A stretch of DNA of 64,000 nucleotides from Desulforegulaceae bacterium. Lineage in GTDB: Bacteria; Desulfobacterota; Desulfobacteria; Desulfobacterales; JACKCP01. The position numbers were made by a program, and so were the translations under genes. The stretch covers positions 124,001 to 188,000 of the forward strand of contig JAVETN010000001.1 in assembly GCA_034006035.1 (NCBI GenBank), in the 5' to 3' direction. The notes beneath the pieces are model-generated. The model had not been told where the DNA came from, searched no databases, and saw only the letters and a program-made list of their open reading frames with translations. This document shows, piece by piece, positions 1 through 64,000 of the stretch (positions within the stretch are counted from its first letter, which is position 1; every line of letters begins with the position of its first letter).

Positions 1-84
1 GGCTGGCTTAAAGGAGTTAAGGCAAAAGACGGTAAACCTGCCATGGAAATAATAAAAAAAGCATTTCCTGCCTCCCAGTCTTAA
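1..84 (+). CDS. C-terminal end of an unidentified protein (cut by window edge)
   Basis: An open frame runs from base 1 to a TAA at 82-84, giving 27 residues that end in ...KKAFPASQS. The start lies outside the window. It is followed 65 bases later by a strong intrinsic terminator in the same direction, which supports a real plus-strand gene ending here. The visible tail has no motif I recognise, so I give no function. Confidence 0.6.
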   Translation, partial: GWLKGVKAKDGKPAMEIIKKAFPASQS

Positions 85-148
85 TTGGAGCGATGAGTAC
101 AAAAAATTAGTAGCCAATTAGTTTAAAAAAGGGTTATTAAAATAAGTT

Positions 149-188
149 TAAACCCGGTATATTTTTATGTATGCCGGGTTTTTTTGAT
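149..188 (+). terminator. Rho-independent terminator
   Basis: The stem pairs AAACCCGGYATA with TATGCCGGGTTT around a short AT loop and is followed by a run of seven T residues. It ends the transcript of the truncated gene at 1-84. Confidence 0.85.
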
Positions 189-489
189 TGGCACTGGCAT
201 AAATTTTAAATTAACCATACTGTTATCTTCACCCGATTTATGTACATTCGTTAAATATTTTGATATTTTTATTTTTAAAGTCCTACTCTGTAAACTAAAT
301 CGCTGATTTTAATTATTATAGATTCTTGTGTTTTTAATAGTTTGATCTGCAAAAAAATGTTGTAGTAAAATTTTTGTTTCTAAGACTGATATTTAGTTTA
401 AAGATTAGATTTTACTAAATTTATTGCATATTTTTTAAAAATGTGTCAAATAATTCAGTTTTCTTAATATAAATTAAGGTAGAAGTATA
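189..489. other. AT-rich intergenic region upstream of der
   Basis: About 300 bases with no open frame of note on either strand. It must hold the der promoter, but I see no -35/-10 pair good enough to mark. An AAGG at about 476-479 serves as a weak ribosome-binding site for the ATG at 490. Confidence 0.6.
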
Positions 490-1893
490 ATGAAAAAGAC
501 AGTAGCTCTCTTTGGAAGACCCAATGTTGGGAAATCAACGATTTTCAACAGGCTTACAAAATCAAGGGATGCCATAGTTGACAATATGCCCGGGGTTACA
601 AGAGACAGGAACTACGGTGATGTGGTTTATGATGATAAATCTTTTCTTCTTGTTGATACGGGCGGTTTTTTATCCAATGATACAGACTCTTTTGCCCAGG
701 AAATAAAAAACCAGCTTCAAATGGGAATTGAAGAATGTGATATAATTGTTCTTGTTTTTGACGGTAAATCCGGGATTTCTTCCTATGATCAAGATCTTTT
801 AAAGCTTGTAAGAGATGTGGACAAGCCCAAATTTTTTCTTGTAAACAAGATAGATTCCCTTGAAAAAGAAGATTTGATTTACGATTTTTATCAAACAGGA
901 GTAGAGCATCTTTTTCCTGTTTCAGGTGAACATGGTTATGGAATAAATGATTTTCTTGATGCCTTGTCTGAGTTTATTCCTTCAGAAGGTGATAAGGATC
1001 CAGATAGTGAGCTGATTAAGATTGCAATTGTAGGCAAGCCTAATTCAGGAAAATCATCACTTACAAATAAAATTCTTGGAGAAGAAAGAATGGTTGTAAG
1101 TGATGTCCCGGGTACAACCAGAGATTCCATAGATTCCAGACTGAGTTTTAACGGAAAAAACTATCTTATTGTTGATACTGCTGGGATAAGAAGAAAAAGC
1201 AAAGTAAATGAAAAGATTGAAAAATTTTCAGTTATAAAAGCTTTAAGAAGTCTTGATAAATGCGATATTGCCTTAATTCTTATAGATGCTTCCGAAGGAA
1301 TTACAGAGCAGGATGTTAAAATTGCAGGCTATGCAGAGGAAAGAGGCTGCGGTGCAATTTTTGTAATAAACAAATGGGATCTTGTGGAAAGGGATCCAAA
1401 GGCACAAAAGCGGTTTGTTGATGATGTGAGATATCATGCCTCTTTTCTTTCCTATGCTCCTATAATTACAATCTCAGCAAAAACTGGAAAAAGAGTTCAA
1501 AAGATTTTTGGGTTGGTAAATAAAGTTTATCAGCAATACTCCACAAGAATTTCAACCTCAAAAGTAAATGAGATAATAAATACTGCTGTTGAAAGAAACA
1601 CCCCGCCTTACCATAAAAGCAGAAGGCTTAAGTTTTATTATTCAACCCAGGTTACGGCCTGTCCTCCAACTTTTATTTCATTTGTGAATTATCCTGATGC
1701 AGTTCATTTTTCCTATAAAAGATTTTTAATAAATCAAATACGGACAAAAACCGGACTTGAGGAGACTCCTCTTGTGTTTTTTATGAAACAAAGGAAGGGA
1801 AAAGAAGGTTTTATGGACAAGCTTCCAACAAGGCCTTCAATTAAAAAGGCCAGCAAAAGGGGTAAAAATAAAAGACTTAGAAAAAGGCGTTAA
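490..1893 (+). CDS. der: Ribosome biogenesis GTPase Der (EngA)
   Basis: Der is the essential tandem GTPase that helps assemble the 50S ribosomal subunit. The 467-residue protein has the family layout. The first G domain has its P-loop GRPNVGKS at residues 9-16 and DTGG at about 56-59. The second has GKPNSGKS at 182-189, DTAG at 229-232 and NKWD at 294-297. A KH-like C-terminal domain ends in a Lys/Arg-rich tail suited to rRNA binding. ATG start at 490. The rarA gene begins two bases after the stop, so the two are very probably co-transcribed. Confidence 0.97.
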   Translation: MKKTVALFGRPNVGKSTIFNRLTKSRDAIVDNMPGVTRDRNYGDVVYDDKSFLLVDTGGFLSNDTDSFAQEIKNQLQMGIEECDIIVLVFDGKSGISSYDQDLLKLVRDVDKPKFFLVNKIDSLEKEDLIYDFYQTGVEHLFPVSGEHGYGINDFLDALSEFIPSEGDKDPDSELIKIAIVGKPNSGKSSLTNKILGEERMVVSDVPGTTRDSIDSRLSFNGKNYLIVDTAGIRRKSKVNEKIEKFSVIKALRSLDKCDIALILIDASEGITEQDVKIAGYAEERGCGAIFVINKWDLVERDPKAQKRFVDDVRYHASFLSYAPIITISAKTGKRVQKIFGLVNKVYQQYSTRISTSKVNEIINTAVERNTPPYHKSRRLKFYYSTQVTACPPTFISFVNYPDAVHFSYKRFLINQIRTKTGLEETPLVFFMKQRKGKEGFMDKLPTRPSIKKASKRGKNKRLRKRR

Positions 1894-1895
1894 AT

Positions 1896-3221
1896 TTGGA
1901 TTTGTTTGAGCAGAATACAGATAAATTTCTTTATCAGCCTTTAGCAGAGAGGATGAGGCCTGCTTCTTTGTCTGAAGTTATAGGGCAAAAACATATTACA
2001 GGTGAAAAATCCCTTTTAATAACTTCCTTAAAAGAAAAAAGAATTTTTTCCTTTCTTTTGTGGGGGCCTCCCGGATGCGGGAAAACTTCCATTGCAAGAG
2101 CTTTGTCCAATGAAAGCGGATATAGTTTTGTTTCACTTTCTGCTGTTTTATCAGGGGTTGCAGACTTAAGAAAAGTCCTTGAAGAGGCAAAAGAGCGGCT
2201 TTTCAAATTTAAAAAAAAGACTGTTCTTTTTGTTGATGAAATTCACAGGTTCAGTAAATCCCAGCAAGATGCTTTTTTAAAGCATGTTGAAGAAGGACTT
2301 ATTACTTTAGTTGGAGCAACAACAGAAAATCCTTCATTTGAAATAATTTCTCCTCTTCTTTCAAGGCTTAAGGTTTTTAAACTTAATCCTCTTAGAGAAA
2401 ATGATATTGTAAGCATTCTTAAAAAAGCCCTGGAAGATGAAGAAAAAGGGCTTAAAGCTTTTGGTGTTGAAGCTGATGAAGAAATTTTAGCCATGATTGC
2501 ATCGGCAGGCGAAGGGGATTTAAGGCTTTGCTTAAATAATCTTGAAAGCCTTGTTTTGTTTTGTCTTGATTCGTCAAAAAACAAAATAGAAAAAAATGAT
2601 TTAAAATCAGTGTTTGGAGAAAAAATTTTACGATATGATAAATCAGGCGATAATCACTTTGATCTTATTTCCGCTTTTCATAAAAGTCTTAGGGGGAGTG
2701 ATCCAGATGCAGCTCTTTACTGGATGGAAAGAATGCTTTCATCTGGAGAAGATCCTTTATATATTTTAAGAAGAATGGTTGCAGTTGCCTCAGAAGATAT
2801 TGGGAATGCTGATCCAAATGCACTTACAATTGCTGTTTCAGCTGTGGAAGCCTTTAAATTCATGGGATTTCCTGAAGGAAAACTTGCCATGGTCCAGGCA
2901 GCTGTTTATCTTGCAACAGCTCCAAAAAGCAACAAATCTTATCTTGCCTTAAAAAAAGCAGAGAAAGCAGTCAGGGAAAACAAAGCTTTTGAAGTTCCTC
3001 TTCATTTAAGAAATGCTCCCACAAAGCTTATGAAAGACCTTGGATACAAAAAAAACTATCAATATCCCCATGATTTTGAGTTTGCTTTTGCAGATCAAGA
3101 ATATTTGCCAAAAGAATTAAAAGGGATAAAGTTTTATGAACCTTCAGATTTTGGTCATGAGTCTTTGATAAGGAAAAGACTTGCCTTTTGGGAATCCAAA
3201 AAAACAAATCATAAAAAATAA
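1896..3221 (+). CDS. rarA: Replication-associated recombination protein A (RarA/MgsA AAA+ ATPase)
   Basis: RarA is a clamp-loader-like AAA+ ATPase acting at stalled replication forks. The 441-residue protein shows Walker A GPPGCGKT at residues 57-64, Walker B ending DEIHRF at about 114-119, a sensor stretch GATTENP, and the C-terminal MgsA region (YWMERMLSSGEDP, SEDIGNADP) typical of the family. The start is a TTG at 1896, two bases after the der stop, suggesting translational coupling. The gene converges with the NRDE gene on the other strand, with only 20 bases between the stops and no clear terminator. Confidence 0.95.
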   Translation: MDLFEQNTDKFLYQPLAERMRPASLSEVIGQKHITGEKSLLITSLKEKRIFSFLLWGPPGCGKTSIARALSNESGYSFVSLSAVLSGVADLRKVLEEAKERLFKFKKKTVLFVDEIHRFSKSQQDAFLKHVEEGLITLVGATTENPSFEIISPLLSRLKVFKLNPLRENDIVSILKKALEDEEKGLKAFGVEADEEILAMIASAGEGDLRLCLNNLESLVLFCLDSSKNKIEKNDLKSVFGEKILRYDKSGDNHFDLISAFHKSLRGSDPDAALYWMERMLSSGEDPLYILRRMVAVASEDIGNADPNALTIAVSAVEAFKFMGFPEGKLAMVQAAVYLATAPKSNKSYLALKKAEKAVRENKAFEVPLHLRNAPTKLMKDLGYKKNYQYPHDFEFAFADQEYLPKELKGIKFYEPSDFGHESLIRKRLAFWESKKTNHKK

Positions 3222-3241
3222 AATATTTAAAAATTTTTTAT

Positions 3242-3997
3242 TCAGGAAATAAAAAATTCAGTGTCCTTTAAAAGCCCTTTTTCAAGGAATGCTCTTTCTT
3301 TAAATCTAATATTTTGATTTTTATCAACCAGAATAACGGAAGAAGACCTCGTTCCATAAGTTTCACTTTTAACAAAAATAGGAGACAGCAGTCTTTCAAA
3401 TTCAATCCCCATTCCTGTTTCAGGAAGTTCACTGTCTTTGTAAAGCTTGTCATCTTTTAGCATCTCAAGGCTTGATTCAACTATATCTTCAGATTCAAAT
3501 GATTTTTGAGAGATTTTTTTGGCCCTTATTACTTTTGGCCAGGGAGTGTTTAAGAGATGATTGCATACAGCGTGAAGACCCGGAGTTATTTGGGTTATTT
3601 GATCATTTATGTTTGAATAATGATAAAGGCTTTCAGTACTTCCCAAAATAAAATTAAATCCATTGTAAATATCTTTTTCTTTTTTTAGTCTTTCAAGAAA
3701 GCTTAAGGGTTCTTCGTCCTTTTTTAAAAAAGAGCTTACAATTATTCCCCTTGATTTTGCATCATCCATTATTTTAGAGGGGTCCCTATAGTTTGTCACT
3801 GCTGCAAATTTTTTGGTTTTTCTGTTTATCCCCATCCAGGTTCCTCCTGATTCAAGGTCTTTACCTGAAATTACAAGGGGATTCTCTTCTATTAGATCAA
3901 GAGTTTTTGTTTTTCTTTTGTAGAATTCATCGCGGTTTGCAGCAATGATCAGCGGATAATCTTTATTTTGACGGTACGAAAAGACAATTAGACACAT
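3242..3997 (-). CDS. NRDE (TANGO2-like) family protein
   Basis: The 251-residue protein begins MCLIVFSY and carries the signature Asn-Arg-Asp-Glu at residues 21-24, which names the family (PF05742). TANGO2 relatives have been linked to haem and lipid handling. The Cys at position 2 could act as an N-terminal nucleophile after Met removal, as in Ntn hydrolases; this is inference. No signal peptide or membrane segment is seen, so it is cytoplasmic. Its promoter must lie in the 160-base divergent gap shared with the thiolase gene. The exact substrate is unknown. Confidence 0.85.
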   Translation of the reverse strand: MCLIVFSYRQNKDYPLIIAANRDEFYKRKTKTLDLIEENPLVISGKDLESGGTWMGINRKTKKFAAVTNYRDPSKIMDDAKSRGIIVSSFLKKDEEPLSFLERLKKEKDIYNGFNFILGSTESLYHYSNINDQITQITPGLHAVCNHLLNTPWPKVIRAKKISQKSFESEDIVESSLEMLKDDKLYKDSELPETGMGIEFERLLSPIFVKSETYGTRSSSVILVDKNQNIRFKERAFLEKGLLKDTEFFIS

Positions 3998-4047
3998 TTT
4001 ATATGCACACAGTGTTTACTATAGGGTTGATCTGTTTAACGAGATTA

Positions 4048-4076
4048 TTGACATTCGCTTCTAATACGGATAATCT
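4048..4076 (+). promoter_or_regulatory. Sigma-70-type promoter for the thiolase gene
   Basis: TTGACA at 4048-4053, a 17-base spacer and TAATCT at 4071-4076. The -35 box is a perfect consensus match. It lies about 80 bases before the thiolase ATG, so a 5' leader of roughly 75 bases is expected. Confidence 0.7.
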
Positions 4077-4157
4077 GCATCTATAATTAAAGTTTAGTGA
4101 GTGTCAACTGTAAAGTTTTAAATATTATTTTTTTAAATCAATTAAAGGAGGAAGTCC

Positions 4158-5444
4158 ATGAGAGATGTTGTGATAGTCAGCGGTTCAAGAACAGCTGTTG
4201 GAAGTTTCGGAGGAACTTTGAAAAATGCTCCTGTTGTTGATCTTGGTAGAACAGTGATGAAGGAAACTCTTAAAAAAGCAGGTTTAAGACCAATCCCTTC
4301 TGATGAGATGAAGTCAATTTATCCAGATAAACTTAAAGATCAGGGTCGGATAGAACTTGAAGAGCCAGGTTATGATTATGACGATTCCTTGACTCCTGTG
4401 GTAGTTGACGAGGTAATAATGGGCTGTGTTCTTACAGCAGGACTTGGCCAAAACCCCACAAGGCAGTCAATGATTGCAGCCGGTTTCCCAAAAGAAACTC
4501 CGGCATTTACTGTAAGCAAGGTCTGTGGATCCGGACTTAAGGCTATTTCTCTTGCAGCTCAGGCAATAATGACAGGAGAATCAGATGTAATTCTTGCTGG
4601 CGGTATGGAAAGCATGAGTAATGCTCCAATGGCCCTTTTAGATGCAAGATGGGGACATAGAATGGAGCTTACAGGAGTTGGCAAGGTTCATGACCTCATG
4701 GTTTATGATGGCCTTTATGAAATTTTTTATGGGTATCACATGGGTATTACTGCTGAAAATATTGTTGCAAAATATGATATTTCAAGAAAAGCCCAGGATG
4801 AACTTGCGGTTCTAAGCCATAACAGAGCTTTAAATGCTGTTAAAACAGGTCTTTTTAAGGAAGAGATCGTTCCTGTTGTTATGAAATCCAGAAGAGGCGA
4901 CATTGTTGTAGACACTGATGAGCGTCCAATGGAAACAGACATGGAAAAAATGAGCAAAATGAGACCTGCATTTAAAAAAGACGGTTCAGTTACAGCAGGT
5001 AATGCTTCAGGTATAAATGACGGTGCAGCTTCAGTTCTTCTTATGTCAGCTGAAAAGGCAAAAGAACTTGGTTTGGAGCCCATGGCTGTAATCAAGGGAT
5101 TTTCTTCAGGTGCAATGGACCCTGCATACATGGGTCTTGGTCCTGTTCCTGCAATAAGAAAGCTGATGAACAGAACTGGAATGGATATAAATTCCATTGA
5201 TATGATCGAGCTTAACGAAGCCTTTGCAGCTCAGGCACTTGGATGCATGATTGAACTGGGTCTTGATTCAGAAAAACCAAATCCCTTTGGAAGTGGTATT
5301 TCCATAGGCCATCCAGTGGGATGTACAGGTGCAAGACAAATGGTTACCCTTATTCATGGTATGAAAAGAAATAATTACAATACAGGTCTTGTTTCAATGT
5401 GTATTGGCGGTGGTATGGGTATGGCAATGGTTGTTGATAAATAA
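4158..5444 (+). CDS. Thiolase family protein (acetyl-CoA acetyltransferase type)
   Basis: It catalyses reversible thiolytic cleavage or condensation of acyl-CoA. The 428-residue protein has all three catalytic elements: Cys123 in VSKVCGSG, His385 in SIGHPVGCTGARQ and Cys415 in MCIGGGMG, plus NEAFA. It is about 35 residues longer than the usual 390-395. The excess lies near residues 45-80, an acidic stretch (IELEEPGYDYDDS) inserted between the first strand region and the VDEVIMG motif. An AAGGAGG ribosome-binding site precedes the ATG. It is monocistronic, between its own promoter and a terminator. Acetoacetyl-CoA versus 3-ketoacyl-CoA preference cannot be told. Confidence 0.93.
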   Translation: MRDVVIVSGSRTAVGSFGGTLKNAPVVDLGRTVMKETLKKAGLRPIPSDEMKSIYPDKLKDQGRIELEEPGYDYDDSLTPVVVDEVIMGCVLTAGLGQNPTRQSMIAAGFPKETPAFTVSKVCGSGLKAISLAAQAIMTGESDVILAGGMESMSNAPMALLDARWGHRMELTGVGKVHDLMVYDGLYEIFYGYHMGITAENIVAKYDISRKAQDELAVLSHNRALNAVKTGLFKEEIVPVVMKSRRGDIVVDTDERPMETDMEKMSKMRPAFKKDGSVTAGNASGINDGAASVLLMSAEKAKELGLEPMAVIKGFSSGAMDPAYMGLGPVPAIRKLMNRTGMDINSIDMIELNEAFAAQALGCMIELGLDSEKPNPFGSGISIGHPVGCTGARQMVTLIHGMKRNNYNTGLVSMCIGGGMGMAMVVDK

Positions 5445-5551
5445 CAGATGAGCTGAAACTGGAATTGTTTTCAGTTCAAGAGGGAAACTCAAGCTTAAAA
5501 TAAGATAAAAAAAGTTTCCTTTTAATGGGAAAATAAATAAAAAAACATTTT

Positions 5552-5586
5552 ACTGCCTTTAAAGAAATTTAAAGGCAGTTTTTATT
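5552..5586 (+). terminator. Rho-independent terminator after the thiolase gene
   Basis: ACTGCCTTTAAA pairs with TTTAAAGGCAGT around a GAAA-like loop and is followed by TTTTATT. It sits about 105 bases past the thiolase stop. Confidence 0.85.
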
Positions 5587-5683
5587 CAAATCTGTGATAA
5601 AAAATGTTAATTGAAGGGTAAAATTTTTAGTTGTTATTTTTGCAGGATTATTCAGTTTTATTTTTGATTATAAAAAGGAGTTT

Positions 5684-6739
5684 TTGAAAAAATTGAAGTC
5701 TTCAATACTTAAATATTTTCTTGTGCTTTTTGTTATTTCTTTAGCCTTGCTGACAAGACTTTTATGGCCTTTTGCATCAATCCTTTGCCTTGCTGCTGTT
5801 TTTGCTGCCTTTCTTTATCCTTGCCATGTTAAATTATCTTCAAAGATAAGGGCAGTTCCCTCGGCATTGGTGTTGTGTTTTATTGTATTTATAATTACTG
5901 GTTTTATTGTTACTGTTTTTGCAGGCATTCTTTCAAAAGAAGCTTATTCTCTTTATCTTGTTGCCAGGAGTGCTGTTTTAAGGGATGAGATTTTTTCTAT
6001 TGTATCAAGCGATCAGGTTGATAAACTAAACCTTATCCTTTCAAAGTTTGATCTTGAAGTAACAAGAGATGATTTTATTGCCCCTTTTGCCGAACTTGGA
6101 AAATTTTTAGGTAAAACTCTTTTTGATCAGGCAAGCATGGTAGCCTCAAATATATTTAAGTTTGCCATAAGTTTTTTTATGCTTTTAATCGTTCTTTTTT
6201 TTCTTCTTATGGACGGTAAAAAAGTTGTTGACTACTTTATTTATCTTTCTCCTCTTCCAACAGATGAAGATGAAACAATAATAATAAAATTTAGGGAAAT
6301 GGCAGGGGCTATTCTAATTGTCAACGGAATGGCTGGTGTTATTCAGGGGATTGCAGGAGGAATTTATTTAAAGCTTATTGGGATATCCTCTCCGTTTTTA
6401 TGGGGAGTTGTAATGGGGGTTCTTGCCTTTCTTCCAATAGTAGGTATAGGTTTTGTAATGTTTCCTGTTGCTGTGTTTCTTTTTTTGAAAGGGCAGATTT
6501 TTCTTGGGATAGTTACAGTTGTCTTTTACTCAACAGCTTCTCTTTTTACAGAGTATTATTTTAAACCTAAGTTTGTAGGAGATAGAGTTAAAATTCATCC
6601 TCTTCTTGTTTTCCTTGCTATTATCGGAGGGTTGCAGCTTTTTGGAGTTCTTGGAATAATTTATGGGCCTCTTATTGTTACATTCTTTTTAACTTTATCT
6701 GATATGTATCATAGAAAATACCAGATAATGGTTGAATAA
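5684..6739 (+). CDS. AI-2E family (PerM/TqsA-type) membrane transporter
   Basis: The 351-residue polytopic inner-membrane protein has hydrophobic segments near residues 8-45, 60-80, 150-175 and a C-terminal block from about 205 to 335. The family hallmarks are present (FFLLMDG, then FLPIVGIG and GIIYGPLIVTFF), matching PF01594. Members export varied solutes, and AI-2 export is shown only for some. The start is uncertain. A TTG at 5684 lies only three bases after AAGGAG, while a second in-frame TTG at 5693 lies 12 bases after it. Confidence 0.88.
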   Translation: MKKLKSSILKYFLVLFVISLALLTRLLWPFASILCLAAVFAAFLYPCHVKLSSKIRAVPSALVLCFIVFIITGFIVTVFAGILSKEAYSLYLVARSAVLRDEIFSIVSSDQVDKLNLILSKFDLEVTRDDFIAPFAELGKFLGKTLFDQASMVASNIFKFAISFFMLLIVLFFLLMDGKKVVDYFIYLSPLPTDEDETIIIKFREMAGAILIVNGMAGVIQGIAGGIYLKLIGISSPFLWGVVMGVLAFLPIVGIGFVMFPVAVFLFLKGQIFLGIVTVVFYSTASLFTEYYFKPKFVGDRVKIHPLLVFLAIIGGLQLFGVLGIIYGPLIVTFFLTLSDMYHRKYQIMVE

Positions 6740-6772
6740 AACATGAAATGAAATGTATATTAATAAGGATAT

Positions 6773-6801
6773 GCCTTATTTAACTGTTTTTAAGGCTTTT
6801 A
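6773..6801 (+). terminator. Weak hairpin, possible terminator before gyrA
   Basis: GCCTTA pairs with TAAGGC across a 12-base AT loop, followed by TTTTATTTC. The stem is short, so termination may be partial and gyrA may receive read-through. Confidence 0.4.
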
Positions 6802-6830
6802 TTTCAAAATTTATAATTTAAGGTAGTGAT

Positions 6831-9479
6831 ATGTCTGAAGAACCAAAAAGTTCTGAAATCAGTATAGAAAAGGAAATGCAACAGTCATACCTGGATTACG
6901 CCATGAGCGTTATCATAGGAAGGGCTCTTCCAGATGTTAGGGACGGATTAAAGCCTGTTCATAGACGAATCCTTTTTGGTATGCATGAACAAAGAAACGA
7001 TTATAACAAAGCTTATAAAAAATCAGCAAGAATTGTAGGTGAGGTTATTGGTAAGTTCCATCCCCACGGTGATTCTGCTGTATATGATGCAATAGTTAGA
7101 ATGGCTCAGAATTTTGCCATGAGATATCCTCTTGTGGACGGGCAGGGAAACTTTGGTTCCATTGACGGAGATTCTCCTGCTGCAATGCGTTATACAGAAG
7201 TAAGAATGAAAAAGATTTCCCATGAAATTCTTGCTGACCTTGAAAAAGAAACTGTAGATTTTATTCCAAACTATGACGAGTCTATTTATGAGCCTACTGT
7301 AATGCCTTCAAGATTGCCTGCTCTTCTTGTGAACGGCTCATCTGGTATTGCAGTTGGAATGGCGACAAATATTCCTCCACATAGTTTAAACGAAGTTTCT
7401 GATGCACTTATTGAGTTGATAGATAATCCTGAAATTACAATTGATGAAATTCTTGAAATCATTCCTGGTCCGGATTTTCCCACAGGCGGAATAATTTACG
7501 GAATAAACGGAATCAGAGACGCCTATCATACAGGCAGGGGAATTATCAAGATCCGTTCAGAAATTTTTGAAGAAAATGACGGTTCAGGAACTGTACTTAT
7601 ATCAAATGAAATTCCCTACCAGGTTAACAAGTCTAGGCTGATTGAAAAAATCGCCGAGCTTCAAAGAGATAAGGTTATTGAGGGAATAAGATATGTAAGA
7701 GACGAGTCAGACAAGGACGGAATCAGAGTTGCTGTAGCTTTGAAAAGAGACGCTATTCCTGAAATTGTTAAAAATCAGCTTTATAAGCATACTCAGTTTG
7801 AAGTAAGTTTTGGTATAAACTTTCTTGCTGTGGTGGACAGAAGACCTGAACAAATGAACATTAAGGAAATTTTGTCCCATTTTATCAGGCATAGAAGAGA
7901 AGTTGTTATAAGAAGAACCAAGTTTGATCTTAAAAAAGCTGAAGCAAGAGCTCATATTTTAGAAGGTCTTAAAATTGCCCTTGATAATATAGACGAAGTT
8001 GTTGCTCTTATCCGTGCAGCCAATTCTCCTGAAGAAGCCAAAACAGGGCTTATTGAAAGATTTTCTCTTTCTGAAAAACAGGCTCAGGCAATTTTAGATA
8101 TGAGACTTCAAAGGCTTACCGGGCTTGAAAGAGGTAAAATTGAAGAAGAATTCCAGGCTCTTTTAAAAGATATTGCCTGGTATAGAAGAATTCTTACAGA
8201 AGAACCTTTAGTATATCAGATTATTAAAGATGAAATTTCCCAGATTAAAACTGAATTTGGAGATGAAAGAAGAACAAGAATTGTAACCTCTACCGCAGAT
8301 ATAGATATTGAAGATCTTATTGCTAGAGAAGAGATGGTTGTTACAGTTACAAGAACTGGTTATATCAAGCGTACTCCTCTTTCAACATATCAGAGTCAAA
8401 GAAGAGGCGGTAAAGGAAAAATAGCAATGTCTGTAAGGGAGGAAGATTTTATTGCCCATCTTTTTGTGGCTTCCACCCATGATATGTTTTTATTCTTTAC
8501 AAACTTTGGTAAAGTGTATTGGTCAAAGGTTTATGAACTTCCTGAAGCTCAACGTTCAGGTAGAGGCAAGGCTATTGTTAATTTGCTTGACCTTGAGCAA
8601 GGAGAGTCTCTTGCTACAATTTTAAATGTTTCTTCTTTTGAAGAAGGCCATTATCTTCTTATGGCAACTAAAAATGGCTATGTCAAAAAAACCGATCTTA
8701 TGGCCTACTCAAGACCAAGAGCTGGAGGAATAATTGCCCTTACTCTTGGCGATGATGATGAACTCATTGCTGTGAGAATGACAAACGGAGACAAAAACGT
8801 TTTTCTTGGTTCAGAAAAAGGGAAAATGATTCGTTTCAATGAAAGCGATGTAAGACCAACAGGAAGACCTTCTCGCGGTGTTATAGGACTTCGGATGGCA
8901 GAAGGAGATTCAATTGTTGGTGTAGAAGTTTCTGAAAGCGATGAAAAGACAGTTTTTGCTGCAACAGAGCTTGGGTATGGAAAAAGAACCTTGTCTGAGG
9001 CTTATCCCTTAAGACGAAGAGGCGGAAAAGGTGTGATAAACATCAAGACTTCGGGCAGAAACGGTGATGTTGTAGGCATGCTTCTTCTTGATGAAAATGA
9101 TGAAATTATGCTTATATCTGATAAGGGTAAACTTATAAGAATGCATGCGTATGATATTTCAACTGTTGGAAGAAACACTCTTGGTGTAAGGCTTATAACT
9201 CTCTCGGATGATGAAAAGCTTATTGGGGTAGCAAGAATTGAAGAAAAGGAAGAAGATGATTCAGATTTAGAAGATGATTCAGATTTAGAAGATGATTCAG
9301 ATTTAGAAGATGATTCAGATTTAGAAGATGATTCAGATTTAGAAGATGATTCAGATTTAGAAGATGATTCAGATTTAGAAGATGAGTCAGATTTAGAAGA
9401 TGAGTCAGATTTAGAAGATGAGTCAGATTTAGAAGATGATGATGAGAACTTTGAGAAAAGCGACAATGAAGACGAATAA
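6831..9479 (+). CDS. gyrA: DNA gyrase subunit A with acidic repeat tail
   Basis: Breakage-reunion subunit of gyrase. In the 882-residue protein the catalytic Tyr is Y121 (AAMRYTE), and S82 and D86 occupy the quinolone-determining positions in the sensitive form. The GyrA box QRRGGKG at about residue 523, followed by beta-pinwheel blades (RSGRGK, RPSRGV, RRRGGKG), marks it as GyrA rather than ParC. After the last blade the protein runs into ten tandem (D/E)DSDLE-type hexapeptides and a short Asp/Glu end, giving a strongly negative tail. In E. coli an acidic GyrA tail tunes DNA wrapping; a similar role here is inference. gyrB is not in the window. Confidence 0.97.
9255..9434 (+). repeat. Ten-copy 18-bp tandem repeat inside gyrA
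   Basis: Ten consecutive 18-base units. The first seven read GATGATTCAGATTTAGAA exactly. The last three differ by one base (GATGAG...), changing Asp to Glu in the second residue. The unit is a multiple of three, so copy-number change would keep the reading frame and only lengthen or shorten the acidic GyrA tail. Confidence 0.98.
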
Positions 9480-9580
9480 TTTAGACAATTAAATACGGTT
9501 TTTGCTTGACCTTAAAGTTAAAAGCTGCACTTTAAAATTCTAGTGTTATTTTAGATTTAACTTTGGAAAGACTATGAAAC

Positions 9581-9606
9581 AAGTCAAAATAAGCTTATTT
9601 TGACTT
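9581..9606. repeat. 26-bp perfect palindrome between gyrA and gpsA
   Basis: The half-site AAGTCAAAATAAG is followed directly by its exact reverse complement, with no spacer. It lies 102 bases after the gyrA stop and 31 bases before gpsA. It could be a terminator-like hairpin, although it has no clean T-run, or an operator for a dimeric regulator. Confidence 0.8.
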
Positions 9607-9636
9607 TGATTTATAAAAAGCAAAAAATGAAAGAAT

Positions 9637-10680
9637 ATGATGAGTATAAATGAAGAATTCAAAGAGACCAAAATATCTGTAATTGGAGCAGGAAGCTGGG
9701 GTACCTCACTTGCAAATCTTCTTGGAGTGAAAGGTTTTAAGGTAAAACTCTGGTGTTATGAAAAAGAAATTCTTGATTCAATAAATACAACCAGGGAAAA
9801 CAAAGTTTATCTTCCCGAAATAACACTTTCAAGAAACATTATTCCTGATACCAGTTTAGAAAGGGTATTGGCTGGAACCAATCTTGTTGTACTTGTTGTT
9901 CCTTCTCATGTGATGAGAGAAACCCTTGAAAAAATCAAACCTTTTTTAACAAAAGAAATGATTTTTATTTCTGCATCCAAGGGAATAGAAAATCACACCT
10001 ATAAAACAATGACCCAGGTAATTGAGGAGGTTCTTGAAATAGAGCCTTCCAATTGCGGAGTTTTATCAGGCCCAAGTTTTGCCAGAGAACTTGGAGAGTT
10101 AAAACCTACGGTGGTTACCATTGCTTCAAAAGATCCTGATACTGCAACTTATGTCCAAAAGGTCTTTGCATCCACATATTTCAGGGTTTATACAAGTGAA
10201 GATACAATTGGGGTTGAAGTTGGAGGAGCTGTTAAAAACGTAATAGCCATAGCATCAGGGGTGGCCGATGGAATGAGGCTTGGACTTAATGCAAGGGCGG
10301 CTCTTATTACCAGAGGCCTTGTTGAAATAAGAAGAATCGGTCTTGCAATGGGAGCAAATCCCCATACATTTTCCGGACTTTCAGGAGTAGGGGACTTAAT
10401 TTTAACATGTACAGGCAGTCTCAGTAGAAACCATACAGTTGGCTTTAAACTTGGTGAAGGCAAAAAATTAGATGATATCTTAAAAGAAATGAGAATGGTT
10501 GCTGAGGGGATAAAAACAGCTAAATCTGTTTATAATCTAAGTAAAAAACTTAAAATTGAACTTCCAATCTGTGAGGAAATATATAACATATTGTACAATG
10601 AGGCTAAGCCTTCCAGGTCTGTTGAAAGACTGATGACAAGAAGACTTAAAAACGAAATTGATTTTAATTTTGATGTTTAG
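9637..10680 (+). CDS. gpsA: Glycerol-3-phosphate dehydrogenase [NAD(P)+]
   Basis: It reduces dihydroxyacetone phosphate to sn-glycerol 3-phosphate for phospholipid synthesis. The 347-residue cytosolic protein has the N-terminal dinucleotide fold with VIGAGSWGTSLA at about residues 15-26. It also has LSGPSFA, the catalytic-lysine stretch GGAVKNVIAIASG and GLSGVGDLILTC. Two adjacent ATGs (9637 and 9640) are possible starts, and another in-frame-independent ATG at 9627 is not used. No strong Shine-Dalgarno is seen. The radC-like gene follows within 12 bases. Confidence 0.96.
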   Translation: MMSINEEFKETKISVIGAGSWGTSLANLLGVKGFKVKLWCYEKEILDSINTTRENKVYLPEITLSRNIIPDTSLERVLAGTNLVVLVVPSHVMRETLEKIKPFLTKEMIFISASKGIENHTYKTMTQVIEEVLEIEPSNCGVLSGPSFARELGELKPTVVTIASKDPDTATYVQKVFASTYFRVYTSEDTIGVEVGGAVKNVIAIASGVADGMRLGLNARAALITRGLVEIRRIGLAMGANPHTFSGLSGVGDLILTCTGSLSRNHTVGFKLGEGKKLDDILKEMRMVAEGIKTAKSVYNLSKKLKIELPICEEIYNILYNEAKPSRSVERLMTRRLKNEIDFNFDV

Positions 10681-10691
10681 TCTGGTTGACA

Positions 10692-11435
10692 ATGCAGGAA
10701 AGTAAAAAAAAGAAAAATACAAATTTAGGCCATAGACAAAGACTTAGGGAAAAATTTTTTGAAACAGGTATTTCTGGTTTTCATGATTATGAAATAATTG
10801 AAATACTCTTGACTCTTGGGACTCCCATAAAAGATTGCAAGCCTATGGCAAAAGAACTTTTGGAAAAATTCAAAACTTTACCCAGGGTTCTTGAAGCTCC
10901 CCTTAAAGAACTCAAATCTGTAAAAGGAATTGGGGAAAACAATGTTTTCCCCCTTGTTTTTGTAAAATCAGCTGCAGAAATTTACTTAAAGAGAAAAGTT
11001 GAGAACAAAGATATTTTGTCCTGTTCTGAAGATGTTTTTAATTATCTTTATTTTTCCATGAGAGAAAAGGATAAGGAAATCTTTAAAGTAATTTTTTTAA
11101 ACTCCAAGAATCAGATTATAGGGATAGAAGATATGCATGAGGGCAGTATTGCATCCAGTGCTGTTTATCCCAGGGAAATTATTAAATCTTCTCTTGAAAA
11201 AAGTGCATCAGCTCTTATTTTTGCCCATAATCATCCTTCAGGCTCTGTAGATCCTTCAAAGTCTGATGTTTTAATAACAAGAAGACTTGTTCATGCCTGC
11301 CTTAATATGGATATAAGAGTGCATGAGCATCTTATAATAGGAAATAACAAATATTTCAGCTTTGCAGATGATGGCTATATAAGGAAATTTACCGAAGAGT
11401 TTATAAGGTTTGAAAAAGAGAATTTAAATGGATGA
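10692..11435 (+). CDS. radC: RadC family protein (JAB/MPN domain)
   Basis: The roughly 247-residue protein has an N-terminal helix-hairpin-helix stretch (LKSVKGIGE) followed by the RadC JAB domain. Its metal ligands, counted from an alternative TTG start at 10686, are His181, His183 and Asp194 in AHNHPSG...SKSD. Despite the name, a role in DNA repair is unproven for the family, and the fold suggests a metalloprotease or nuclease-like activity. I chose the ATG at 10692; the TTG at 10686 is the other option. It sits just after gpsA and overlaps the next gene by eight bases, so the three look like one transcript. Confidence 0.9.
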   Translation: MQESKKKKNTNLGHRQRLREKFFETGISGFHDYEIIEILLTLGTPIKDCKPMAKELLEKFKTLPRVLEAPLKELKSVKGIGENNVFPLVFVKSAAEIYLKRKVENKDILSCSEDVFNYLYFSMREKDKEIFKVIFLNSKNQIIGIEDMHEGSIASSAVYPREIIKSSLEKSASALIFAHNHPSGSVDPSKSDVLITRRLVHACLNMDIRVHEHLIIGNNKYFSFADDGYIRKFTEEFIRFEKENLNG

Positions 11436-11718
11436 TAAAACTCCCGGTTGCTTTGGAGATCTTGATATTGTATTTCCTATGACTGAAGAAGGATATAGAA
11501 AAACTCCTGACAATTGTCTTAATAATTGCTCCCATAAAAAGGAATGTATAATTTCTGCCCTTGAATCAGAAAAAGGTATTGCTAAAAAGCAGGAAATGAT
11601 TGATGCCTCCTACCAATCAGGCAATATAAATTTTTTTTCCAGATGGGCCAGAAAAAAAACTATTGAAAATTATAAGACAAAAAAAAAGAGAAAAAAACTT
11701 TTCTTTTTTAAAAACTAA
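11428..11718 (+). CDS. Small conserved cysteine-motif protein of unknown function
   Basis: The 96-residue protein begins MDDKTPGCFGDLDIVFP. It has four cysteines: one in CFG near residue 8, then CLNNC and a further Cys in KKECI. This spacing could hold an Fe-S cluster or zinc. The C-terminus is very Lys-rich. From memory, similar small proteins (CFGDLEIVFP... then a Cys cluster, then FxRWxRKK) occur in other Desulfobacterota and Geobacter-like bacteria, but I cannot verify this here. It overlaps the radC stop by eight bases, implying translational coupling. No function is assigned. Confidence 0.75.
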   Translation: MDDKTPGCFGDLDIVFPMTEEGYRKTPDNCLNNCSHKKECIISALESEKGIAKKQEMIDASYQSGNINFFSRWARKKTIENYKTKKKRKKLFFFKN

Positions 11719-11823
11719 GAAATTGGAATTGTCTTTAAGTTTTCTTATAGAAGCCAATAGTTTGCTTTCCTTTTATTTTTTGAGTTTTAGGGTTTTTAAT
11801 TAAATTTTATTTTTAAGGTCATA

Positions 11824-12519
11824 ATGGGGACTAAATTTTCAAAAAAAATCTATATTAAGCTTGGAATTATTCTAAGCTTTCTGGTTTTAGTTAGTCTTTT
11901 GTATATTTACAGGGACAATATTTTTTTTATTGAAATTTTTTCAAAAAGGGAAAAATTTATAAAAAAGATTGAATCCTATGGTTTTATGGCTCCATTTGTT
12001 TTTATTTTCATCCAATCAATCCAGGTTATTATTGCTCCAATTCCAGGTCAAATTTCAGGGCTTGTTGGCGGGTATTTGTTTGGGGCATTCAAAGGGTTTA
12101 TGATTTCAAGTTTTGCTCTTACACTTGGCTCTGTTTTTAATTTTCTAATTGCAAGATACACAGGGCGAGATATTATAAAATTAATTCTTCCTGAAAGATA
12201 TTTTCAAAAATTCGAGAATTTTTTTGAAGAAGAAGGGAAAATTTTTGTTTTTGCTCTTTTTCTGTTTCCAGGTTTTCCTAAAGATTATTTCTGTTTTTTC
12301 CTTGGAGTAACAAATATAAGGTTTTTAGTTTTTTTTCTTTTTACTTTTATTGGAAGAATGCCCGGAACTTTGCTTTTAAGTATTCAGGGAGAAATGCTTT
12401 ATCACGGGAGCTATTTTACAACAGGTATTATTGCAGTTATCATGGGTACAATTTCCTTTCTTCTTATTTTTTTCAGAAAAAAAATTCACCAAAAATTCAA
12501 AAAAGACTATAAACTTTAA
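11824..12519 (+). CDS. TVP38/TMEM64 (DedA-like, VTT-domain) membrane protein
   Basis: The 231-residue inner-membrane protein starts with a transmembrane helix (about residues 11-29). A VTT domain follows, with the re-entrant-loop motif IAPIPGQISGLVGGYLFG near residues 77-95 and a second GRMPGTLLLS motif near 175. The C-terminus is a basic cytoplasmic tail. DedA and TVP38 relatives include lipid scramblases and flippases such as the undecaprenyl-phosphate translocases, so a lipid role is plausible; the substrate here is unknown. The start is an ATG at 11824 with weak AAGG upstream. Confidence 0.88.
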   Translation: MGTKFSKKIYIKLGIILSFLVLVSLLYIYRDNIFFIEIFSKREKFIKKIESYGFMAPFVFIFIQSIQVIIAPIPGQISGLVGGYLFGAFKGFMISSFALTLGSVFNFLIARYTGRDIIKLILPERYFQKFENFFEEEGKIFVFALFLFPGFPKDYFCFFLGVTNIRFLVFFLFTFIGRMPGTLLLSIQGEMLYHGSYFTTGIIAVIMGTISFLLIFFRKKIHQKFKKDYKL

Positions 12520-12541
12520 AAAAAGTCAAAATATCTGGTTT

Positions 12542-12568
12542 TCTTTGGTTTCACTCGTTGACCAAAGA
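12542..12568. repeat. Small inverted repeat (hairpin)
   Basis: TCTTTGGT pairs with ACCAAAGA across an 11-base loop, 22 bases after the stop of the TVP38 gene. There is no T-run, so it is either a Rho-type 3' end structure or unrelated. The rest of the gap to 12754 shows nothing clear. Confidence 0.4.
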
Positions 12569-12754
12569 CAAGGTTTAGTGTTAAATAATCTTATCATATA
12601 TCGAGTTGGCTAGAATCAGTCAGAAGAGCTTATGAGCAACTGAATTGTCTTAGTTTCTGTCCATAAAAGTCCTCAGAATAAACAAATTTCAGTTTTGGTT
12701 TTTACTGGCTTTCATTCACTTTTAATTAACTTTATAGTAAGGGCTGAAAGATAA

Positions 12755-13822
12755 GTGACAGGAAGATTATGGTATAAAAGAGAAGATCTCAGTTTGGCAA
12801 GTAGACTCAGAAGAACTTATTATGAGCTGATGAGAGATGATCTTGATCAGTTTATTCTTCAATATGGTCTTGTTGATTCCTACTTTAATTTTCAGGAAAG
12901 AAAAGAACCTTATCCCTTTGTTGAAAGAAGAGAGCTCAAGCCCAAAGCAAGAATTCCTACCCTTGAATACGGTTCCCACAACGCTTTTCTTGTAATTTTT
13001 ATTGAAGACACTATTCCTGTGTCCCATAAAAAATATATTCGTTTTTTTGACGACAATAAAGTTACAAAAAAGAACTTCATCAAGGCTGAATCTATTTCTT
13101 TGAAACAGGAGTTTGAAAGAACTCAGAAGTATCTTGACTCAAAATATGTCTGGGATCTTTTAAGAGATATTCTTCCGGTTGATTATGCTCTTTTAATTCA
13201 AAGAGATCCTTCAACCAAGCTTTATGACAAATATTGCCTTACCCATTTTCATGTGAGGATAGACTGGCCCATAGCAGAGGCTGCTGAAGAACTGGCCATT
13301 GCCCTTAGGTATACTTCAAAAAATCTTTATGAAAAAGGGGATAAATACGCAGAAGATCTTCAGAAAAAATTTTTTGAATATTATGGACAGCCTGTGATGT
13401 CGGGAGGAAGAAGAACAGCTGCTATTGTTGCTTCTCAGTATTTTAGACGACTTTCCTGTCTTTCCACTGTTTATGCTGGAAGCAGTGAAAGTCGTGCTAT
13501 GATAAGAATATCTGAAAAAGGCCCTTCAAAAACTGTTCTCATGAAGCTTTCAGAAAAAGAAGTCAGGGAGATCTCTTCCCAGAGTTCCATGACAAATGCA
13601 GCTTTTAAAGAAAACTATGTTATTGCCAGGGAGGGCAGATCAAGCGTGGTTCTTTTCCATGTAACCTATGAATATACTGTCCATGCAAAAGAACCTGATG
13701 ATGGCAAACTCAGAGAATTGAATCCAGATCTTTATTGGCTCACTGTTGGTTCGGAGCAGATACTTCCAAAGCCTTTTACCTGGAAATTTCCTCCACTCAA
13801 TGTCAACAGAATTTATACCTAG
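12755..13822 (+). CDS. Conserved hypothetical protein, 355 residues
   Basis: I do not recognise the family. The protein is soluble, with no signal peptide or membrane segment, rich in charged residues and in Tyr/Phe/Trp. Visible blocks are a start MTGRLWYKREDLSLASRLRRTY, a middle DYALLIQRDPSTKLYDKYCLTHFHV and an end LPKPFTWKFPPLN. Codon use resembles the neighbours, so it looks native. The start is a GTG at 12755 with a poor ribosome-binding site. Its last 20 bases overlap, tail to tail, the end of the acetyltransferase gene on the other strand. Confidence 0.75.
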   Translation: MTGRLWYKREDLSLASRLRRTYYELMRDDLDQFILQYGLVDSYFNFQERKEPYPFVERRELKPKARIPTLEYGSHNAFLVIFIEDTIPVSHKKYIRFFDDNKVTKKNFIKAESISLKQEFERTQKYLDSKYVWDLLRDILPVDYALLIQRDPSTKLYDKYCLTHFHVRIDWPIAEAAEELAIALRYTSKNLYEKGDKYAEDLQKKFFEYYGQPVMSGGRRTAAIVASQYFRRLSCLSTVYAGSSESRAMIRISEKGPSKTVLMKLSEKEVREISSQSSMTNAAFKENYVIAREGRSSVVLFHVTYEYTVHAKEPDDGKLRELNPDLYWLTVGSEQILPKPFTWKFPPLNVNRIYT

Positions 13823-14300
13823 GATCTGTATCAACTGGAATAGTGTTCATCATTGCTGTTTCATCGCAGTCAGGAAATTTTACACAATGAATGCAGTCAG
13901 CCCATATTTTAAGCGGGAGTTCTGATTTATCAATTATTTTAAAATCAAACTTTTTAAAAAAACCAGGCTGGTATGTAAGCGTAAATACATGGGTCATTCC
14001 ATACTGGTTTGCCTCTTCCATTACTTTTGAAACAAGAGCCCTGCCTATTCCTTTTTTATGGTAGTCTGAGTTTACAGCCAGAGATCTTATTTCAGCAAGA
14101 CTTTCCCAACAAAACTGAAGGGCACAACATCCAATTATCTCTTTTGTATCATGATCTTCAAACACCCAGAAGTCTCTCAAATGATCGTAGAGCTGGCTTA
14201 AGGGCCTTCCAATCATTTGTCCTTTTGCTGCAAAAGAATTTATAAGTTTATGAATTTTTTTAACATCTTTAAGGGTTGCGTGTCTTAAAATCGGAGTCAT
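13803..14300 (-). CDS. GNAT acetyltransferase, short N-acetylglutamate synthase type
   Basis: The 165-residue single GNAT domain has the acetyl-CoA loop YHKKGIGRALV preceded by the IRSLAV strand. Its start, LRHATLKDVKKIHKLINSFAAKGQMI, and the RPLSQLYDHLRDF segment match the stand-alone acetyltransferase half of ArgA, used by many bacteria for the first step of arginine synthesis. Two cysteine pairs occur (CC near residue 58 and CIHC near 137). The reaction would be acetyl-CoA plus glutamate to N-acetylglutamate; assignment rests on resemblance to the short NAGS group. It overlaps the convergent unknown gene by 20 bases. Confidence 0.8.
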   Translation of the reverse strand: MTPILRHATLKDVKKIHKLINSFAAKGQMIGRPLSQLYDHLRDFWVFEDHDTKEIIGCCALQFCWESLAEIRSLAVNSDYHKKGIGRALVSKVMEEANQYGMTHVFTLTYQPGFFKKFDFKIIDKSELPLKIWADCIHCVKFPDCDETAMMNTIPVDTDPRYKFC

Positions 14301-14392
14301 TTAATTGTGCTTTTCTTCTAAATTGTTTAAAATAGTGATCAACATAAAAACTTTTGTAGCTCAAGAAAATAAAGTTCAATTTTTAAGCTAGA

Positions 14393-16330
14393 TTATTCAG
14401 GGATAAAGATTCCTATCACCCCTTTTTTGTCTTTTGAATCAATTATCTCACCTGAATCCGGATCAAATTTTTTGTATTCTATATTATCAGGAATTGGAAA
14501 ATATTCAGGGTATTTTCTGCTGTCTGCAATATATTTCATTACATCCTTCCATATAGGCAAAGCAGTTCTTGCCCCTGTTTCCAAATGGCCAAGTGAGCTG
14601 TTATCATCGCAGCCTACCCAGACCCCAAGTGCAATAGACGGGGAAAATCCAATAAAAAGAGCGTCTTTGTAATTGTCAGTTGTTCCTGTTTTTCCTCCAA
14701 GAGGATATCCTTTAATTTGGGCTCGTCTTCCTGTTCCTTCTTCAATCACTGCCTGAAGAAGGTTTACCATTACAGCAGCTTCTCTTTCAGAGCAAACTCT
14801 TTTTGCAATTTCTTGATTTTTGGAATATAGAATTTCTTCTCCTTTGGCTATTGAATCAATATACCAAGGCTTTTTATAGTATCCTCTGGCTGGAAAAACT
14901 GAATAAGCAGAGGTAAGTTCAACAAGGGTTGTTTCATAACTTCCAAGAGCCAGGGAAAGGGTCGGGCTAAGTTTTGTTGTAAATCCAAATTCTTTTGCAA
15001 AAGATACAAAGTTTTCAGGCTTTAAAGTATCAAGAAGCCTGACAACCGGTATGTTTTTTGAAAGAGTAAGTGCCTTTCTAATGGTTGTTTCTCCGGAAAA
15101 AGTTTTGGAGAAATTGTTTGGTTTCCAGTCCTTATTTCCATAAAGATTAAACACAGTGGGAACATCTCTTAGGCTAGTGTTTTGTTGGTAGCCTTCTTTA
15201 ATTGCCTGAGCATAAATAAAGGGTTTGAAGGCTGAACCGGGTTGTCGTTTTGCATAGAGGGCCCGGTTGAATTTTGAGGTTGAATAGTCTTTGCCCCCTG
15301 AAAGAGCAAGGATTTTTCCTGTACTTATATCTATGGCAATTACTGCACATTCAGGTTGTGAATTTATGTTTTTTGCCTTCATTCTTTTTTCAATCAAAGG
15401 CATGTTTTTTTCAATGGACTTTTGAACTGCATTTTGAATTTTTGAATTAAGTGAAGTGTGAATTTCAAGCCCTGATTTGTAAAGCAGTTCGTATCCCAGC
15501 TCTTCTTCAAGCTTGCTTCTTACAACAGAAGTAAACCAGGCATATTGTTTAGTTGAAATGCTTTTTGTTTCAAGCACAATTTCTGAGACAATGGATTCAT
15601 CATATTCCTGGCGGGAAATTTTATTTTCAGCCAGCATATTTTTCAACACCTGATTTCTTCTTTTTAATGTTTCATCAGGATTTACTAAAGGAGAAAGATA
15701 ACTTGGGGCCTTGGGCAGTCCTGCAATAAGAGCAGCTTCAGCAATATTTAAATCATTGGCTGATTTATTAAAATATGTCAGTGCAGCAGATTCTGCTCCG
15801 TAAGCACCGCTGCCGAAATAAACCTGATTTAAATAAAGAGCAAGAATTTCATTTTTTGTATATTTTCTTTCAATTTGATAAGAAAGAATGATTTCTATAA
15901 GTTTTCTTTTTATTTTTTTTTCAGGAGACAAAAATAATGTTTTGGCAAGCTGCTGGGTTAAAGTGCTGGCACCCTGGGTAAAAGATCTTGTTGTAATGTT
16001 TTTTACAAAAGCTCTTGCTATCCCTTTTGGTGAAATCCCGGAATGATGGAAAAATCTTCTGTCTTCAGTAGCAAGAAGGGCATCTATAAGGTAAGGAGAA
16101 AAATTCTCCAGATTAAGATGGATTCTTCTTTCAGTATACAATTGGCTTATAAGCTGGTTGTCAGCCGAGTAGATTTTTGTAATAAGAGGCGGGGTGTATG
16201 TTTCAAGCCTTTTAACTTCATTTAAGTCAGGAAGTTTAAACATATAAAGACCTATGCTGCCCCCAAGAGTTATGCCGGCACAAATAAACAAAACACTAGG
16301 AAGAATCTTTTTTAAAAACTTAAAAGCCAT
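14393..16330 (-). CDS. Class A penicillin-binding protein (PBP1A-type)
   Basis: Bifunctional peptidoglycan synthase of 645 residues, anchored by one N-terminal transmembrane helix (about residues 8-30) with the rest periplasmic. The glycosyltransferase domain has the catalytic glutamate E89 in TEDRRFFHHSG and the QGASTLTQQLAK motif (120-130). The transpeptidase domain has Ser366 in PGSAFK, SKN at 424-426 and KTG at 547-549. All key residues are intact. Its ATG overlaps the TAA of the HEAT-repeat regulator by one base (TAATG on the minus strand), so it is translated as the last gene of the chemosensory operon. The physiological meaning of that coupling is not known. Confidence 0.95.
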   Translation of the reverse strand: MAFKFLKKILPSVLFICAGITLGGSIGLYMFKLPDLNEVKRLETYTPPLITKIYSADNQLISQLYTERRIHLNLENFSPYLIDALLATEDRRFFHHSGISPKGIARAFVKNITTRSFTQGASTLTQQLAKTLFLSPEKKIKRKLIEIILSYQIERKYTKNEILALYLNQVYFGSGAYGAESAALTYFNKSANDLNIAEAALIAGLPKAPSYLSPLVNPDETLKRRNQVLKNMLAENKISRQEYDESIVSEIVLETKSISTKQYAWFTSVVRSKLEEELGYELLYKSGLEIHTSLNSKIQNAVQKSIEKNMPLIEKRMKAKNINSQPECAVIAIDISTGKILALSGGKDYSTSKFNRALYAKRQPGSAFKPFIYAQAIKEGYQQNTSLRDVPTVFNLYGNKDWKPNNFSKTFSGETTIRKALTLSKNIPVVRLLDTLKPENFVSFAKEFGFTTKLSPTLSLALGSYETTLVELTSAYSVFPARGYYKKPWYIDSIAKGEEILYSKNQEIAKRVCSEREAAVMVNLLQAVIEEGTGRRAQIKGYPLGGKTGTTDNYKDALFIGFSPSIALGVWVGCDDNSSLGHLETGARTALPIWKDVMKYIADSRKYPEYFPIPDNIEYKKFDPDSGEIIDSKDKKGVIGIFIPE

Positions 16331-17985
16331 TATTTTTTAAGCAGCTTGTCCAAAGCATCTTTTAAATCTTCATCTCTGAAGGGTTTGTTTATCACTATAT
16401 TTATTCCTGATTCTTTTATCTTTTTGGAATCCAGTCTGTTTTTAGTTGTTTGACCAATAAAATCACTTTGGGTAGTTACCATAATAATTGGAAGCTCTTC
16501 AGGGCGATAAAATTCTCTTGCTTTTTTGGTAAGTTCAAGCCCGTTTATTTCAGGCATGTTAAGGTCTGTGATCAAAAGATCGGGCTTTTCATTTTCCATG
16601 GCTTCAATTGCTTTTGAAGGAAATTCGAAAAGAACAGGGAGAAGTCCCATTTGATGGAGCTTTTGTTTGTAGATACGAAGCATCATTTTTGAGTCATCAA
16701 CAGCAAAAACAGTAAGAAGTTTTTTGGTGTCTTTGAAATCAGTTGATGCCATTATTTTTTCAACAACTTCATCTTGATCAAGAGCTGCAAGAAGGTTTGT
16801 AAAGTGTTCTCTTGTATCAGGATGGGCATTTTTTGACAGATGAATTATTGAAAGATTGGCAAAGTTTTTTTCTTTTATAAGCTGCTCAAAAATTCTATCG
16901 GCACCTGAGTCAATTATGGTTGCAACTATTTCTTTTGATTCAGCATCCATAGAGGAAACCATGTTTTTTATTCCTGCAACAAGAATTGGTGAAAGGTTTT
17001 TATCTATTGCTCTTGCCGCTGACATTCTCACTTGCTTTTCAAGATCTTGAAGTCCTTTAGCAAGACTTATGGCAGCTTTGTCTGAAGGAAGTTTTTCCAG
17101 GGCTTCATAGGCTGCAAATCTTATATTAGGATTTTCAGGATGTTTGAAAAGGAGTTTTGAAATTGCCTGAATTGCACTTTTGTCGCCAATGCTTCCAAGC
17201 ACATTAAGGGTTAAGATTGTTGAATCATCATCTTCGCATTTTAGATTTTCAATTACCATGGGAACAGCTTTTTCTCCAATGTTCACAAGATTATCAATAG
17301 CTCTGTTTCTTATTGAGGTTGAATGGGAGTTTAAAAGCTGAATAAGCTTTGATAGAGCATAATGATCCTGAACTTCTGCCAGCTTGTCTACAATGAGAAG
17401 ATCTGCCTCGGTTTCACCAGTTATAGCTTCTCCAAGAAGATTGATGGCCGAAGGTCCGCCAAGCTTGGATAGAGCATTTACTGCTTCTGTCTTAAGACCA
17501 GTGTGTCCGAAATAAAGAAAGTCAGCAATTTTACGTATGGTTGAAGTTGAGCCAATAGATGCAAGTGCTCTTATAGCTGCAGTTAGAGTTGGTACATTTG
17601 TTTCGTTTACCAGGATATCATTTAAAGCTGGGACAGCATCTGAAATTTGGAGTTCACCGGCAATCCTGATTAAAATTATTTTGTTATCAACTTTTGGATC
17701 TTTTAGGTATTTTACAATGAGTTCACCATGGTTGAAGAATTTATCAATCAAAAGTGAGTAGAGCCTTTTTTTTATTGAAGGCTCTTTAATTTCAAATTTG
17801 ATTATATGAACAAGGCAGGGATATGAAATTTCATCTGGAGCCCTGCTGATTTCTAAAAGAGTCTTTGTTTGGTTTTTTTCATCAAGTCCTGGAAAAAACT
17901 GAATAAGGGCTTTTGCCTTTACCAGGTCATTTTCTTTTATGCAAAATTTAAGTTCATCAATAAATTCTTCGGGTTTAACTGACAT
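16330..17985 (-). CDS. HEAT-repeat protein with C-terminal response-regulator receiver domain
   Basis: 551 residues. About residues 1-420 are a helical solenoid of HEAT/PBS-lyase-like repeats (recurring AVPALNDIL, ALASIGS, ALSKLGG units). Residues about 430-551 are a receiver domain with the acidic pair in FAVDDSK, phospho-acceptor Asp474 in LLITDLNMP, and the lysine in VINKPF. No DNA-binding output is present, so phosphorylation probably alters protein-protein contacts of the HEAT scaffold. It is the only stand-alone receiver in a che cluster that has no separate cheY. It lies 104 bases after cheR and is coupled by a one-base overlap to the downstream penicillin-binding protein. Confidence 0.88.
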   Translation of the reverse strand: MSVKPEEFIDELKFCIKENDLVKAKALIQFFPGLDEKNQTKTLLEISRAPDEISYPCLVHIIKFEIKEPSIKKRLYSLLIDKFFNHGELIVKYLKDPKVDNKIILIRIAGELQISDAVPALNDILVNETNVPTLTAAIRALASIGSTSTIRKIADFLYFGHTGLKTEAVNALSKLGGPSAINLLGEAITGETEADLLIVDKLAEVQDHYALSKLIQLLNSHSTSIRNRAIDNLVNIGEKAVPMVIENLKCEDDDSTILTLNVLGSIGDKSAIQAISKLLFKHPENPNIRFAAYEALEKLPSDKAAISLAKGLQDLEKQVRMSAARAIDKNLSPILVAGIKNMVSSMDAESKEIVATIIDSGADRIFEQLIKEKNFANLSIIHLSKNAHPDTREHFTNLLAALDQDEVVEKIMASTDFKDTKKLLTVFAVDDSKMMLRIYKQKLHQMGLLPVLFEFPSKAIEAMENEKPDLLITDLNMPEINGLELTKKAREFYRPEELPIIMVTTQSDFIGQTTKNRLDSKKIKESGINIVINKPFRDEDLKDALDKLLKK

Positions 17986-18089
17986 TTTATCTCTCTGTCT
18001 TTATGTTTTTAAGGCTTAAGAAACTAAATTGACTGGTTAGCCCAGCCATGGTTAAGTTGAAAATCGGTAAAAAGAATAAACCTTTGGCC

Positions 18090-18935
18090 CTAGTCATCCT
18101 TAAATTGGTAAAAAGTTGAATTTAAATATCTTTGAGGTTTAAACATCTGGGTGTCGTTGTTTAAAGATTCTGTAGAACCTATAAGCAGGTAGCCGTCCTT
18201 TTCAAGTGAATTCCCAATAGTATGATAAAGCTTTGCCCTGTCAGGCGGATTAAAATAAATAGCAACATTTCTGCAAAAAACAATATCAAATTTTCCAGTG
18301 ATGTTAAGAGGTTTTAAAAGATTAACTTTCTGAAAAGAAACCATGGATCTTATTTCGTCTCTTATTTTCCAGTTATCCCCTTTTTTTGTAAAAAACTTTC
18401 TCAGCCTTTCAGGTGTCAATCCTCTTGCAATTTCAAACTTATTGTATAAACCATAGCTGGCTTTTGCTATAGCAGCATTTGATATATCTGTTCCTAGAAG
18501 GCGGATATTATATTGTTTTGAATTTGCAATGCCCAGCTCATGCATTATCATTGCAACACTGTATATCTCCTGACCTGTGGAGCTTGCAGCACTCCAGATT
18601 CTAATGTTTACAGGCCTTCCGATTTTTCCCGCAGATCTTTTATCTATAAGGTCTGGAAGAACTTTAAATTTTAAAAGTTCAAAAGGATTTTTGTCCCTGA
18701 AAAAATATGTTTCATTAGTTGATATTGCATCAATAATTTCTTTTTCTAATTTTTTCCCGGGGTCACTTAAAGCTGAATCGTAGAGTTCTTTAAAAGAGTT
18801 TAGGCTGTGTTTTTTTAAAATTGGCCTTAGCCTGGTTTCAATGAGATATTCTTTTCCTGGGTCAAGTGAAATTCCCGAAATTGAGAGAATGTATTTTGCA
18901 AAAAGAGAAAACTCAACCGGAGTTATTTTTACCAT
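18090..18935 (-). CDS. cheR: Chemoreceptor glutamate methyltransferase CheR
   Basis: It uses S-adenosylmethionine to methylate glutamates of chemoreceptors. The 281-residue protein has the N-terminal helical CheR domain (about 1-75). The SAM-binding domain follows, with WSAASSTGQEIYSVAM, the LGTDIS strand and FCRNVAIYF. The length matches the family. It starts six bases after the cheB stop in the operon. No methyl-accepting receptor is encoded nearby, so its substrate must lie elsewhere. Confidence 0.95.
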   Translation of the reverse strand: MVKITPVEFSLFAKYILSISGISLDPGKEYLIETRLRPILKKHSLNSFKELYDSALSDPGKKLEKEIIDAISTNETYFFRDKNPFELLKFKVLPDLIDKRSAGKIGRPVNIRIWSAASSTGQEIYSVAMIMHELGIANSKQYNIRLLGTDISNAAIAKASYGLYNKFEIARGLTPERLRKFFTKKGDNWKIRDEIRSMVSFQKVNLLKPLNITGKFDIVFCRNVAIYFNPPDRAKLYHTIGNSLEKDGYLLIGSTESLNNDTQMFKPQRYLNSTFYQFKDD

Positions 18936-18941
18936 AATTTA

Positions 18942-20060
18942 TCACCGCAGCCTTGATGGACTTTTGACAGTTTTAACTATTTCATCTGCAATGTCTTCAA
19001 GGGAGCAGATAGTGTCAACTATCCCTTCTTCTATAGGAGCTTTTGGCATTCCATAAACAGTGCAACTTTCTTCATCCTGGGCAATTATGGTTGCATTTTT
19101 TTTGTGCATTTCCAGAAGCCCTTTGAAGCCGTCAGAACCCATCCCGGTCATAATTACACCGGTAGCCCTTCCAACATAATAATCAGCCACTGATCTGAAA
19201 AGGTAATCAGCTGAAGGTTTGCAGCTGTTTTCAGGAGGATCATCTGTAATTTTTATAAGCCTTCTCATCCCGTCGTTTGAGGCAGCGACTTTCATCTGCA
19301 TGCCTCCGGGAGCAATATAAACCTTATTAGGTTCAATTGTCTGCCCGTTGACTGCTTCCATAACTGAAAGTTTTGATTTTGAATCAAGGCTTTTTGCAAG
19401 AGATGCTGTAAAAACCGGCGGCATATGCTGGACAATAAGTATTGGAACTCCGATGTTTTCCGGAAGCATGGGGATCATTTTTGAGAGTGCATTTGGTCCC
19501 CCGGTTGATATGGCTATTGTAATAATTTCTGATTTTGATTTTAATGAGAAGGGTTTTGTTAATGTTTTTTTTGTCTGGGATTTATAATCAGGTTTTGTGA
19601 TTTGGGGTAAAGGTTTTTTTGTGCTTTTAAATCTGGACTTAAGTTCCCTTCTTTTTAAAAAAGCTTGAATAATAGGAACAAGGCTTGTTTTTACTTTTTC
19701 CATATTTTCTTTCATTGAACTGCCATCAGAAGAAGGCTTTTCAATAAAATCAAAAGCTCCCAGTTCAAGTGCTTTGATGGTGATATGGCTCCCTTTTCCT
19801 GTAAGGGTGCTTACCATCAGAACTCCTATATCTAAATTTTTTTTATTGAGCTCTTCTAAAACTTCAAGTCCGTTCATCCCGGGCATTTCGACATCAAGAG
19901 TAATCATATCAGGTTTAAGAGAGTCAACCTTACTTAGGGCAACTTTCCCTGTATTGGCGGAACCCACAACTTCAACCTGAGGAATTTCTTTAAGGATGTC
20001 GCTGAGGATTTTTCTGTAAAATATTGTATCATCAACAACTAAAATTCTAACTTTATTCAA
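18942..20060 (-). CDS. cheB: Protein-glutamate methylesterase/glutamine deamidase CheB
   Basis: The 372-residue response regulator removes the methyl groups added by CheR. The receiver domain has the acidic pair VVDD (9-10), phospho-acceptor Asp56 in TLDVEMP and Lys108 in IEKPS. A Ser/Lys-rich linker (about 135-178) leads to the methylesterase domain with the triad Ser185 (AISTGGP), His212 (QHMPP) and Asp310 (GMGSDG). These positions sit 21-24 residues later than in E. coli CheB, owing to the longer linker. It lies 13 bases after cheW. Confidence 0.96.
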   Translation of the reverse strand: MNKVRILVVDDTIFYRKILSDILKEIPQVEVVGSANTGKVALSKVDSLKPDMITLDVEMPGMNGLEVLEELNKKNLDIGVLMVSTLTGKGSHITIKALELGAFDFIEKPSSDGSSMKENMEKVKTSLVPIIQAFLKRRELKSRFKSTKKPLPQITKPDYKSQTKKTLTKPFSLKSKSEIITIAISTGGPNALSKMIPMLPENIGVPILIVQHMPPVFTASLAKSLDSKSKLSVMEAVNGQTIEPNKVYIAPGGMQMKVAASNDGMRRLIKITDDPPENSCKPSADYLFRSVADYYVGRATGVIMTGMGSDGFKGLLEMHKKNATIIAQDEESCTVYGMPKAPIEEGIVDTICSLEDIADEIVKTVKSPSRLR

Positions 20061-20073
20061 TTTAATATCCTGA

Positions 20074-20520
20074 CTAATCAGTTGATAAAACTTTTTCTAT
20101 ATCTAAAATTCCTATGAGAGTTTTTTCAGTCTTTACAATGTTTTCAAAATAACTGCCCTCAATTCCTCCAAGGTTTGCCGGAGGGCTGTCAAGCTGTTCT
20201 GCCCTCGCAACTATCACGTCGCTTATTTCATCCACAAGAAGTCCTATTTGCTCGTCGTAAAAATTGACTATTATATTTCTATTTCCTTTGCTTTTTTTCA
20301 CAGGAGAAAGTCCAAGCTTTTTTCCAAGGTCAAGGATAGTTACAATTCTTCCTCTTAAATTCAAGATTCCTTTTACAAAATCTTCAGCCTGGGGCACAGT
20401 TGTTACTTCAAACTGCTTGTTTATCTCCTGAATATTTAAAATATCTATTCCGCAAAGAGCCTCTCCAACATAAAAGGTGGCAAGTTCAAGGTTTTTGGCT
20501 GATTTTTGTTGTATGGTCAT
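20074..20520 (-). CDS. cheW: Chemotaxis coupling protein CheW
   Basis: The 148-residue single CheW/SH3-like domain protein links chemoreceptors to CheA. Family features are the start strand ELATFYVGEALCGIDILNIQEI, the conserved FVKGILNLRGRIVTILDL core and the C-terminal IGILDIEKVL. It starts 12 bases after the cheA stop. No signal or membrane segment is seen, as expected for a cytoplasmic array protein. Confidence 0.95.
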   Translation of the reverse strand: MTIQQKSAKNLELATFYVGEALCGIDILNIQEINKQFEVTTVPQAEDFVKGILNLRGRIVTILDLGKKLGLSPVKKSKGNRNIIVNFYDEQIGLLVDEISDVIVARAEQLDSPPANLGGIEGSYFENIVKTEKTLIGILDIEKVLSTD

Positions 20521-20532
20521 TTTCAGTCCTTT

Positions 20533-23500
20533 TTAGTTGAGATAATTTTTTATTGTTTCGAGAAGTTTTTCTCTGTCAAGTTTGATTTGGTAGTCATCAA
20601 TTCCAACAGCTCTTCCCTTTGCCATATCTCCTTCTCCTGCCAGGGAGGTAAGTGCTATAACAGGAAGATTAGAAAATCTTTCATCCTTTTTAATTCTGGA
20701 TGTAAGTTCAAATCCGTCCATGTTGGGCATTTCAAGGTCAGTAAGCACCAGGTTATAATTGTATTCTTCAGCGGAAATAATATTCCAGGCAATTTCTCCG
20801 TCTTCAGCTATTGTTACATCATAGCCGTCTTCCGCAAGGAAACCACTAACCTGATTTCTGAAAAAAGACGAATCTTCTGCAAAAAGAATTTTAATTGAGC
20901 CAGGATCCAGGGAATTGCTTTTGTTTATATCTGAATAAGTTTCAGATTCATTGTACCATTCCGGATGCAAAATTTTGAAAAAGGAATAAACATCAACCAT
21001 CAGGGTTGTCATCTCATTTATTATAAGAGAGCCCATTATTCCCGGTTGCATCAATGTTTGTGTGTCAATGTTGAGGACTACATCAACTGCATCTACAGGC
21101 GGCTGCACCATTAACCCAACTTCTTTTCCCTTAAGCTTAAACACTATGACTTCGACTTGTTCGGAATCAGGAAGCGGCTGAACATTGGCAACTTCTCCAA
21201 GCTCGTGAAGAGGAAGCGAAGCTCCGCGATATTGAACAACTCTCTGACCGCCCACAAGTTCCACACTTTTTGACTTTATTCTTTCTATTCTTTCAACAAG
21301 ATTTAAGGGAACTGCAAATTGTTCCTCCTGGGTGTTTTTAAAAAGAAGAAGGGAAGCATGTTCTTTGAGCTTGTTTGATGAACTTTCCAATTTGTTTTTT
21401 TCTTCTACAAGTTTTTTAGAGGATGAAAAATTTGATAATTGACTCATTTCTGCAATAGAAGCAACATCAAGTATAAGAGCAACTCTTCCGTCTCCCATAA
21501 TTGTGGCTCCTGCATATCCTTTGCAGTTTTTAAGATGTTTCCCCAGGGGTTTTACAACAATTTCTTCAGAATCCATTAGTTCGTCTACAATAAGGCCGTA
21601 TCTATGTGTTCCTGCTGAAACCACAGCAATATTGATAGCACTTTTTGAGTGATATCTTCTGTCATAGTCTTTTCGTATTTGAATTTCTTCTTCAGAAAGC
21701 TGCTTATCATCTCTAGTTTCGTCAAAGAAATCTTTGGAGCGTCTGTCAGCTATACTAAACCTTCTCTCGGGTTTTTCTTCCCCTGTTTCAGGGTCAATAA
21801 AAGTTCTTGGAATCTGAAGAACATCAGCCAGTCTTATAAGGGGAAGCAAAGTACCTCTCAGCCTTATAACTGAAGCATTTCCTACTTTTTCAATTTTTTC
21901 TTTTATTTGCCCTGCAGGGACTCTTAAAAGTTCATCCAAATTTACCTGGGGAATTGCATATTTTTCATGTCCTGTGGAAGTTATCTGGCTTGGTATAATT
22001 GCAAGTGTAAGAGGAAGCTTGATTTTGATTACGGTTCCTCTGCCTTTTTTGGAATCAACGTCTATAATTCCGCCTAGTTTTTCCAGATTGCTTTTTACAA
22101 CATCCATTCCTACTCCCCGGCCCGAAACTTCAGTAACCTCTTCAGCTGTTGAAAAGCCTGGAGCAAAAATAAGGTTCATTTTGTCTTTGACGGAAAGAAG
22201 GTTAATCTCTTGTTCTGTTATCACACCTTTTTTTAATGCAATGGAAGCAATCTTTTCAGGGTCAATTCCACCACCATCATCCTCAATTTCAATATTCACC
22301 TGTCCTGCTTCGTGGTAAGCCTTGAGACTTATGGTTCCGTTTGGAAGTTTTCCTGCCATTTCTCTTACATCAGGCATTTCAATACCATGGTCAACAGAGT
22401 TTCTGACAAGATGAGTAAGAGGGTCGTTGATTGCTTCTATTATTGTTTTATCAAGTTCAACATCCTTACCTTCCAATATAAGGTCAATTCTTTTTCCCAG
22501 ATTTTTTGAAAGATCCCTTACAACTCTGGTGAATTTGTTGAAGACATTGGATATGGGCTGCATCCTTGTTTGCATAATAGCTTCTTGAAGTTCTGAAGTT
22601 ATCATGTCAATTCTCTGGCTTGCAGAGTCTATATTATGCTGGTTTGATGAACTTAGTCCTTGGACGAGCTGGTTTCTACTTAGAACCAGTTCTCCGGCAA
22701 GGGTCATAAGGCTGTCAAGCAGATTTATATTAACCCTGAGTGATGACAGTGTTTTCTTTGAAAGGTCATCATTTGGGCTTGGTAAAGGTTTCTTTTGTCC
22801 GTTATTTATTTCTGAAGGCACTGGGTTTTGTGGGGATTTGTTTTTTTCCATTTCCTTTGGCTTTTCTTTTAGTGGTTTTTCTTCTTTTGATTCTTTAAAA
22901 ACAAGAGGTTCAGTTTCCTTGACTGGTTCTTCAGCTTTTTTAATCAGAGGACCTTTTGCTTCTTGGATATCCTCTTCTGGAAGAGACATTTTATCATCTA
23001 TTATATTGTGGACATATTCTTCGTCAAGTTCCACAAGTATTGGTGCCATATCAGGTTCTATTATTGAGCCGAAAAGAATGAACAGTGGAATTTTTGTTGG
23101 AATTTCATCTTCTAGGGTTCCTATTGAAGAAACGTCAATCTTGCAGTCAAGGATTACTCCGCTTTTTGAAAGGGAGGTTATTACTTCAAGCGGATTTTTG
23201 TTTTTTTTATGAATATCTTTAATAAGGTCGTATTCAAGAATATAAATAAATTTTCCCTGTTTTTTGGCCTGTTCAATATCATATCTATTTGGTCGAAGAA
23301 TGATTTTACTTTCAGGGTGCTGTATTTGGCAGATTTCTTCTATTGCAATCTGTTCGTCTTCAGGAAGATTTGTTTCAGTTATGCTTTTCAAATCTTTGAC
23401 AAATTGACTTATTTCTTGATCATTACTTGTTTCAATGTTTGAGATTAGTTCTTTCAGCTTGTCAAAGCTTCTCAGAAGAATGCTGATTATATCAGAGCTG

Positions 23501-23754
23501 ATAACAATCTCTCTGTCCCTTATAAGGCCAAGAATGTTTTCCAGATAATGAGAAAGCTCTTTTACAACGTCAAGCCCCATGAAACCAGCACCTCCCTTGA
23601 CAGAGTGAGCGGCTCTAAAAACACTGTTCACCAGCTCATCGTCAAGTTCCTCTCCTTGTTCTTCAAGGGTGAGTAAGTCTGTTTCTATATCACCAAGATG
23701 CTCCAGGGATTCTTCGACATACATTTGCAAGGTTTCATCATCATCAAAAAACAT
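20533..23754 (-). CDS. cheA: Hybrid chemotaxis histidine kinase CheA with C-terminal receiver
   Basis: 1073 residues. The Hpt domain has phospho-His50 in AAHSVKGGAGF. A charged Pro/Lys/Glu-rich linker (about 255-330) precedes the dimerisation helices. The ATPase domain has the N box HLVRNSVDHG (448-457), DDGGGID (492-498) and GFSTAEE...GRGVGMDVV (533-553). A first CheW-like P5 domain (about 580-770) is interrupted by a charged loop at roughly 652-705. A second CheW-like domain (about 800-930) follows, then a receiver with Asp1006 in LTDLEMP. It is the first gene of the operon, with an AGGAGG site. The fused receiver may be a phosphate sink or the output. Confidence 0.95.
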   Translation of the reverse strand: MFFDDDETLQMYVEESLEHLGDIETDLLTLEEQGEELDDELVNSVFRAAHSVKGGAGFMGLDVVKELSHYLENILGLIRDREIVISSDIISILLRSFDKLKELISNIETSNDQEISQFVKDLKSITETNLPEDEQIAIEEICQIQHPESKIILRPNRYDIEQAKKQGKFIYILEYDLIKDIHKKNKNPLEVITSLSKSGVILDCKIDVSSIGTLEDEIPTKIPLFILFGSIIEPDMAPILVELDEEYVHNIIDDKMSLPEEDIQEAKGPLIKKAEEPVKETEPLVFKESKEEKPLKEKPKEMEKNKSPQNPVPSEINNGQKKPLPSPNDDLSKKTLSSLRVNINLLDSLMTLAGELVLSRNQLVQGLSSSNQHNIDSASQRIDMITSELQEAIMQTRMQPISNVFNKFTRVVRDLSKNLGKRIDLILEGKDVELDKTIIEAINDPLTHLVRNSVDHGIEMPDVREMAGKLPNGTISLKAYHEAGQVNIEIEDDGGGIDPEKIASIALKKGVITEQEINLLSVKDKMNLIFAPGFSTAEEVTEVSGRGVGMDVVKSNLEKLGGIIDVDSKKGRGTVIKIKLPLTLAIIPSQITSTGHEKYAIPQVNLDELLRVPAGQIKEKIEKVGNASVIRLRGTLLPLIRLADVLQIPRTFIDPETGEEKPERRFSIADRRSKDFFDETRDDKQLSEEEIQIRKDYDRRYHSKSAINIAVVSAGTHRYGLIVDELMDSEEIVVKPLGKHLKNCKGYAGATIMGDGRVALILDVASIAEMSQLSNFSSSKKLVEEKNKLESSSNKLKEHASLLLFKNTQEEQFAVPLNLVERIERIKSKSVELVGGQRVVQYRGASLPLHELGEVANVQPLPDSEQVEVIVFKLKGKEVGLMVQPPVDAVDVVLNIDTQTLMQPGIMGSLIINEMTTLMVDVYSFFKILHPEWYNESETYSDINKSNSLDPGSIKILFAEDSSFFRNQVSGFLAEDGYDVTIAEDGEIAWNIISAEEYNYNLVLTDLEMPNMDGFELTSRIKKDERFSNLPVIALTSLAGEGDMAKGRAVGIDDYQIKLDREKLLETIKNYLN

Positions 23755-23892
23755 GGGGGAGTCCTCCTGATTAAGTTGTTTTTTCTGAAAACTTTGGGGA
23801 AATAATAGTATAATCCTTTGATTATTAACAAAATTTTAAATTTCAAGAAACCAAATTATAAAATCATAAGAAATATTATCATAAACTTTGAT

Positions 23893-23921
23893 ATAGTATG
23901 GTCATAAATATAAACTTTCAA
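23893..23921 (-). promoter_or_regulatory. Candidate promoter of the chemosensory operon
   Basis: On the minus strand: TTGAAA (23916-23921), a 17-base spacer and TACTAT (23893-23898), about 140 bases before the cheA ATG. The remaining gap to the upstream U32 gene is AT-rich with no other clear signal. Confidence 0.5.
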
Positions 23922-23978
23922 CAATTTTATATGTTTTACTCTCTGATTTCAAGTAATTAATATTCTGGCTGAAAAGTC

Positions 23979-25253
23979 TTATTCTTTAAAAAGAATATCA
24001 CCCTTGCTGAAGTTAGAATTGTCTATTTGAATCAAAAATGTTTCATTTGGCTTTGTTTTTTCAACAGAATTGAGATTTTGGTCTGTAATTTTTATTACAG
24101 TATAAGGTTTTGGGGCTTTATCAGGGGAAAGTATTTTTACTTGCTCTCCGGGTAAAATTCTGTTTTTTGCATCTACAATAAGCATTTTATCCTTTATTCC
24201 CGTTATTGTGCCCAGAAAGTTGTGAACATTGTCAGGTTTAATGTTTTCAATGTTTGCTGAGATTGAATCAGGGTCATCCAGGAAAAAACCTGTACAGTAT
24301 TTTCTATTTGCTACGCTTGACAAAAGCTCTGTCCATGATGGCTTGACTGAGTATGTTTTTTTATGAAAATATAAATCAATTGCTTCTCTGTATGCTTTTA
24401 CAACGGAACCCAGATAAAATGTCCCCTTCATTCTGCCTTCAATTTTAAGAGAGTCAGCTCCTGATTCAATTACTTTGTCAATATGTTCTATCATACAGAG
24501 ATCTTTTGAATTAAATATATAAGAACCCCTATCATCTTCTAAAACAGGGTAATATTCCCCTGGTCTTAGTTCCTCTTTTAAATGATATTTCCATCTGCAT
24601 GGGTGGGAACATCTGCCTTTATTTGCGGATCTTCCTGACATAAAACTGCTTAACAGACATCTGCCCGAATATGAAATACACATTGCACCGTGAACAAAGA
24701 CTTCTGTTTCTATTTTGGTGTTTTGGTTAATAGTTTTTATTTGTTCAAGTGTAAGCTCTCTTGCCAGATTAACCCTTGAGACTCCGATTTTTTCCCAGAA
24801 ATTTACTGACATATAGTTTGTTGTGTTTGCCTGGGTGCTTAAATGTATAGGTATTTCAGGTGAATACTCAATTGCCAGCTGGACAACTCCAGGGTCTGCA
24901 ATTATTATGGCGTCAGGTTGTAGTTTTGAAAGAAAAATCAGATAGTTTGAAATAGCTTCAAGCTCGTTGTTTTCAGGGAAAGCATTACATGTTATATATG
25001 TTTTAACTTTGTGTTTCCTCGCAAATTTTATCCCTTCTTCCATTTCCTGATCTGTAAAGTTTCCTGCAAAGTTTCTCAGGGAAAAATTTTTTCCGCCCAG
25101 ATAAACTGCATCTGCTCCAAAATGAATTGCTGTCTTAAGTTTTTCAAGGCTTCCTGCAGGGGCGAGTAGTTCTGGTTTTTTTATTTTCAATTTTTTATTC
25201 CCAGTTTTTAAACCATCAAGGAACTTATCCAAAGATTTTTTAAAAATTGTCAA
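23979..25253 (-). CDS. U32 family peptidase-like protein (TrhP-type tRNA hydroxylation)
   Basis: The 424-residue protein has the U32 signature: the start LLAPAGSLEKLKTAIHFGADAVYLGG, the middle EVFVHGAMCISYSGRCLLSS and the cysteines in NKGRCSHPCRWKY. U32 proteins of this class (TrhP/YegQ) form 5-hydroxyuridine at the tRNA wobble base from prephenate, and the Cys cluster is thought to hold an Fe-S centre. The C-terminal part (about 340-424) is a small beta domain. It lies 48 bases after a tRNA-Arg gene on the same strand. Assignment to TrhP rather than another U32 branch is inference. Confidence 0.85.
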   Translation of the reverse strand: MTIFKKSLDKFLDGLKTGNKKLKIKKPELLAPAGSLEKLKTAIHFGADAVYLGGKNFSLRNFAGNFTDQEMEEGIKFARKHKVKTYITCNAFPENNELEAISNYLIFLSKLQPDAIIIADPGVVQLAIEYSPEIPIHLSTQANTTNYMSVNFWEKIGVSRVNLARELTLEQIKTINQNTKIETEVFVHGAMCISYSGRCLLSSFMSGRSANKGRCSHPCRWKYHLKEELRPGEYYPVLEDDRGSYIFNSKDLCMIEHIDKVIESGADSLKIEGRMKGTFYLGSVVKAYREAIDLYFHKKTYSVKPSWTELLSSVANRKYCTGFFLDDPDSISANIENIKPDNVHNFLGTITGIKDKMLIVDAKNRILPGEQVKILSPDKAPKPYTVIKITDQNLNSVEKTKPNETFLIQIDNSNFSKGDILFKE

Positions 25254-25301
25254 AATTTAAAACTTAGATCTTGGGATGTTTTTTAGGCTTAATGGTAAGT
25301 T

Positions 25302-25376
25302 TGGTGCCCCCGGCAAGAATCGAACTTGCGCACAAGGATTAGGAATCCTATGCTCTATCCACTGAGCTACGGGGGC
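25302..25376 (-). tRNA. tRNA-Arg (anticodon CCU)
   Basis: A 75-base cloverleaf on the minus strand. The acceptor stem pairs GCCCCCG with CGGGGGC. D-arm GTAGCTCAGTGGATAGAGC, anticodon loop TTCCTAA (CCU) and T-arm with GTTCGAATC. The CCA end is encoded. The top anticodon-stem pair appears as U-U. Confidence 0.95.
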
Positions 25377-25390
25377 ATTTAGATTAAAGG

Positions 25391-25419
25391 GTGATATTAG
25401 AAAACAATTCCTAAGTCAA
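25391..25419 (-). promoter_or_regulatory. Promoter of tRNA-Arg
   Basis: On the minus strand: TTGACT (25414-25419), a 17-base spacer and TATCAC (25391-25396). It ends 14 bases before the tRNA 5' end, which fits a 5' leader of about seven bases. Confidence 0.65.
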
Positions 25420-25465
25420 TATTAAATTTAGTCCCTAAATCGGCTTTTATATTTAAGTCTTTAAT

Positions 25466-27214
25466 TTATTCCACATAAACTTCTTGACCAGGGAAAATAG
25501 TTGTGGAGCTGCTCATGTCATTGATATTTAAAAATCTTTTAAGAGACATATTGTGTTTAGAGGCTATTCTGAAAGGACTGTCACCGGACTTAACCTGATA
25601 TTTTGTCAGTGATTTTATGTCTGTTTTTACTCTTAGCTTTTGTCCTATGGAAAGAAGGTTTGAGTTCAGGTTGTTGCTTTGTTTGATCGTATTTGCAGAA
25701 GTGTTGAATTTCCTTGCTATTGACCAAAGAGAGTCGCCTTTTTTAACAGTGTAATAGGTTGTCCCTGTTTTTGTTTTTAGGTTCTGTGGTTTTACATCAG
25801 TAGCAGAAAGATATGTTTTGCTTGGTATTTTAAGTAATTGTCCTGGAAGGATGTAATTGTTTTTTGAAAGCCGGTTTGTTAGCATTATTGATTTTACTGA
25901 AGTTTTATAAGTGTTGGCTATTTGTGAAAGAGTTTCTCCACGTCTTACTTTGTGCATGGCATATGATTTTTCAATCTTTTTTTCTGGTAGATCTTTAATG
26001 CTGGCTATGAGCATTTCTTTTTTCCCTGAAGGAATATTTACATTTGAGCCTTCGGGAGGAACTATGTCATATCTCAGTGCTGGATTAAGCTCTTGGAGTG
26101 TTTCAAAACTTTCACCTATGGCTTTTGAAATGTCTTTGAGATGAACTGATTTGTTAACAAATATTTTTTCTGTTTCATAGCTTTTATAGGGCTGAATATC
26201 ATTGAAGCCGTATTTCTCAAGGTTTTTTACAATATGAAGTGTGGCAATAAATCTTGGAACATACCTTGCTGTTTCATATGGGAGCTGAAGGTAGAGATCC
26301 CAAAAATTATCAAGGTACATTAGGTTTTGTTTTTTTATTGTTCTCAAAACCCTTCCTTCACCGCAATTGTAGGCTGCAAGCACTGTTGACCAGTCTCCAA
26401 AAATTGAATGAAGCTCTTTAAGGTAGGCGATTGCCGCATCAGTTGATGATTCTGGATCAAGCCTTTCATCTATGTAAAGATTCCTTTTAAGTCCAAACTT
26501 ATATCCTGTTGAAGGAATAAACTGCCAAAGGCCAAGTGCCCTTGCATGGGAGAGAGCTTTTTCTTTAAATCCGCTTTCAATAAGCGGGAGCCATGCAAGT
26601 TCTTCTGGAAGATCAGCCTCTTTAAGTTTTTCGAGGATCATGGGCATATATTTACCGGATCTTTTATAGGAATATATAAAGAACCTTCTTTCTTTGCCTG
26701 TAAATCTTTCAATCTCTTTTTCTATATGTGGGTTCATGGTTAGAGGTATTTCCTCAGCCATGCCTTTAGTGCCTTCAATTCTTGTGGAATATATTTCCAT
26801 TATTCTTTTTGCAATAGTATATCTTAAGTCATCAAGTTGTTGGGTAATGTTTTCTTCTGAAGGTATTTCAGACAAAATTCTGTATGCCTGGTCAAGTGCT
26901 TTAAGTGCATTTTCCTGGTCATTTTTTTCTCTAAACTTTTGAGAAGCATCACAAAAATCAAGGGCTTCTTCAATGGATCGAGAATAAAAGTCGGAATCTT
27001 GCTCTAATGGAAGAGTTTCAGCAACAACCGGTTCTGTATTGATTGTATCAGCATCCTGATTTGTGAGGCTATCATTAGTATTATAATACTGGGATTGACT
27101 TTCGATTTCATTATAATTGATTGGAGGTTGAACTGGAGTAGGGTTGGAGTTTTGATTTATAGAGCATGAACTGATAATTAAGGCCGTAGATATTAGAATA
27201 ATAATTTTTTTCAT
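25466..27214 (-). CDS. mltD: MltD-type lytic transglycosylase lipoprotein with LysM repeats
   Basis: Cleaves peptidoglycan glycan strands. 582 residues: a lipoprotein signal peptide with lipobox ISSC (Cys17), then a Gln/Asn/Ser-rich spacer and a helical region. The SLT domain has catalytic Glu213 in LPLIESGFKEKA, followed by ALGLWQFIPSTG. Three C-terminal LysM domains (about 412-460, 482-527 and 534-582) each have the pattern YxVKxGDSLxxIA. A degenerate LysM-like stretch near 350-395 precedes them. The lipobox predicts anchoring to the outer-membrane inner face. It is monocistronic, upstream of tRNA-Arg on the same strand. Confidence 0.94.
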   Translation of the reverse strand: MKKIIILISTALIISSCSINQNSNPTPVQPPINYNEIESQSQYYNTNDSLTNQDADTINTEPVVAETLPLEQDSDFYSRSIEEALDFCDASQKFREKNDQENALKALDQAYRILSEIPSEENITQQLDDLRYTIAKRIMEIYSTRIEGTKGMAEEIPLTMNPHIEKEIERFTGKERRFFIYSYKRSGKYMPMILEKLKEADLPEELAWLPLIESGFKEKALSHARALGLWQFIPSTGYKFGLKRNLYIDERLDPESSTDAAIAYLKELHSIFGDWSTVLAAYNCGEGRVLRTIKKQNLMYLDNFWDLYLQLPYETARYVPRFIATLHIVKNLEKYGFNDIQPYKSYETEKIFVNKSVHLKDISKAIGESFETLQELNPALRYDIVPPEGSNVNIPSGKKEMLIASIKDLPEKKIEKSYAMHKVRRGETLSQIANTYKTSVKSIMLTNRLSKNNYILPGQLLKIPSKTYLSATDVKPQNLKTKTGTTYYTVKKGDSLWSIARKFNTSANTIKQSNNLNSNLLSIGQKLRVKTDIKSLTKYQVKSGDSPFRIASKHNMSLKRFLNINDMSSSTTIFPGQEVYVE

Positions 27215-27618
27215 AATTAGGTCATCTTATAATTTAATTGTTAACTTGTGTCTAAATTGATTGTTTTATTGACAAAACTTATATTGCTAAGAACAAAGAG
27301 ACGTTTTGTTTGATTTTCTAGTTTAGTGCTTTTGTTTGTAATTTTATCTAAACAGCAAAAAGAATGACTTGATAAAAATTCTTTTTTTGCCATTGGATTT
27401 AATGTAAAAGCTCTGATCTTAAGTAGCAGTGAAAAATCAAAAAAAGAATCTTTACTTTTTAAGTAAATAAAGATAATTATTCTCTGAGTCAAGTTTTATT
27501 GATAAAAACCTTTAAATTCAATGCTTTTTTGTGCATCTAAAAGGTTTTTAAAAAAAAATAAAAAAAGCTTGCTTTTCAGATGTGGATAGTGTTAAAAGGA
27601 GAAGTTATTTTTATGAAG
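27215..27618. other. Intergenic region upstream of the tRNA-tuf operon
   Basis: About 400 bases between divergent transcripts (mltD leftwards, tRNA operon rightwards). It is AT-rich. The only open frame (83 codons, minus strand, 27241-27492) has a low-complexity product and no ribosome-binding site, so I do not call it. A possible plus-strand promoter is TTGCTT (27569-27574), 17 bases, TTAAAA (27592-27597), ending 21 bases before tRNA-Thr; the -10 match is poor. Confidence 0.5.
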
Positions 27619-27694
27619 GCCAACGTAGCTCAGCTGGCAGAGCTGCTGATTTGTAATCAGCCGGTCGGGGGTTCGAGTCCCTTCGTTGGCTCCA
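27619..27694 (+). tRNA. tRNA-Thr (anticodon UGU)
   Basis: A 76-base cloverleaf. The acceptor GCCAACG pairs with CGTTGGC, and the anticodon loop is TTTGTAA (UGU) on the stem CTGA/TCAG. T-loop GTTCGAGTC and encoded CCA. First gene of the tRNA-tuf operon. Confidence 0.96.
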
Positions 27695-27711
27695 TATTTT
27701 AAAGTTAATGA

Positions 27712-27787
27712 GCGGGAGTAGCTCAGTTGGCAGAGCGTCAGCCTTCCAAGCTGAATGTCGCGAGTTCGAACCTCGTCTCCCGCTCCA
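27712..27787 (+). tRNA. tRNA-Gly (anticodon UCC)
   Basis: A 76-base cloverleaf. The acceptor GCGGGAG pairs with CTCCCGC, and the anticodon loop is CTTCCAA (UCC) on TCAGC/GCTGA. T-loop GTTCGAACC and encoded CCA. Confidence 0.96.
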
Positions 27788-27805
27788 TTGTTATTTGGTT
27801 GATAG

Positions 27806-27882
27806 GCCCATGTAGCTCAGTTGGTAGAGCGCTTCCTTGGTAAGGAAGAGGTTCACCGGTTCGACTCCGGTCATGGGCTCCA
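27806..27882 (+). tRNA. tRNA-Thr (anticodon GGU)
   Basis: A 77-base cloverleaf. The acceptor GCCCATG pairs with CATGGGC, and the anticodon loop is TTGGTAA (GGU) on CTTCC/GGAAG. T-loop GTTCGACTC and encoded CCA. It lies 51 bases before tuf. Confidence 0.96.
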
Positions 27883-27933
27883 TAATTAAATTTGAAAGAA
27901 AGTAAACAATAAGGTTTAGGAGGGTTAAAATAG

Positions 27934-29127
27934 ATGGCTAAGGAAAAATTCGCACGTACTAAGCCTCATGTAAACGTTGGAACAATCGGTCATATTGACC
28001 ATGGCAAAACAACTCTTACAGCAGCTATTACAAAGAATTGTGGACTAAAGGGTTGGGCTGATCCAATAGATTATGATAATATTGATAAGGCTCCTGAGGA
28101 AAGAGAAAGAGGGATTACAATTGCTACATCCCATGTTGAGTATGAATCTGAAAACCGTCATTATGCACATGTTGACTGCCCAGGTCATGCTGACTATATC
28201 AAAAACATGATCACAGGTGCTGCCCAGATGGACGGTGCTGTTCTTGTTGTAAGTGCTAACGACGGACCAATGCCCCAGACACGTGAGCATATTCTTCTTG
28301 CACGTCAGGTTGGTGTTCCCAGAATGGTTGTTTTCCTTAATAAGTGTGATATGGTTGATGATGAAGAACTAATTGAGCTGGTTGAAATGGAAATCCAGGA
28401 ACTCCTCGAAGCATATGATTTCTCAGCAGATGATACTCCTATAATCAGAGGAAGTGCTCTAAATGCTCTTTCATCTGAAGATCCAGATGCTCCTGAGTCA
28501 CAATGTATATGGGAGCTTTTAAAAGCACTTGATGAAACAATTCCAGAGCCAGAGCGTTTGGTTGATCTTCCTTTTCTTATGCCTGTTGAAGACGTTTTTT
28601 CAATTTCAGGTCGAGGTACTGTTGTGACCGGAAGAGTTGAAAGAGGTGTTGTTAAGCCGGGTGAAGAGATTGAAATTGTTGGTATCAAGCCTACTATAAA
28701 GACTATTTGTACCGGTGTTGAGATGTTTAGAAAAATTCTTGATGAAGGACTTGCTGGTGATAACGTTGGTCTTCTTCTTCGCGGAACAAAAAGAGAAGAT
28801 GTTGAGCGTGGGCAGGTTTGTGCCAAGCCTGGTTCTATTACGCCCCATACAAAATTCAAGGCAGAAGTTTATATCCTTACAAAAGAAGAAGGTGGAAGAC
28901 ATACTCCTTTCTTTACAGGTTACAGACCTCAGTTTTTCTTCAGAACAACTGATGTGACAGGTATCCTTAACCTTCCTGAAGGTGTGGAAATGGTAATGCC
29001 TGGCGATAACGTAACTATAGACGCAGAACTTATTGCTCCGATAGCTATGGAAAAAGAGCTTAGATTCGCTGTTAGAGAAGGCGGTAGAACAGTTGGTGCA
29101 GGTGTTGTTGCGGATATAATCGAGTAG
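27934..29127 (+). CDS. tuf: Translation elongation factor Tu
   Basis: Delivers aminoacyl-tRNA to the ribosome. The 397-residue protein has P-loop GHIDHGKT, switch [27 protein letters not shown], and domains 2 and 3 ending [12 protein letters not shown]. The canonical length has a few extra residues. A TAGGAGGG site precedes the ATG. It is the only tuf in the window and sits between tRNA genes and rpmG, as in the usual tufB arrangement. The second tuf normally found after fusA is absent from the S7-S10 junction here. Confidence 0.98.
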
Positions 29128-29146
29128 TCCTTGAAGGGGGAGTCCG

Positions 29147-29296
29147 ATGAGAGTTATTATTACATTGGCATGTGATGAGTGCAAACAGAGAAACTATACC
29201 AATACAAAAAATAAGCGGACAACTCCAGATAAACTAGAGTTTCGCAAGTTCTGCAAGTTTTGCGGAAAGCATACATTGCATAAAGAAACTAAATAG
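29147..29296 (+). CDS. rpmG: 50S ribosomal protein L33 (zinc-binding form)
   Basis: The 49-residue protein starts [17 protein letters not shown] and ends in ...KHTLHKETK. It has two CxxC pairs (CDEC and CKFC) forming a zinc ribbon, so it is the C+ type of L33. A GGGGGAG site lies just upstream of the ATG. It lies 19 bases after tuf and before tRNA-Trp, the classical order for this operon. Confidence 0.95.
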
Positions 29297-29301
29297 AAGT
29301 T

Positions 29302-29327
29302 AAAGCTGTCTTTTTTGGCAGCTTTTA
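29302..29327 (+). terminator. Hairpin between rpmG and tRNA-Trp
   Basis: AAAGCTGTC pairs with GGCAGCTTT (one G-U pair) around a T6 loop, followed by a single T and then ATGC. The T-tract after the stem is short, so this may be a processing or attenuation hairpin rather than a full terminator. Confidence 0.45.
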
Positions 29328-29330
29328 TGC

Positions 29331-29406
29331 AGGCCAGTAGCTCTAACGGCAGAGCAACGGACTCCAAATCCGAAGGTTGGGGGTTCGAATCCCTCCTGGC
29401 CTGCCA
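29331..29406 (+). tRNA. tRNA-Trp (anticodon CCA)
   Basis: A 76-base cloverleaf. The acceptor AGGCCAG pairs with CTGGCCT, and the anticodon loop is CTCCAAA (CCA) on CGGA/TCCG. T-loop GTTCGAATC and encoded CCA. It sits between rpmG and secE, as in many bacteria. Confidence 0.96.
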
Positions 29407-29438
29407 TTTTTTTGTTTATATGGAGCAGGTGTATATAT

Positions 29439-29777
29439 ATGGGGCGGTTGCATCAAAAAAAAAGCGATCAGGAAAAAAGAGAAAAACGAAAAAAACTTCA
29501 GGATGAGCAGGTTATCACTAAAAGTTCAAAAAAAGCTCAAGTTCCTGCAAAGACATCAAAGCAAGTAAGAGAAACTAAGAAAGACTCTTTTTTCCGTAAA
29601 TCAATAGAGTTTGTAAAAGAGGCCAGAGGCGAGCTTAAGAGAGTTGTATGGCCAGGACGCAAACAAACAATAGCGTCAACAATAATGGTAATAGTTTTTG
29701 TTGCTATTGTATCTTCATTTCTTGGGCTGGCAGATTTTATTCTGTCCGGTCTTATGGCTCTTGTACTCCGGTCATAG
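29439..29777 (+). CDS. secE: Preprotein translocase subunit SecE
   Basis: Small clamp subunit of the SecYEG channel. About 112 residues: a long basic N-terminal extension (Lys/Arg/Gln-rich, about 1-55), then the conserved amphipathic stretch FVKEARGELKRVVWPGRKQT and one transmembrane helix (IMVIVFVAIVSSFLGLADFI). I chose the ATG at 29439, seven bases after an AGGTG element; an in-frame TTG at 29412 just past tRNA-Trp would add nine residues. nusG follows 18 bases later. Confidence 0.92.
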   Translation: MGRLHQKKSDQEKREKRKKLQDEQVITKSSKKAQVPAKTSKQVRETKKDSFFRKSIEFVKEARGELKRVVWPGRKQTIASTIMVIVFVAIVSSFLGLADFILSGLMALVLRS

Positions 29778-29795
29778 ATTTTAGGAGTTTATATT

Positions 29796-30329
29796 TTGAC
29801 GGATTTTAAGTGGTATATCGTACATGTTTACTCGGGTTTTGAAAATCGTGTAAAACTTACTTTGGAAGAAAAAATTTCCATTTCTCCTTTGAAGGATAAA
29901 TTTGGAGAAATTGTTGTTCCAACAGAAACAGTGGTTGAGCTTGTTCAGGGAAAAAAGAAAGAGTCCTCCAGAAAGTTTTATCCTGGTTATATCCTGATAA
30001 ACATGCATCTTACCGATCCTACCTGGCATCTTGTAAACAGTGTGTCCAAGGTTACCGGCTTTCTAGGAAGCAGGAATAAACCAACACCTGTGAGTGATCG
30101 GGAAGTTGAGCAAATTTTAAAGCGAATGGAAGAGGGAAAAGAAAAGCCGCTTCCAAAATACTATTTTGAGTCTGGAGATGAAGTCAGAGTTATTGATGGT
30201 CCATTTACCAATTTTAACGGAACTGTTGAAGAAGTTAATCCCGAAAAGGGAAAAATTAAAGTTCTAGTTAGTATTTTCGGCCGTTCTACACCAGTTGAGC
30301 TTGATTTTGTTCAAGTTAAAAAATTATGA
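29796..30329 (+). CDS. nusG: Transcription termination/antitermination protein NusG
   Basis: It binds RNA polymerase and couples transcription to translation or Rho. The 177-residue protein has an N-terminal NGN domain starting [16 protein letters not shown] and containing [10 protein letters not shown], and a C-terminal KOW domain starting [21 protein letters not shown]. The start is a TTG at 29796 preceded by AGGAG; the start is fixed by the conserved [14 protein letters not shown]-terminus. Confidence 0.97.
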
Positions 30330-30357
30330 TATTTTATAAATATTCGGGAGTTTAGTG

Positions 30358-30783
30358 ATGGCGAAGAAAGTTATGGCGCAAATAAAGTTGCAGGTTCAGG
30401 CGGGGAAAGCTAATCCTTCTCCACCTATTGGCCCTGCACTTGGCCAGCATGGCGTAAATATAATGGATTTTTGCAAGGCATTCAATGCTAGAACTCAAGA
30501 CGACGTCGGGATGATTATACCTGTTGTTATTACTGTGTACCAGGATAGAACTTTTACATTTATTACAAAGACTCCTCCTGCTGCTGTTCTTTTAAGAAAA
30601 AGCCTTAAGCTTGAAAAAGGTTCTTCTGAGCCGAACAAGACCAAAGTTGGTAAAATTAAGCGCTCACAGCTTGAAGAAATAGCTCAGGTTAAAATGAAGG
30701 ATTTGAATGCACATGATCTTGAAGCTGCTGTGAAGATAATCGCAGGAACTGCAAGAAGCATGGGTGTTGAAGTTGTAAAATAA
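30358..30783 (+). CDS. rplK: 50S ribosomal protein L11
   Basis: The 141-residue L11 of the GTPase-associated centre begins [32 protein letters not shown] and ends in the family helix [18 protein letters not shown] chose the ATG at 30358, seven bases after GGGAG; a GTG immediately before it (30355) is an alternative. rplA follows in the same transcript. Confidence 0.97.
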
Positions 30784-30801
30784 AATTTGAGGGATGGTAA
30801 A

Positions 30802-31509
30802 ATGCCTAAGCGCGGAAAAAAATATTTGGAATCAATTAAAAAAGTTGATCCTGAAAAAATATATTCATTTGAGGAAGGGCTCAAGCTGGCCTTGGATTCA
30901 AGGTATGCAGGTTTTGACGAAACAGTTGATGTTGCATTGAGACTTGGTGTTGATCCAAGACACGCTGATCAGATGGTAAGAGGGTCAGTGGTTCTTCCAA
31001 ATGGTACAGGAAAAGAAGTTAGAGTGCTTGTTTTTGCCAAGGGAGAAAAGGCAAAAGAAGCAGAAGAAGCCGGTGCCGATTATGTAGGAGCTGAAGATTT
31101 CGGTGAAAAAATTCAGGGCGGCTGGCTAGAATTTGATACAGCAATTGCAACTCCTGATATGATGGCAGTTGTTGGTAAGCTGGGTAAAGTACTTGGTCCA
31201 AGAGGTCTTATGCCCAACCCTAAAAGTGGAACTGTAACTATGGATGTTGCAAAGGCAGTTAGTGAAGCTAAAGCCGGTAAAATCGACTTTAGAGTAGAAA
31301 AAGCTGGAATTGTCCATACGATTGTTGGCAAGTCATCTTTTGGGTCTGAAAAACTTATGGAAAATCTTAAATCTTTGCTTGATACTGTTCAGAAACTTAA
31401 GCCTTCTTCAAGTAAAGGAGTTTATTTTAAAAGCATTGCTTTATCTACGACAATGGGTCCTGGTGTAAAGTTGGATCCTGCAGAAATAAAAGATTTGTTA
31501 AAAATATAA
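30802..31509 (+). CDS. rplA: 50S ribosomal protein L1
   Basis: The 235-residue protein of the L1 stalk also acts as translational repressor of its own operon in many bacteria. The conserved segments [20 protein letters not shown] and [22 protein letters not shown] are present. The ATG at 30802 lies eight bases after GAGGG and gives the family length; an upstream TTG at 30787 is in frame but unlikely. Confidence 0.97.
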
Positions 31510-31514
31510 TTAAT

Positions 31515-31625
31515 TACTGTCAAAGACAGTAGGTACACTTTAATGTGTATAACGGCTTTGCCGGCCTACCGAGGCGGTTATCAAGTTTTGGCCTGGCTGG
31601 CACCTCTGTTGTTATTTTATTGAAA
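31515..31625 (+). ncRNA. Ribosomal protein L10 leader
   Basis: The gap before rplJ has the known L10-leader layout: CAAAGACAGTAGG at its start pairs toward CCTACCGAGGC, with an internal CGGC-TTT-GCCG hairpin and a following GGCCTGGCTGGCACC element. In bacteria the L10-(L7/L12) complex binds this RNA and represses its own translation. The boundaries are approximate. Confidence 0.75.
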
Positions 31626-31642
31626 GGAGGTGTGAATACAAG

Positions 31643-32164
31643 ATGAAAAGATCACAAAAAGAAATTGTTGCTAATGAGCTTCATGAATGTCTGAAAAAAT
31701 CAGAAATATCAATTCTTGCTGATTATAAAGGAGTTGATGTAGAAGGTCTGAATTCTCTTAGAAGACAGCTTAGAGAAGCTAATTCAAGAATTCAGGTTGT
31801 TAAGAATACTTTGCTGAGAAGAGCAGCGGAAGGTACTCAAACAGCTGAACTCAAAGATTTTTTTACAGGTCCGAACTCTATCACCACTACGGAAAATGAT
31901 CCAGTTTCCCCAGCAAAAATTCTTATCAAATTTGCAGAAGATAATAAAAAGTTTGAGCTTAAAGCTGCGGTTTTAGATGGAAAGCTTTTAGATCCTGAGC
32001 AGATTAAAACTTTGTCAAAACTTCCGTCAAAAGAAGTTCTTTTGTCACAGTTCTTGTCTGTGTTGAATGCTGTACCTACAGGACTAGTTACTGTTTTAAC
32101 CGGTGTTCAAAGGAATTTTCTTAATGTTGTAACTGCAATTAAAGAAAAAAAAGAAAACGAATAA
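31643..32164 (+). CDS. rplJ: 50S ribosomal protein L10
   Basis: The 173-residue protein forms the base of the L7/L12 stalk. The N-terminal domain has ILADYKGVDVEGLNSLRRQLREA and VVKNTLLRRA, and the C-terminal helix binds L12 dimers. A strong AAAGGAGGTG precedes the ATG. Upstream is the L10 leader, so synthesis is probably autoregulated. rplL follows 40 bases later. Confidence 0.97.
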   Translation: MKRSQKEIVANELHECLKKSEISILADYKGVDVEGLNSLRRQLREANSRIQVVKNTLLRRAAEGTQTAELKDFFTGPNSITTTENDPVSPAKILIKFAEDNKKFELKAAVLDGKLLDPEQIKTLSKLPSKEVLLSQFLSVLNAVPTGLVTVLTGVQRNFLNVVTAIKEKKENE

Positions 32165-32204
32165 TTTAATTAAAATATAATCAATTATTTAGGAGTTTAT
32201 AGAA

Positions 32205-32588
32205 ATGGCTGAAATTACAAAAGAAGATGTAATTGAATATCTTTCAAATTTAACAGTACTTGAACTATCTGAGCTAGTTAAGGATTTAGAAGAAAAATTT
32301 GGTGTATCTGCTGCAGCTCCAGTCGCAGCAATGCCTATGGGCGTTGTTGCTGATGCTGGTGCTGCTGTTGAAGAGCAAACTGAGTTTGACGTTATTCTTA
32401 AGGCTGCCGGTGATAAGAAAATCAACGTTATCAAAGAAGTTAGAAAAATCACAGGTCTTGGTCTTAAAGAAGCAAAAGCGCTTGTTGATGAAGCACCAAA
32501 ACCGGTTAAAGAAGGGATTGCTAAAGAAGACGCTCAGAAAATCAAAGAAGAGCTTGAAGCAGTCGGAGCCGAAATCGAGCTTAAATAG
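32205..32588 (+). CDS. rplL: 50S ribosomal protein L7/L12
   Basis: The 127-residue flexible stalk protein recruits translation factors. The N-terminal dimerisation helices are followed by an Ala-rich hinge ([12 protein letters not shown]...GAAVEEQ). The C-terminal domain has [40 protein letters not shown] precedes the ATG. It is the most acidic protein of the operon, as expected. Confidence 0.98.
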
Positions 32589-32611
32589 CTTTGTTAGATA
32601 TTGTATTTTAT

Positions 32612-32648
32612 TGACGGAACTGGCTTTTGCAGGTCAGTTCCGTATTTT
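32612..32648 (+). terminator. Hairpin in the rplL-rpoB gap (possible attenuator)
   Basis: ACGGAACTG (32614-32622) pairs with CAGTTCCGT (32635-32643), followed by ATTTTG. The T-tract is weak, which fits the partial terminator known from the rplL-rpoB junction of other bacteria. The remaining about 210 bases up to rpoB are AT-rich without a clear promoter. Confidence 0.6.
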
Positions 32649-32860
32649 GTTATTGGAAATTGTAAATAACAAAATACCTTTCCAAGAATAAATTTAGTAT
32701 TTGAGTTACAACCGTTTTCGAGTTTGTTAGAAATGTTTATTCATTATCAGGCTCTTATTTCTATTTCTTATTTTTAATATAAAAAACTTATAAAACGGTT
32801 TTGTTCAGCCATTAATAAAAGTCTGTATTTTATTAAATACCAAATCCATATGGAGTAGCC

Positions 32861-35800
32861 ATGTCCGGAAATCCTGTATCAATTAAGCGTTTTAGAAAAA
32901 CATTCGGAAGGAAGGAAAATGTGTATGATATTCCGGATCTTATTGGAATGCAAAGGGAATCATACGAACGTTTTCTTCAGATGAATCTTCCCCCAGAAAA
33001 AAGAGAAGAAAAAGGTATCCAGTCTGTTTTCAAGTCTGTTTTTCCTATTAGAGACTTTACAGGTACCGCTTCCCTTGAATTTGTTTCTTATGATTTTGGA
33101 GAAGTAAAGCATAGTGAGCAGGAATGTCTTCAGCGGGGGATGACTTACGAAATTTCTTTAAGAATTCGTGTCCGCCTGGTAGTTTACGATGTAGACAAGG
33201 AAAACGATACTTCAAGTATAAGGGATATAAAGGAACAGGAAATATATTTCGGTACTATTCCGCTGATGACAAAGAGGGGAACTTTTATTGTCAATGGAAC
33301 AGAAAGAGCTGTTGTAAGCCAGCTTCACAGATCTTCAGGTGTGTTTTTTGATCATGATAAAGGTAAAACTCATTCAAGCGGAAAGATAATATATACAGCA
33401 AGAGTTATCCCTGTTCGCGGTTCATGGATTGATATGGAAATTGATCCAAAAGATATTCTTAACATAAGAATAGACAGGAGAAGAAAATTTCCTATTTCTG
33501 TTCTTTTCAAAGCTTTTGGTTATTCAGCAGAAGATTTGCTTTCTTATTTTTATAAAAATGAAAAAATTAGATTTAGAGACGGTGTATATATAAGGGATTT
33601 TGACGAAGCCAAGCTAAAAGGCAAGAGAGCTGGTTTTGACATAATTGATCCGGAAACTGGTGAGGTAGCTGTTAAGAAAGGTCGCCTTTTTACAAAGCGG
33701 GCATTAAGGCAGCTTTCGAAAAGTGGAATAAAAGAGCTTCCTACAGGCACTGAAGAAATTGTTCAAAAAGGACTGGCCAAATCTGTTGTAGATCCTAAAA
33801 CAGAAGAGGTAATTGCAAATGCAGGTGATTTAATTGATGAAGAACTTTTGGAAAAATTTCAGGAAGCCGGGGTTGATTCTTTTGACTTGCTTTATGTTGA
33901 TGCAGCATATAGTGCCGATTCCATAAGAAAAACAATTTCTGTTGATAAAGTTGAAACAAGAGATGAAGCTCTTGTGGAAATATATAGAATTCTTCGTCCT
34001 GGAAATCCTCCAACTCCTGAGGTTGCCCAGGATTTTATAGATCACCTTTTTTTTAGCGGTTCATATTATGATCTTTCCGGTGTCGGAAGAATGAAGCTAA
34101 ATCACAGACTTAGAATAAACACAGACATCGGCCTTAGGACTTTGAGAAAAGAAGATATTCTTCTTACTGCAAAGACTCTTGTTGAATTAAGAGATACCCA
34201 GGGGCCGGTAGACGACATTGATCATTTAGGTAATAGAAGGGTCAGGGCGGTTGGTGAACTTCTTGAAAATCAGTACAGAATCGGTCTTGTAAGAATGGAG
34301 AGGGCAATCAAGGAAAGAATGAGCATGCAGGAAATCGATGCTCTTATGCCCCATGATCTAATAAATTCAAAACCTGTTTCAGCTGTTGTAAGGGAGTTTT
34401 TTGGAACAAGTCAGCTTTCACAATTTATGGATCAGACAAACCCGCTTTCTGAAACTACTCACAAAAGAAGGCTTTCAGCTCTAGGACCAGGCGGTCTTAC
34501 AAGAGAAAGGGCAGGCTTTGAAGTTAGGGACGTTCATCCGTCCCATTATGGAAGAATTTGTCCCATTGAAACTCCTGAAGGGCCAAACATTGGACTAATT
34601 GTTTCTCTTTGTACTTTTGCCAAAGTAAATGACTTTGGTTTTATTGAAACTCCTTTTCGAATTGTAAAAGATACAAAAGTAACAAAAGAAATTAAGCATT
34701 TGAGTGCTTTTGAAGAAAAAGAAATCCCAATAGCTCAGGCTAACGCACGAATAGGAGAAGACGGTCATTTCATAGATCCTATAATAAATTCAAGGGTAGC
34801 CGGTGATGTTGAGCAGGTACCAAAAGAAGAAGTTGAGCTCATGGATATTTCACCAAACCAGATAGTAAGTGTATCTGCATCTCTTATCCCTTTTCTTGAA
34901 AGTGATGACGCAAACCGTGCTCTTATGGGTTCAAATATGCAGCGTCAGGCTGTACCGCTTATAAAAAGCGAAGCTCCTCTTGTGGGAACCGGTGTTGAGG
35001 GTGTTGTAGCAAGGGACTCCGGGGTCACTGTTGTAGCAGAACATGATGGGGAGGTTGTTGATGTAGATTCTTCAAGAATTGTAGTTAAGCACGATTTTGA
35101 TGAAACAGGAAAAGTACCGGGCTGTACTATTTATAGTTTGTCCAAATTTAATCGTACAAACCAGAATACCTGCTTTAACCACAAGGTTATAGTTCAAAAG
35201 AATGAAAAAGTTAAAAAAGGCCAGATAATTGCTGATGGTCCTTCAACTGAAAGAGGGGAACTTGGCCTAGGAAAGAATGTTACCATAGCTTTTATGCCAT
35301 GGGGAGGGTATAATTTTGAGGACTCAATCCTTGTAAGTGAAAGTCTTGTAAAAGACGGGACATTTACCTCAGTTCATATTGAAGAATTTGAAGTTGTTGC
35401 AAGGGATACTAAGCTTGGCAAGGAAGAAATTACAAGGGACATTCCAAACGTAGGGGAAGAAGCCCTCAAAAATCTTGATGAAAGTGGAATTATAAAGCTT
35501 GGTTCTCCAGTTGTTTCAGGTGATATTCTTGTTGGAAAGGTAACTCCAAAAGGTGAAACCCAGCTTTCACCGGAAGAAAAGCTTTTAAGGGCAATTTTTG
35601 GAGAAAAAGCCGGAGATGTAAAAGATACTTCACTTAAGATTCCTCCTGGGGTTGAAGGGGTTGTTATTGATGCCAAGGTTTTTTCAAGAAGAGGAGTTGA
35701 CAAGGATCAGCGCACAAGGAAAATTGAAGATAAAGAAATAGCAGTTCTTGAGAAAAACAGGGATGATAAAATAAGTGTAATCGAGGTTGCAGCCAAGGAA

Positions 35801-36961
35801 AGGCTGATAGAGATTACCCAAAACCTTGAGGCAGGTGCCAACCTTGTCAAGAATAAAAATACCTTAATAAAAAAGGGTGAGCCAGTCTCTTCTGACTTTA
35901 TTAATAAATTCAGCCTTGAAGAACTTGAAGGGATAATTGTTTCAGACGATGAAGCAACCGAAAGAATTGATTCTTTAATTGAGCTTGCAAAAAACGAAAT
36001 TGTTTTAGCAAAAAAAGAGTTTGATGATCAGGTAAGTCATTTTGAAAAAGGAGACGATCTTCCTCCTGGTGTGATAAAAATGATCAAGGTTTATGTTGCC
36101 ATGAAAAGAGTCTTATCAGTTGGTGACAAAATGGCTGGTCGACATGGGAACAAAGGTGTTGTTTCAAGGATTTTGCCCATTGAGGATCTTCCTTTTTTCA
36201 AAGATGGAACTCCTGTAGACATGGTTTTAAACCCCCTTGGTGTTCCTTCCCGAATGAACGTAGGGCAGATTTTGGAAATTCATCTTGGCCGTGCGGCAAG
36301 GGCCCTTGGTTATCAAATTGAAGAAATGCTTGAAATGAAAAGAGCTGATCTTTTAAGGGAAAAACTTGAAAGAATTTTTAGTGATAACCCAATAGAATTG
36401 GAAAAAATCAACCAAGCTGACGAGGAAGATATTTTTGATTTCGGCAAGGAGTTTAAAAATGGTGTCCATGTTGCGACTCCGGTTTTTGATGGTGCCTTGG
36501 AGCCGGAAATCAACTCCCTTCTCAAAGAAGGCGGTGCTTCTCCTCTTGGACAGGAGATCTTGTATGACGGAAGGACAGGGCTTCCCTTTGAAGGAGCTGT
36601 AACTGTCGGGACCATGTATATGCTTAAACTTCACCATCTGGTAGATGACAAGCTCCATGCAAGGTCAATCGGGCCTTATTCACTTGTTACTCAGCAGCCT
36701 CTTGGGGGTAAAGCTCAATTCGGGGGGCAAAGACTTGGAGAGATGGAAGTATGGGCAATGGAAGCATATGGAGCTGCCTATGCACTTCAGGAGTTTCTTA
36801 CAGTCAAGTCAGACGACATGGCCGGTAGAACAAGAATGTATGAAAAAATAGTAAAAGGCCAGAATATGCTTGAACCCGGGCTTCCTGAATCTTTCAAGGT
36901 TCTGATTAAAGAACTTCAAAGCCTTGGACTTGATATGAGCCTGATTGAAAGTGACAACTAA
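32861..36961 (+). CDS. rpoB: DNA-directed RNA polymerase subunit beta
   Basis: 1366 residues, full length. The rifampicin region reads [33 protein letters not shown], the form expected for drug sensitivity. Also present are [21 protein letters not shown], the [13 protein letters not shown] motif and the C-terminal clamp segment [19 protein letters not shown] charged insertion near residues 225-365 corresponds to the usual proteobacterial lineage-specific insert. rpoC follows after an AAGGAGGG site, 12 bases past the stop. Confidence 0.98.
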
Positions 36962-36973
36962 GGAGGGTTAATA

Positions 36974-39900
36974 GTGGACTCAATATATGATTTTTTTGCC
37001 AAACCCACTGATCCAAAGCGTTATGAAGGTGTAAAGATTGCACTTGCATCTCCAGAAACAATAAGAGAATGGTCTAACGGCGAAATAACAAAACCTGAAA
37101 CAATAAACTACAGAACATTCAAACCTGAAAGGGACGGCCTTTTTTGTGCCAAGATTTTTGGTCCTACAAAGGACTATGAATGTAACTGTGGAAAATATAA
37201 GAGAATGAAACACCGCGGAGTTGTTTGCGAAAAATGTGGTGTCGAGGTGATTCAGTCCAAGGTAAGAAGAGACAGAATGGCTCATATTGAGCTGGTAACT
37301 TCGGTTTCTCACATATGGTTTCTTAAAAGTTTACCCAGTAAAATAGGGAACCTTCTTGATATTACTTTGAAAAATCTTGAAAAAGTATTGTATTTTGACT
37401 GTTTTGTTGTCTTGGATCCTAAGGATACAGGAATGAAAAAGATGCAGCTTCTTTCAGATGAAAAATATCAGGAAGCCCTTGATCTTTATGGAGACAATTC
37501 TTTTGAGGCTGGAATTGGTGCAGAATCAGTAAAGAAATTGCTTGAAGAAATCAATCTTGAAGAAATTTATTCTGATTTAAAAGAAGAGGTTAAGCTGACC
37601 AAATCAGTTGCAAAAAAACAAAAGATTGCAAAAAGAATGAAGATTGTTGATGCTTTCAGAAGCTCAGGAGTGAATCCAGCCTGGATGATAATGGATGTTG
37701 TTCCTGTTCTTCCTCCTGATTTAAGACCTCTTGTTCCTCTTGAAGGCGGACGTTTTGCAACCTCAGATTTAAATGATCTCTACAGAAGAGTGATTAACAG
37801 AAACAACAGGCTTAAGCGTCTTGTGGAGCTTAATGCTCCTGATATTATAGTTAGAAATGAAAAAAGAATGCTTCAGGAAGCTGTTGATGTTCTTTTTGAC
37901 AATGGAAGACACGGAAGGGTGGTAACCGGTTCAAATAAAAGACCTTTAAAGTCTCTTTCGGATACCTTAAAAGGAAAGCAGGGTCGGTTTCGTCAAAACC
38001 TTCTTGGAAAGCGTGTTGATTATTCAGGGCGTACAGTTATTGTTGTGGGACCTCAGCTCAGACTTCATCAATGCGGGCTTCCCAAAAAAATGGCCCTGGA
38101 ACTTTTCAAACCTTTTATTTACCACCACCTTGAGCAAAAAGGCATAGTTTCAACTGTTAAGAGTGCTAAAAAAATGGTTGAAAAGGAAACTCCGGAAGTA
38201 TGGGATACCCTTGAAGAGGTGGTTAATGAATACCCTGTAATGCTTAACAGAGCTCCAACTCTTCATAGACTTGGTATTCAGGCTTTTGAGCCGGTTCTTA
38301 TCGAAGGAAAAGCCATAAGGCTGCATCCTCTTGTTTGTACAGCATTTAACGCAGACTTTGACGGCGATCAAATGGCAGTTCATCTTCCGCTTTCTATAGA
38401 GTCTCATATTGAAGCAAGGGTGTTGATGCTTTCCAGTAACAATATTTTGTCTCCGGCAAACGGTTCTCCTATAATTGTTCCAACCCAGGACATTGTTCTT
38501 GGTCTTTATTATCTTACTCAAAGCATTCCTGGTGATAAAGGTGAAGGCACCTTGTTTTCATCTCCTGATGAAGTAAGAATTGCTTTTGATTCAGGAAAGG
38601 TTGGAATGCATGCTTCAATAAAAGTAAGAATGAGGAATGGTGAAAAATACGATACAACTGTGGGAAGAATTCTTTTGTGGGAAGTGATTCCTGACAATAG
38701 CGTATTTTCATTTAATCACATCCAAACTGCTTCTGAAGATAAAGCTTTGCAGGCTGTGGAAAAAATTAAGAATGGTGAAATATCTTTTCTTGAATCAGCA
38801 GATAAGATTTCAGAAGGCCCCTTAAAAAAGGAAGGCCACTTTCTAGGAAAATTTTCATTAAAGGATTTTGAAAATCAATTTTCTTTTAAAGGTTCGGAAG
38901 CCATAGAAATTTTTATAAAAGATGCAGGGCAGATAGCAGGACCTTATTTTGACGGTGATAATTATCATCTTTTTGAAGTAAAAGATCGGGAAGACGGAGT
39001 TCCTTTTGAATTAGTCAATACCCAAATGAATAAAAAAACAATAAGGGAGTTAATTGACTATACCTATAGATACACCGGAACCAAAAACACTGTAATTCTG
39101 GCCGACCGACTTAAAGATCTTGGGTACGAAATGGGCACAATTGGAGGCCTTTCAATTTCAATTAATGATATGATTATCCCTGAAAGTAAATGGGATATTA
39201 TAAAATCTTCTGAAGACAAAGTAGGCGAAATAAACAGGCAGTATACAGAAGGTCTTATTACCCAGGGTGAAAAGTACAACAAGGTAGTAGATATCTGGGC
39301 AAAAACAACAGATGATATTGCTGAAGCAATGATGAAATATATGGATAAACCTCCTGTAATAGATCCAGATTCTGATGATCCTGATTCAGGAAGGATGAAT
39401 GCTATTTTCATGATGGCCGATTCCGGAGCAAGAGGCAGTAAAGATCAGATGAGGCAGCTTGCAGGAATGAGAGGGCTTATGGCCAAACCTTCGGGTGAAA
39501 TTATTGAAACTCCTATTACAGCAAACTTTAGGGAAGGCCTTTCAGTTCTTCAGTATTTTACTTCCACCCATGGTGCAAGAAAAGGTCTTGCAGATACAGC
39601 TCTTAAAACTGCCAACTCAGGTTACCTTACAAGAAGGCTTGCTGATGTAGCCCAGGATTGCATGGTCACAGAAGATGACTGTAAGACAATGCTTGGTATT
39701 GAAGTTGAGCCGCTTACTGAGGGTGGTGAAGTGATTCAGGAGCTTGGAGAAAGAATTCTTGGAAGAGTTACCTCAGAAGATGTTCTGGATCCTTTTACTG
39801 ATGAAGTTATTGTACCTGCTGGTATTGAGCTAAATGAGCTTGATGTTAAAGAAATTGATAAAGCAGGAGTTAAGAAAATAAAAATTCGCTCTGTACTTAC

Positions 39901-41353
39901 ATGCCAGGCAGATGACGGAGTTTGTGCTTCGTGTTACGGAAGGGATCTTGCACTTGGAAAAACGATTGAAGTGGGTGAAGCTGTTGGTATTCTGGCTGCT
40001 CAGTCAATTGGTGAACCTGGAACCCAGCTTACAATGAGAACCTTCCATATAGGTGGTACAGCAAGCCAAAGAATAGAACAGGCTGATATTAAAGCGAAAA
40101 CTGAAGGTGTGATTAAATTCGAAGGTATCAGTGTTGTAGAAAATGCTGAAAACGAATATGTGGTAATGAACAGAAGGGGTGGTGAGTTCGCCATCATGGG
40201 AGAGAGCGGACGAGAGCTTGAAAGATGCAGGGTAATTTACGGAGCTCTTCTTTTGATAAAAGACGGGCAGAAAGTTATGCCTGGTGATGTAATGGCTGTC
40301 TGGGATCCTTTTACCACTCCAATTATTACTGAGGTTTCCGGTACAATAAAGTATGAAGATATTATCCCCGGTAAAACAGTTACAGAGCAGATTGACCCTG
40401 TTACAGGTAAGGCAAGCCGAACTATTTCTGAGCATAAAACAACCGAATTTCGCCCAAGGATAACCTTGAAAGATTCCAGCGGAAAAGGAGTAAGGCTTCC
40501 CGATGGAAATGATTATGCAAGATATGCTTTACCGGTCGGTGCGGTTTTATTGACAGAAGAAAACGATGAAGTCCGTTCAGGGGATGTTATTGCAAAGCTT
40601 CCAAGGGCAACGACAAAAACAAAGGACATCACTGGCGGTCTTCCAAGGGTTGCTGAACTTTTTGAAATCAGAAAGCCAAAGGATGTTGCAGTTCTGTCAG
40701 AAATTGACGGATATGTTACAATTTCAAGGGGAACCAAGGGTAAGCATAAAATTATAGTAACTCCTGTAGATGTGGGTGATAAAAAAGAATATCTTGTTAC
40801 AAGAAGCAAGCAGCTTAATGTTTATGAGGGTGATTATATAAGAGCAGGAGAGCCTCTTTGCGGAGGAGATGTAAATCCCCAGGATATATTAAACATCAAG
40901 GGTGAAATAGAACTTGCAAAATATTTGTTAAATGAAGTTCAGGAAGTCTATAGACTCCAGGGTGTTAAAATTAACGACAAACACATAGAAGTAATTGTGC
41001 GTCAGATGATGAGAATGATAAAAGTAGTTGATCCTGGTGATACAGACTTTATTTTAGATGAGCAGGTTGAAAGAAAGGCTTTTGAAAAAGCTAACTCAAT
41101 GGCTGTTGCAAGAGGTGAAATGCCTGCCCAGGGCGACCCCCTTATTCTTGGAATAACCAAAGCATCGCTTTCCACAGAAAGTTTTATTTCTGCGGCATCA
41201 TTTCAGGAAACCACAAGAGTTCTTACTGAAGCAAGCATTGCAGGAAAAGTTGACTCTTTGAAAGGGCTGAAGGAAAACGTAATCATGGGTAGACTTATTC
41301 CTGCGGGTACCGGAAGGAAAGAATACTGGGGTATTAACGTTAAAGCTGTATAA
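36974..41353 (+). CDS. rpoC: DNA-directed RNA polymerase subunit beta' with an inserted parvulin-like domain
   Basis: 1459 residues, GTG start. The zinc finger has [20 protein letters not shown]. The catalytic loop is [12 protein letters not shown], and the bridge helix/trigger loop region has [19 protein letters not shown] and [10 protein letters not shown] second zinc site has [13 protein letters not shown]. The proteobacterial trigger-loop insertion follows. Unusual: between [13 protein letters not shown] (ending residue 574) and GVPFELVN (from 675) lie about 99 extra residues. They resemble a PpiC/parvulin rotamase domain, starting FNHIQ and ending YHLFEVKDR, with His582 and His665 at the family's two conserved histidine positions. 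Without it the length would be near 1360. Confidence 0.98.
38696..38992 (+). other. Parvulin-type PPIase-like domain inserted in RpoC
   Basis: Codes residues about 575-673 of RpoC. The pattern follows the parvulin fold in order: HI start strand (His582), helix [18 protein letters not shown], the loop [12 protein letters not shown], the pair FENQFSFKG, the turn [12 protein letters not shown] and the end strand YHLFEVKDR (His665). These align by eye with E. coli PpiC (HILV, IKNGADFGKLAKKHS, GGDLGEF, FGYHIIKV). Frame and codon use continue smoothly. The flanks join exactly where normal beta' sequence is continuous. Activity is not shown. Confidence 0.8.
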
Positions 41354-41460
41354 ACTTGTTGAAAATTAAATCATCTTTCCAATAAGTTTTAAATATAGTA
41401 TGTAAACACGTTTTTAAGGGGCGGTTTGTTTTTAGATTTGTTTAATAATACAAATAAAAC

Positions 41461-41489
41461 TTGACCCCTTAGAGCTGTTAATTTATATA
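41461..41489 (+). promoter_or_regulatory. Promoter of the rpsL (str/S10) operon
   Basis: TTGACC (41461-41466), a 17-base spacer and TATATA (41484-41489), in the 177-base gap after rpoC and about 40 bases before rpsL. The expected leader is about 35 bases. Confidence 0.7.
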
Positions 41490-41530
41490 TAAATGATTTT
41501 GTCATGATTTTTAAAGGAGGATAGTGCTAA

Positions 41531-41902
41531 ATGCCAACTATTAACCAATTAGTCAGAAAGGGTAGGAGTCGTTCAGCTAATAAAAATAGCTCTCCGGCTT
41601 TGAAAGGCGGGCCTCAGAAAAGAGGAGTTTGTACCCGTGTTTTTACATCTACCCCGAAAAAGCCCAACTCTGCTCTAAGAAAAGTAGCAAGAGTAAGGCT
41701 AACAACAGGAATAGAAGTTGCAGCCTATATCCCTGGTATAGGACACAATCTTCAGGAGCATTCCGTTGTGCTTGTAAGAGGAGGTCGTATTAAGGACCTT
41801 CCCGGTGTACGTTATCATATTGTCCGAGGTGCTCTTGATACTTTAGGGGTCGAGGATCGTAAGCAGGGAAGATCCAAGTATGGTGCAAAAAGACCTAAAT
41901 AA
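41531..41902 (+). CDS. rpsL: 30S ribosomal protein S12
   Basis: The 123-residue decoding-centre protein begins [12 protein letters not shown]. The loops [11 protein letters not shown] and [13 protein letters not shown] carry the lysines where streptomycin-resistance changes arise; both are in the sensitive form. AAAGGAGG precedes the ATG. It heads the str-S10 gene run. Confidence 0.98.
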
Positions 41903-41940
41903 ATTTTTAAGGTTAAATTATTAAGGAAAAGAGATTTAGA

Positions 41941-42411
41941 ATGCCGAGAAGAAGAGAAATTCCTAAACGCAAAATTAAACCAGATTCAAAATATGGCAAT
42001 GAGCTAATTTCCCGGTTTATTAACAAGATTATGTATGACGGGAAAAAAAGTGTTGCAGAAAAAGTAGTTTATTCGGCGTTGGATCTTGTTGGAGAAAAAT
42101 CAGGAGAACCAGCAGTTGAGGTTTTTAAGAAGGCAATGGACAATGTAAGGCCCATGGTTGAAGTTAAAGCACGTAGGGTCGGTGGTTCAACCTATCAGGT
42201 TCCTTCTGAGATAAGGTCTGTCAGACAGACAGCCCTTGCCATTAATTGGCTTATTAAATATTCGAGATCAAGATCTGAAAAAAGTATGCCAAAAAAACTG
42301 GCAGCTGAGTTTTTAGATGCAGCCAATAATAGAGGTGCGTCTGTAAAGAAAAAAGAAGATACCCACAAGATGGCTGAAGCTAATAAGGCTTTTGCACATT
42401 ATCGTTGGTAG
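41941..42411 (+). CDS. rpsG: 30S ribosomal protein S7
   Basis: The 156-residue protein initiates folding of the 30S head. [21 protein letters not shown] and [25 protein letters not shown] are characteristic. The usual next genes, fusA and tuf, are missing: rpsJ starts only 55 bases after the stop, and that short gap has no coding remnant I can see. Confidence 0.98.
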
Positions 42412-42466
42412 GATAATGAGATTTGTTAATGCCGGTAAGCTAATCGGAAAAGCGAGAGATTAAATT

Positions 42467-42772
42467 ATGGAAACCAAGATTAGAATAAGATTGCGGGCTT
42501 ATGATCACAAACTGTTGGATCAGTCGGCACTGGATATTGTAGACACGGCCAGAAAAACAGGGGCCCAGGTTGTCGGACCGATTCCGTTGCCAACAAAAAT
42601 TAATAAGTTTTGTGTTTTAAGATCTCCCCACGTAAATAAGAAGTCAAGGGAGCAGTTTGAAATCAGAACCCACAAGAGGCTTTTGGATATTCTGGAGCCA
42701 ACACAGCAGACAGTAGATGCTCTTATGAAGCTTGATTTGTCTCCTGGCGTAGATGTGGAAATTAAACTTTAG
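42467..42772 (+). CDS. rpsJ: 30S ribosomal protein S10
   Basis: The 101-residue protein begins [20 protein letters not shown] and has the loop [30 protein letters not shown]. In other bacteria it is also the NusE antitermination factor. First gene of the S10 operon, joined here directly to rpsG. Confidence 0.98.
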
Positions 42773-42788
42773 TTCGGGGATTTTAGGT

Positions 42789-43412
42789 ATGTGTAAAGGA
42801 TTGATAGGTAAAAAGCTTGGGATGATAAGTATTTATACCCCCGAGGGAGTTCAGGTGCCTGTTACAGTTGTACAAGCCGGCCCTTGTGTGGTCACTCAGG
42901 TTAAGACAAATGAGACGGACAATTACAATGCACTACAGCTTGGTTTTAATGAAAAAACTAAGAATGTGACCAAGCCTTTGAAAGGTCACTTTGAAAAAAG
43001 TGGCGGGAAATGTTTTTATAAGATTAATGAATTTCCAGTGGAAAATCCTGGAGAATATGAAGCTGGTCAGGAAGTTCGCCTTGATATTTTTGAAGTTGGC
43101 GAAAAAGTATCTGTATCTGGCATATCTAAGGGACGTGGTTTTGGAGGCACAGTAAAGAGGCATGGTTTTTCAAGAGGTCCTGTTACTCATGGCTCAAGAA
43201 ACGTTAGAAAGCCAGGTTCTGCTGGTACCAGTGCTACTCCAGGAAGAGTAGTCAAGGGTAAGAAAATGCCAGGTCAGCACGGTAACAAGAGAGTTTCTGT
43301 CCAAAAAATACAGATAGTAGATATTCTTCCTGAAGAAAACATTGTCTTTTTGAAGGGTTCGGTTCCGGGCTGTACAAATGGGTACTTGGAAATTAAAAAG
43401 GCGCAATATTAA
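42789..43412 (+). CDS. rplC: 50S ribosomal protein L3
   Basis: The 207-residue protein begins MCKGLIGKKLGM. It contains the central loop HGSRNVRKPGSAGTSATPGRV...KKMPGQHG, which reaches the peptidyl-transferase centre. The start at 42789 follows TTTTAGG; an earlier in-frame start inside rpsJ would add 12 unrelated residues and is rejected. Confidence 0.97.
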   Translation: MCKGLIGKKLGMISIYTPEGVQVPVTVVQAGPCVVTQVKTNETDNYNALQLGFNEKTKNVTKPLKGHFEKSGGKCFYKINEFPVENPGEYEAGQEVRLDIFEVGEKVSVSGISKGRGFGGTVKRHGFSRGPVTHGSRNVRKPGSAGTSATPGRVVKGKKMPGQHGNKRVSVQKIQIVDILPEENIVFLKGSVPGCTNGYLEIKKAQY

Positions 43413-43450
43413 GCTGTAGGCCGTATTGTAAATGATGAAATGAGGAAAAA

Positions 43451-44071
43451 ATGGCAGCTTTTGAAGTTTTAAACCAAAAGGGCGAAAAAGTATCTGATGT
43501 CACTCTTTCAGATGAGATTTTTGATCTCGAAGTAAGAGGCGATATTCTTAATACAGTCGTTCGTATGCAGCTTGCTGCAAAAAGAGCAGGGACTGCCTCG
43601 GCCAAAGGCAGATCAGAAGTAAGAGGAAGTACAGCTAAGCTGTACAGGCAGAAAGGAACAGGCCGGGCAAGAAGAGGTGATATAAAGTCTCCATTGCTTA
43701 GAGGTGGTGGTGTGGCTTTTGGACCAAAGCCTAAGTCTTATGAATTCAGTGTTCCTAAAAAAGTTAAAAAAACCGCTAAGAAAATGGCCTTAAGTGCTAA
43801 AAGTCAGAGTAATAATCTGAAAATATTAAACACAATAGAGCTTGAAGACATTAAAACAAAGAAATTTATAGAAATACTAGAAGCCCTTAAGGTGAAAAGT
43901 GCACTTATAATAGTTAGTGATATGGATGACAAAGTGATCCTTTCAGCAAGAAATATTCCGTCAGTGAAGATTCTTCATGTTGATGGTCTTAATGTTTATG
44001 ATGTTTTAAAATATAAGGATCTTATTTTGCTTGAGTCATCAGTTAAGGAAATTGAAGGGAGGCTATTGTAA
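43451..44071 (+). CDS. rplD: 50S ribosomal protein L4
   Basis: The 206-residue protein has the exit-tunnel loop [37 protein letters not shown]. In enterobacteria L4 represses the S10 operon; whether it does here is unknown. TGAGG lies upstream. The stop overlaps the rplW ATG by one base (TAATG). Confidence 0.97.
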
Positions 44072-44361
44072 TGAAAACCTCTTATGACATTATTCTTGGA
44101 CCGGTAAATACTGAAAAATCAAATCTTCAAAACGAATTGCTTAATCAGGTTACATTTGAAGTTGACCCCCGTGCCAACAGAATTGAAATAAAAAAGGCTG
44201 TGGAAGACATTTTCAAAGTTAAGGTCGAAGGCGTTAGAACAGCGATTGTAAAAGGCAAAAAAAAGCGTCGTGGTCTCATTGTTGGCCAGAGAAGAAATTG
44301 GAAGAAAGCTATGGTTCAATTGAGACACGGGGATAAAATTGAATTTTTTGAAGGCGTGTAG
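44071..44361 (+). CDS. rplW: 50S ribosomal protein L23
   Basis: The 96-residue protein sits at the tunnel exit and docks trigger factor and [13 protein letters not shown] and [29 protein letters not shown] are family motifs. It is coupled to rplD by a one-base overlap, and rplB starts nine bases downstream. Confidence 0.97.
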
Positions 44362-44370
44362 AGGGTATAA

Positions 44371-45198
44371 ATGGCTATAAAAAGAGTAAAACCAACGTCT
44401 GCAGGACGAAGAGGGCAGGTATCCAGTACTTTTGAAGAAATTACCAAAACAAAGCCTGAAAGAAGTCTTGTTACATCCCTTAACAGAAGCGGAGGAAGAA
44501 ATTCCTACGGTAGAACAACTGTGAGGCACAGAGGCGGCGGTCATAAAAGACTTTATAGAAAAATAGATTTTAAAAGAGACAAGGTAGATGTACCTGCAAA
44601 GGTTGCATCGATTGAGTATGACCCCAATAGAACATCCAGAATAGCACTTCTTCATTATGTTGACGGAGAAAAAAGATATATTATAGCTCCCCAGGATCTA
44701 AAAGTTGGAGATATTGTTGAATCTGGAGATAATGTTGATATTAAACCGGGTAATACTCTTCCACTAAAAAACATTCCCCTTGGTACCCATCTGCATAATG
44801 TAGAATTAAGACAGGGTCAGGGAGGTCAGTTGGTAAGAAGTGCGGGTGTTTTTGCCCAACTTTTGGCAAAAGAAGATAAATATGCCCTGGTAAAAATGCC
44901 TTCTGGTGAAGTTAGAATGATACTGCAGGAGTGCAGGGCGACAGTCGGTCAGATTGGAAATAAGGAACATGCCAACATCGTCATAGGTAAAGCTGGAAGA
45001 AACAGATGGAAAGGTCATCGTCCCAGTGTAAGGGGTGTTGCAATGAACCCTATTGATCATCCTATGGGTGGTGGTGAAGGGCGTTCTTCCGGTGGTAGGC
45101 ATCCATGTACTCCATGGGGTAAGCCGACCAAGGGATATAGGACAAGAAATAATAAATCCAGTGATCGTTATATTGTTAAGAGAAGAACAAGAAATTAA
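44371..45198 (+). CDS. rplB: 50S ribosomal protein L2
   Basis: The 275-residue protein is needed for subunit association and peptidyl transfer. [17 protein letters not shown] and the C-terminal [25 protein letters not shown] (with the conserved histidine) are intact. rpsS begins 13 bases later after AAGGGG. Confidence 0.98.
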
Positions 45199-45211
45199 GG
45201 GGTAGACAGTT

Positions 45212-45490
45212 ATGCCACGCTCATTGAAGAAAGGTCCCTTTGTAGACAACAGTCTTTTTAAAAAAATACTGACTGCACAGGAGACTCAGAATAAAAAAGT
45301 TATTAAGACCTGGTCAAGAAGGTCTACCATACTTCCGGAAATGGTTGGATTGACCCTTGCTGTTCATAATGGCAAAAAGTTCATCCCAGTTTTTATTACT
45401 GAAAACATGGTTGGCCATAAGTTAGGCGAATTTTCGCCTACCCGGACATATTATGGTCATGCGGCAGATAGGAAGTCAAAGGCTAAGTAA
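45212..45490 (+). CDS. rpsS: 30S ribosomal protein S19
   Basis: The 92-residue protein of the 30S head begins [12 protein letters not shown] and includes [46 protein letters not shown]-type core. It lies in the usual place between rplB and rplV. Confidence 0.98.
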
Positions 45491-45501
45491 TAGGAAAAAG
45501 G

Positions 45502-45846
45502 GTGGCGAAAATGGAAGTTAAAGCAATCGCAAGATATAAAAGAATTTCACCTCAAAAGGTGCGTCTTGTTTTAGGCCGAGTTAAGGGAAAGCCTATTGAT
45601 TTCGGTTTGAATAGTTTAAGTTTTATGCCGCAGAAAGCTGCGGGGATATTGGAGAAGCTGGTTCGTTCTGCTGCTGCAAATGCAGAGCAGAAAGGATTGG
45701 ATATAGATGAGCTCTATATTAAGAATATTTACGTTGATCAGGGCCCCGCTCTCAAAAGGTTCCGTCCAAGAGCTAGAGGTCGTGCAACCAGGATTCTGAA
45801 AAAAACCAGTCACATAACTGTCGTTTTGGCAGAAAAGGCTGTATAA
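45502..45846 (+). CDS. rplV: 50S ribosomal protein L22
   Basis: The 114-residue tunnel-lining protein has ARYKRISPQKVRLVLGRVKGK and the C-terminal hairpin PRARGRATRILKKTSHITVV. Two starts are possible: a GTG at 45502 (MAKMEVKA..., seven bases after AGG) or an ATG at 45511. I give the GTG. Confidence 0.95.
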   Translation: MAKMEVKAIARYKRISPQKVRLVLGRVKGKPIDFGLNSLSFMPQKAAGILEKLVRSAAANAEQKGLDIDELYIKNIYVDQGPALKRFRPRARGRATRILKKTSHITVVLAEKAV

Positions 45847-45858
45847 GGAGGAGGAGTT

Positions 45859-46521
45859 TTGGGTCAGAAAGTTAATCCGATAAGCCTACGACTTGGAATT
45901 ACCCAAACATGGGACTCCAGGTGGTTTGCTACTAAAAAAGAGTATGGACAGCGACTTCAGGAAGATTTTAAGGTTAGGAAATATCTTAAAAAAAGGTTGT
46001 TCCATGCGGGGATCTCAAAGATTGAAATTGAAAGATCTTCAAAAAGGATCAAGATAAGAATTTTTACTTCCCGCCCCGGTATTGTTATAGGGAAGAAAGG
46101 TTCTGAAATAGCACTTATTAAGAAAGAAGTTACTAAGCTTATATCCAAGCAAGAGATTGTGATTGATATTCAGGAGATAAGAAAGCCAGAGCTTGATGCA
46201 CAGCTTATTTCAGAGAATGTAGCATCTCAGCTGGAAAAAAGAGTGGCCTTTAGAAGAGCTATGAAAAGAAGTGTTACCAGTGCCATGAGACTTGGTGCAG
46301 GTGGAGTTAAGATAATCTGTTCAGGTCGACTGGGTGGTGCTGAAATGGCAAGAACTGAGTGGTACAAGGAAGGAAGGGTTCCTCTTCACACTCTAAGAGC
46401 AGATATTGATTACGGTGTTACCAGGGCTCAGACAACCTATGGTGCAATCGGAATCAAAGTATTCCTTTTCAAGGGTGAAGTTCTTAAAAAGGATAAAAAC
46501 CTAGTTGAAGTGGAAAAATAG
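45859..46521 (+). CDS. rpsC: 30S ribosomal protein S3
   Basis: The 220-residue mRNA-entry protein begins [13 protein letters not shown], so the TTG at 45859 is certainly the start. AGGAGGAGG lies just before it. It has a KH domain with [16 protein letters not shown]-like GxxG and a C-terminal domain with [23 protein letters not shown]. Confidence 0.97.
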
Positions 46522-46536
46522 GAGTTATTTTTAACC

Positions 46537-46950
46537 ATGCTTAGTCCAAAGAGATTTAAATTCAGAAAGCAGCACAGAGGTCGTACAACTGGGCAGTCCA
46601 CCAGAGGTTCTTCCCTGAATTTTGGTGAGTTCGGACTTCAGGCTGCTGAACCCGGTTATATTTCAGCCAGGCAGATTGAAGCTGCCAGGATTGCAATAAA
46701 CCGTTATATAAAAAGAGGCGGAAAGATGTGGATCAGGATTTTCCCTGATATTCCCATAACAAAAAAGCCTGCAGAGGTCAGGATGGGTAAGGGTAAAGGT
46801 CCTACCGAAGCCTGGGTAGCAAGAATTAAACCCGGCAGAATCATGTATGAGCTTGAAGGAGTAGATAAAGAGCAGGCTATGGAAGCATTCAGACTTGCAT
46901 CTAATAAGCTTTCTCTTAAAACCAAGTTTGTAGAAAGAGGCGATTGGTAA
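46537..46950 (+). CDS. rplP: 50S ribosomal protein L16
   Basis: The 137-residue protein near the A site begins [16 protein letters not shown] and contains [22 protein letters not shown]. Its TAA overlaps the ATG of rpmC by one base (TAATG). Confidence 0.98.
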
Positions 46951-47144
46951 TGATTAAAGCTGCGGAATTAAGAGAAAAAAGTGTTGAAGAACTCGTTAAG
47001 CAGGCAAAGGAACTCAAGCAGGAATTTTTTAATCTAAGATTTCAGCATCGTACAGGACGTTTAGAAAATACGGCTGCAATCCCAAAGGTTAAGAAAAACA
47101 TTGCAAGAGTATTTACTGTGCTCAATGAACTAAAAAATAAGTAG
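46950..47144 (+). CDS. rpmC: 50S ribosomal protein L29
   Basis: The 64-residue two-helix protein starts [15 protein letters not shown] and contains LKQEFFNLRFQHRTGRLENTAAIPKVKKNIAR. The ATG at 46950 overlaps the rplP stop; an in-frame TTG six bases earlier is not needed. Confidence 0.96.
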   Translation: MIKAAELREKSVEELVKQAKELKQEFFNLRFQHRTGRLENTAAIPKVKKNIARVFTVLNELKNK

Positions 47145-47155
47145 AGTGAAAAAAC

Positions 47156-47413
47156 ATGAGTGAAAGAGGAATGAAAAGACAATTATCAGGTTATGTCGTC
47201 TCTGATAAAATGGATAAGTCGGTAACTGTAAAAGTTCAAAGAGTTGTAAGGCATCCATTATATAAAAAGTATATTAGACGCCATAAAAAGTATATGGCAC
47301 ATGACGAGAATAATGAATGTCAGGTCGGAGACCGTGTTCTAATTCTCGAGTCACGCCCTTTAAGTAAAAATAAAAGATGGCGTGTAAGCAGAATTATGGA
47401 AAAAGCTGTTTAA
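47156..47413 (+). CDS. rpsQ: 30S ribosomal protein S17
   Basis: The 85-residue OB-fold rRNA-binding protein has [28 protein letters not shown] and the end [17 protein letters not shown]. It lies 11 bases after rpmC, in the standard order. Confidence 0.97.
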
Positions 47414-47441
47414 TTTTTGTCAATCATAAAAGGTATTTAAA

Positions 47442-47810
47442 ATGATTCAGCAAGAAACACGACTGGTAGTCGCAGATAACTCAGGTGCTAAAGAAGTGTT
47501 GTGCATTAAAGTTTTAGGCGGTTCCAGGAAAAGATACGCCAGAGTAGGCGATATAATTAAAGTTACGGTAAAGGTTGCAATACCGGGCAGCAAACTTAAG
47601 AAAGGTGATGTTGTCGAAGCGGTTGTTGTAAGAACTAAAAAACAGCTTCAGCGTCCCGACGGTTCAAGTGTTCGTTTTGACGATAATGCTGCTGTTTTAA
47701 TTAACCCCAACAAAGAGCCGATGGGGACAAGGATTTTTGGTCCTATAGCAAGAGAACTCAGGGCCAAACGATTTATGAAAATAATTTCGCTTGCACCTGA
47801 AGTGCTTTAA
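47442..47810 (+). CDS. rplN: 50S ribosomal protein L14
   Basis: The 122-residue protein begins [27 protein letters not shown] and includes [29 protein letters not shown]. It forms intersubunit bridges. rplX begins 19 bases later. Confidence 0.98.
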
Positions 47811-47829
47811 GAGGAAAAAGGAAGATCCC

Positions 47830-48153
47830 ATGCAAGTTAAAACAGGTCTTAAAAAAGATGATAAGGTAAAAGTAGTTGCCGGTAAGGATAAGGGCAAAAT
47901 TGGGAAAATATTAAAGGTTGACCGTAAGGAAAACCGGGTAATAGTGGAGAATATTAATAAGGTGAAACGCCACGTCAAACCAAATATGCAAAACAGACAA
48001 GGCGGGATCATCGAAAAAGAAGCTCTGATCCATTCCTCAAATGTTATGATCCTTTGTTCTCAGTGCATGAAGCCGTCACGTATAGGTTTTAAAGTTTTAG
48101 AAGACGGTAAGAAAGTTCGCATCTGCAGCAAATGTAAGGAAGTAATGAGTTAG
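47830..48153 (+). CDS. rplX: 50S ribosomal protein L24
   Basis: The 107-residue KOW-domain protein starts [28 protein letters not shown]. The C-terminal half has two CxxC pairs (CSQC and CSKC), the zinc-ribbon version of L24. The ATG at 47830 follows AAGGAAG; an earlier in-frame ATG overlapping rplN is rejected because the L24 N-terminus is clear. Confidence 0.96.
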
Positions 48154-48185
48154 GATAAGGAAAAGGGGCATCCCGGAGGATTTTA

Positions 48186-48725
48186 ATGGTGGATATGAGA
48201 AGTTTTTACAAATCGGAAGTTGTTCCACAGCTTATTGAGGTTTTTGGTTACAAGAACTTAATGGAAGTACCAAAAGTTGAAAAAGTTGTCCTTAACATGG
48301 GTGTGGGTGAAGCAGTTTCCAATAATAAGTTAATTGATTCAGCCGTAGAAGAGCTTACATTAATATCCGGCCAAAAACCGGTTGTTACAAAAGCTAAAAA
48401 GTCTATCGCGGCTTTTAAGTTGAGACAGGGAATGCCTATAGGATGCATGGTGACTTTAAGAAAAGAAAGAATGTATGATTTTCTTACCCGTCTGGTTAAT
48501 ATTGCTCTGCCTCGTGTAAAAGATTTTAAAGGTGTTTCGGGCAGGTCCTTTGACGGTGCAGGGAACTATACATTAGGCATCAGGGAGCAAATTATTTTTC
48601 CTGAAATAGTATATGATAAGATAGATAAGATAAAAGGTCTTAATATCTCTATAGTAACTACGGCTAAAACCGACAATGAAGCTAAAGAACTTTTAAAACA
48701 GCTCGGTATGCCGTTCAGAAATTAA
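48186..48725 (+). CDS. rplE: 50S ribosomal protein L5
   Basis: The 179-residue 5S-rRNA-binding protein has [20 protein letters not shown] and [27 protein letters not shown] lies eight bases before the ATG at 48186. Confidence 0.98.
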
Positions 48726-48741
48726 TTAAGGAGGAGAGGTT

Positions 48742-48927
48742 TTGGCAAGAAAAGCTTTAATAGAAAAGGCAAATAAAAAGCCAAAATATAATGTTCGTGC
48801 ATATAACAGATGTCCTCTATGTGGTCGTTCGAGAGCTTTTATAAGATATTTTGGAGTGTGCAGAATTTGTTTTAGAGATCTTGCAGCAAACGGCAAGTTG
48901 CCGGGTGTTACTAAGTCAAGTTGGTAA
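48742..48927 (+). CDS. rpsN: 30S ribosomal protein S14 (zinc-binding, type Z)
   Basis: Only 61 residues, with [25 protein letters not shown] carrying two CxxC pairs, so it is the short zinc form rather than the 101-residue zinc-free form. The start is a TTG at 48742 ([12 protein letters not shown]) with GGAGGAGAGG upstream. Confidence 0.97.
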
Positions 48928-48956
48928 TATAAAATTAAAAGTACGGAGAAATAATT

Positions 48957-49358
48957 ATGAGTGCAATCACAGATTCGATTGCAGATTTGCTAACAAGAAT
49001 AAGAAACGCAGGAAATGCAAAGCTGGAAAGCGTTGATATCCCTAATTCAAAACTTAAGACTGAAATGGTGTCTATTCTAAAAGACCAGGGTTATATTCGC
49101 GATTATAAAGTTGTTGAAGACGACAAGCAGGGAATATTGCGTGTTTACCTTAAATTTATGGAAGGCAGAAAACACGTAATTTTCGGTATCGAAAGAGTTA
49201 GTAGGCCAAGCAGAAGGGTTTACTCGAATGCATCAGAAATTCCAAGGGTGAGAAATGGACTTGGAATATCAATTTTGTCTACATCAAAAGGCCTTTTGAT
49301 TGATAAGGAAGCAAGAAATCAAAATGTAGGCGGAGAAATACTCTGTAATGTTTGGTAA
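48957..49358 (+). CDS. rpsH: 30S ribosomal protein S8
   Basis: The 133-residue protein begins MSAITDSIADLLTRIRNAG and ends GLLIDKEARNQNVGGEILCNVW. It binds the central 16S domain and in enterobacteria represses the spc operon. ATG at 48957. Confidence 0.97.
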   Translation: MSAITDSIADLLTRIRNAGNAKLESVDIPNSKLKTEMVSILKDQGYIRDYKVVEDDKQGILRVYLKFMEGRKHVIFGIERVSRPSRRVYSNASEIPRVRNGLGISILSTSKGLLIDKEARNQNVGGEILCNVW

Positions 49359-49372
49359 GAATAGGAGATGAG

Positions 49373-49909
49373 ATGTCACGTATAGGAAACAAGCCTGTTA
49401 AATTCTCTGGAAGTGTTAAGGCAGAGTATAAAGACAATATTATTTTTATAGAAGGAGCCAAGGGTAAACTTGAGCAGGAAGTTCATCCTGACGTTGAGCT
49501 TGAAGTATCCGATGGAGTTATCAATGTGAAAGCAAAGTCCCAGGCAAAGGAAGTAAGAGCCTTTCAAGGGATGATAAGATCGTTGGTGGCTAACATGGTT
49601 ACTGGCGTAAGCGAGGGGTTTAAAAAAGTCCTTGAGGTTAACGGTGTGGGTTATAGAGCCGAATTAAAGGGAAGTGAACTTGTATTGAGCCTTGGTTATT
49701 CTAACCCTGTGGTTTACAAAGTGCCCCAGGGTATTGAAGTAGCAGTTGAGGGTAATAAAATTACCGTTTCAGGTATAGACAAACAAAAGGTTGGCCATGT
49801 AGCGGCTGAAATAAGAGAAAAAAGACCGCCTGAGCCTTACAAAGGCAAAGGTGTTAAATATGCTGATGAGCATATTATCAGAAAAGCCGGTAAAGCAGCC
49901 AAAGCTTAA
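49373..49909 (+). CDS. rplF: 50S ribosomal protein L6
   Basis: The 178-residue protein starts MSRIGNKPVKF and contains VNGVGYRAELKGSELVLSLGYSNPV and the end RPPEPYKGKGVKYADEHI. The ATG at 49373 follows TAGGAGATG; an in-frame start inside rpsH is rejected on homology. Confidence 0.97.
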   Translation: MSRIGNKPVKFSGSVKAEYKDNIIFIEGAKGKLEQEVHPDVELEVSDGVINVKAKSQAKEVRAFQGMIRSLVANMVTGVSEGFKKVLEVNGVGYRAELKGSELVLSLGYSNPVVYKVPQGIEVAVEGNKITVSGIDKQKVGHVAAEIREKRPPEPYKGKGVKYADEHIIRKAGKAAKA

Positions 49910-49927
49910 TTAATAAGAGGTGTTAAA

Positions 49928-50296
49928 ATGGGTTTTAAAAAAGAACCTAAAGTCGTTTCCAGACGTAAAAGGAAGATAAGAATCAGAAAGAAGTTTTCTG
50001 GCAGTGCTGAATGTCCAAGGCTTTCGGTATTCAGAAGTTCAAGGCACATTTCTGCTCAGATAGTTGATGATTCAAAGGGACAGACTCTTGCTTCTGCATC
50101 CACTCTAGAAAAAGAACTCAGGGCTGGGGAATTTAAAAACAAAACTGAGGCAGCTGTTCAAATTGGAAAGCTTGTAGCTGAAAGAGCAAAAGATAAAGGT
50201 GTTCAAAAGGTTGTTTTTGACAGAAATGGCTATCTTTATCATGGAAGGGTTAAAGCTTTATCTGAGGGTGCCAGAGAAGCCGGTCTGAATTTTTAA
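49928..50296 (+). CDS. rplR: 50S ribosomal protein L18
   Basis: The 122-residue 5S-rRNA-binding protein has [29 protein letters not shown] and the C-terminal [31 protein letters not shown] lies before the ATG at 49928. Confidence 0.98.
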
Positions 50297-50314
50297 TTAG
50301 CTTAGGAGGCTGTT

Positions 50315-50812
50315 TTGTTTAAAAGAGAGACAGATGATAAACAACTTATAGATAAAGTTGTTCACATAAAAAGAGTCGCCAAGGTTGTTAAGGGCGGTCG
50401 TAAATTCAGCTTTGGAGCCTTGGTTGTAGTCGGAGATGGTCAAGGTAGAGTTGGATATGGTAGCGGCAAGGCAGGGGAAGTGCCTGAAGCGATAAGAAAA
50501 GCGGTTGAACAGGCAAAAAGAAACATGACTACAGTTTATTTAAGAAATGGAACTATCCCATATACTACCCATGGAAAATTTGGAGCAGGGGATGTATTGC
50601 TCAAGCCGGCAGCGCCTGGAACAGGTGTTATTGCTGGTGGTGCTGTTCGTTCTGTTCTTGAGGCTGCGGGAGTAACAGATATTTTGACCAAGTGTCTTGG
50701 GACTAATAATCCAAACAACGTAGTCAGGGCAACTATAAATGGTCTTGTCAATATTGAAAGTCCCGAGCAGGTTGCTCAAAGAAGAGGGATTGAAGTAAGC
50801 GATCTTTTCTAA
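50315..50812 (+). CDS. rpsE: 30S ribosomal protein S5
   Basis: The 165-residue protein has [34 protein letters not shown] and [18 protein letters not shown]. The start is a TTG at 50315 after TTAGGAGG; the N-terminus [23 protein letters not shown] fits the family. Confidence 0.97.
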
Positions 50813-50869
50813 GGCAACGCCTGCTTGAAATCATTTTATCGGGATTTGAAAGGTTTAAAAAGGTTTAAA

Positions 50870-51052
50870 ATGGCAGAAAAACTTAAAATAACCATGATTA
50901 AAAGTATGATCAGCCGGCCTGAAAAACATAAAAAGACACTCAGGGCAATGGGGCTGACTAAAATTGGCAAACAGGTCGAAATGCAGGATATTCCATCAGT
51001 TAGAGGAATGATCCGTAAAGTTGAGCATTTGGTGAAGGTTGAGGAGATTTAG
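50870..51052 (+). CDS. rpmD: 50S ribosomal protein L30
   Basis: The 60-residue protein starts MAEKLKITMIKSMISRPEKHKKTLRAMGL. I chose the ATG at 50870, seven bases after AAAGG, because it gives the family length; an in-frame ATG 45 bases upstream is not supported by homology. Confidence 0.96.
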   Translation: MAEKLKITMIKSMISRPEKHKKTLRAMGLTKIGKQVEMQDIPSVRGMIRKVEHLVKVEEI

Positions 51053-51055
51053 TTT

Positions 51056-51502
51056 ATGAGACTTCATGAGCTTTCACCGGCTGAAAACAGCCGGAAAAAG
51101 AGAAAAAGAAAAGGTCGCGGACCTGGCTCAGGCAACGGAACAACAGCTGGTCGCGGAACAAAGGGACTTAAATCACGCTCTGGCGGAAAAGTTAAAAGAG
51201 GCTTTGAAGGCGGGCAGATGCCCCTTCATAGAAGACTTCCTAAAAGAGGTTTTACAAATATTTTTAAAAAAGATTATAGTGTTATAAATCTTGAGGCATT
51301 AGCATCTTTTGACGCTAATTCAGAAATAGATGAAAAAATTCTTTTGGCTTCAAGAAAAGTAAGCAGAATTGGCGATGGTGTTAAGGTTCTCGGGGGAGGA
51401 GAAATTAATATTCCTCTTAACATTAAAGTTACAAGTGCAAGTAAATCTGCGATAGAAAAAATTGAAGCGGCAGGCGGCCGAGTTGAGGTAAATATAAAAT
51501 GA
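51056..51502 (+). CDS. rplO: 50S ribosomal protein L15
   Basis: The 148-residue protein has the Gly/Arg-rich N-terminal extension KGRGPGSGNGTTAGRGTKG and GGQMPLHRRLPKRGF. It overlaps secY by four bases (ATGA), so the two are translationally coupled. Confidence 0.97.
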   Translation: MRLHELSPAENSRKKRKRKGRGPGSGNGTTAGRGTKGLKSRSGGKVKRGFEGGQMPLHRRLPKRGFTNIFKKDYSVINLEALASFDANSEIDEKILLASRKVSRIGDGVKVLGGGEINIPLNIKVTSASKSAIEKIEAAGGRVEVNIK

Positions 51503-52836
51503 TAACTGGCAGCGGATATCAGAACATATTCAAACAGGCTGAACTGAAGAAAAGACTACTTGTAACAGCACTTCTTTTAATAGTTTATAGAGTAGGTGTT
51601 CATGTTCCGACTCCCGGAATTGACAGACAGGCTCTTGTATCTTTGTTTGCATCGGCTAAAGGCACATTGTTTTCAATGTTTGACATGTTCGCCGGGGGTG
51701 CGTTAAGTCAGCTTTCAGTGTTTGCCCTTGGTATTATGCCTTATATCAGTGCTGCAATTATTTTTGAATTGCTCCAGGTTTCCATTCCCCATTTACAGCA
51801 GTTGAAAAAAGAAGGTGAGCAGGGAAGGCGCAGGCTTACTCAATATACAAGATATGCTACTGTGGGAATAAGTCTTATCCAGGGTATCGGAATCAGTATA
51901 GGGCTTGAAAATATGACTTCACCCGGAGGAGCTCCTATAGTTATCGAGCCGGGATGGAGTTTTAGAATTATGACAATGATTACCCTTACCGCAGGTACTG
52001 TTTTTATAATGTGGTTAGGTGAGCAGATTACAGAAAGGGGAATAGGCAATGGAATTTCCCTGATTATTTTTGCAGGTATAGTTGCTAGAATGCCTGTGGC
52101 AATAACAAATACATTCAGGCTTGTTTCCCAAGATGAGATGGGTGTTTTCGGACTTATTCTTCTCCTTGTTTTAATGGTTGGAGTTATAGCCTTTATTAAT
52201 TTTATGGAGCAGGCTCAAAGAAGAATACCTGTGCATTATGCAAAAAGGGTAGTTGGAAGAAAAATGTTCGGTGGTCAAAATTCACATCTTCCATTAAAGA
52301 TTAACAGTGCAGGAGTAATTCCACCGATTTTTGCATCTTCAATAATGATGTTTCCGGCAACTCTTGCAAATATAATTGATATACCGGCAATGGAAGCTTT
52401 TTCTAGGGTAATGTCCCCTCAAACAATTACTTACAATTTAATTTATGTAGCTTTTATTGTATTTTTTTGTTTCTTTTATACGGCCATTCAGTTTAATCCC
52501 GAAGATCTTGCAGAAAATCTTAAAAAAGGCGGAGGTTATGTTCCTGGAATAAGACCTGGAAAAAAGACAACTGAGTACATTGATAAGGTAATTACACGAT
52601 TGACTTTGATTGGCTCAATTTATATTTCTGCTGTCTGTATTCTTCCGACTTTATTAATTGCAAAATACAATGTACCGTTTTATTTTGGCGGTACAGCTCT
52701 TTTGATTGTTGTTGGTGTTGCAATAGATTTTGTTGGTCAGGTTGAATCTCATCTAATTAACAGGAATTATCAGGGATTTTTAACAAATGATAATTCAGGT
52801 AACAAAAAGAAAAAAGCTGGACTTAGTATAAGGTAG
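51499..52836 (+). CDS. secY: Preprotein translocase subunit SecY
   Basis: The 445-residue ten-helix channel protein begins with cytoplasmic [27 protein letters not shown]. It has the plug region [46 protein letters not shown] and the cytosolic loop [38 protein letters not shown]. It pairs with SecE encoded at 29439. The next gene is infA; adk and map, common here in other bacteria, are not present. Confidence 0.98.
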
Positions 52837-52891
52837 GTGTTATTTTACAAAGTTTGCTTTTTTCCTGTTCTGTAAATTGAAAGGAGTAGAA

Positions 52892-53113
52892 ATGGCAAAG
52901 GAAGAAGCCATTAAGGTTGAAGGCACGGTAACAGAAACCCTGCCTAATGCAATGTTTCATGTTGAACTAGAAAATGGACATGAAATACTTGCGCATATTT
53001 CGGGAAAAATGCGAATGCATTTTATAAAAATTTTACCTGGAGACCAGGTTACTGTTGAACTTTCTCCATACGATTTGACAAGGGGAAGAATAGTATACAG
53101 AGCTAAAAAATAG
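52892..53113 (+). CDS. infA: Translation initiation factor IF-1
   Basis: The 73-residue OB-fold protein starts [41 protein letters not shown]-type sequence and ends [16 protein letters not shown]. The ATG at 52892 follows AAGGAG; an in-frame TTG 15 bases earlier overlaps the ribosome-binding site and is rejected. Confidence 0.97.
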
Positions 53114-53132
53114 AATCTAACAGAGGTTAATT

Positions 53133-53246
53133 ATGAAAGTCAGACCTTCAGTAAAAAAGATGTGCAGAAATTGTCGCATCATAAAGAGAAAAGGTGTGGT
53201 TAGGGTTATTTGTACAAACAAGCGTCATAAACAGAGGCAGGGTTAA
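53133..53246 (+). CDS. rpmJ: 50S ribosomal protein L36 (zinc-binding form)
   Basis: The 37-residue protein [14 protein letters not shown]... has the C-x2-C...C...H zinc pattern (CRNC, then [13 protein letters not shown]). Too short for most gene finders, but in its conserved place between infA and rpsM. AGAGG lies before the ATG. Confidence 0.96.
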
Positions 53247-53257
53247 AGGGGGGTATT

Positions 53258-53626
53258 TTGGCTAGGATAGCAGGTGTAGATTTACCCAAAAATAAAAGAG
53301 CGGATATAGCTCTGACATATATTTACGGTGTTGGTAAAACAACAGCTTCTAATATATTGAAGAGTTTGGATATTGACAACTCAGTGAAAATAATGGATCT
53401 CACTGACGATGAAGTCAATAAAATCAGACGCAAAATTGACGGCGAATATAAAGTTGAAGGCGAGCTGAGAAGTGAAAGAGCCATGAACATTAAACGCCTA
53501 ATGGATTTAGGGTCTTACAGGGGGCTTAGACATAGAAGAGGTCTTCCTGTGAACGGGCAAAGGACAAAAACCAATGCCAGGACAAGAAAAGGTCCTAGAC
53601 GAATAGCTGTTACAAAGAAAAAATAA
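53258..53626 (+). CDS. rpsM: 30S ribosomal protein S13
   Basis: The 122-residue protein begins [26 protein letters not shown] from a TTG at 53258, after AAAGGGGGG. The C-terminal [27 protein letters not shown] contacts tRNA and intersubunit bridges. The C-terminal tail is short and basic. Confidence 0.97.
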
Positions 53627-53647
53627 AATTTTGGAGTATTTTTTAAA

Positions 53648-54037
53648 ATGGCAAAAGTAAAAGTCAAGAAGAAAAAAAAGGTCAGAAAGAATATATCTAC
53701 TGGAGTTGCCCATATACTTTCAACATTTAATAACTCAATTGTAAGTATAACAGATACTTCCGGTAATGTAATCTGCTGGTCGACTTCAGGTGCTATGAGT
53801 TTTAAAGGTTCCAGGAAAAGCACACCTTTTGCTGCTCAGATGGCAGCTGAGGATGCAGCAAAAAAAGCAGTAGAAAATGGAATGAAAACTGTTGAAGTAT
53901 ATGTTAAGGGTCCAGGGGCAGGAAGAGAGTCTGCAATAAGAGCTCTTCAGTCAACAGGTCTTAACGTTACATCTATTAAGGATGTCACGCCTGTTCCGCA
54001 TAACGGATGCCGTCCGCCCAAACGCAGAAGAGTTTAA
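53648..54037 (+). CDS. rpsK: 30S ribosomal protein S11
   Basis: The 129-residue protein has [44 protein letters not shown] and the end [20 protein letters not shown], which forms the platform. The N-terminus is Lys-rich. The ATG at 53648 lies 21 bases after rpsM. Confidence 0.98.
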
Positions 54038-54083
54038 TTATATTTTGATATAGAAAAGTAATTTTTTAATTAAGGAGGAGGCC

Positions 54084-54710
54084 TTGTCTCGATACAGGGG
54101 AGCGGTGTGCAGACATTGCAGACGTGAAAATATAAAATTATTTCTAAAAGGCGATAGGTGCTTTACAGATAAATGTGCATTTGAAAGACGTTCTTATGCT
54201 CCTGGTCAGCATGGACAGAGAAGAACAAAGCTTACTGAATATGGAATTCAGCTTAGAGAAAAACAAAAAGTAAGAAGGCTTTACGGGCTTTCTGAAAAGC
54301 AGTTTAAGCTGACTTTCCAGAAGTCATCAAGACTCCAGGGTGTAACAGGAGAAAATTTTCTGGCTTCACTTGAACGCAGGCTTGACAATGTGATTTATCG
54401 CCTTGGATTTGCACCTTCAAGAAACCAGGCAAGACAGCTTGTAAGGCATAATCATTTTAAAGTTAATGGTAAAAAAGTTAATATACCTTCAATATTGGTA
54501 AAGTCCGGCGATGTTGTTGAACTTGTTGAAAAGAGCAGGAACAATCAGAGTATAAATGACTCTCTTGCTGCTGTAGAAAGACGTGGAATTGCTCAGTGGC
54601 TTGAGCTTGAAAAAGATAATTTTAAAGGTTTTGTGAAGAATATGCCTGTAAGGGAAGACATTGCACTGCCTATCCAGGAGAATCTTATTGTTGAGTTTTA
54701 CTCCAGGTAG
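54084..54710 (+). CDS. rpsD: 30S ribosomal protein S4 (zinc-binding form)
   Basis: The 208-residue primary 16S-binding protein has an S4 RNA-binding domain SRNQARQLVRHNHFKVNGKKVNIPS. Cysteines at 9, 12, 26 and 31 form the zinc-binding N-terminus found in one S4 class. The start is a TTG at 54084 after TAAGGAGGAGG. In other bacteria S4 represses this alpha operon. Confidence 0.97.
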   Translation: MSRYRGAVCRHCRRENIKLFLKGDRCFTDKCAFERRSYAPGQHGQRRTKLTEYGIQLREKQKVRRLYGLSEKQFKLTFQKSSRLQGVTGENFLASLERRLDNVIYRLGFAPSRNQARQLVRHNHFKVNGKKVNIPSILVKSGDVVELVEKSRNNQSINDSLAAVERRGIAQWLELEKDNFKGFVKNMPVREDIALPIQENLIVEFYSR

Positions 54711-54781
54711 CGATTAATTTTAAAGTTCAGGGATTTTCATGTTTAACAATAAAAACCTTCCTGGCGTAAGGGAGTAAATTA

Positions 54782-55816
54782 ATGTCATCAAATTCACAAT
54801 TAGATGAAATTGTATATATTAACTGGCGAGAGATGATCAAGCCTGAAAAAGTTCAGGTAGAAACAACTGATACCTATGGAAAGTTTGTTTTTGAACCTCT
54901 TGAAAAAGGGTATTCTACAACTATCGGTAATTCCCTGAGACGTATAATTCTTTCTTCAATTTACGGAGCAGGGATAGTCAGGGTATGGGTTGAGGGCGTT
55001 ACCCACGAATACTCAACAGTGCCAAATGTAATAGAAGATGTGTCAGATATTATTCTGAATCTTAAAGAGGTAAGGCTCAAGGCTTTTGATCTTGAACCGC
55101 GTATTATTGAGCTTAAAACAGATACACCTGGGAAGGTTTATGCTTCTCAGATAGTATCAGCGGACGGTTCCATAGAAGTTCTTAACCCTGACCAATATAT
55201 TGCTACGGTTTCTCAGGGGGGAAATCTTAATATAAAAATGGAAGTCAGAATAGGTAAGGGATATACTTTATCAACTCAGAATAATGACGAGCCTATCTTA
55301 GAGGATTCTATTGCAGTTGATACTATATTTTCACCTGTAAAAAAAGTAAGTTACCATGTGGGAAATGCACGTGTGGGGCAAAAAACAGATTATGATAAGC
55401 TTACAATTGAGATCAGAACTGACGGATGTGTAACGCCTGAAGATTGTTTGGCTTACGCAGCAAAAATTTTAAAAGAACAGATGAATCCTTTTATTACTTT
55501 TGATGAGCACCTTGAACCTGAACCTGAGCCAGAAAAGACTGAAGAGGATAAGCCGAAATTCAATGAAAATTTATATAGAAGTGTTGATGAACTTGAGCTT
55601 TCAGTAAGAAGCTCAAATTGTCTTAAAAATGCAAAAATAAGGGCAATTTACCAGCTCGTTCAGAAAACTGAAAGTGAAATGCTTAAAACAAAGAATTTTG
55701 GCCGAAAATCATTGAATGAAATTAAGGAAGTCCTTGGGGAGATGGGTTTATCACTTGGAACCAAGTTAGAAGGTTTTGTGCCTCCTGAGGAAGATGATGA
55801 GGAAGACAAAGAATAG
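54782..55816 (+). CDS. rpoA: DNA-directed RNA polymerase subunit alpha
   Basis: 344 residues. The N-terminal assembly domain has [26 protein letters not shown]. The linker is acidic and Pro-rich ([15 protein letters not shown], about 245-262). The C-terminal domain, [27 protein letters not shown], keeps the Arg used to bind UP elements. A short acidic tail ([10 protein letters not shown]) ends the protein. ATG at 54782. Confidence 0.98.
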
Positions 55817-55825
55817 GAGCAGGAT

Positions 55826-56203
55826 ATGAGACACAAAGTATCAGGAGTTAAACTGGGCAGAACTTCAAGTCATCGCAACGCTATGTTTAGAAACATGGTT
55901 ACCTCGCTTTTGAAGCATGGTCAGATCAAGACAACAGTTGTGAAGGCAAAAGAGCTTAGAAAATGGGCTGATAAAATGGTAACTCTTGCAAAAAGAGGAG
56001 ATCTTCATGCCAGAAGGCAGGCTCTTGCGGTTATAAGGGAAAAAGAAGTTGCTCATAAAGTTTTTGAAGAAGCAGATGAAAGATTCGGCTCAAGAAATGG
56101 TGGATATACACGTATAGTAAGACTTGGAAATCGCAAAAGCGATGGTGCTCCAATGTGCGTTATTTCTATGTGTGAACCCCTAGATGAAAATAAAGCAGAA
56201 TAA
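55826..56203 (+). CDS. rplQ: 50S ribosomal protein L17
   Basis: The 125-residue tunnel-exit protein begins [37 protein letters not shown]. Last gene of the alpha operon, nine bases after rpoA, followed by a strong terminator. Confidence 0.98.
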
Positions 56204-56251
56204 TTTAAGCTTGAATTAAAATAAGATTGAAATTTTTATATATTTGAGCTG

Positions 56252-56287
56252 TAAAAGCCTGTAATTTTAATTACAGGCTTTTCTTAT
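56252..56287 (+). terminator. Rho-independent terminator of the ribosomal-protein operons
   Basis: AAAAGCCTGTAATT pairs with AATTACAGGCTTTT with almost no loop, followed by CTTATTT. It ends the long plus-strand gene run started upstream. Confidence 0.88.
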
Positions 56288-56779
56288 TTAAAGTCCATAA
56301 AATAAAGTCAAATTTTGTTTTATTCTTTTATATCTGCAAGTCCCGTATGGGTAGTTTTTTCAAGGTCAAGCTGGAAAATCTTAAAAAACCATTTTTCCTC
56401 CGCTTATAGAATAGGGTCAAATTTTTTTTGCTGAGCAATCAATAACAGTTTTAAGTTTTTTTACCCAGGCAACAAGGCTTATCCTTCCAAGAGTGTATTT
56501 GTTATAATATAGGAACTGATAATTTGTTATTACTTAATTTAAAAGTTTTCTAATTAAATTTTTTTTGGCTTTTTTGTTTAATTGGTAAAAGATTTTAATT
56601 GAAATTAACCATGATAAAGATAAATTTAAAATATTTTTGAGGATAATTTTTTAAAAATAGATTAACAATAAACAAAGCTAATATAAGTTTTTCTAATAGC
56701 CAAAATTTGATAAGTTTCAGAAGTAGAAGGTTTGAAAATTTTAAAATGACGAGCATAAGGTCAATCTTGGAGTATAAAA
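56288..56779. other. AT-rich gap with a decayed coding fragment
   Basis: About 490 bases. A 28-codon minus-strand fragment (56320-56406) reads AEEKWFFKIFQLDLEKTTHT... and ends in GLADIKE before a stop; it has no start and looks like the leftover end of a lost gene. It is flanked by two copies of AATARRGTCAAATTTT at 56301-56316 and 56410-56425. From 56430 to 56779 I see only AT-rich sequence, presumably holding the promoter of the next gene. Confidence 0.4.
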
Positions 56780-57379
56780 TTGGATATTGAATTTCTTAAA
56801 AGCAAATTCAGACACAAGGCGGAAGCTGATATAAAAGACATTAGGATTGCAATTAAAGCTACGCCTTTTCTTGTTAAGGAAGTGATCCGGCTTGAAGAAG
56901 AGCTGGAGCTTAAAAACAATATGATTGAAAAACTTAAGAAAAAAATAAAGCATCAGCCTCCCCTTGTCCAGAAAGGGAAAAAGGACAAATTCAGCTGGAT
57001 TGTAAAGGTTAATGAAGAAACCAATACAATTTTATTTCAGTTTTATGGTACTCCTGATAAGAGCGGAGCCAAAATATGTTCTAATGTGATTATAAATATG
57101 ACAGAAAATCTTGAACCTGGGTTTTCTGTTATAAGTGATTTAAGAAAATTAAACATTGAATTCATGAGTAAGAGGCTTGGGTTTTATCTTAGAAAAGTTC
57201 ACTACATTTTTTCAGGAATGGATATTAAATATCTTATAAGGGTAGTTGAAGATTCTAAAGATCTAGAAGTGATTATGGAGCATTGCAACGATAATGTAAA
57301 TTTTAAAATGTTTAGTGTAACTTCCATTGAAGAGGCAAAAAATGTAATAAGAAATTTTGGAAAATATTTGAAGGAGTAA
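56780..57379 (+). CDS. Hypothetical protein with N-terminal coiled coil
   Basis: The 199-residue soluble protein starts with a TTG at 56780 (MDIEFLKSKFRHKAEAD). Residues about 30-57 form a charged coiled coil (VIRLEEELELKNNMIEKLKKK). A mixed alpha/beta domain follows (about 70-199) with strand-like WIVKVNEETNTILFQFYG and VISDLRKLNIEF. This resembles STAS/SpoIIAA-like folds in pattern only, so I assign no function. It lies five bases before bioB, so the two are probably co-transcribed, but a link to biotin is not implied. Confidence 0.7.
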   Translation: MDIEFLKSKFRHKAEADIKDIRIAIKATPFLVKEVIRLEEELELKNNMIEKLKKKIKHQPPLVQKGKKDKFSWIVKVNEETNTILFQFYGTPDKSGAKICSNVIINMTENLEPGFSVISDLRKLNIEFMSKRLGFYLRKVHYIFSGMDIKYLIRVVEDSKDLEVIMEHCNDNVNFKMFSVTSIEEAKNVIRNFGKYLKE

Positions 57380-57384
57380 ATTTA

Positions 57385-58365
57385 ATGCTCAAAACAAAGC
57401 CTGAAGAGCTTATACAAAAAATTATTGATAAAAAACATTTTAAGCCAAAAGAGCTGCTAACTATATTAAGAATAAAAAAAAAAGATTTTACTAAACTAAT
57501 CTATATAACTGATAAAGTGAGACATTATTTTTTTAAAGATAAAATAGGGCTTTGCAAAATCATGAATGCAAAGTCAGGAAATTGCAGTGAAGATTGTATT
57601 TTTTGCACCCAGTCGAGTATTTCATCTGCCAAGATTGAAAAATATAATTTTAAAAGTTCTGAAGAAATTATCAATGCGTCACAAAACCTGTCATTAACTC
57701 AGATAAGCAGGTTTGGAATTGTAACAAGCGGAAAAAGGCCTTTAAAAAAAGATGTTGATGAGTTTAAAAAAGCTCTTTTAATTCAAAAAGGCAAAAATCC
57801 AACTCTTTGTGCTTCTTTTGGAATTGCAGATTACCAGACTTTGAAGGAGCTTAAAAAAAGCGGACTTGAAAGATATCATCACAATCTTGAAACCTCTGAA
57901 TCTTTTTTCACTAATGTTTGTACTACCCATAGTTTTAGTAAAAGAGTTGAAACTGTAAAAAATGCGAAAAAAGCAGGTTTAAAAGTTTGTTGTGGAGGAC
58001 TTTTAGGTCTTGGAGAAACTGATGAGCAAATAGTAGAATTTGCACTTAGCCTTAAAGAACTTGATCCAGATTCAGTGCCTGTAAATTTTCTTGCTCCGAC
58101 TAAAGGAACCAAAGTGTTTGGCTTTAATCACCTAACACCTTTTAAAAGCCTTTTAATAGTTGCTTTGCTCAGATTAGTGCTTCCTGACAAGGAAATAATA
58201 ATTTGCGGAGGGAGAAAAGAGAATCTTAAATCACTTTTCCCTTTTGTTTTCCATGCCGGAGCCTCCAATTTAATGACAGGCGATTATCTTACAACCGCAG
58301 GTGAAGAAATGGAAAATGACCTTGAACTTTTAAGGGAGCTTGGGTTTAATCCACTTGACTCTTGA
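57385..58365 (+). CDS. bioB: Biotin synthase
   Basis: A radical-SAM enzyme that inserts sulfur into dethiobiotin. 326 residues. The [4Fe-4S] cysteines are C67, C71 and C74 in NCSEDCIFCTQS. The BioB motifs YHHNLET and CCGGLLGLGET are present, as is PVNFLAPTKGT near 235. The C-terminal CGGRKEN carries the arginine that binds the auxiliary [2Fe-2S] cluster. The N-terminus has a short Lys-rich extension. AAGGAG precedes the ATG at 57385. No other bio gene is in the window. Confidence 0.94.
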   Translation: MLKTKPEELIQKIIDKKHFKPKELLTILRIKKKDFTKLIYITDKVRHYFFKDKIGLCKIMNAKSGNCSEDCIFCTQSSISSAKIEKYNFKSSEEIINASQNLSLTQISRFGIVTSGKRPLKKDVDEFKKALLIQKGKNPTLCASFGIADYQTLKELKKSGLERYHHNLETSESFFTNVCTTHSFSKRVETVKNAKKAGLKVCCGGLLGLGETDEQIVEFALSLKELDPDSVPVNFLAPTKGTKVFGFNHLTPFKSLLIVALLRLVLPDKEIIICGGRKENLKSLFPFVFHAGASNLMTGDYLTTAGEEMENDLELLRELGFNPLDS

Positions 58366-58539
58366 TTTGTTAAAAAACAGTCAAATCAGCTGAAAATTAA
58401 TTGGAAGACTATTGGCTGAAATTTATTAAGTTTGTTTTTTTAAGAATTAAATGTTTGTAAAATATTATTAAATCTGCAAAATAGTTTAGTTTTTATTATC
58501 TAAATTTATTAACTTAATTAAAAGGTCGAGAATAAAAAA

Positions 58540-58803
58540 ATGAAACCTATAAGAGTTATTCTTACAGAAAAAGAAAAAAATCTTATACTTGAAAACACTT
58601 TTGCTCCTGATTACTTAGTCTTTCGTTTAAAAGAAGCAGAAGTAAAAGGCAAATACTTTAAAGTTGATTATAGTTATGATGAACTTGACGAGCTTGCAGG
58701 ATTTATTGCCGCAGAGTTCAATCATACAATAGATGAAAAAATACGCAGAGATCTTGATAAGTTATCCGACAAAATCAATCTAATTATTGAGGACGAATAC
58801 TAG
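58540..58803 (+). CDS. Small hypothetical protein
   Basis: The 87-residue acidic soluble protein MKPIRVILTEKEKNLILENT... has a predicted beta-alpha start and a long C-terminal helix (DEKIRRDLDKLSDKINLIIEDEY). I recognise no family. AAAGG lies 13 bases before the ATG. It stands alone between bioB and the small membrane protein. Confidence 0.6.
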   Translation: MKPIRVILTEKEKNLILENTFAPDYLVFRLKEAEVKGKYFKVDYSYDELDELAGFIAAEFNHTIDEKIRRDLDKLSDKINLIIEDEY

Positions 58804-58892
58804 GGGATTAAAATTTTTTTATACTTAGCGATTGGCCAAAAGTTAAGATTGATTAGAATTAAATTTAAAACACAAGTTTTAAGGAGGCTTTA

Positions 58893-59099
58893 ATGAACGT
58901 TGAAAGAGGGGTAATGGCAATTGCAGGGTTATTTGTTTTTTTAAGTGTTCTTCTTGGCTGGCTTCATTCTCCTTATTGGTTTATTTTTACAGGATTTGTA
59001 GGTGTGAATCTTTTTCAGGCATCATTTACAAAGTTTTGTCCCATGGCTGTTCTTTTAAAAAAATTTGGTCTTAAAAACGGAGTTGTGTTTGATAAGTAA
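58893..59099 (+). CDS. DUF2892 (YgaP-like) small membrane protein
   Basis: The 68-residue inner-membrane protein has two hydrophobic segments (AIAGLFVFLSVLLGW and YWFIFTGFVGVNLFQASF) followed by KFCPMAVLLKKFG. The start MNVERGVMAIAG and the FCP motif are typical of DUF2892. In other bacteria the domain is often fused to a rhodanese, as in YgaP; here it stands alone. AAGGAGG precedes the ATG. Confidence 0.88.
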   Translation: MNVERGVMAIAGLFVFLSVLLGWLHSPYWFIFTGFVGVNLFQASFTKFCPMAVLLKKFGLKNGVVFDK

Positions 59100-59221
59100 A
59101 TTTTATTGAGCAGTGATAAATTTTTCGATGATTCGATTCTAGCTTGGGTGAAAACAATTAGAGTTAGTCTCAAAAAAAGATTTGCTTTATTTTGTTTTCC
59201 ATATTTAATGGGGATTCAAGT

Positions 59222-59494
59222 TTGAAATCTAATCTTCAAAAGCAATTAAAAGTTGATTTAGCTTCATTCTATTATGGCTTTAAAATTTTTTTCAGGAGGT
59301 CTAAGATTCCAACTGAAATGAAGTTTTTAAAATAATTCATAGATTTGAAATTTGGTAAATACAAAGTAAGGGCTGAAGTAAATGGACGTTTTGGCAATCT
59401 TAATATTTCAAGGATAGAAGTTTTAATTGAAGATTTTTTAGAAGCTGAGAAAGATAAAGATTTGTCAACTTGTTTTATTTCAGCTCTTTTGTAG
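59222..59494 (+). pseudogene. Small gene broken by one in-frame stop
   Basis: One frame runs from a TTG at 59222 (GGGGA eight bases upstream) to a TAG at 59492-59494. It would code about 90 residues starting MKSNLQKQLKVDLASFYYG, interrupted only by a TAA at 59333-59335 after ...EMKFLK. The part after the stop (FIDLKFGKYKVRAEVNGRFG...) keeps coding character. I do not recognise the family. It is either a recent pseudogene or needs stop-codon readthrough. Confidence 0.5.
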
Positions 59495-59513
59495 CTAAGG
59501 GCCTGGTGTTTTA

Positions 59514-59951
59514 TTGAAAATGTTTGGGTTGAGCAAAAGGGTTTTGCAAATGAAAAGGCTTGTAAAAAAACTGTTTAATTCAAGGCAGGTTGTTTTTGAT
59601 AAAGGTAGATTTGATAATTGGTGTGTTTATGTTGAGGAAGCTTCAGGATTTAAAAAAGCTCCTTTTGATTCAATGTATTTTTCAGATCTTCAAAAACTTT
59701 CTAAATTTTACCCAGACAAAAAAGTATACAATGATTTTGTCAGAATTTACAATGATACAAGTGAGAAAATCGATAAAAATGTATTGAACCTGATTGATGA
59801 AATTGTATCAACCTATGATAAAAAGCACCAGATAATAGTAGAGCAGTGGTTCACAGTTATTTACGCAGGTATGATAGCCGAAGAAAATAAAAAAAGGGCT
59901 ATTTTAAAAAAAAGAGTTAAAAGACTTGGAATTTATCAAGTTCTAATTTAG
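59514..59951 (+). CDS. Conserved hypothetical protein, probably cut short by an in-frame TAG
   Basis: 145 residues from a TTG at 59514; in-frame ATGs at 59520 and 59550 are other possible starts. It is soluble, with VFDKGRFDNWCVYVEEASG near the start and QIIVEQWFTVIYAGMIAEENKKRAILKKRVKRLGIYQVLI at the end. The frame stays open past the stop for 28 further codons starting GMAPEAAAKFSYGKKW, which reads as the natural C-terminus. So the TAG at 59949 looks like a nonsense change, for example from GAG. No function is assigned. Confidence 0.65.
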   Translation: MKMFGLSKRVLQMKRLVKKLFNSRQVVFDKGRFDNWCVYVEEASGFKKAPFDSMYFSDLQKLSKFYPDKKVYNDFVRIYNDTSEKIDKNVLNLIDEIVSTYDKKHQIIVEQWFTVIYAGMIAEENKKRAILKKRVKRLGIYQVLI

Positions 59952-60038
59952 GGAATGGCCCCTGAAGCTGCTGCAAAATTTAGTTATGGTAAAAAATGGT
60001 ATGAGCTTGATAAAGTGATGAAAAATTCGGGCTTTTAA
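59952..60038 (+). pseudogene. Out-of-product C-terminal continuation of the preceding gene
   Basis: Same frame as 59514-59951, directly after its TAG: 28 codons (GMAPEAAAKFSYGKKWYELD...) ending in GF and a TAA at 60036-60038. The Ala/Lys/Trp composition and the absence of any ribosome-binding site suggest it was once part of the upstream protein. Confidence 0.5.
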
Positions 60039-60083
60039 TAACCGATATAAACTTAACCTGTGATGAATTGGCTGATTTTCAAC

Positions 60084-60104
60084 CTTGCCGGATTTTCCGG
60101 CAAG
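60084..60104. terminator. Hairpin between convergent genes, possible two-way terminator
   Basis: CTTGCCGG pairs with CCGGCAAG around ATTTT, 46 bases past the plus-strand TAA and 18 bases past the end of cobA-hemD. Neither side has a good T-run. Confidence 0.5.
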
Positions 60105-60121
60105 ATAGAAAAACAATAAAT

Positions 60122-61654
60122 TTATTTTTTATAAAGTTTTAAAATTGAATCAACAAGCCCGTCTATTGTATATTCCTCTGCTGTAATTTCAGGGTTAATA
60201 CCAAGTTTAATTGCTGTATCTGTTGTTATTGGGCCTATGGAAACCGACTGGAATTTATTTGTTGCAGATTTAAATTCATCTTCAGTAAAAAGAGCCTTGA
60301 AATTTTTTACAGTTGATGAACTTGTAAATGTAACTATGTCTATTTTACCGTTTAATATATCAGAAAGTATTTCATCTTTTTTATCTGATTGGGGAATTGT
60401 TTTGTAAGCTGTTACCTCATCAACAAGAGCTCCCATTTTTCTAAGCTCATCTGGAAGAACAGATCTTGCTTCCAAGGCTTTTGGAATAAGAATTTTCTTG
60501 TTTTTTACATTAATATTTTCAAAGGCTTCAATAATAGATTCTGCCCTATAACTTTTTGGAAAAACATCTGAATTTATTCCATATTTTTTAAGTTCATCTC
60601 TTGTTGCAGGGCCAATTACAGCAGTATTTAAGTTTCCTAAAATCCTTAGATCAAGATTTTTTTCAAACAAAGCATCAAAAAAATGTTTTACTCCGTTGAC
60701 ACTTGTGAAAATTAGCCAGGAATAATCTTTTATTTTTTCAATTGAATTGAAAAGGTCTGATTTATTGTCTGGTTCAATTATTTTTATTGTAGGATATTCA
60801 ATGCAGTCAGCACCAAGAGCCAAAAGTTTTTCAACAAGTGAACTTGCCTGAGCCCTTGCTCTTGTGATCATTATTTTCTTTCCAAGAAGAGGGCGTTTTT
60901 CTTCAAACCATTTGAGTTTGTCCCTGTAGTTTACAACTTCTCCAACAACTATAATTGCCGGGGCTTTAAAGTTGCTTTTTTTTACTTTTTCAGCAATATT
61001 TTCAAGAGTTCCCCTAATAGTCTCTTGGGATGGGGTGGTTCCCCATCTTATAAGTCCAACAGGAGTTTGTGGATCTTTTCCGTTTTCAATCAGTTTTTTT
61101 GAAATATTTGGAAGGTTTTTTACTCCCATTAAAAAAACTATGGTTCCCATTCCTTTTGCAAGGCTCTCCCAATTTATGGAAGAAGTTTTTTTTGTTGGAT
61201 TTTCATGGCCTGTCACAATTGCAAGTGTAGAGTTTGCACTTCTGTGGGTAAGGGGAATTCCTGCATAGGCAGGGGCTGAGATTGCAGATGTTACTCCAGG
61301 TACAATTTCAAATTCAATATTATTATCTTTCAAAACTTCAGCTTCTTCTCCCCCACGCCCGAAAATAAAAGGATCCCCTCCTTTGAGTCTGCATACAGTT
61401 TTTCCTTCAATTGCAAGTTTAACAAGTAGATTGTTGATTCCATCCTGGGAAAGGGTGTGATCCCCGCCTTTTTTTCCTACATAAATTTTTTCGGTATTTT
61501 CTTTTGCATGTCTTAAAAGGGTTTTGGACGCAAGATAGTCGTAAACAAGAACATCTGAATCTTCAATGCATTTTTTCCCTTTGATGGTAAGAAGCTCAGG
61601 GTCGCCAGGACCTGCTCCAACCAGATATACAAATCCTTTAAGATTGTTTCCCAT
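60122..61654 (-). CDS. cobA-hemD: Uroporphyrinogen-III C-methyltransferase / uroporphyrinogen-III synthase fusion
   Basis: 510 residues joining two steps of tetrapyrrole synthesis. Residues 1-250 are the SAM-dependent methyltransferase (SUMT): YLVGAGPGDPELLTIKGK, RLKGGDPFIFGRGGEEAE and the PGVTSAISAPAYAGIPLTHR segment. Residues about 255-510 are HemD, with ITRARAQASSLVEKLLALGAD at its start and FTSSSTVKNF near the end. The product precorrin-2 leads to sirohaem and cobalamin, fitting an anaerobe that uses sulfite reductase or corrinoids. An FmdB-type gene lies 33 bases upstream in the same direction. Confidence 0.95.
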   Translation of the reverse strand: MGNNLKGFVYLVGAGPGDPELLTIKGKKCIEDSDVLVYDYLASKTLLRHAKENTEKIYVGKKGGDHTLSQDGINNLLVKLAIEGKTVCRLKGGDPFIFGRGGEEAEVLKDNNIEFEIVPGVTSAISAPAYAGIPLTHRSANSTLAIVTGHENPTKKTSSINWESLAKGMGTIVFLMGVKNLPNISKKLIENGKDPQTPVGLIRWGTTPSQETIRGTLENIAEKVKKSNFKAPAIIVVGEVVNYRDKLKWFEEKRPLLGKKIMITRARAQASSLVEKLLALGADCIEYPTIKIIEPDNKSDLFNSIEKIKDYSWLIFTSVNGVKHFFDALFEKNLDLRILGNLNTAVIGPATRDELKKYGINSDVFPKSYRAESIIEAFENINVKNKKILIPKALEARSVLPDELRKMGALVDEVTAYKTIPQSDKKDEILSDILNGKIDIVTFTSSSTVKNFKALFTEDEFKSATNKFQSVSIGPITTDTAIKLGINPEITAEEYTIDGLVDSILKLYKK

Positions 61655-61687
61655 TATAAAGAAAAGCCTTTCATATTTTTAAAATCA

Positions 61688-61930
61688 TTACATTCCGCAG
61701 GAGGAACAATTGGTTGCTGGACATGTATTGCATGGGTTTGAGCCGGCAGAAGATTTGGTAGTTGGAGCCTCGCCTCCAAAAGACGCCCCCTTGCTGACAA
61801 ATCCGCAGGCTGACATAAGCCTTGTAACCTCGGTAGTGCCGCATTTTGGGCATTCAGGAGTTTCTCCTGACATCACAAGAGCCTCAAAGTCTGTGTCGCA
61901 TTTTTTGCAATGGTATTCATAGATTGGCAT
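61688..61930 (-). CDS. FmdB-family zinc-ribbon protein
   Basis: The 80-residue protein starts MPIYEYHCKKCDTDFEALV, the FmdB/CxxC_CxxC_SSSS signature, with CKKC and CPKC as the zinc ribbon. A Gly/Ser linker leads to a second Cys-rich tail (NPCNTCPATNCSSCGM). FmdB was named as a putative regulator of formamidase genes, but the general role is unknown. AAGGAG precedes the ATG at 61930; an in-frame start 19 codons upstream is rejected. Confidence 0.9.
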   Translation of the reverse strand: MPIYEYHCKKCDTDFEALVMSGETPECPKCGTTEVTRLMSACGFVSKGASFGGEAPTTKSSAGSNPCNTCPATNCSSCGM

Positions 61931-61949
61931 TTTATTACTCCTTGAAAAT

Positions 61950-63188
61950 TTAGTTTTTAAATAATTTATGAGCTCTGTTTGTTTCATCTATGCTTTTTTC
62001 TTTTGAAACAAGCTCAAGTCTTTTTTTGAACAAAGGATTGTCTGGTTCCATTTTAAGACTTTCCTTTATAAAAGTTTTTGAAATTTCTCTATTTTCACCT
62101 TTTAGATAATAAATATAGCCAAGAGCTGAAAGTGCATAAGGGTTATCTGGATGAGATTTGAGAGATTTTTTATAAGCAAGAAAAGAGTTTTCCAAATCAT
62201 TATCCAAAAGGTAGGTTTCCCCTAGATAATTTAAAACAACAGCACTTCCAGGCCTTATTGATTCAGCTTTTAAAAGATATTTAAGAGCCTTTGTATAGTT
62301 TTTTTTATCAAATTCAATTTTACCCAGATAAAATGGTATTTCATAAAAAGTCTCCGAAAGGCTTATTGCGTCCAAAAAAAATTTTTCAGCTGTTTTAAGC
62401 TTACCTTGAAGGTAATGAATCAAACCCTGATTGTAAAGAGGCATTATAAAATTATTACCTGAAGCGGAATATGCTTTTTCAAAGTATAAAAGAGATTTTT
62501 CAAAGTCTTTCTTTGCAGCAAAGCAGACCCCAAGGCTGTTTAGAATATTGTAATCTTTTTTATTCAGAAGAAGCCCTTTTTCAAGTTCTTTTATTGAGTT
62601 ATCAATCTCTTTTTTCTGAAAAAAATCATCTGAGCTTATATTAAGACTCACAGAGTCAAATACAGCAGTTTTTTCTTCAAGCATTGAAGCATGAACAAGT
62701 GCTTTAAGGCAGTTTTCAGATAGATGTTTCTGTCTATAATTTATACATGGATGATAACTGATTCCTGCTATGGCTTCCATTTCTGTTTCTTTTTTAAAGC
62801 TTGATTTTATTTCAGAAGCAGTTTTTTTGAGAAAGACAATAGAGTTTGTGTTTATAAGGATTCCAGGAACTTTATTGTTCATGAAAACACATGGGTTTTT
62901 AGTTTTTTTACCAAATTTTTCGATAATAGTGCAAAGACTATCAAAAAGTTCGAGTGTATTTAAATCTTTTTCAAAAGGGGCAAGTGCAAATAAAATAAGT
63001 CCAAGGCTTTCATCGGAAGCAAAATGTGCAATTTCAGTGATATTGTTTGTATGGAAAAATGCAGAAAATCTTTTTTTAAGAATTTCTGCAATTATCTGAT
63101 CTGAATAAATTATTTTGTGATTTTTTTCTCCTTCCTTGGCTGGATAGAGAAAATCGGGAATTTTATCAGGATTGAAATGTTTTTCCAT
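61950..63188 (-). CDS. TPR-repeat protein with an unusual N-terminal domain
   Basis: 412 residues. Residues about 215-385 contain five TPR units (NSLGVCFAAKKDFEKSLLYFEKA, NQGLIHYLQGKLKTAEKFF and so on). The N-terminal 200 residues end with AIAGISYHPCINYRQ...LKALVHASMLEEKTAVFDSV, which resembles the last part of a GGDEF domain, but no GGDEF motif is seen, so any cyclase activity is unlikely. No signal peptide is seen. It starts two bases after the selA stop and is followed by the FmdB gene, so the three probably share a transcript. Confidence 0.8.
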   Translation of the reverse strand: MEKHFNPDKIPDFLYPAKEGEKNHKIIYSDQIIAEILKKRFSAFFHTNNITEIAHFASDESLGLILFALAPFEKDLNTLELFDSLCTIIEKFGKKTKNPCVFMNNKVPGILINTNSIVFLKKTASEIKSSFKKETEMEAIAGISYHPCINYRQKHLSENCLKALVHASMLEEKTAVFDSVSLNISSDDFFQKKEIDNSIKELEKGLLLNKKDYNILNSLGVCFAAKKDFEKSLLYFEKAYSASGNNFIMPLYNQGLIHYLQGKLKTAEKFFLDAISLSETFYEIPFYLGKIEFDKKNYTKALKYLLKAESIRPGSAVVLNYLGETYLLDNDLENSFLAYKKSLKSHPDNPYALSALGYIYYLKGENREISKTFIKESLKMEPDNPLFKKRLELVSKEKSIDETNRAHKLFKN

Positions 63189-63190
63189 TT

Positions 63191-64000
63191 TTAGCTTAGC
63201 TCATTTTTAAGATTTTTAAATGCCTTGGCAATTATTTCGGTTTCATTTTCTGATACTGTCCTGAGATCAAGAAGATATTTGTTGTTTTCAATTCTTCCCA
63301 TTACCGGAGGGGTGTTTTTTCTCATCAGTTTTTCAAGTTGAGATGCGGACAATTTTGTTTCAATTCCAAGACAAATTGTTGGAATATTTGTTTCAGGAAG
63401 AGAGCCCCCTCCAGCCCTGGAGCTTGATTTAACAAAATTTGTTTTAAGATTTTTAATCTTAAGATTGTCTATAAGCTCTTTTAGTTCGTGTGCTTTTTGT
63501 TCAATTTCATTTAAAGTTTGGGAAATCATTTTAAGAGTTGGAATCTTTTTAACTGCTTGTTTTGGATCTCTATAAAGCCTCAAGGTGATTTCAAGAGCTG
63601 CCAGAGTCATTTTATCAATTCTTAAAGCTCTTGTAAGAGGGTTTTTTCTTATTTCTTCAATAAGCCCTTTTTTGCCTGCAATTATTCCAGCCTGGGGACC
63701 TCCCAAAAGTTTGTCTCCGCTAAAAGTTACAAGATCTGTTCCTGCCTTTACAGATTCTGTTACTGTAGGTTCCTTTGGAAGACCGAAATTTGAAAAATCA
63801 ATAAATGTTCCACTTCCTAGATCTTCCATGAAGATTATATTTTTTTTCATGGAGAGTTTTGAAAGTTCTTCAAGAGATACTTTTGAAGTAAAGCCTATTA
63901 TATCAAAATTGCTTGTATGAACCTTTAAAAACATTGCTGTTTTTGTTTCCTCATAAGCATTTTCATAATCTTTTAAATGAGTTCTATTGGTTGTTCCAAC
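63191..64000 (-). CDS. selA: L-seryl-tRNA(Sec) selenium transferase, 5' end outside window
   Basis: Converts seryl-tRNA(Sec) to selenocysteinyl-tRNA(Sec) with selenophosphate, using PLP. The visible 269 residues are the C-terminal part. They include VGTTNRTHLKDYENA, FLKVHTSNFDIIGFT, FMEDLGSGTFIDF and the PLP-lysine motif VTFSGDKLLGGPQAG. RALRIDKMTLAALE and a C-terminal domain with PPVMGRIENNKYLLDLRTV follow. The frame runs through the window edge, so the start is beyond 64000. Its presence implies that the organism makes selenoproteins. Confidence 0.95.
   Translation of the reverse strand, partial: VGTTNRTHLKDYENAYEETKTAMFLKVHTSNFDIIGFTSKVSLEELSKLSMKKNIIFMEDLGSGTFIDFSNFGLPKEPTVTESVKAGTDLVTFSGDKLLGGPQAGIIAGKKGLIEEIRKNPLTRALRIDKMTLAALEITLRLYRDPKQAVKKIPTLKMISQTLNEIEQKAHELKELIDNLKIKNLKTNFVKSSSRAGGGSLPETNIPTICLGIETKLSASQLEKLMRKNTPPVMGRIENNKYLLDLRTVSENETEIIAKAFKNLKNELS

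Follow-up and report, generated by a model that had tools for sequence, protein, structure and literature searches.

A HEAT-repeat receiver protein conserved with an F5-like CheA in Desulfobacterales, and a class A PBP at the border of the same operon

The window analysed here is a 64-kb stretch of DNA from a genome of 2.64 Mb (97.7% complete), whose nearest named relatives in our survey are Desulfobacterales such as Desulfobotulus. It carries a chemosensory gene cluster in the order cheA-cheW-cheB-cheR-(HEAT+receiver)-class A PBP, all six open reading frames lying on the minus strand (Table 1). The ORF list and Pfam domains confirm the arrangement and position given by an earlier sequence-only reading, in which the last gene was called PBP1A. 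The one-base overlap reported there for the last two genes was also found, stop and start codon being combined in TAATG. Inspection of the sequence before the PBP ATG revealed no clear ribosome-binding site, and a spacing of 92 bp separates the PBP gene from the following GNAT gene. A scan returned 58 promoter-like sites (32.8 ± 6.4 expected) and 13 terminator-like sites (9.3 ± 3.5 expected); several of the promoter-like sites precede cheA, and one site of each kind falls into the gap between cheR and the HEAT-receiver gene. Co-transcription of the PBP gene with the che operon is likely in the present genome. Elsewhere in the window, a tandem array (9251-9440, period 18, 10.6 copies) lies in the 3' end of a gyrA-like ORF (6831-9479) and encodes an acidic tail of DDSDLE repeats.

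Table 1. The che operon, its immediate neighbours and two sites within its genes, in window coordinates
Feature	Position	Strand	Evidence and remarks
cheA	20533..23754	-	1073 aa; Pfam Hpt, H-kinase_dim, HATPase_c, CheW matches, Response_reg
Insertion splitting the first CheW domain of CheA	21646..21798	-	about 51 residues; gap between CheW profile matches; DRRS and DRR motifs
cheW	20074..20520	-	148 aa; Pfam
cheB, methylesterase with receiver	18942..20060	-	372 aa; Pfam
cheR, methyltransferase	18090..18935	-	281 aa; Pfam
HEAT-receiver gene	16330..17985	-	551 aa; Pfam HEAT_2 and Response_reg; AlphaFold; PDB fold search
Asp474 codon, predicted phosphorylation site	16564..16566	-	ortholog alignment
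Class A PBP	14393..16330	-	645 aa; Pfam Transgly and Transpeptidase; one-base overlap with HEAT-receiver gene
GNAT acetyltransferase gene	13803..14300	-	follows PBP here and in relatives; neighbouring block
hyp355 (355-aa ORF)	12755..13822	+	no Pfam match; conserved in neighbouring block
Peptidase U32 family gene	23979..25253	-	conserved upstream neighbour of cheA; background control

The HEAT-receiver protein combines a solenoid (about residues 1-413) with a C-terminal receiver (about residues 425-549), and both parts are present in its AlphaFold model (mean pLDDT 87.3, pTM 0.74). A fold search against the PDB yielded only generic alpha-solenoids and receivers, among them 2a9o for the receiver (TM-score 0.90 by target). 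All residues by which we judge a response regulator are in place: D430 and D431, D474, T504 and K534 are invariant in 11 HEAT-receiver orthologs, and we take them to be the acidic pair, the phospho-accepting aspartate, the Thr/Ser and the lysine of an active receiver. The aspartate is indeed residue 474, the position assigned to it from the letters alone. The N-terminal helices of the solenoid are likewise conserved in 11 orthologs. Relatives of 922-969 aa that appear duplicated occur in two genomes (L057:2845-5613, L058:6629-9424, L061:6599-9508); those at L057 and L058 give two matches each and look like head-to-tail duplications, while the one at L061 has HEAT matches by Pfam and no receiver. 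Literature searches, which left most subscription papers out of reach, listed no paper describing a fused HEAT-receiver protein encoded by a bacterial che operon, and the accessible part of a paper on CheA3 of Desulfovibrio (PMC3944678) makes no mention of a HEAT protein.

CheA possesses one Hpt domain, with His50 at what is presumably the phospho-acceptor position, followed by dimerization and ATPase domains, three CheW matches and a C-terminal Response_reg domain at residues 956-1068; the P2 family gave no Pfam match at E<=0.001. The first two CheW matches correspond to profile positions 8-64 and 66-135, and the three most likely represent two domains, of which the first is split by about 51 residues. 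The DRRS and DRR motifs of this insertion are invariant in 10 CheAs. Two CheW domains, the first of them interrupted, together with a receiver are what the accessible text of PMC10782961 describes for CheA of Desulfobacteraceae, and the same text places nearly all CheAs with two CheW domains in class F5. Because of this match the Che class, the assignment of which the sequence-only reading had recommended, would be F5-like, a label taken from CheA architecture (two CheW domains, C-terminal receiver, no P2 match) and not from a class model or from phylogenetic placement among reference CheAs. A flagellum and CheY, also expected of F5, are represented in the genome by FliM and a CheY-like protein. 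F5 systems (CheA of Azospirillum, Rhodospirillum centenum and Caulobacter; that of Desulfobacteraceae in PMC10782961) resemble the present one in the duplicated CheW domain of CheA, its C-terminal receiver and the lack of P2, and they also have CheW, CheB and CheR beside CheA. In contrast to them, cheY is unlinked here, a HEAT-receiver gene closes the operon and the first CheW domain is split.

The observation that the cluster lacks an MCP gene and a stand-alone cheY holds locally, that is for the 64-kb window, in which matches to PF00072 are confined to CheB, CheA and the HEAT protein. We rejected this local lack as the mark of an unusual system, since both are encoded elsewhere in the genome. 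Six full MCP genes and one 38-codon MCP fragment are scattered outside the window, the nearest ending about 3.7 kb to its left. Their recognised sensor parts are NIT, dCache (two) and 4HB, with none in two of the MCPs, and the C-terminal stretch beyond the hairpin tip has a similar length in all six (151-154 residues). Four of the six (L062, L064, L065, L067) end in FKV, FKI or YKV and not in a classical pentapeptide tether. The CheY-like protein (127 aa) is encoded on another contig, a flagellar cluster with FliM (N-terminal peptide TQEEVDSLL) lies about 70 kb to the right of the window, and PilT is present as well. All four places in the genome that encode CheW domains belong to the present CheA and CheW, so that a single Che system was detected.

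The flagellar cluster contains a further gene directly after fliA (L180:6933-9344, corresponding to C1:269433-271844 of the same genome, outside the window), which also occurs in L204, L206 (cut), L207, L208, L209, L213, L214 and L215; it was not found in L210, L211, L212 and L216, and L205 and L217 are too short to show it. The encoded proteins (439-921 aa) carry 4-12 copies of a peptide resembling the FliM N-terminus (SQDDIDSLF type), which we take to be a docking motif for CheY-P. After the repeats comes a predicted membrane stretch, and the C-terminal part is FliL-like by eye. At least four such peptides are present in 9 of the 1514 ORFs of >=200 aa in the fetched loci, and all nine are the gene after fliA. 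Two of the proteins were compared with Pfam and gave no match, and literature searches on FliL and CheY-docking repeats returned nothing pertinent.

Conservation of gene order was surveyed in the best 80 of 205 relatives plus loci from further genomes, seven loci being dropped as repeats (L045-L049, L051, L056). In 54 of the 56 non-redundant loci that hold both, the HEAT gene is co-directional with cheR and comes immediately after it; for this part of the operon the gene order is thus conserved, as the sequence-only reading had suggested should be checked. The two exceptions, L147 and L144, have the HEAT-receiver gene near che genes in other orders (in L147 before cheA-W-B-R) and stem from MAGs labelled Gammaproteobacteria and Neomarinimicrobiota, labels that may be binning errors. 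The HEAT gene has many further relatives without linkage to che.

The association extends beyond gene order. Among 242 genomes of the order (the three 242-genome sets for CheA, HEAT-receiver and PBP were taken as the same on the strength of the handles they have in common), the present CheA type was found in 42 of 47 carriers of the HEAT-receiver and in 26 of 195 non-carriers (p=1.6e-23), where the CheA threshold is loose and admits some partial matches and the genomes are not independent. Ancestry was handled only by a subset with one genome per family, in which 13 of 14 carriers and 9 of 57 others have this CheA type (p=1e-7). Five carriers are without it at the threshold. Conversely, 26 genomes have the present CheA and no HEAT-receiver at E<=1e-60, with a weaker match (8e-35) in G051. 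CheA and HEAT-receiver genes are linked within 10 kb in 26 of the 42 genomes that contain both, with no detected linkage in the other 16, and because co-occurrence persists without linkage we read the HEAT-receiver as a functional partner. The protein is therefore genetically tied to the Che system, and the proposal that it serves as an output of CheA has gained ground: linkage and phylogenetic profile show co-conservation, the receiver is intact, and its role as a real partner of the present kinase appears well supported, with phosphotransfer as the predicted step between them.

The PBP belongs to the class A enzymes (PBP1A type), with which it shares transglycosylase and transpeptidase domains with intact and invariant catalytic motifs; unlike the PBP1A of the same genomes (745-800 aa), it falls into a distinct lineage of shorter proteins (about 630-655 aa) in the second PBP tree, from which G009_C11 (232 aa) was dropped. 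This lineage is present in 133 of the 242 genomes, 45 with and 88 without the present CheA, and 23 of the 68 genomes with that CheA are without the PBP. Co-occurrence is weak (CheA type in 45/133 genomes with PBP versus 23/109 without, p=0.03), and the two genes adjoin, within 10 kb and on one strand, in 16 of the 45 genomes holding both. A peptidoglycan synthase dedicated to Che would be expected to occur and to stay linked with it, which is not what these figures show. The PBP switches between presence and absence at least 11 times over the che tree, which was built rapidly under LG+G4 and gave long-branch warnings (L095 dropped for too few columns; L144 and L147 excluded from this count). 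An operonic-only PBP clade was rejected by the AU test (p=0.02) because two unlinked PBPs fall inside it.

In che-linked loci with room for the respective gene, the PBP is found in 14 of 34, GNAT and hyp355 in 24 of 34 each, radC in 20 of 28 and the upstream U32 gene in 28 of 33; genes without evident chemotactic role are therefore more constant here than the PBP. The underlying neighbour count covers 54 loci. It omits L144 as well as L079 and L145, in which an antisense ORF hid CheB and which stayed in the 56-locus linkage count with HEAT after cheR; its 31 loci scored as absent include L147, where absence of the PBP after the operon is not comparable. Of 20 PBP stretches that were fetched, 7 lie next to che and 13 do not, and in 7 of these 13 GNAT or hyp355 occurs within the next four ORFs, so that a block existing without che often begins with the PBP. 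Further along, several of these loci contain radC and gpsA. Without adjoining che genes, the PBP thus often stands in a PBP-GNAT-radC-gpsA block, and in the present genome the che operon borders this block. On the other hand, the PBP remains beside che in L070, L076, L186, L187 and L190 although GNAT and hyp355 are gone, and in five genomes (L183, L184, L188, L189, L190) it directly follows cheR with no HEAT gene between. An own PBP promoter and lack of conserved linkage, named by the sequence-only reading as evidence against coupling, apply in part at most: linkage is partly conserved, as is the one-base overlap, which is present in 10 of the 18 loci that contain the two genes. This tight spacing is not specific, because overlap or abutment is seen for the GNAT gene as well (-4 in 8 of 13 loci).

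With respect to the output of the pathway, FliM was found in 20 of 21 HEAT-receiver carriers versus 33 of 75 non-carriers, and in 25 of 31 genomes with the present CheA type versus 28 of 65 without. Among genomes with this CheA type it accompanies 19 of 20 HEAT carriers and 6 of 11 non-carriers (p=0.013). The suggestion that the system is not, or not only, flagellar thus finds no support, given the sole detected Che system, the flagellar cluster, CheY and the near-constant presence of FliM in HEAT-receiver carriers. The present CheA type without FliM was seen in 6 of 31 genomes, namely the HEAT-receiver carrier G028 (95% complete) and five more, because of which another output may exist in some relatives; such genomes must either have another output or contain the che genes as relics. 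One of these five, the single-contig genome G069, has the present CheA type and no FliM match; the system can thus be retained where no flagellum is detected.

We consider it probable, on the strength of comparative sequence data, that the operon encodes the sole detected Che system of this organism, that this system serves F5-like flagellar chemotaxis with the HEAT-receiver as a second response regulator, and that the PBP is not its output. Signals from MCPs encoded elsewhere would reach CheA, and this kinase would phosphorylate CheB, the HEAT receiver at Asp474 and the unlinked CheY; both phosphotransfer and the direction of signalling are predicted from the domains. CheY would act on FliM, and phosphorylation of the HEAT-receiver would alter what its alpha-solenoid binds, the target probably being a component between Che array and motor.

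Other explanations appear less convincing. If the PBP were a genuine output, the HEAT-receiver would bind or localise it and chemosensory signals would tune peptidoglycan synthesis, for instance around the flagella at the pole. The recurrent overlap, translation of the HEAT-receiver just before a PBP whose ATG lacks a clear ribosome-binding site, the separation of this lineage from the longer PBP1A that these genomes also encode, and the 16 genomes with adjoining genes, some after loss of the rest of the block, would all be in line with such a role, which we nevertheless hold to be improbable: most genomes with this PBP are without the present CheA and a third of those with the CheA are without the PBP, at the che operon the PBP is less conserved than GNAT, hyp355 or U32, tight spacing is shared by the GNAT gene, and GNAT or hyp355 is retained in more than half of the fetched loci that are not next to che. 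The PBP as a dedicated output was accordingly rejected, and the coupling to a peptidoglycan synthase suggested by the sequence-only reading is unsupported, as is any regulation of the PBP by the Che pathway. It is best read as a gene at the edge of the conserved block that comes next, at most co-transcribed with che and presumably outside its control; literature searches on Che-linked PBPs returned nothing pertinent. An alternative-function or type IV pilus system in place of flagellar taxis is just as hard to credit. The genome does encode PilT and the six CheA genomes without FliM would agree with it, but PilT is present in 89 of 96 genomes, which makes it uninformative as a test of pilus taxis, and FliM is enriched with the present CheA. 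Moreover, a CheA with a single Hpt stretch and two CheW domains is unlike the multi-Hpt Tfp and ACF forms in the accessible text of PMC10782961, several Hpt domains being common there, if not universal. Somewhat less remote, yet still unlikely in our view, is that the HEAT-receiver serves mainly to shorten CheY-P signalling, as a phosphate sink or a regulator of CheA, and is not a second output. Neither CheZ nor CheC nor CheX was noticed next to the operon, CheA bears a further receiver and that of the HEAT protein is intact, all of which would suit a sink; a solenoid that is long and conserved, its N-terminal helices included, would be unneeded for it, however, and tandem HEAT-receiver fusions exist.

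For a second response regulator of this kind, precedents can be named from other organisms. The Cpc7/CheY7 pair of Myxococcus xanthus Che7 was reportedly studied by Darnell et al. in 2014. According to the accessible part of PMC11514114, Cpc7 binds CheY7, and a HEAT-repeat protein thus stands under a chemosensory receiver as it would here, whereas two separate proteins with a function in development are involved there and one fused protein in our case. In Halobacterium, deletion of the HEAT_PBS protein OE2401F, encoded at the che genes, decouples Che and flagellum, so that a HEAT protein couples Che to the motor (PMC2666748, in its accessible part); no receiver domain was detected in that protein and the motor is an archaellum, as opposed to receiver and flagellum here. 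Both likenesses are drawn from descriptions of the proteins. By this analogy, OE2401F and Cpc7 would be the nearest functional precedents for the HEAT-receiver. A more daring version, which we put forward as speculation with a small chance of being right, is that the fused HEAT-receiver of Desulfobacterales is an adaptor which, in parallel with CheY, relays the signal of CheA to the flagellar motor, that it is the bacterial equivalent of the HEAT adaptor of haloarchaea, and that it works with the flagellar-cluster membrane protein displaying 4-12 FliM-like CheY-docking peptides.

Two unusual genes close one che operon, and of these the HEAT-receiver co-evolves with the kinase while the PBP does not. 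Tied to F5 chemotaxis, the HEAT-receiver would give sulfate reducers, a group whose motility signalling has been little studied, a second output branch that can be tested.
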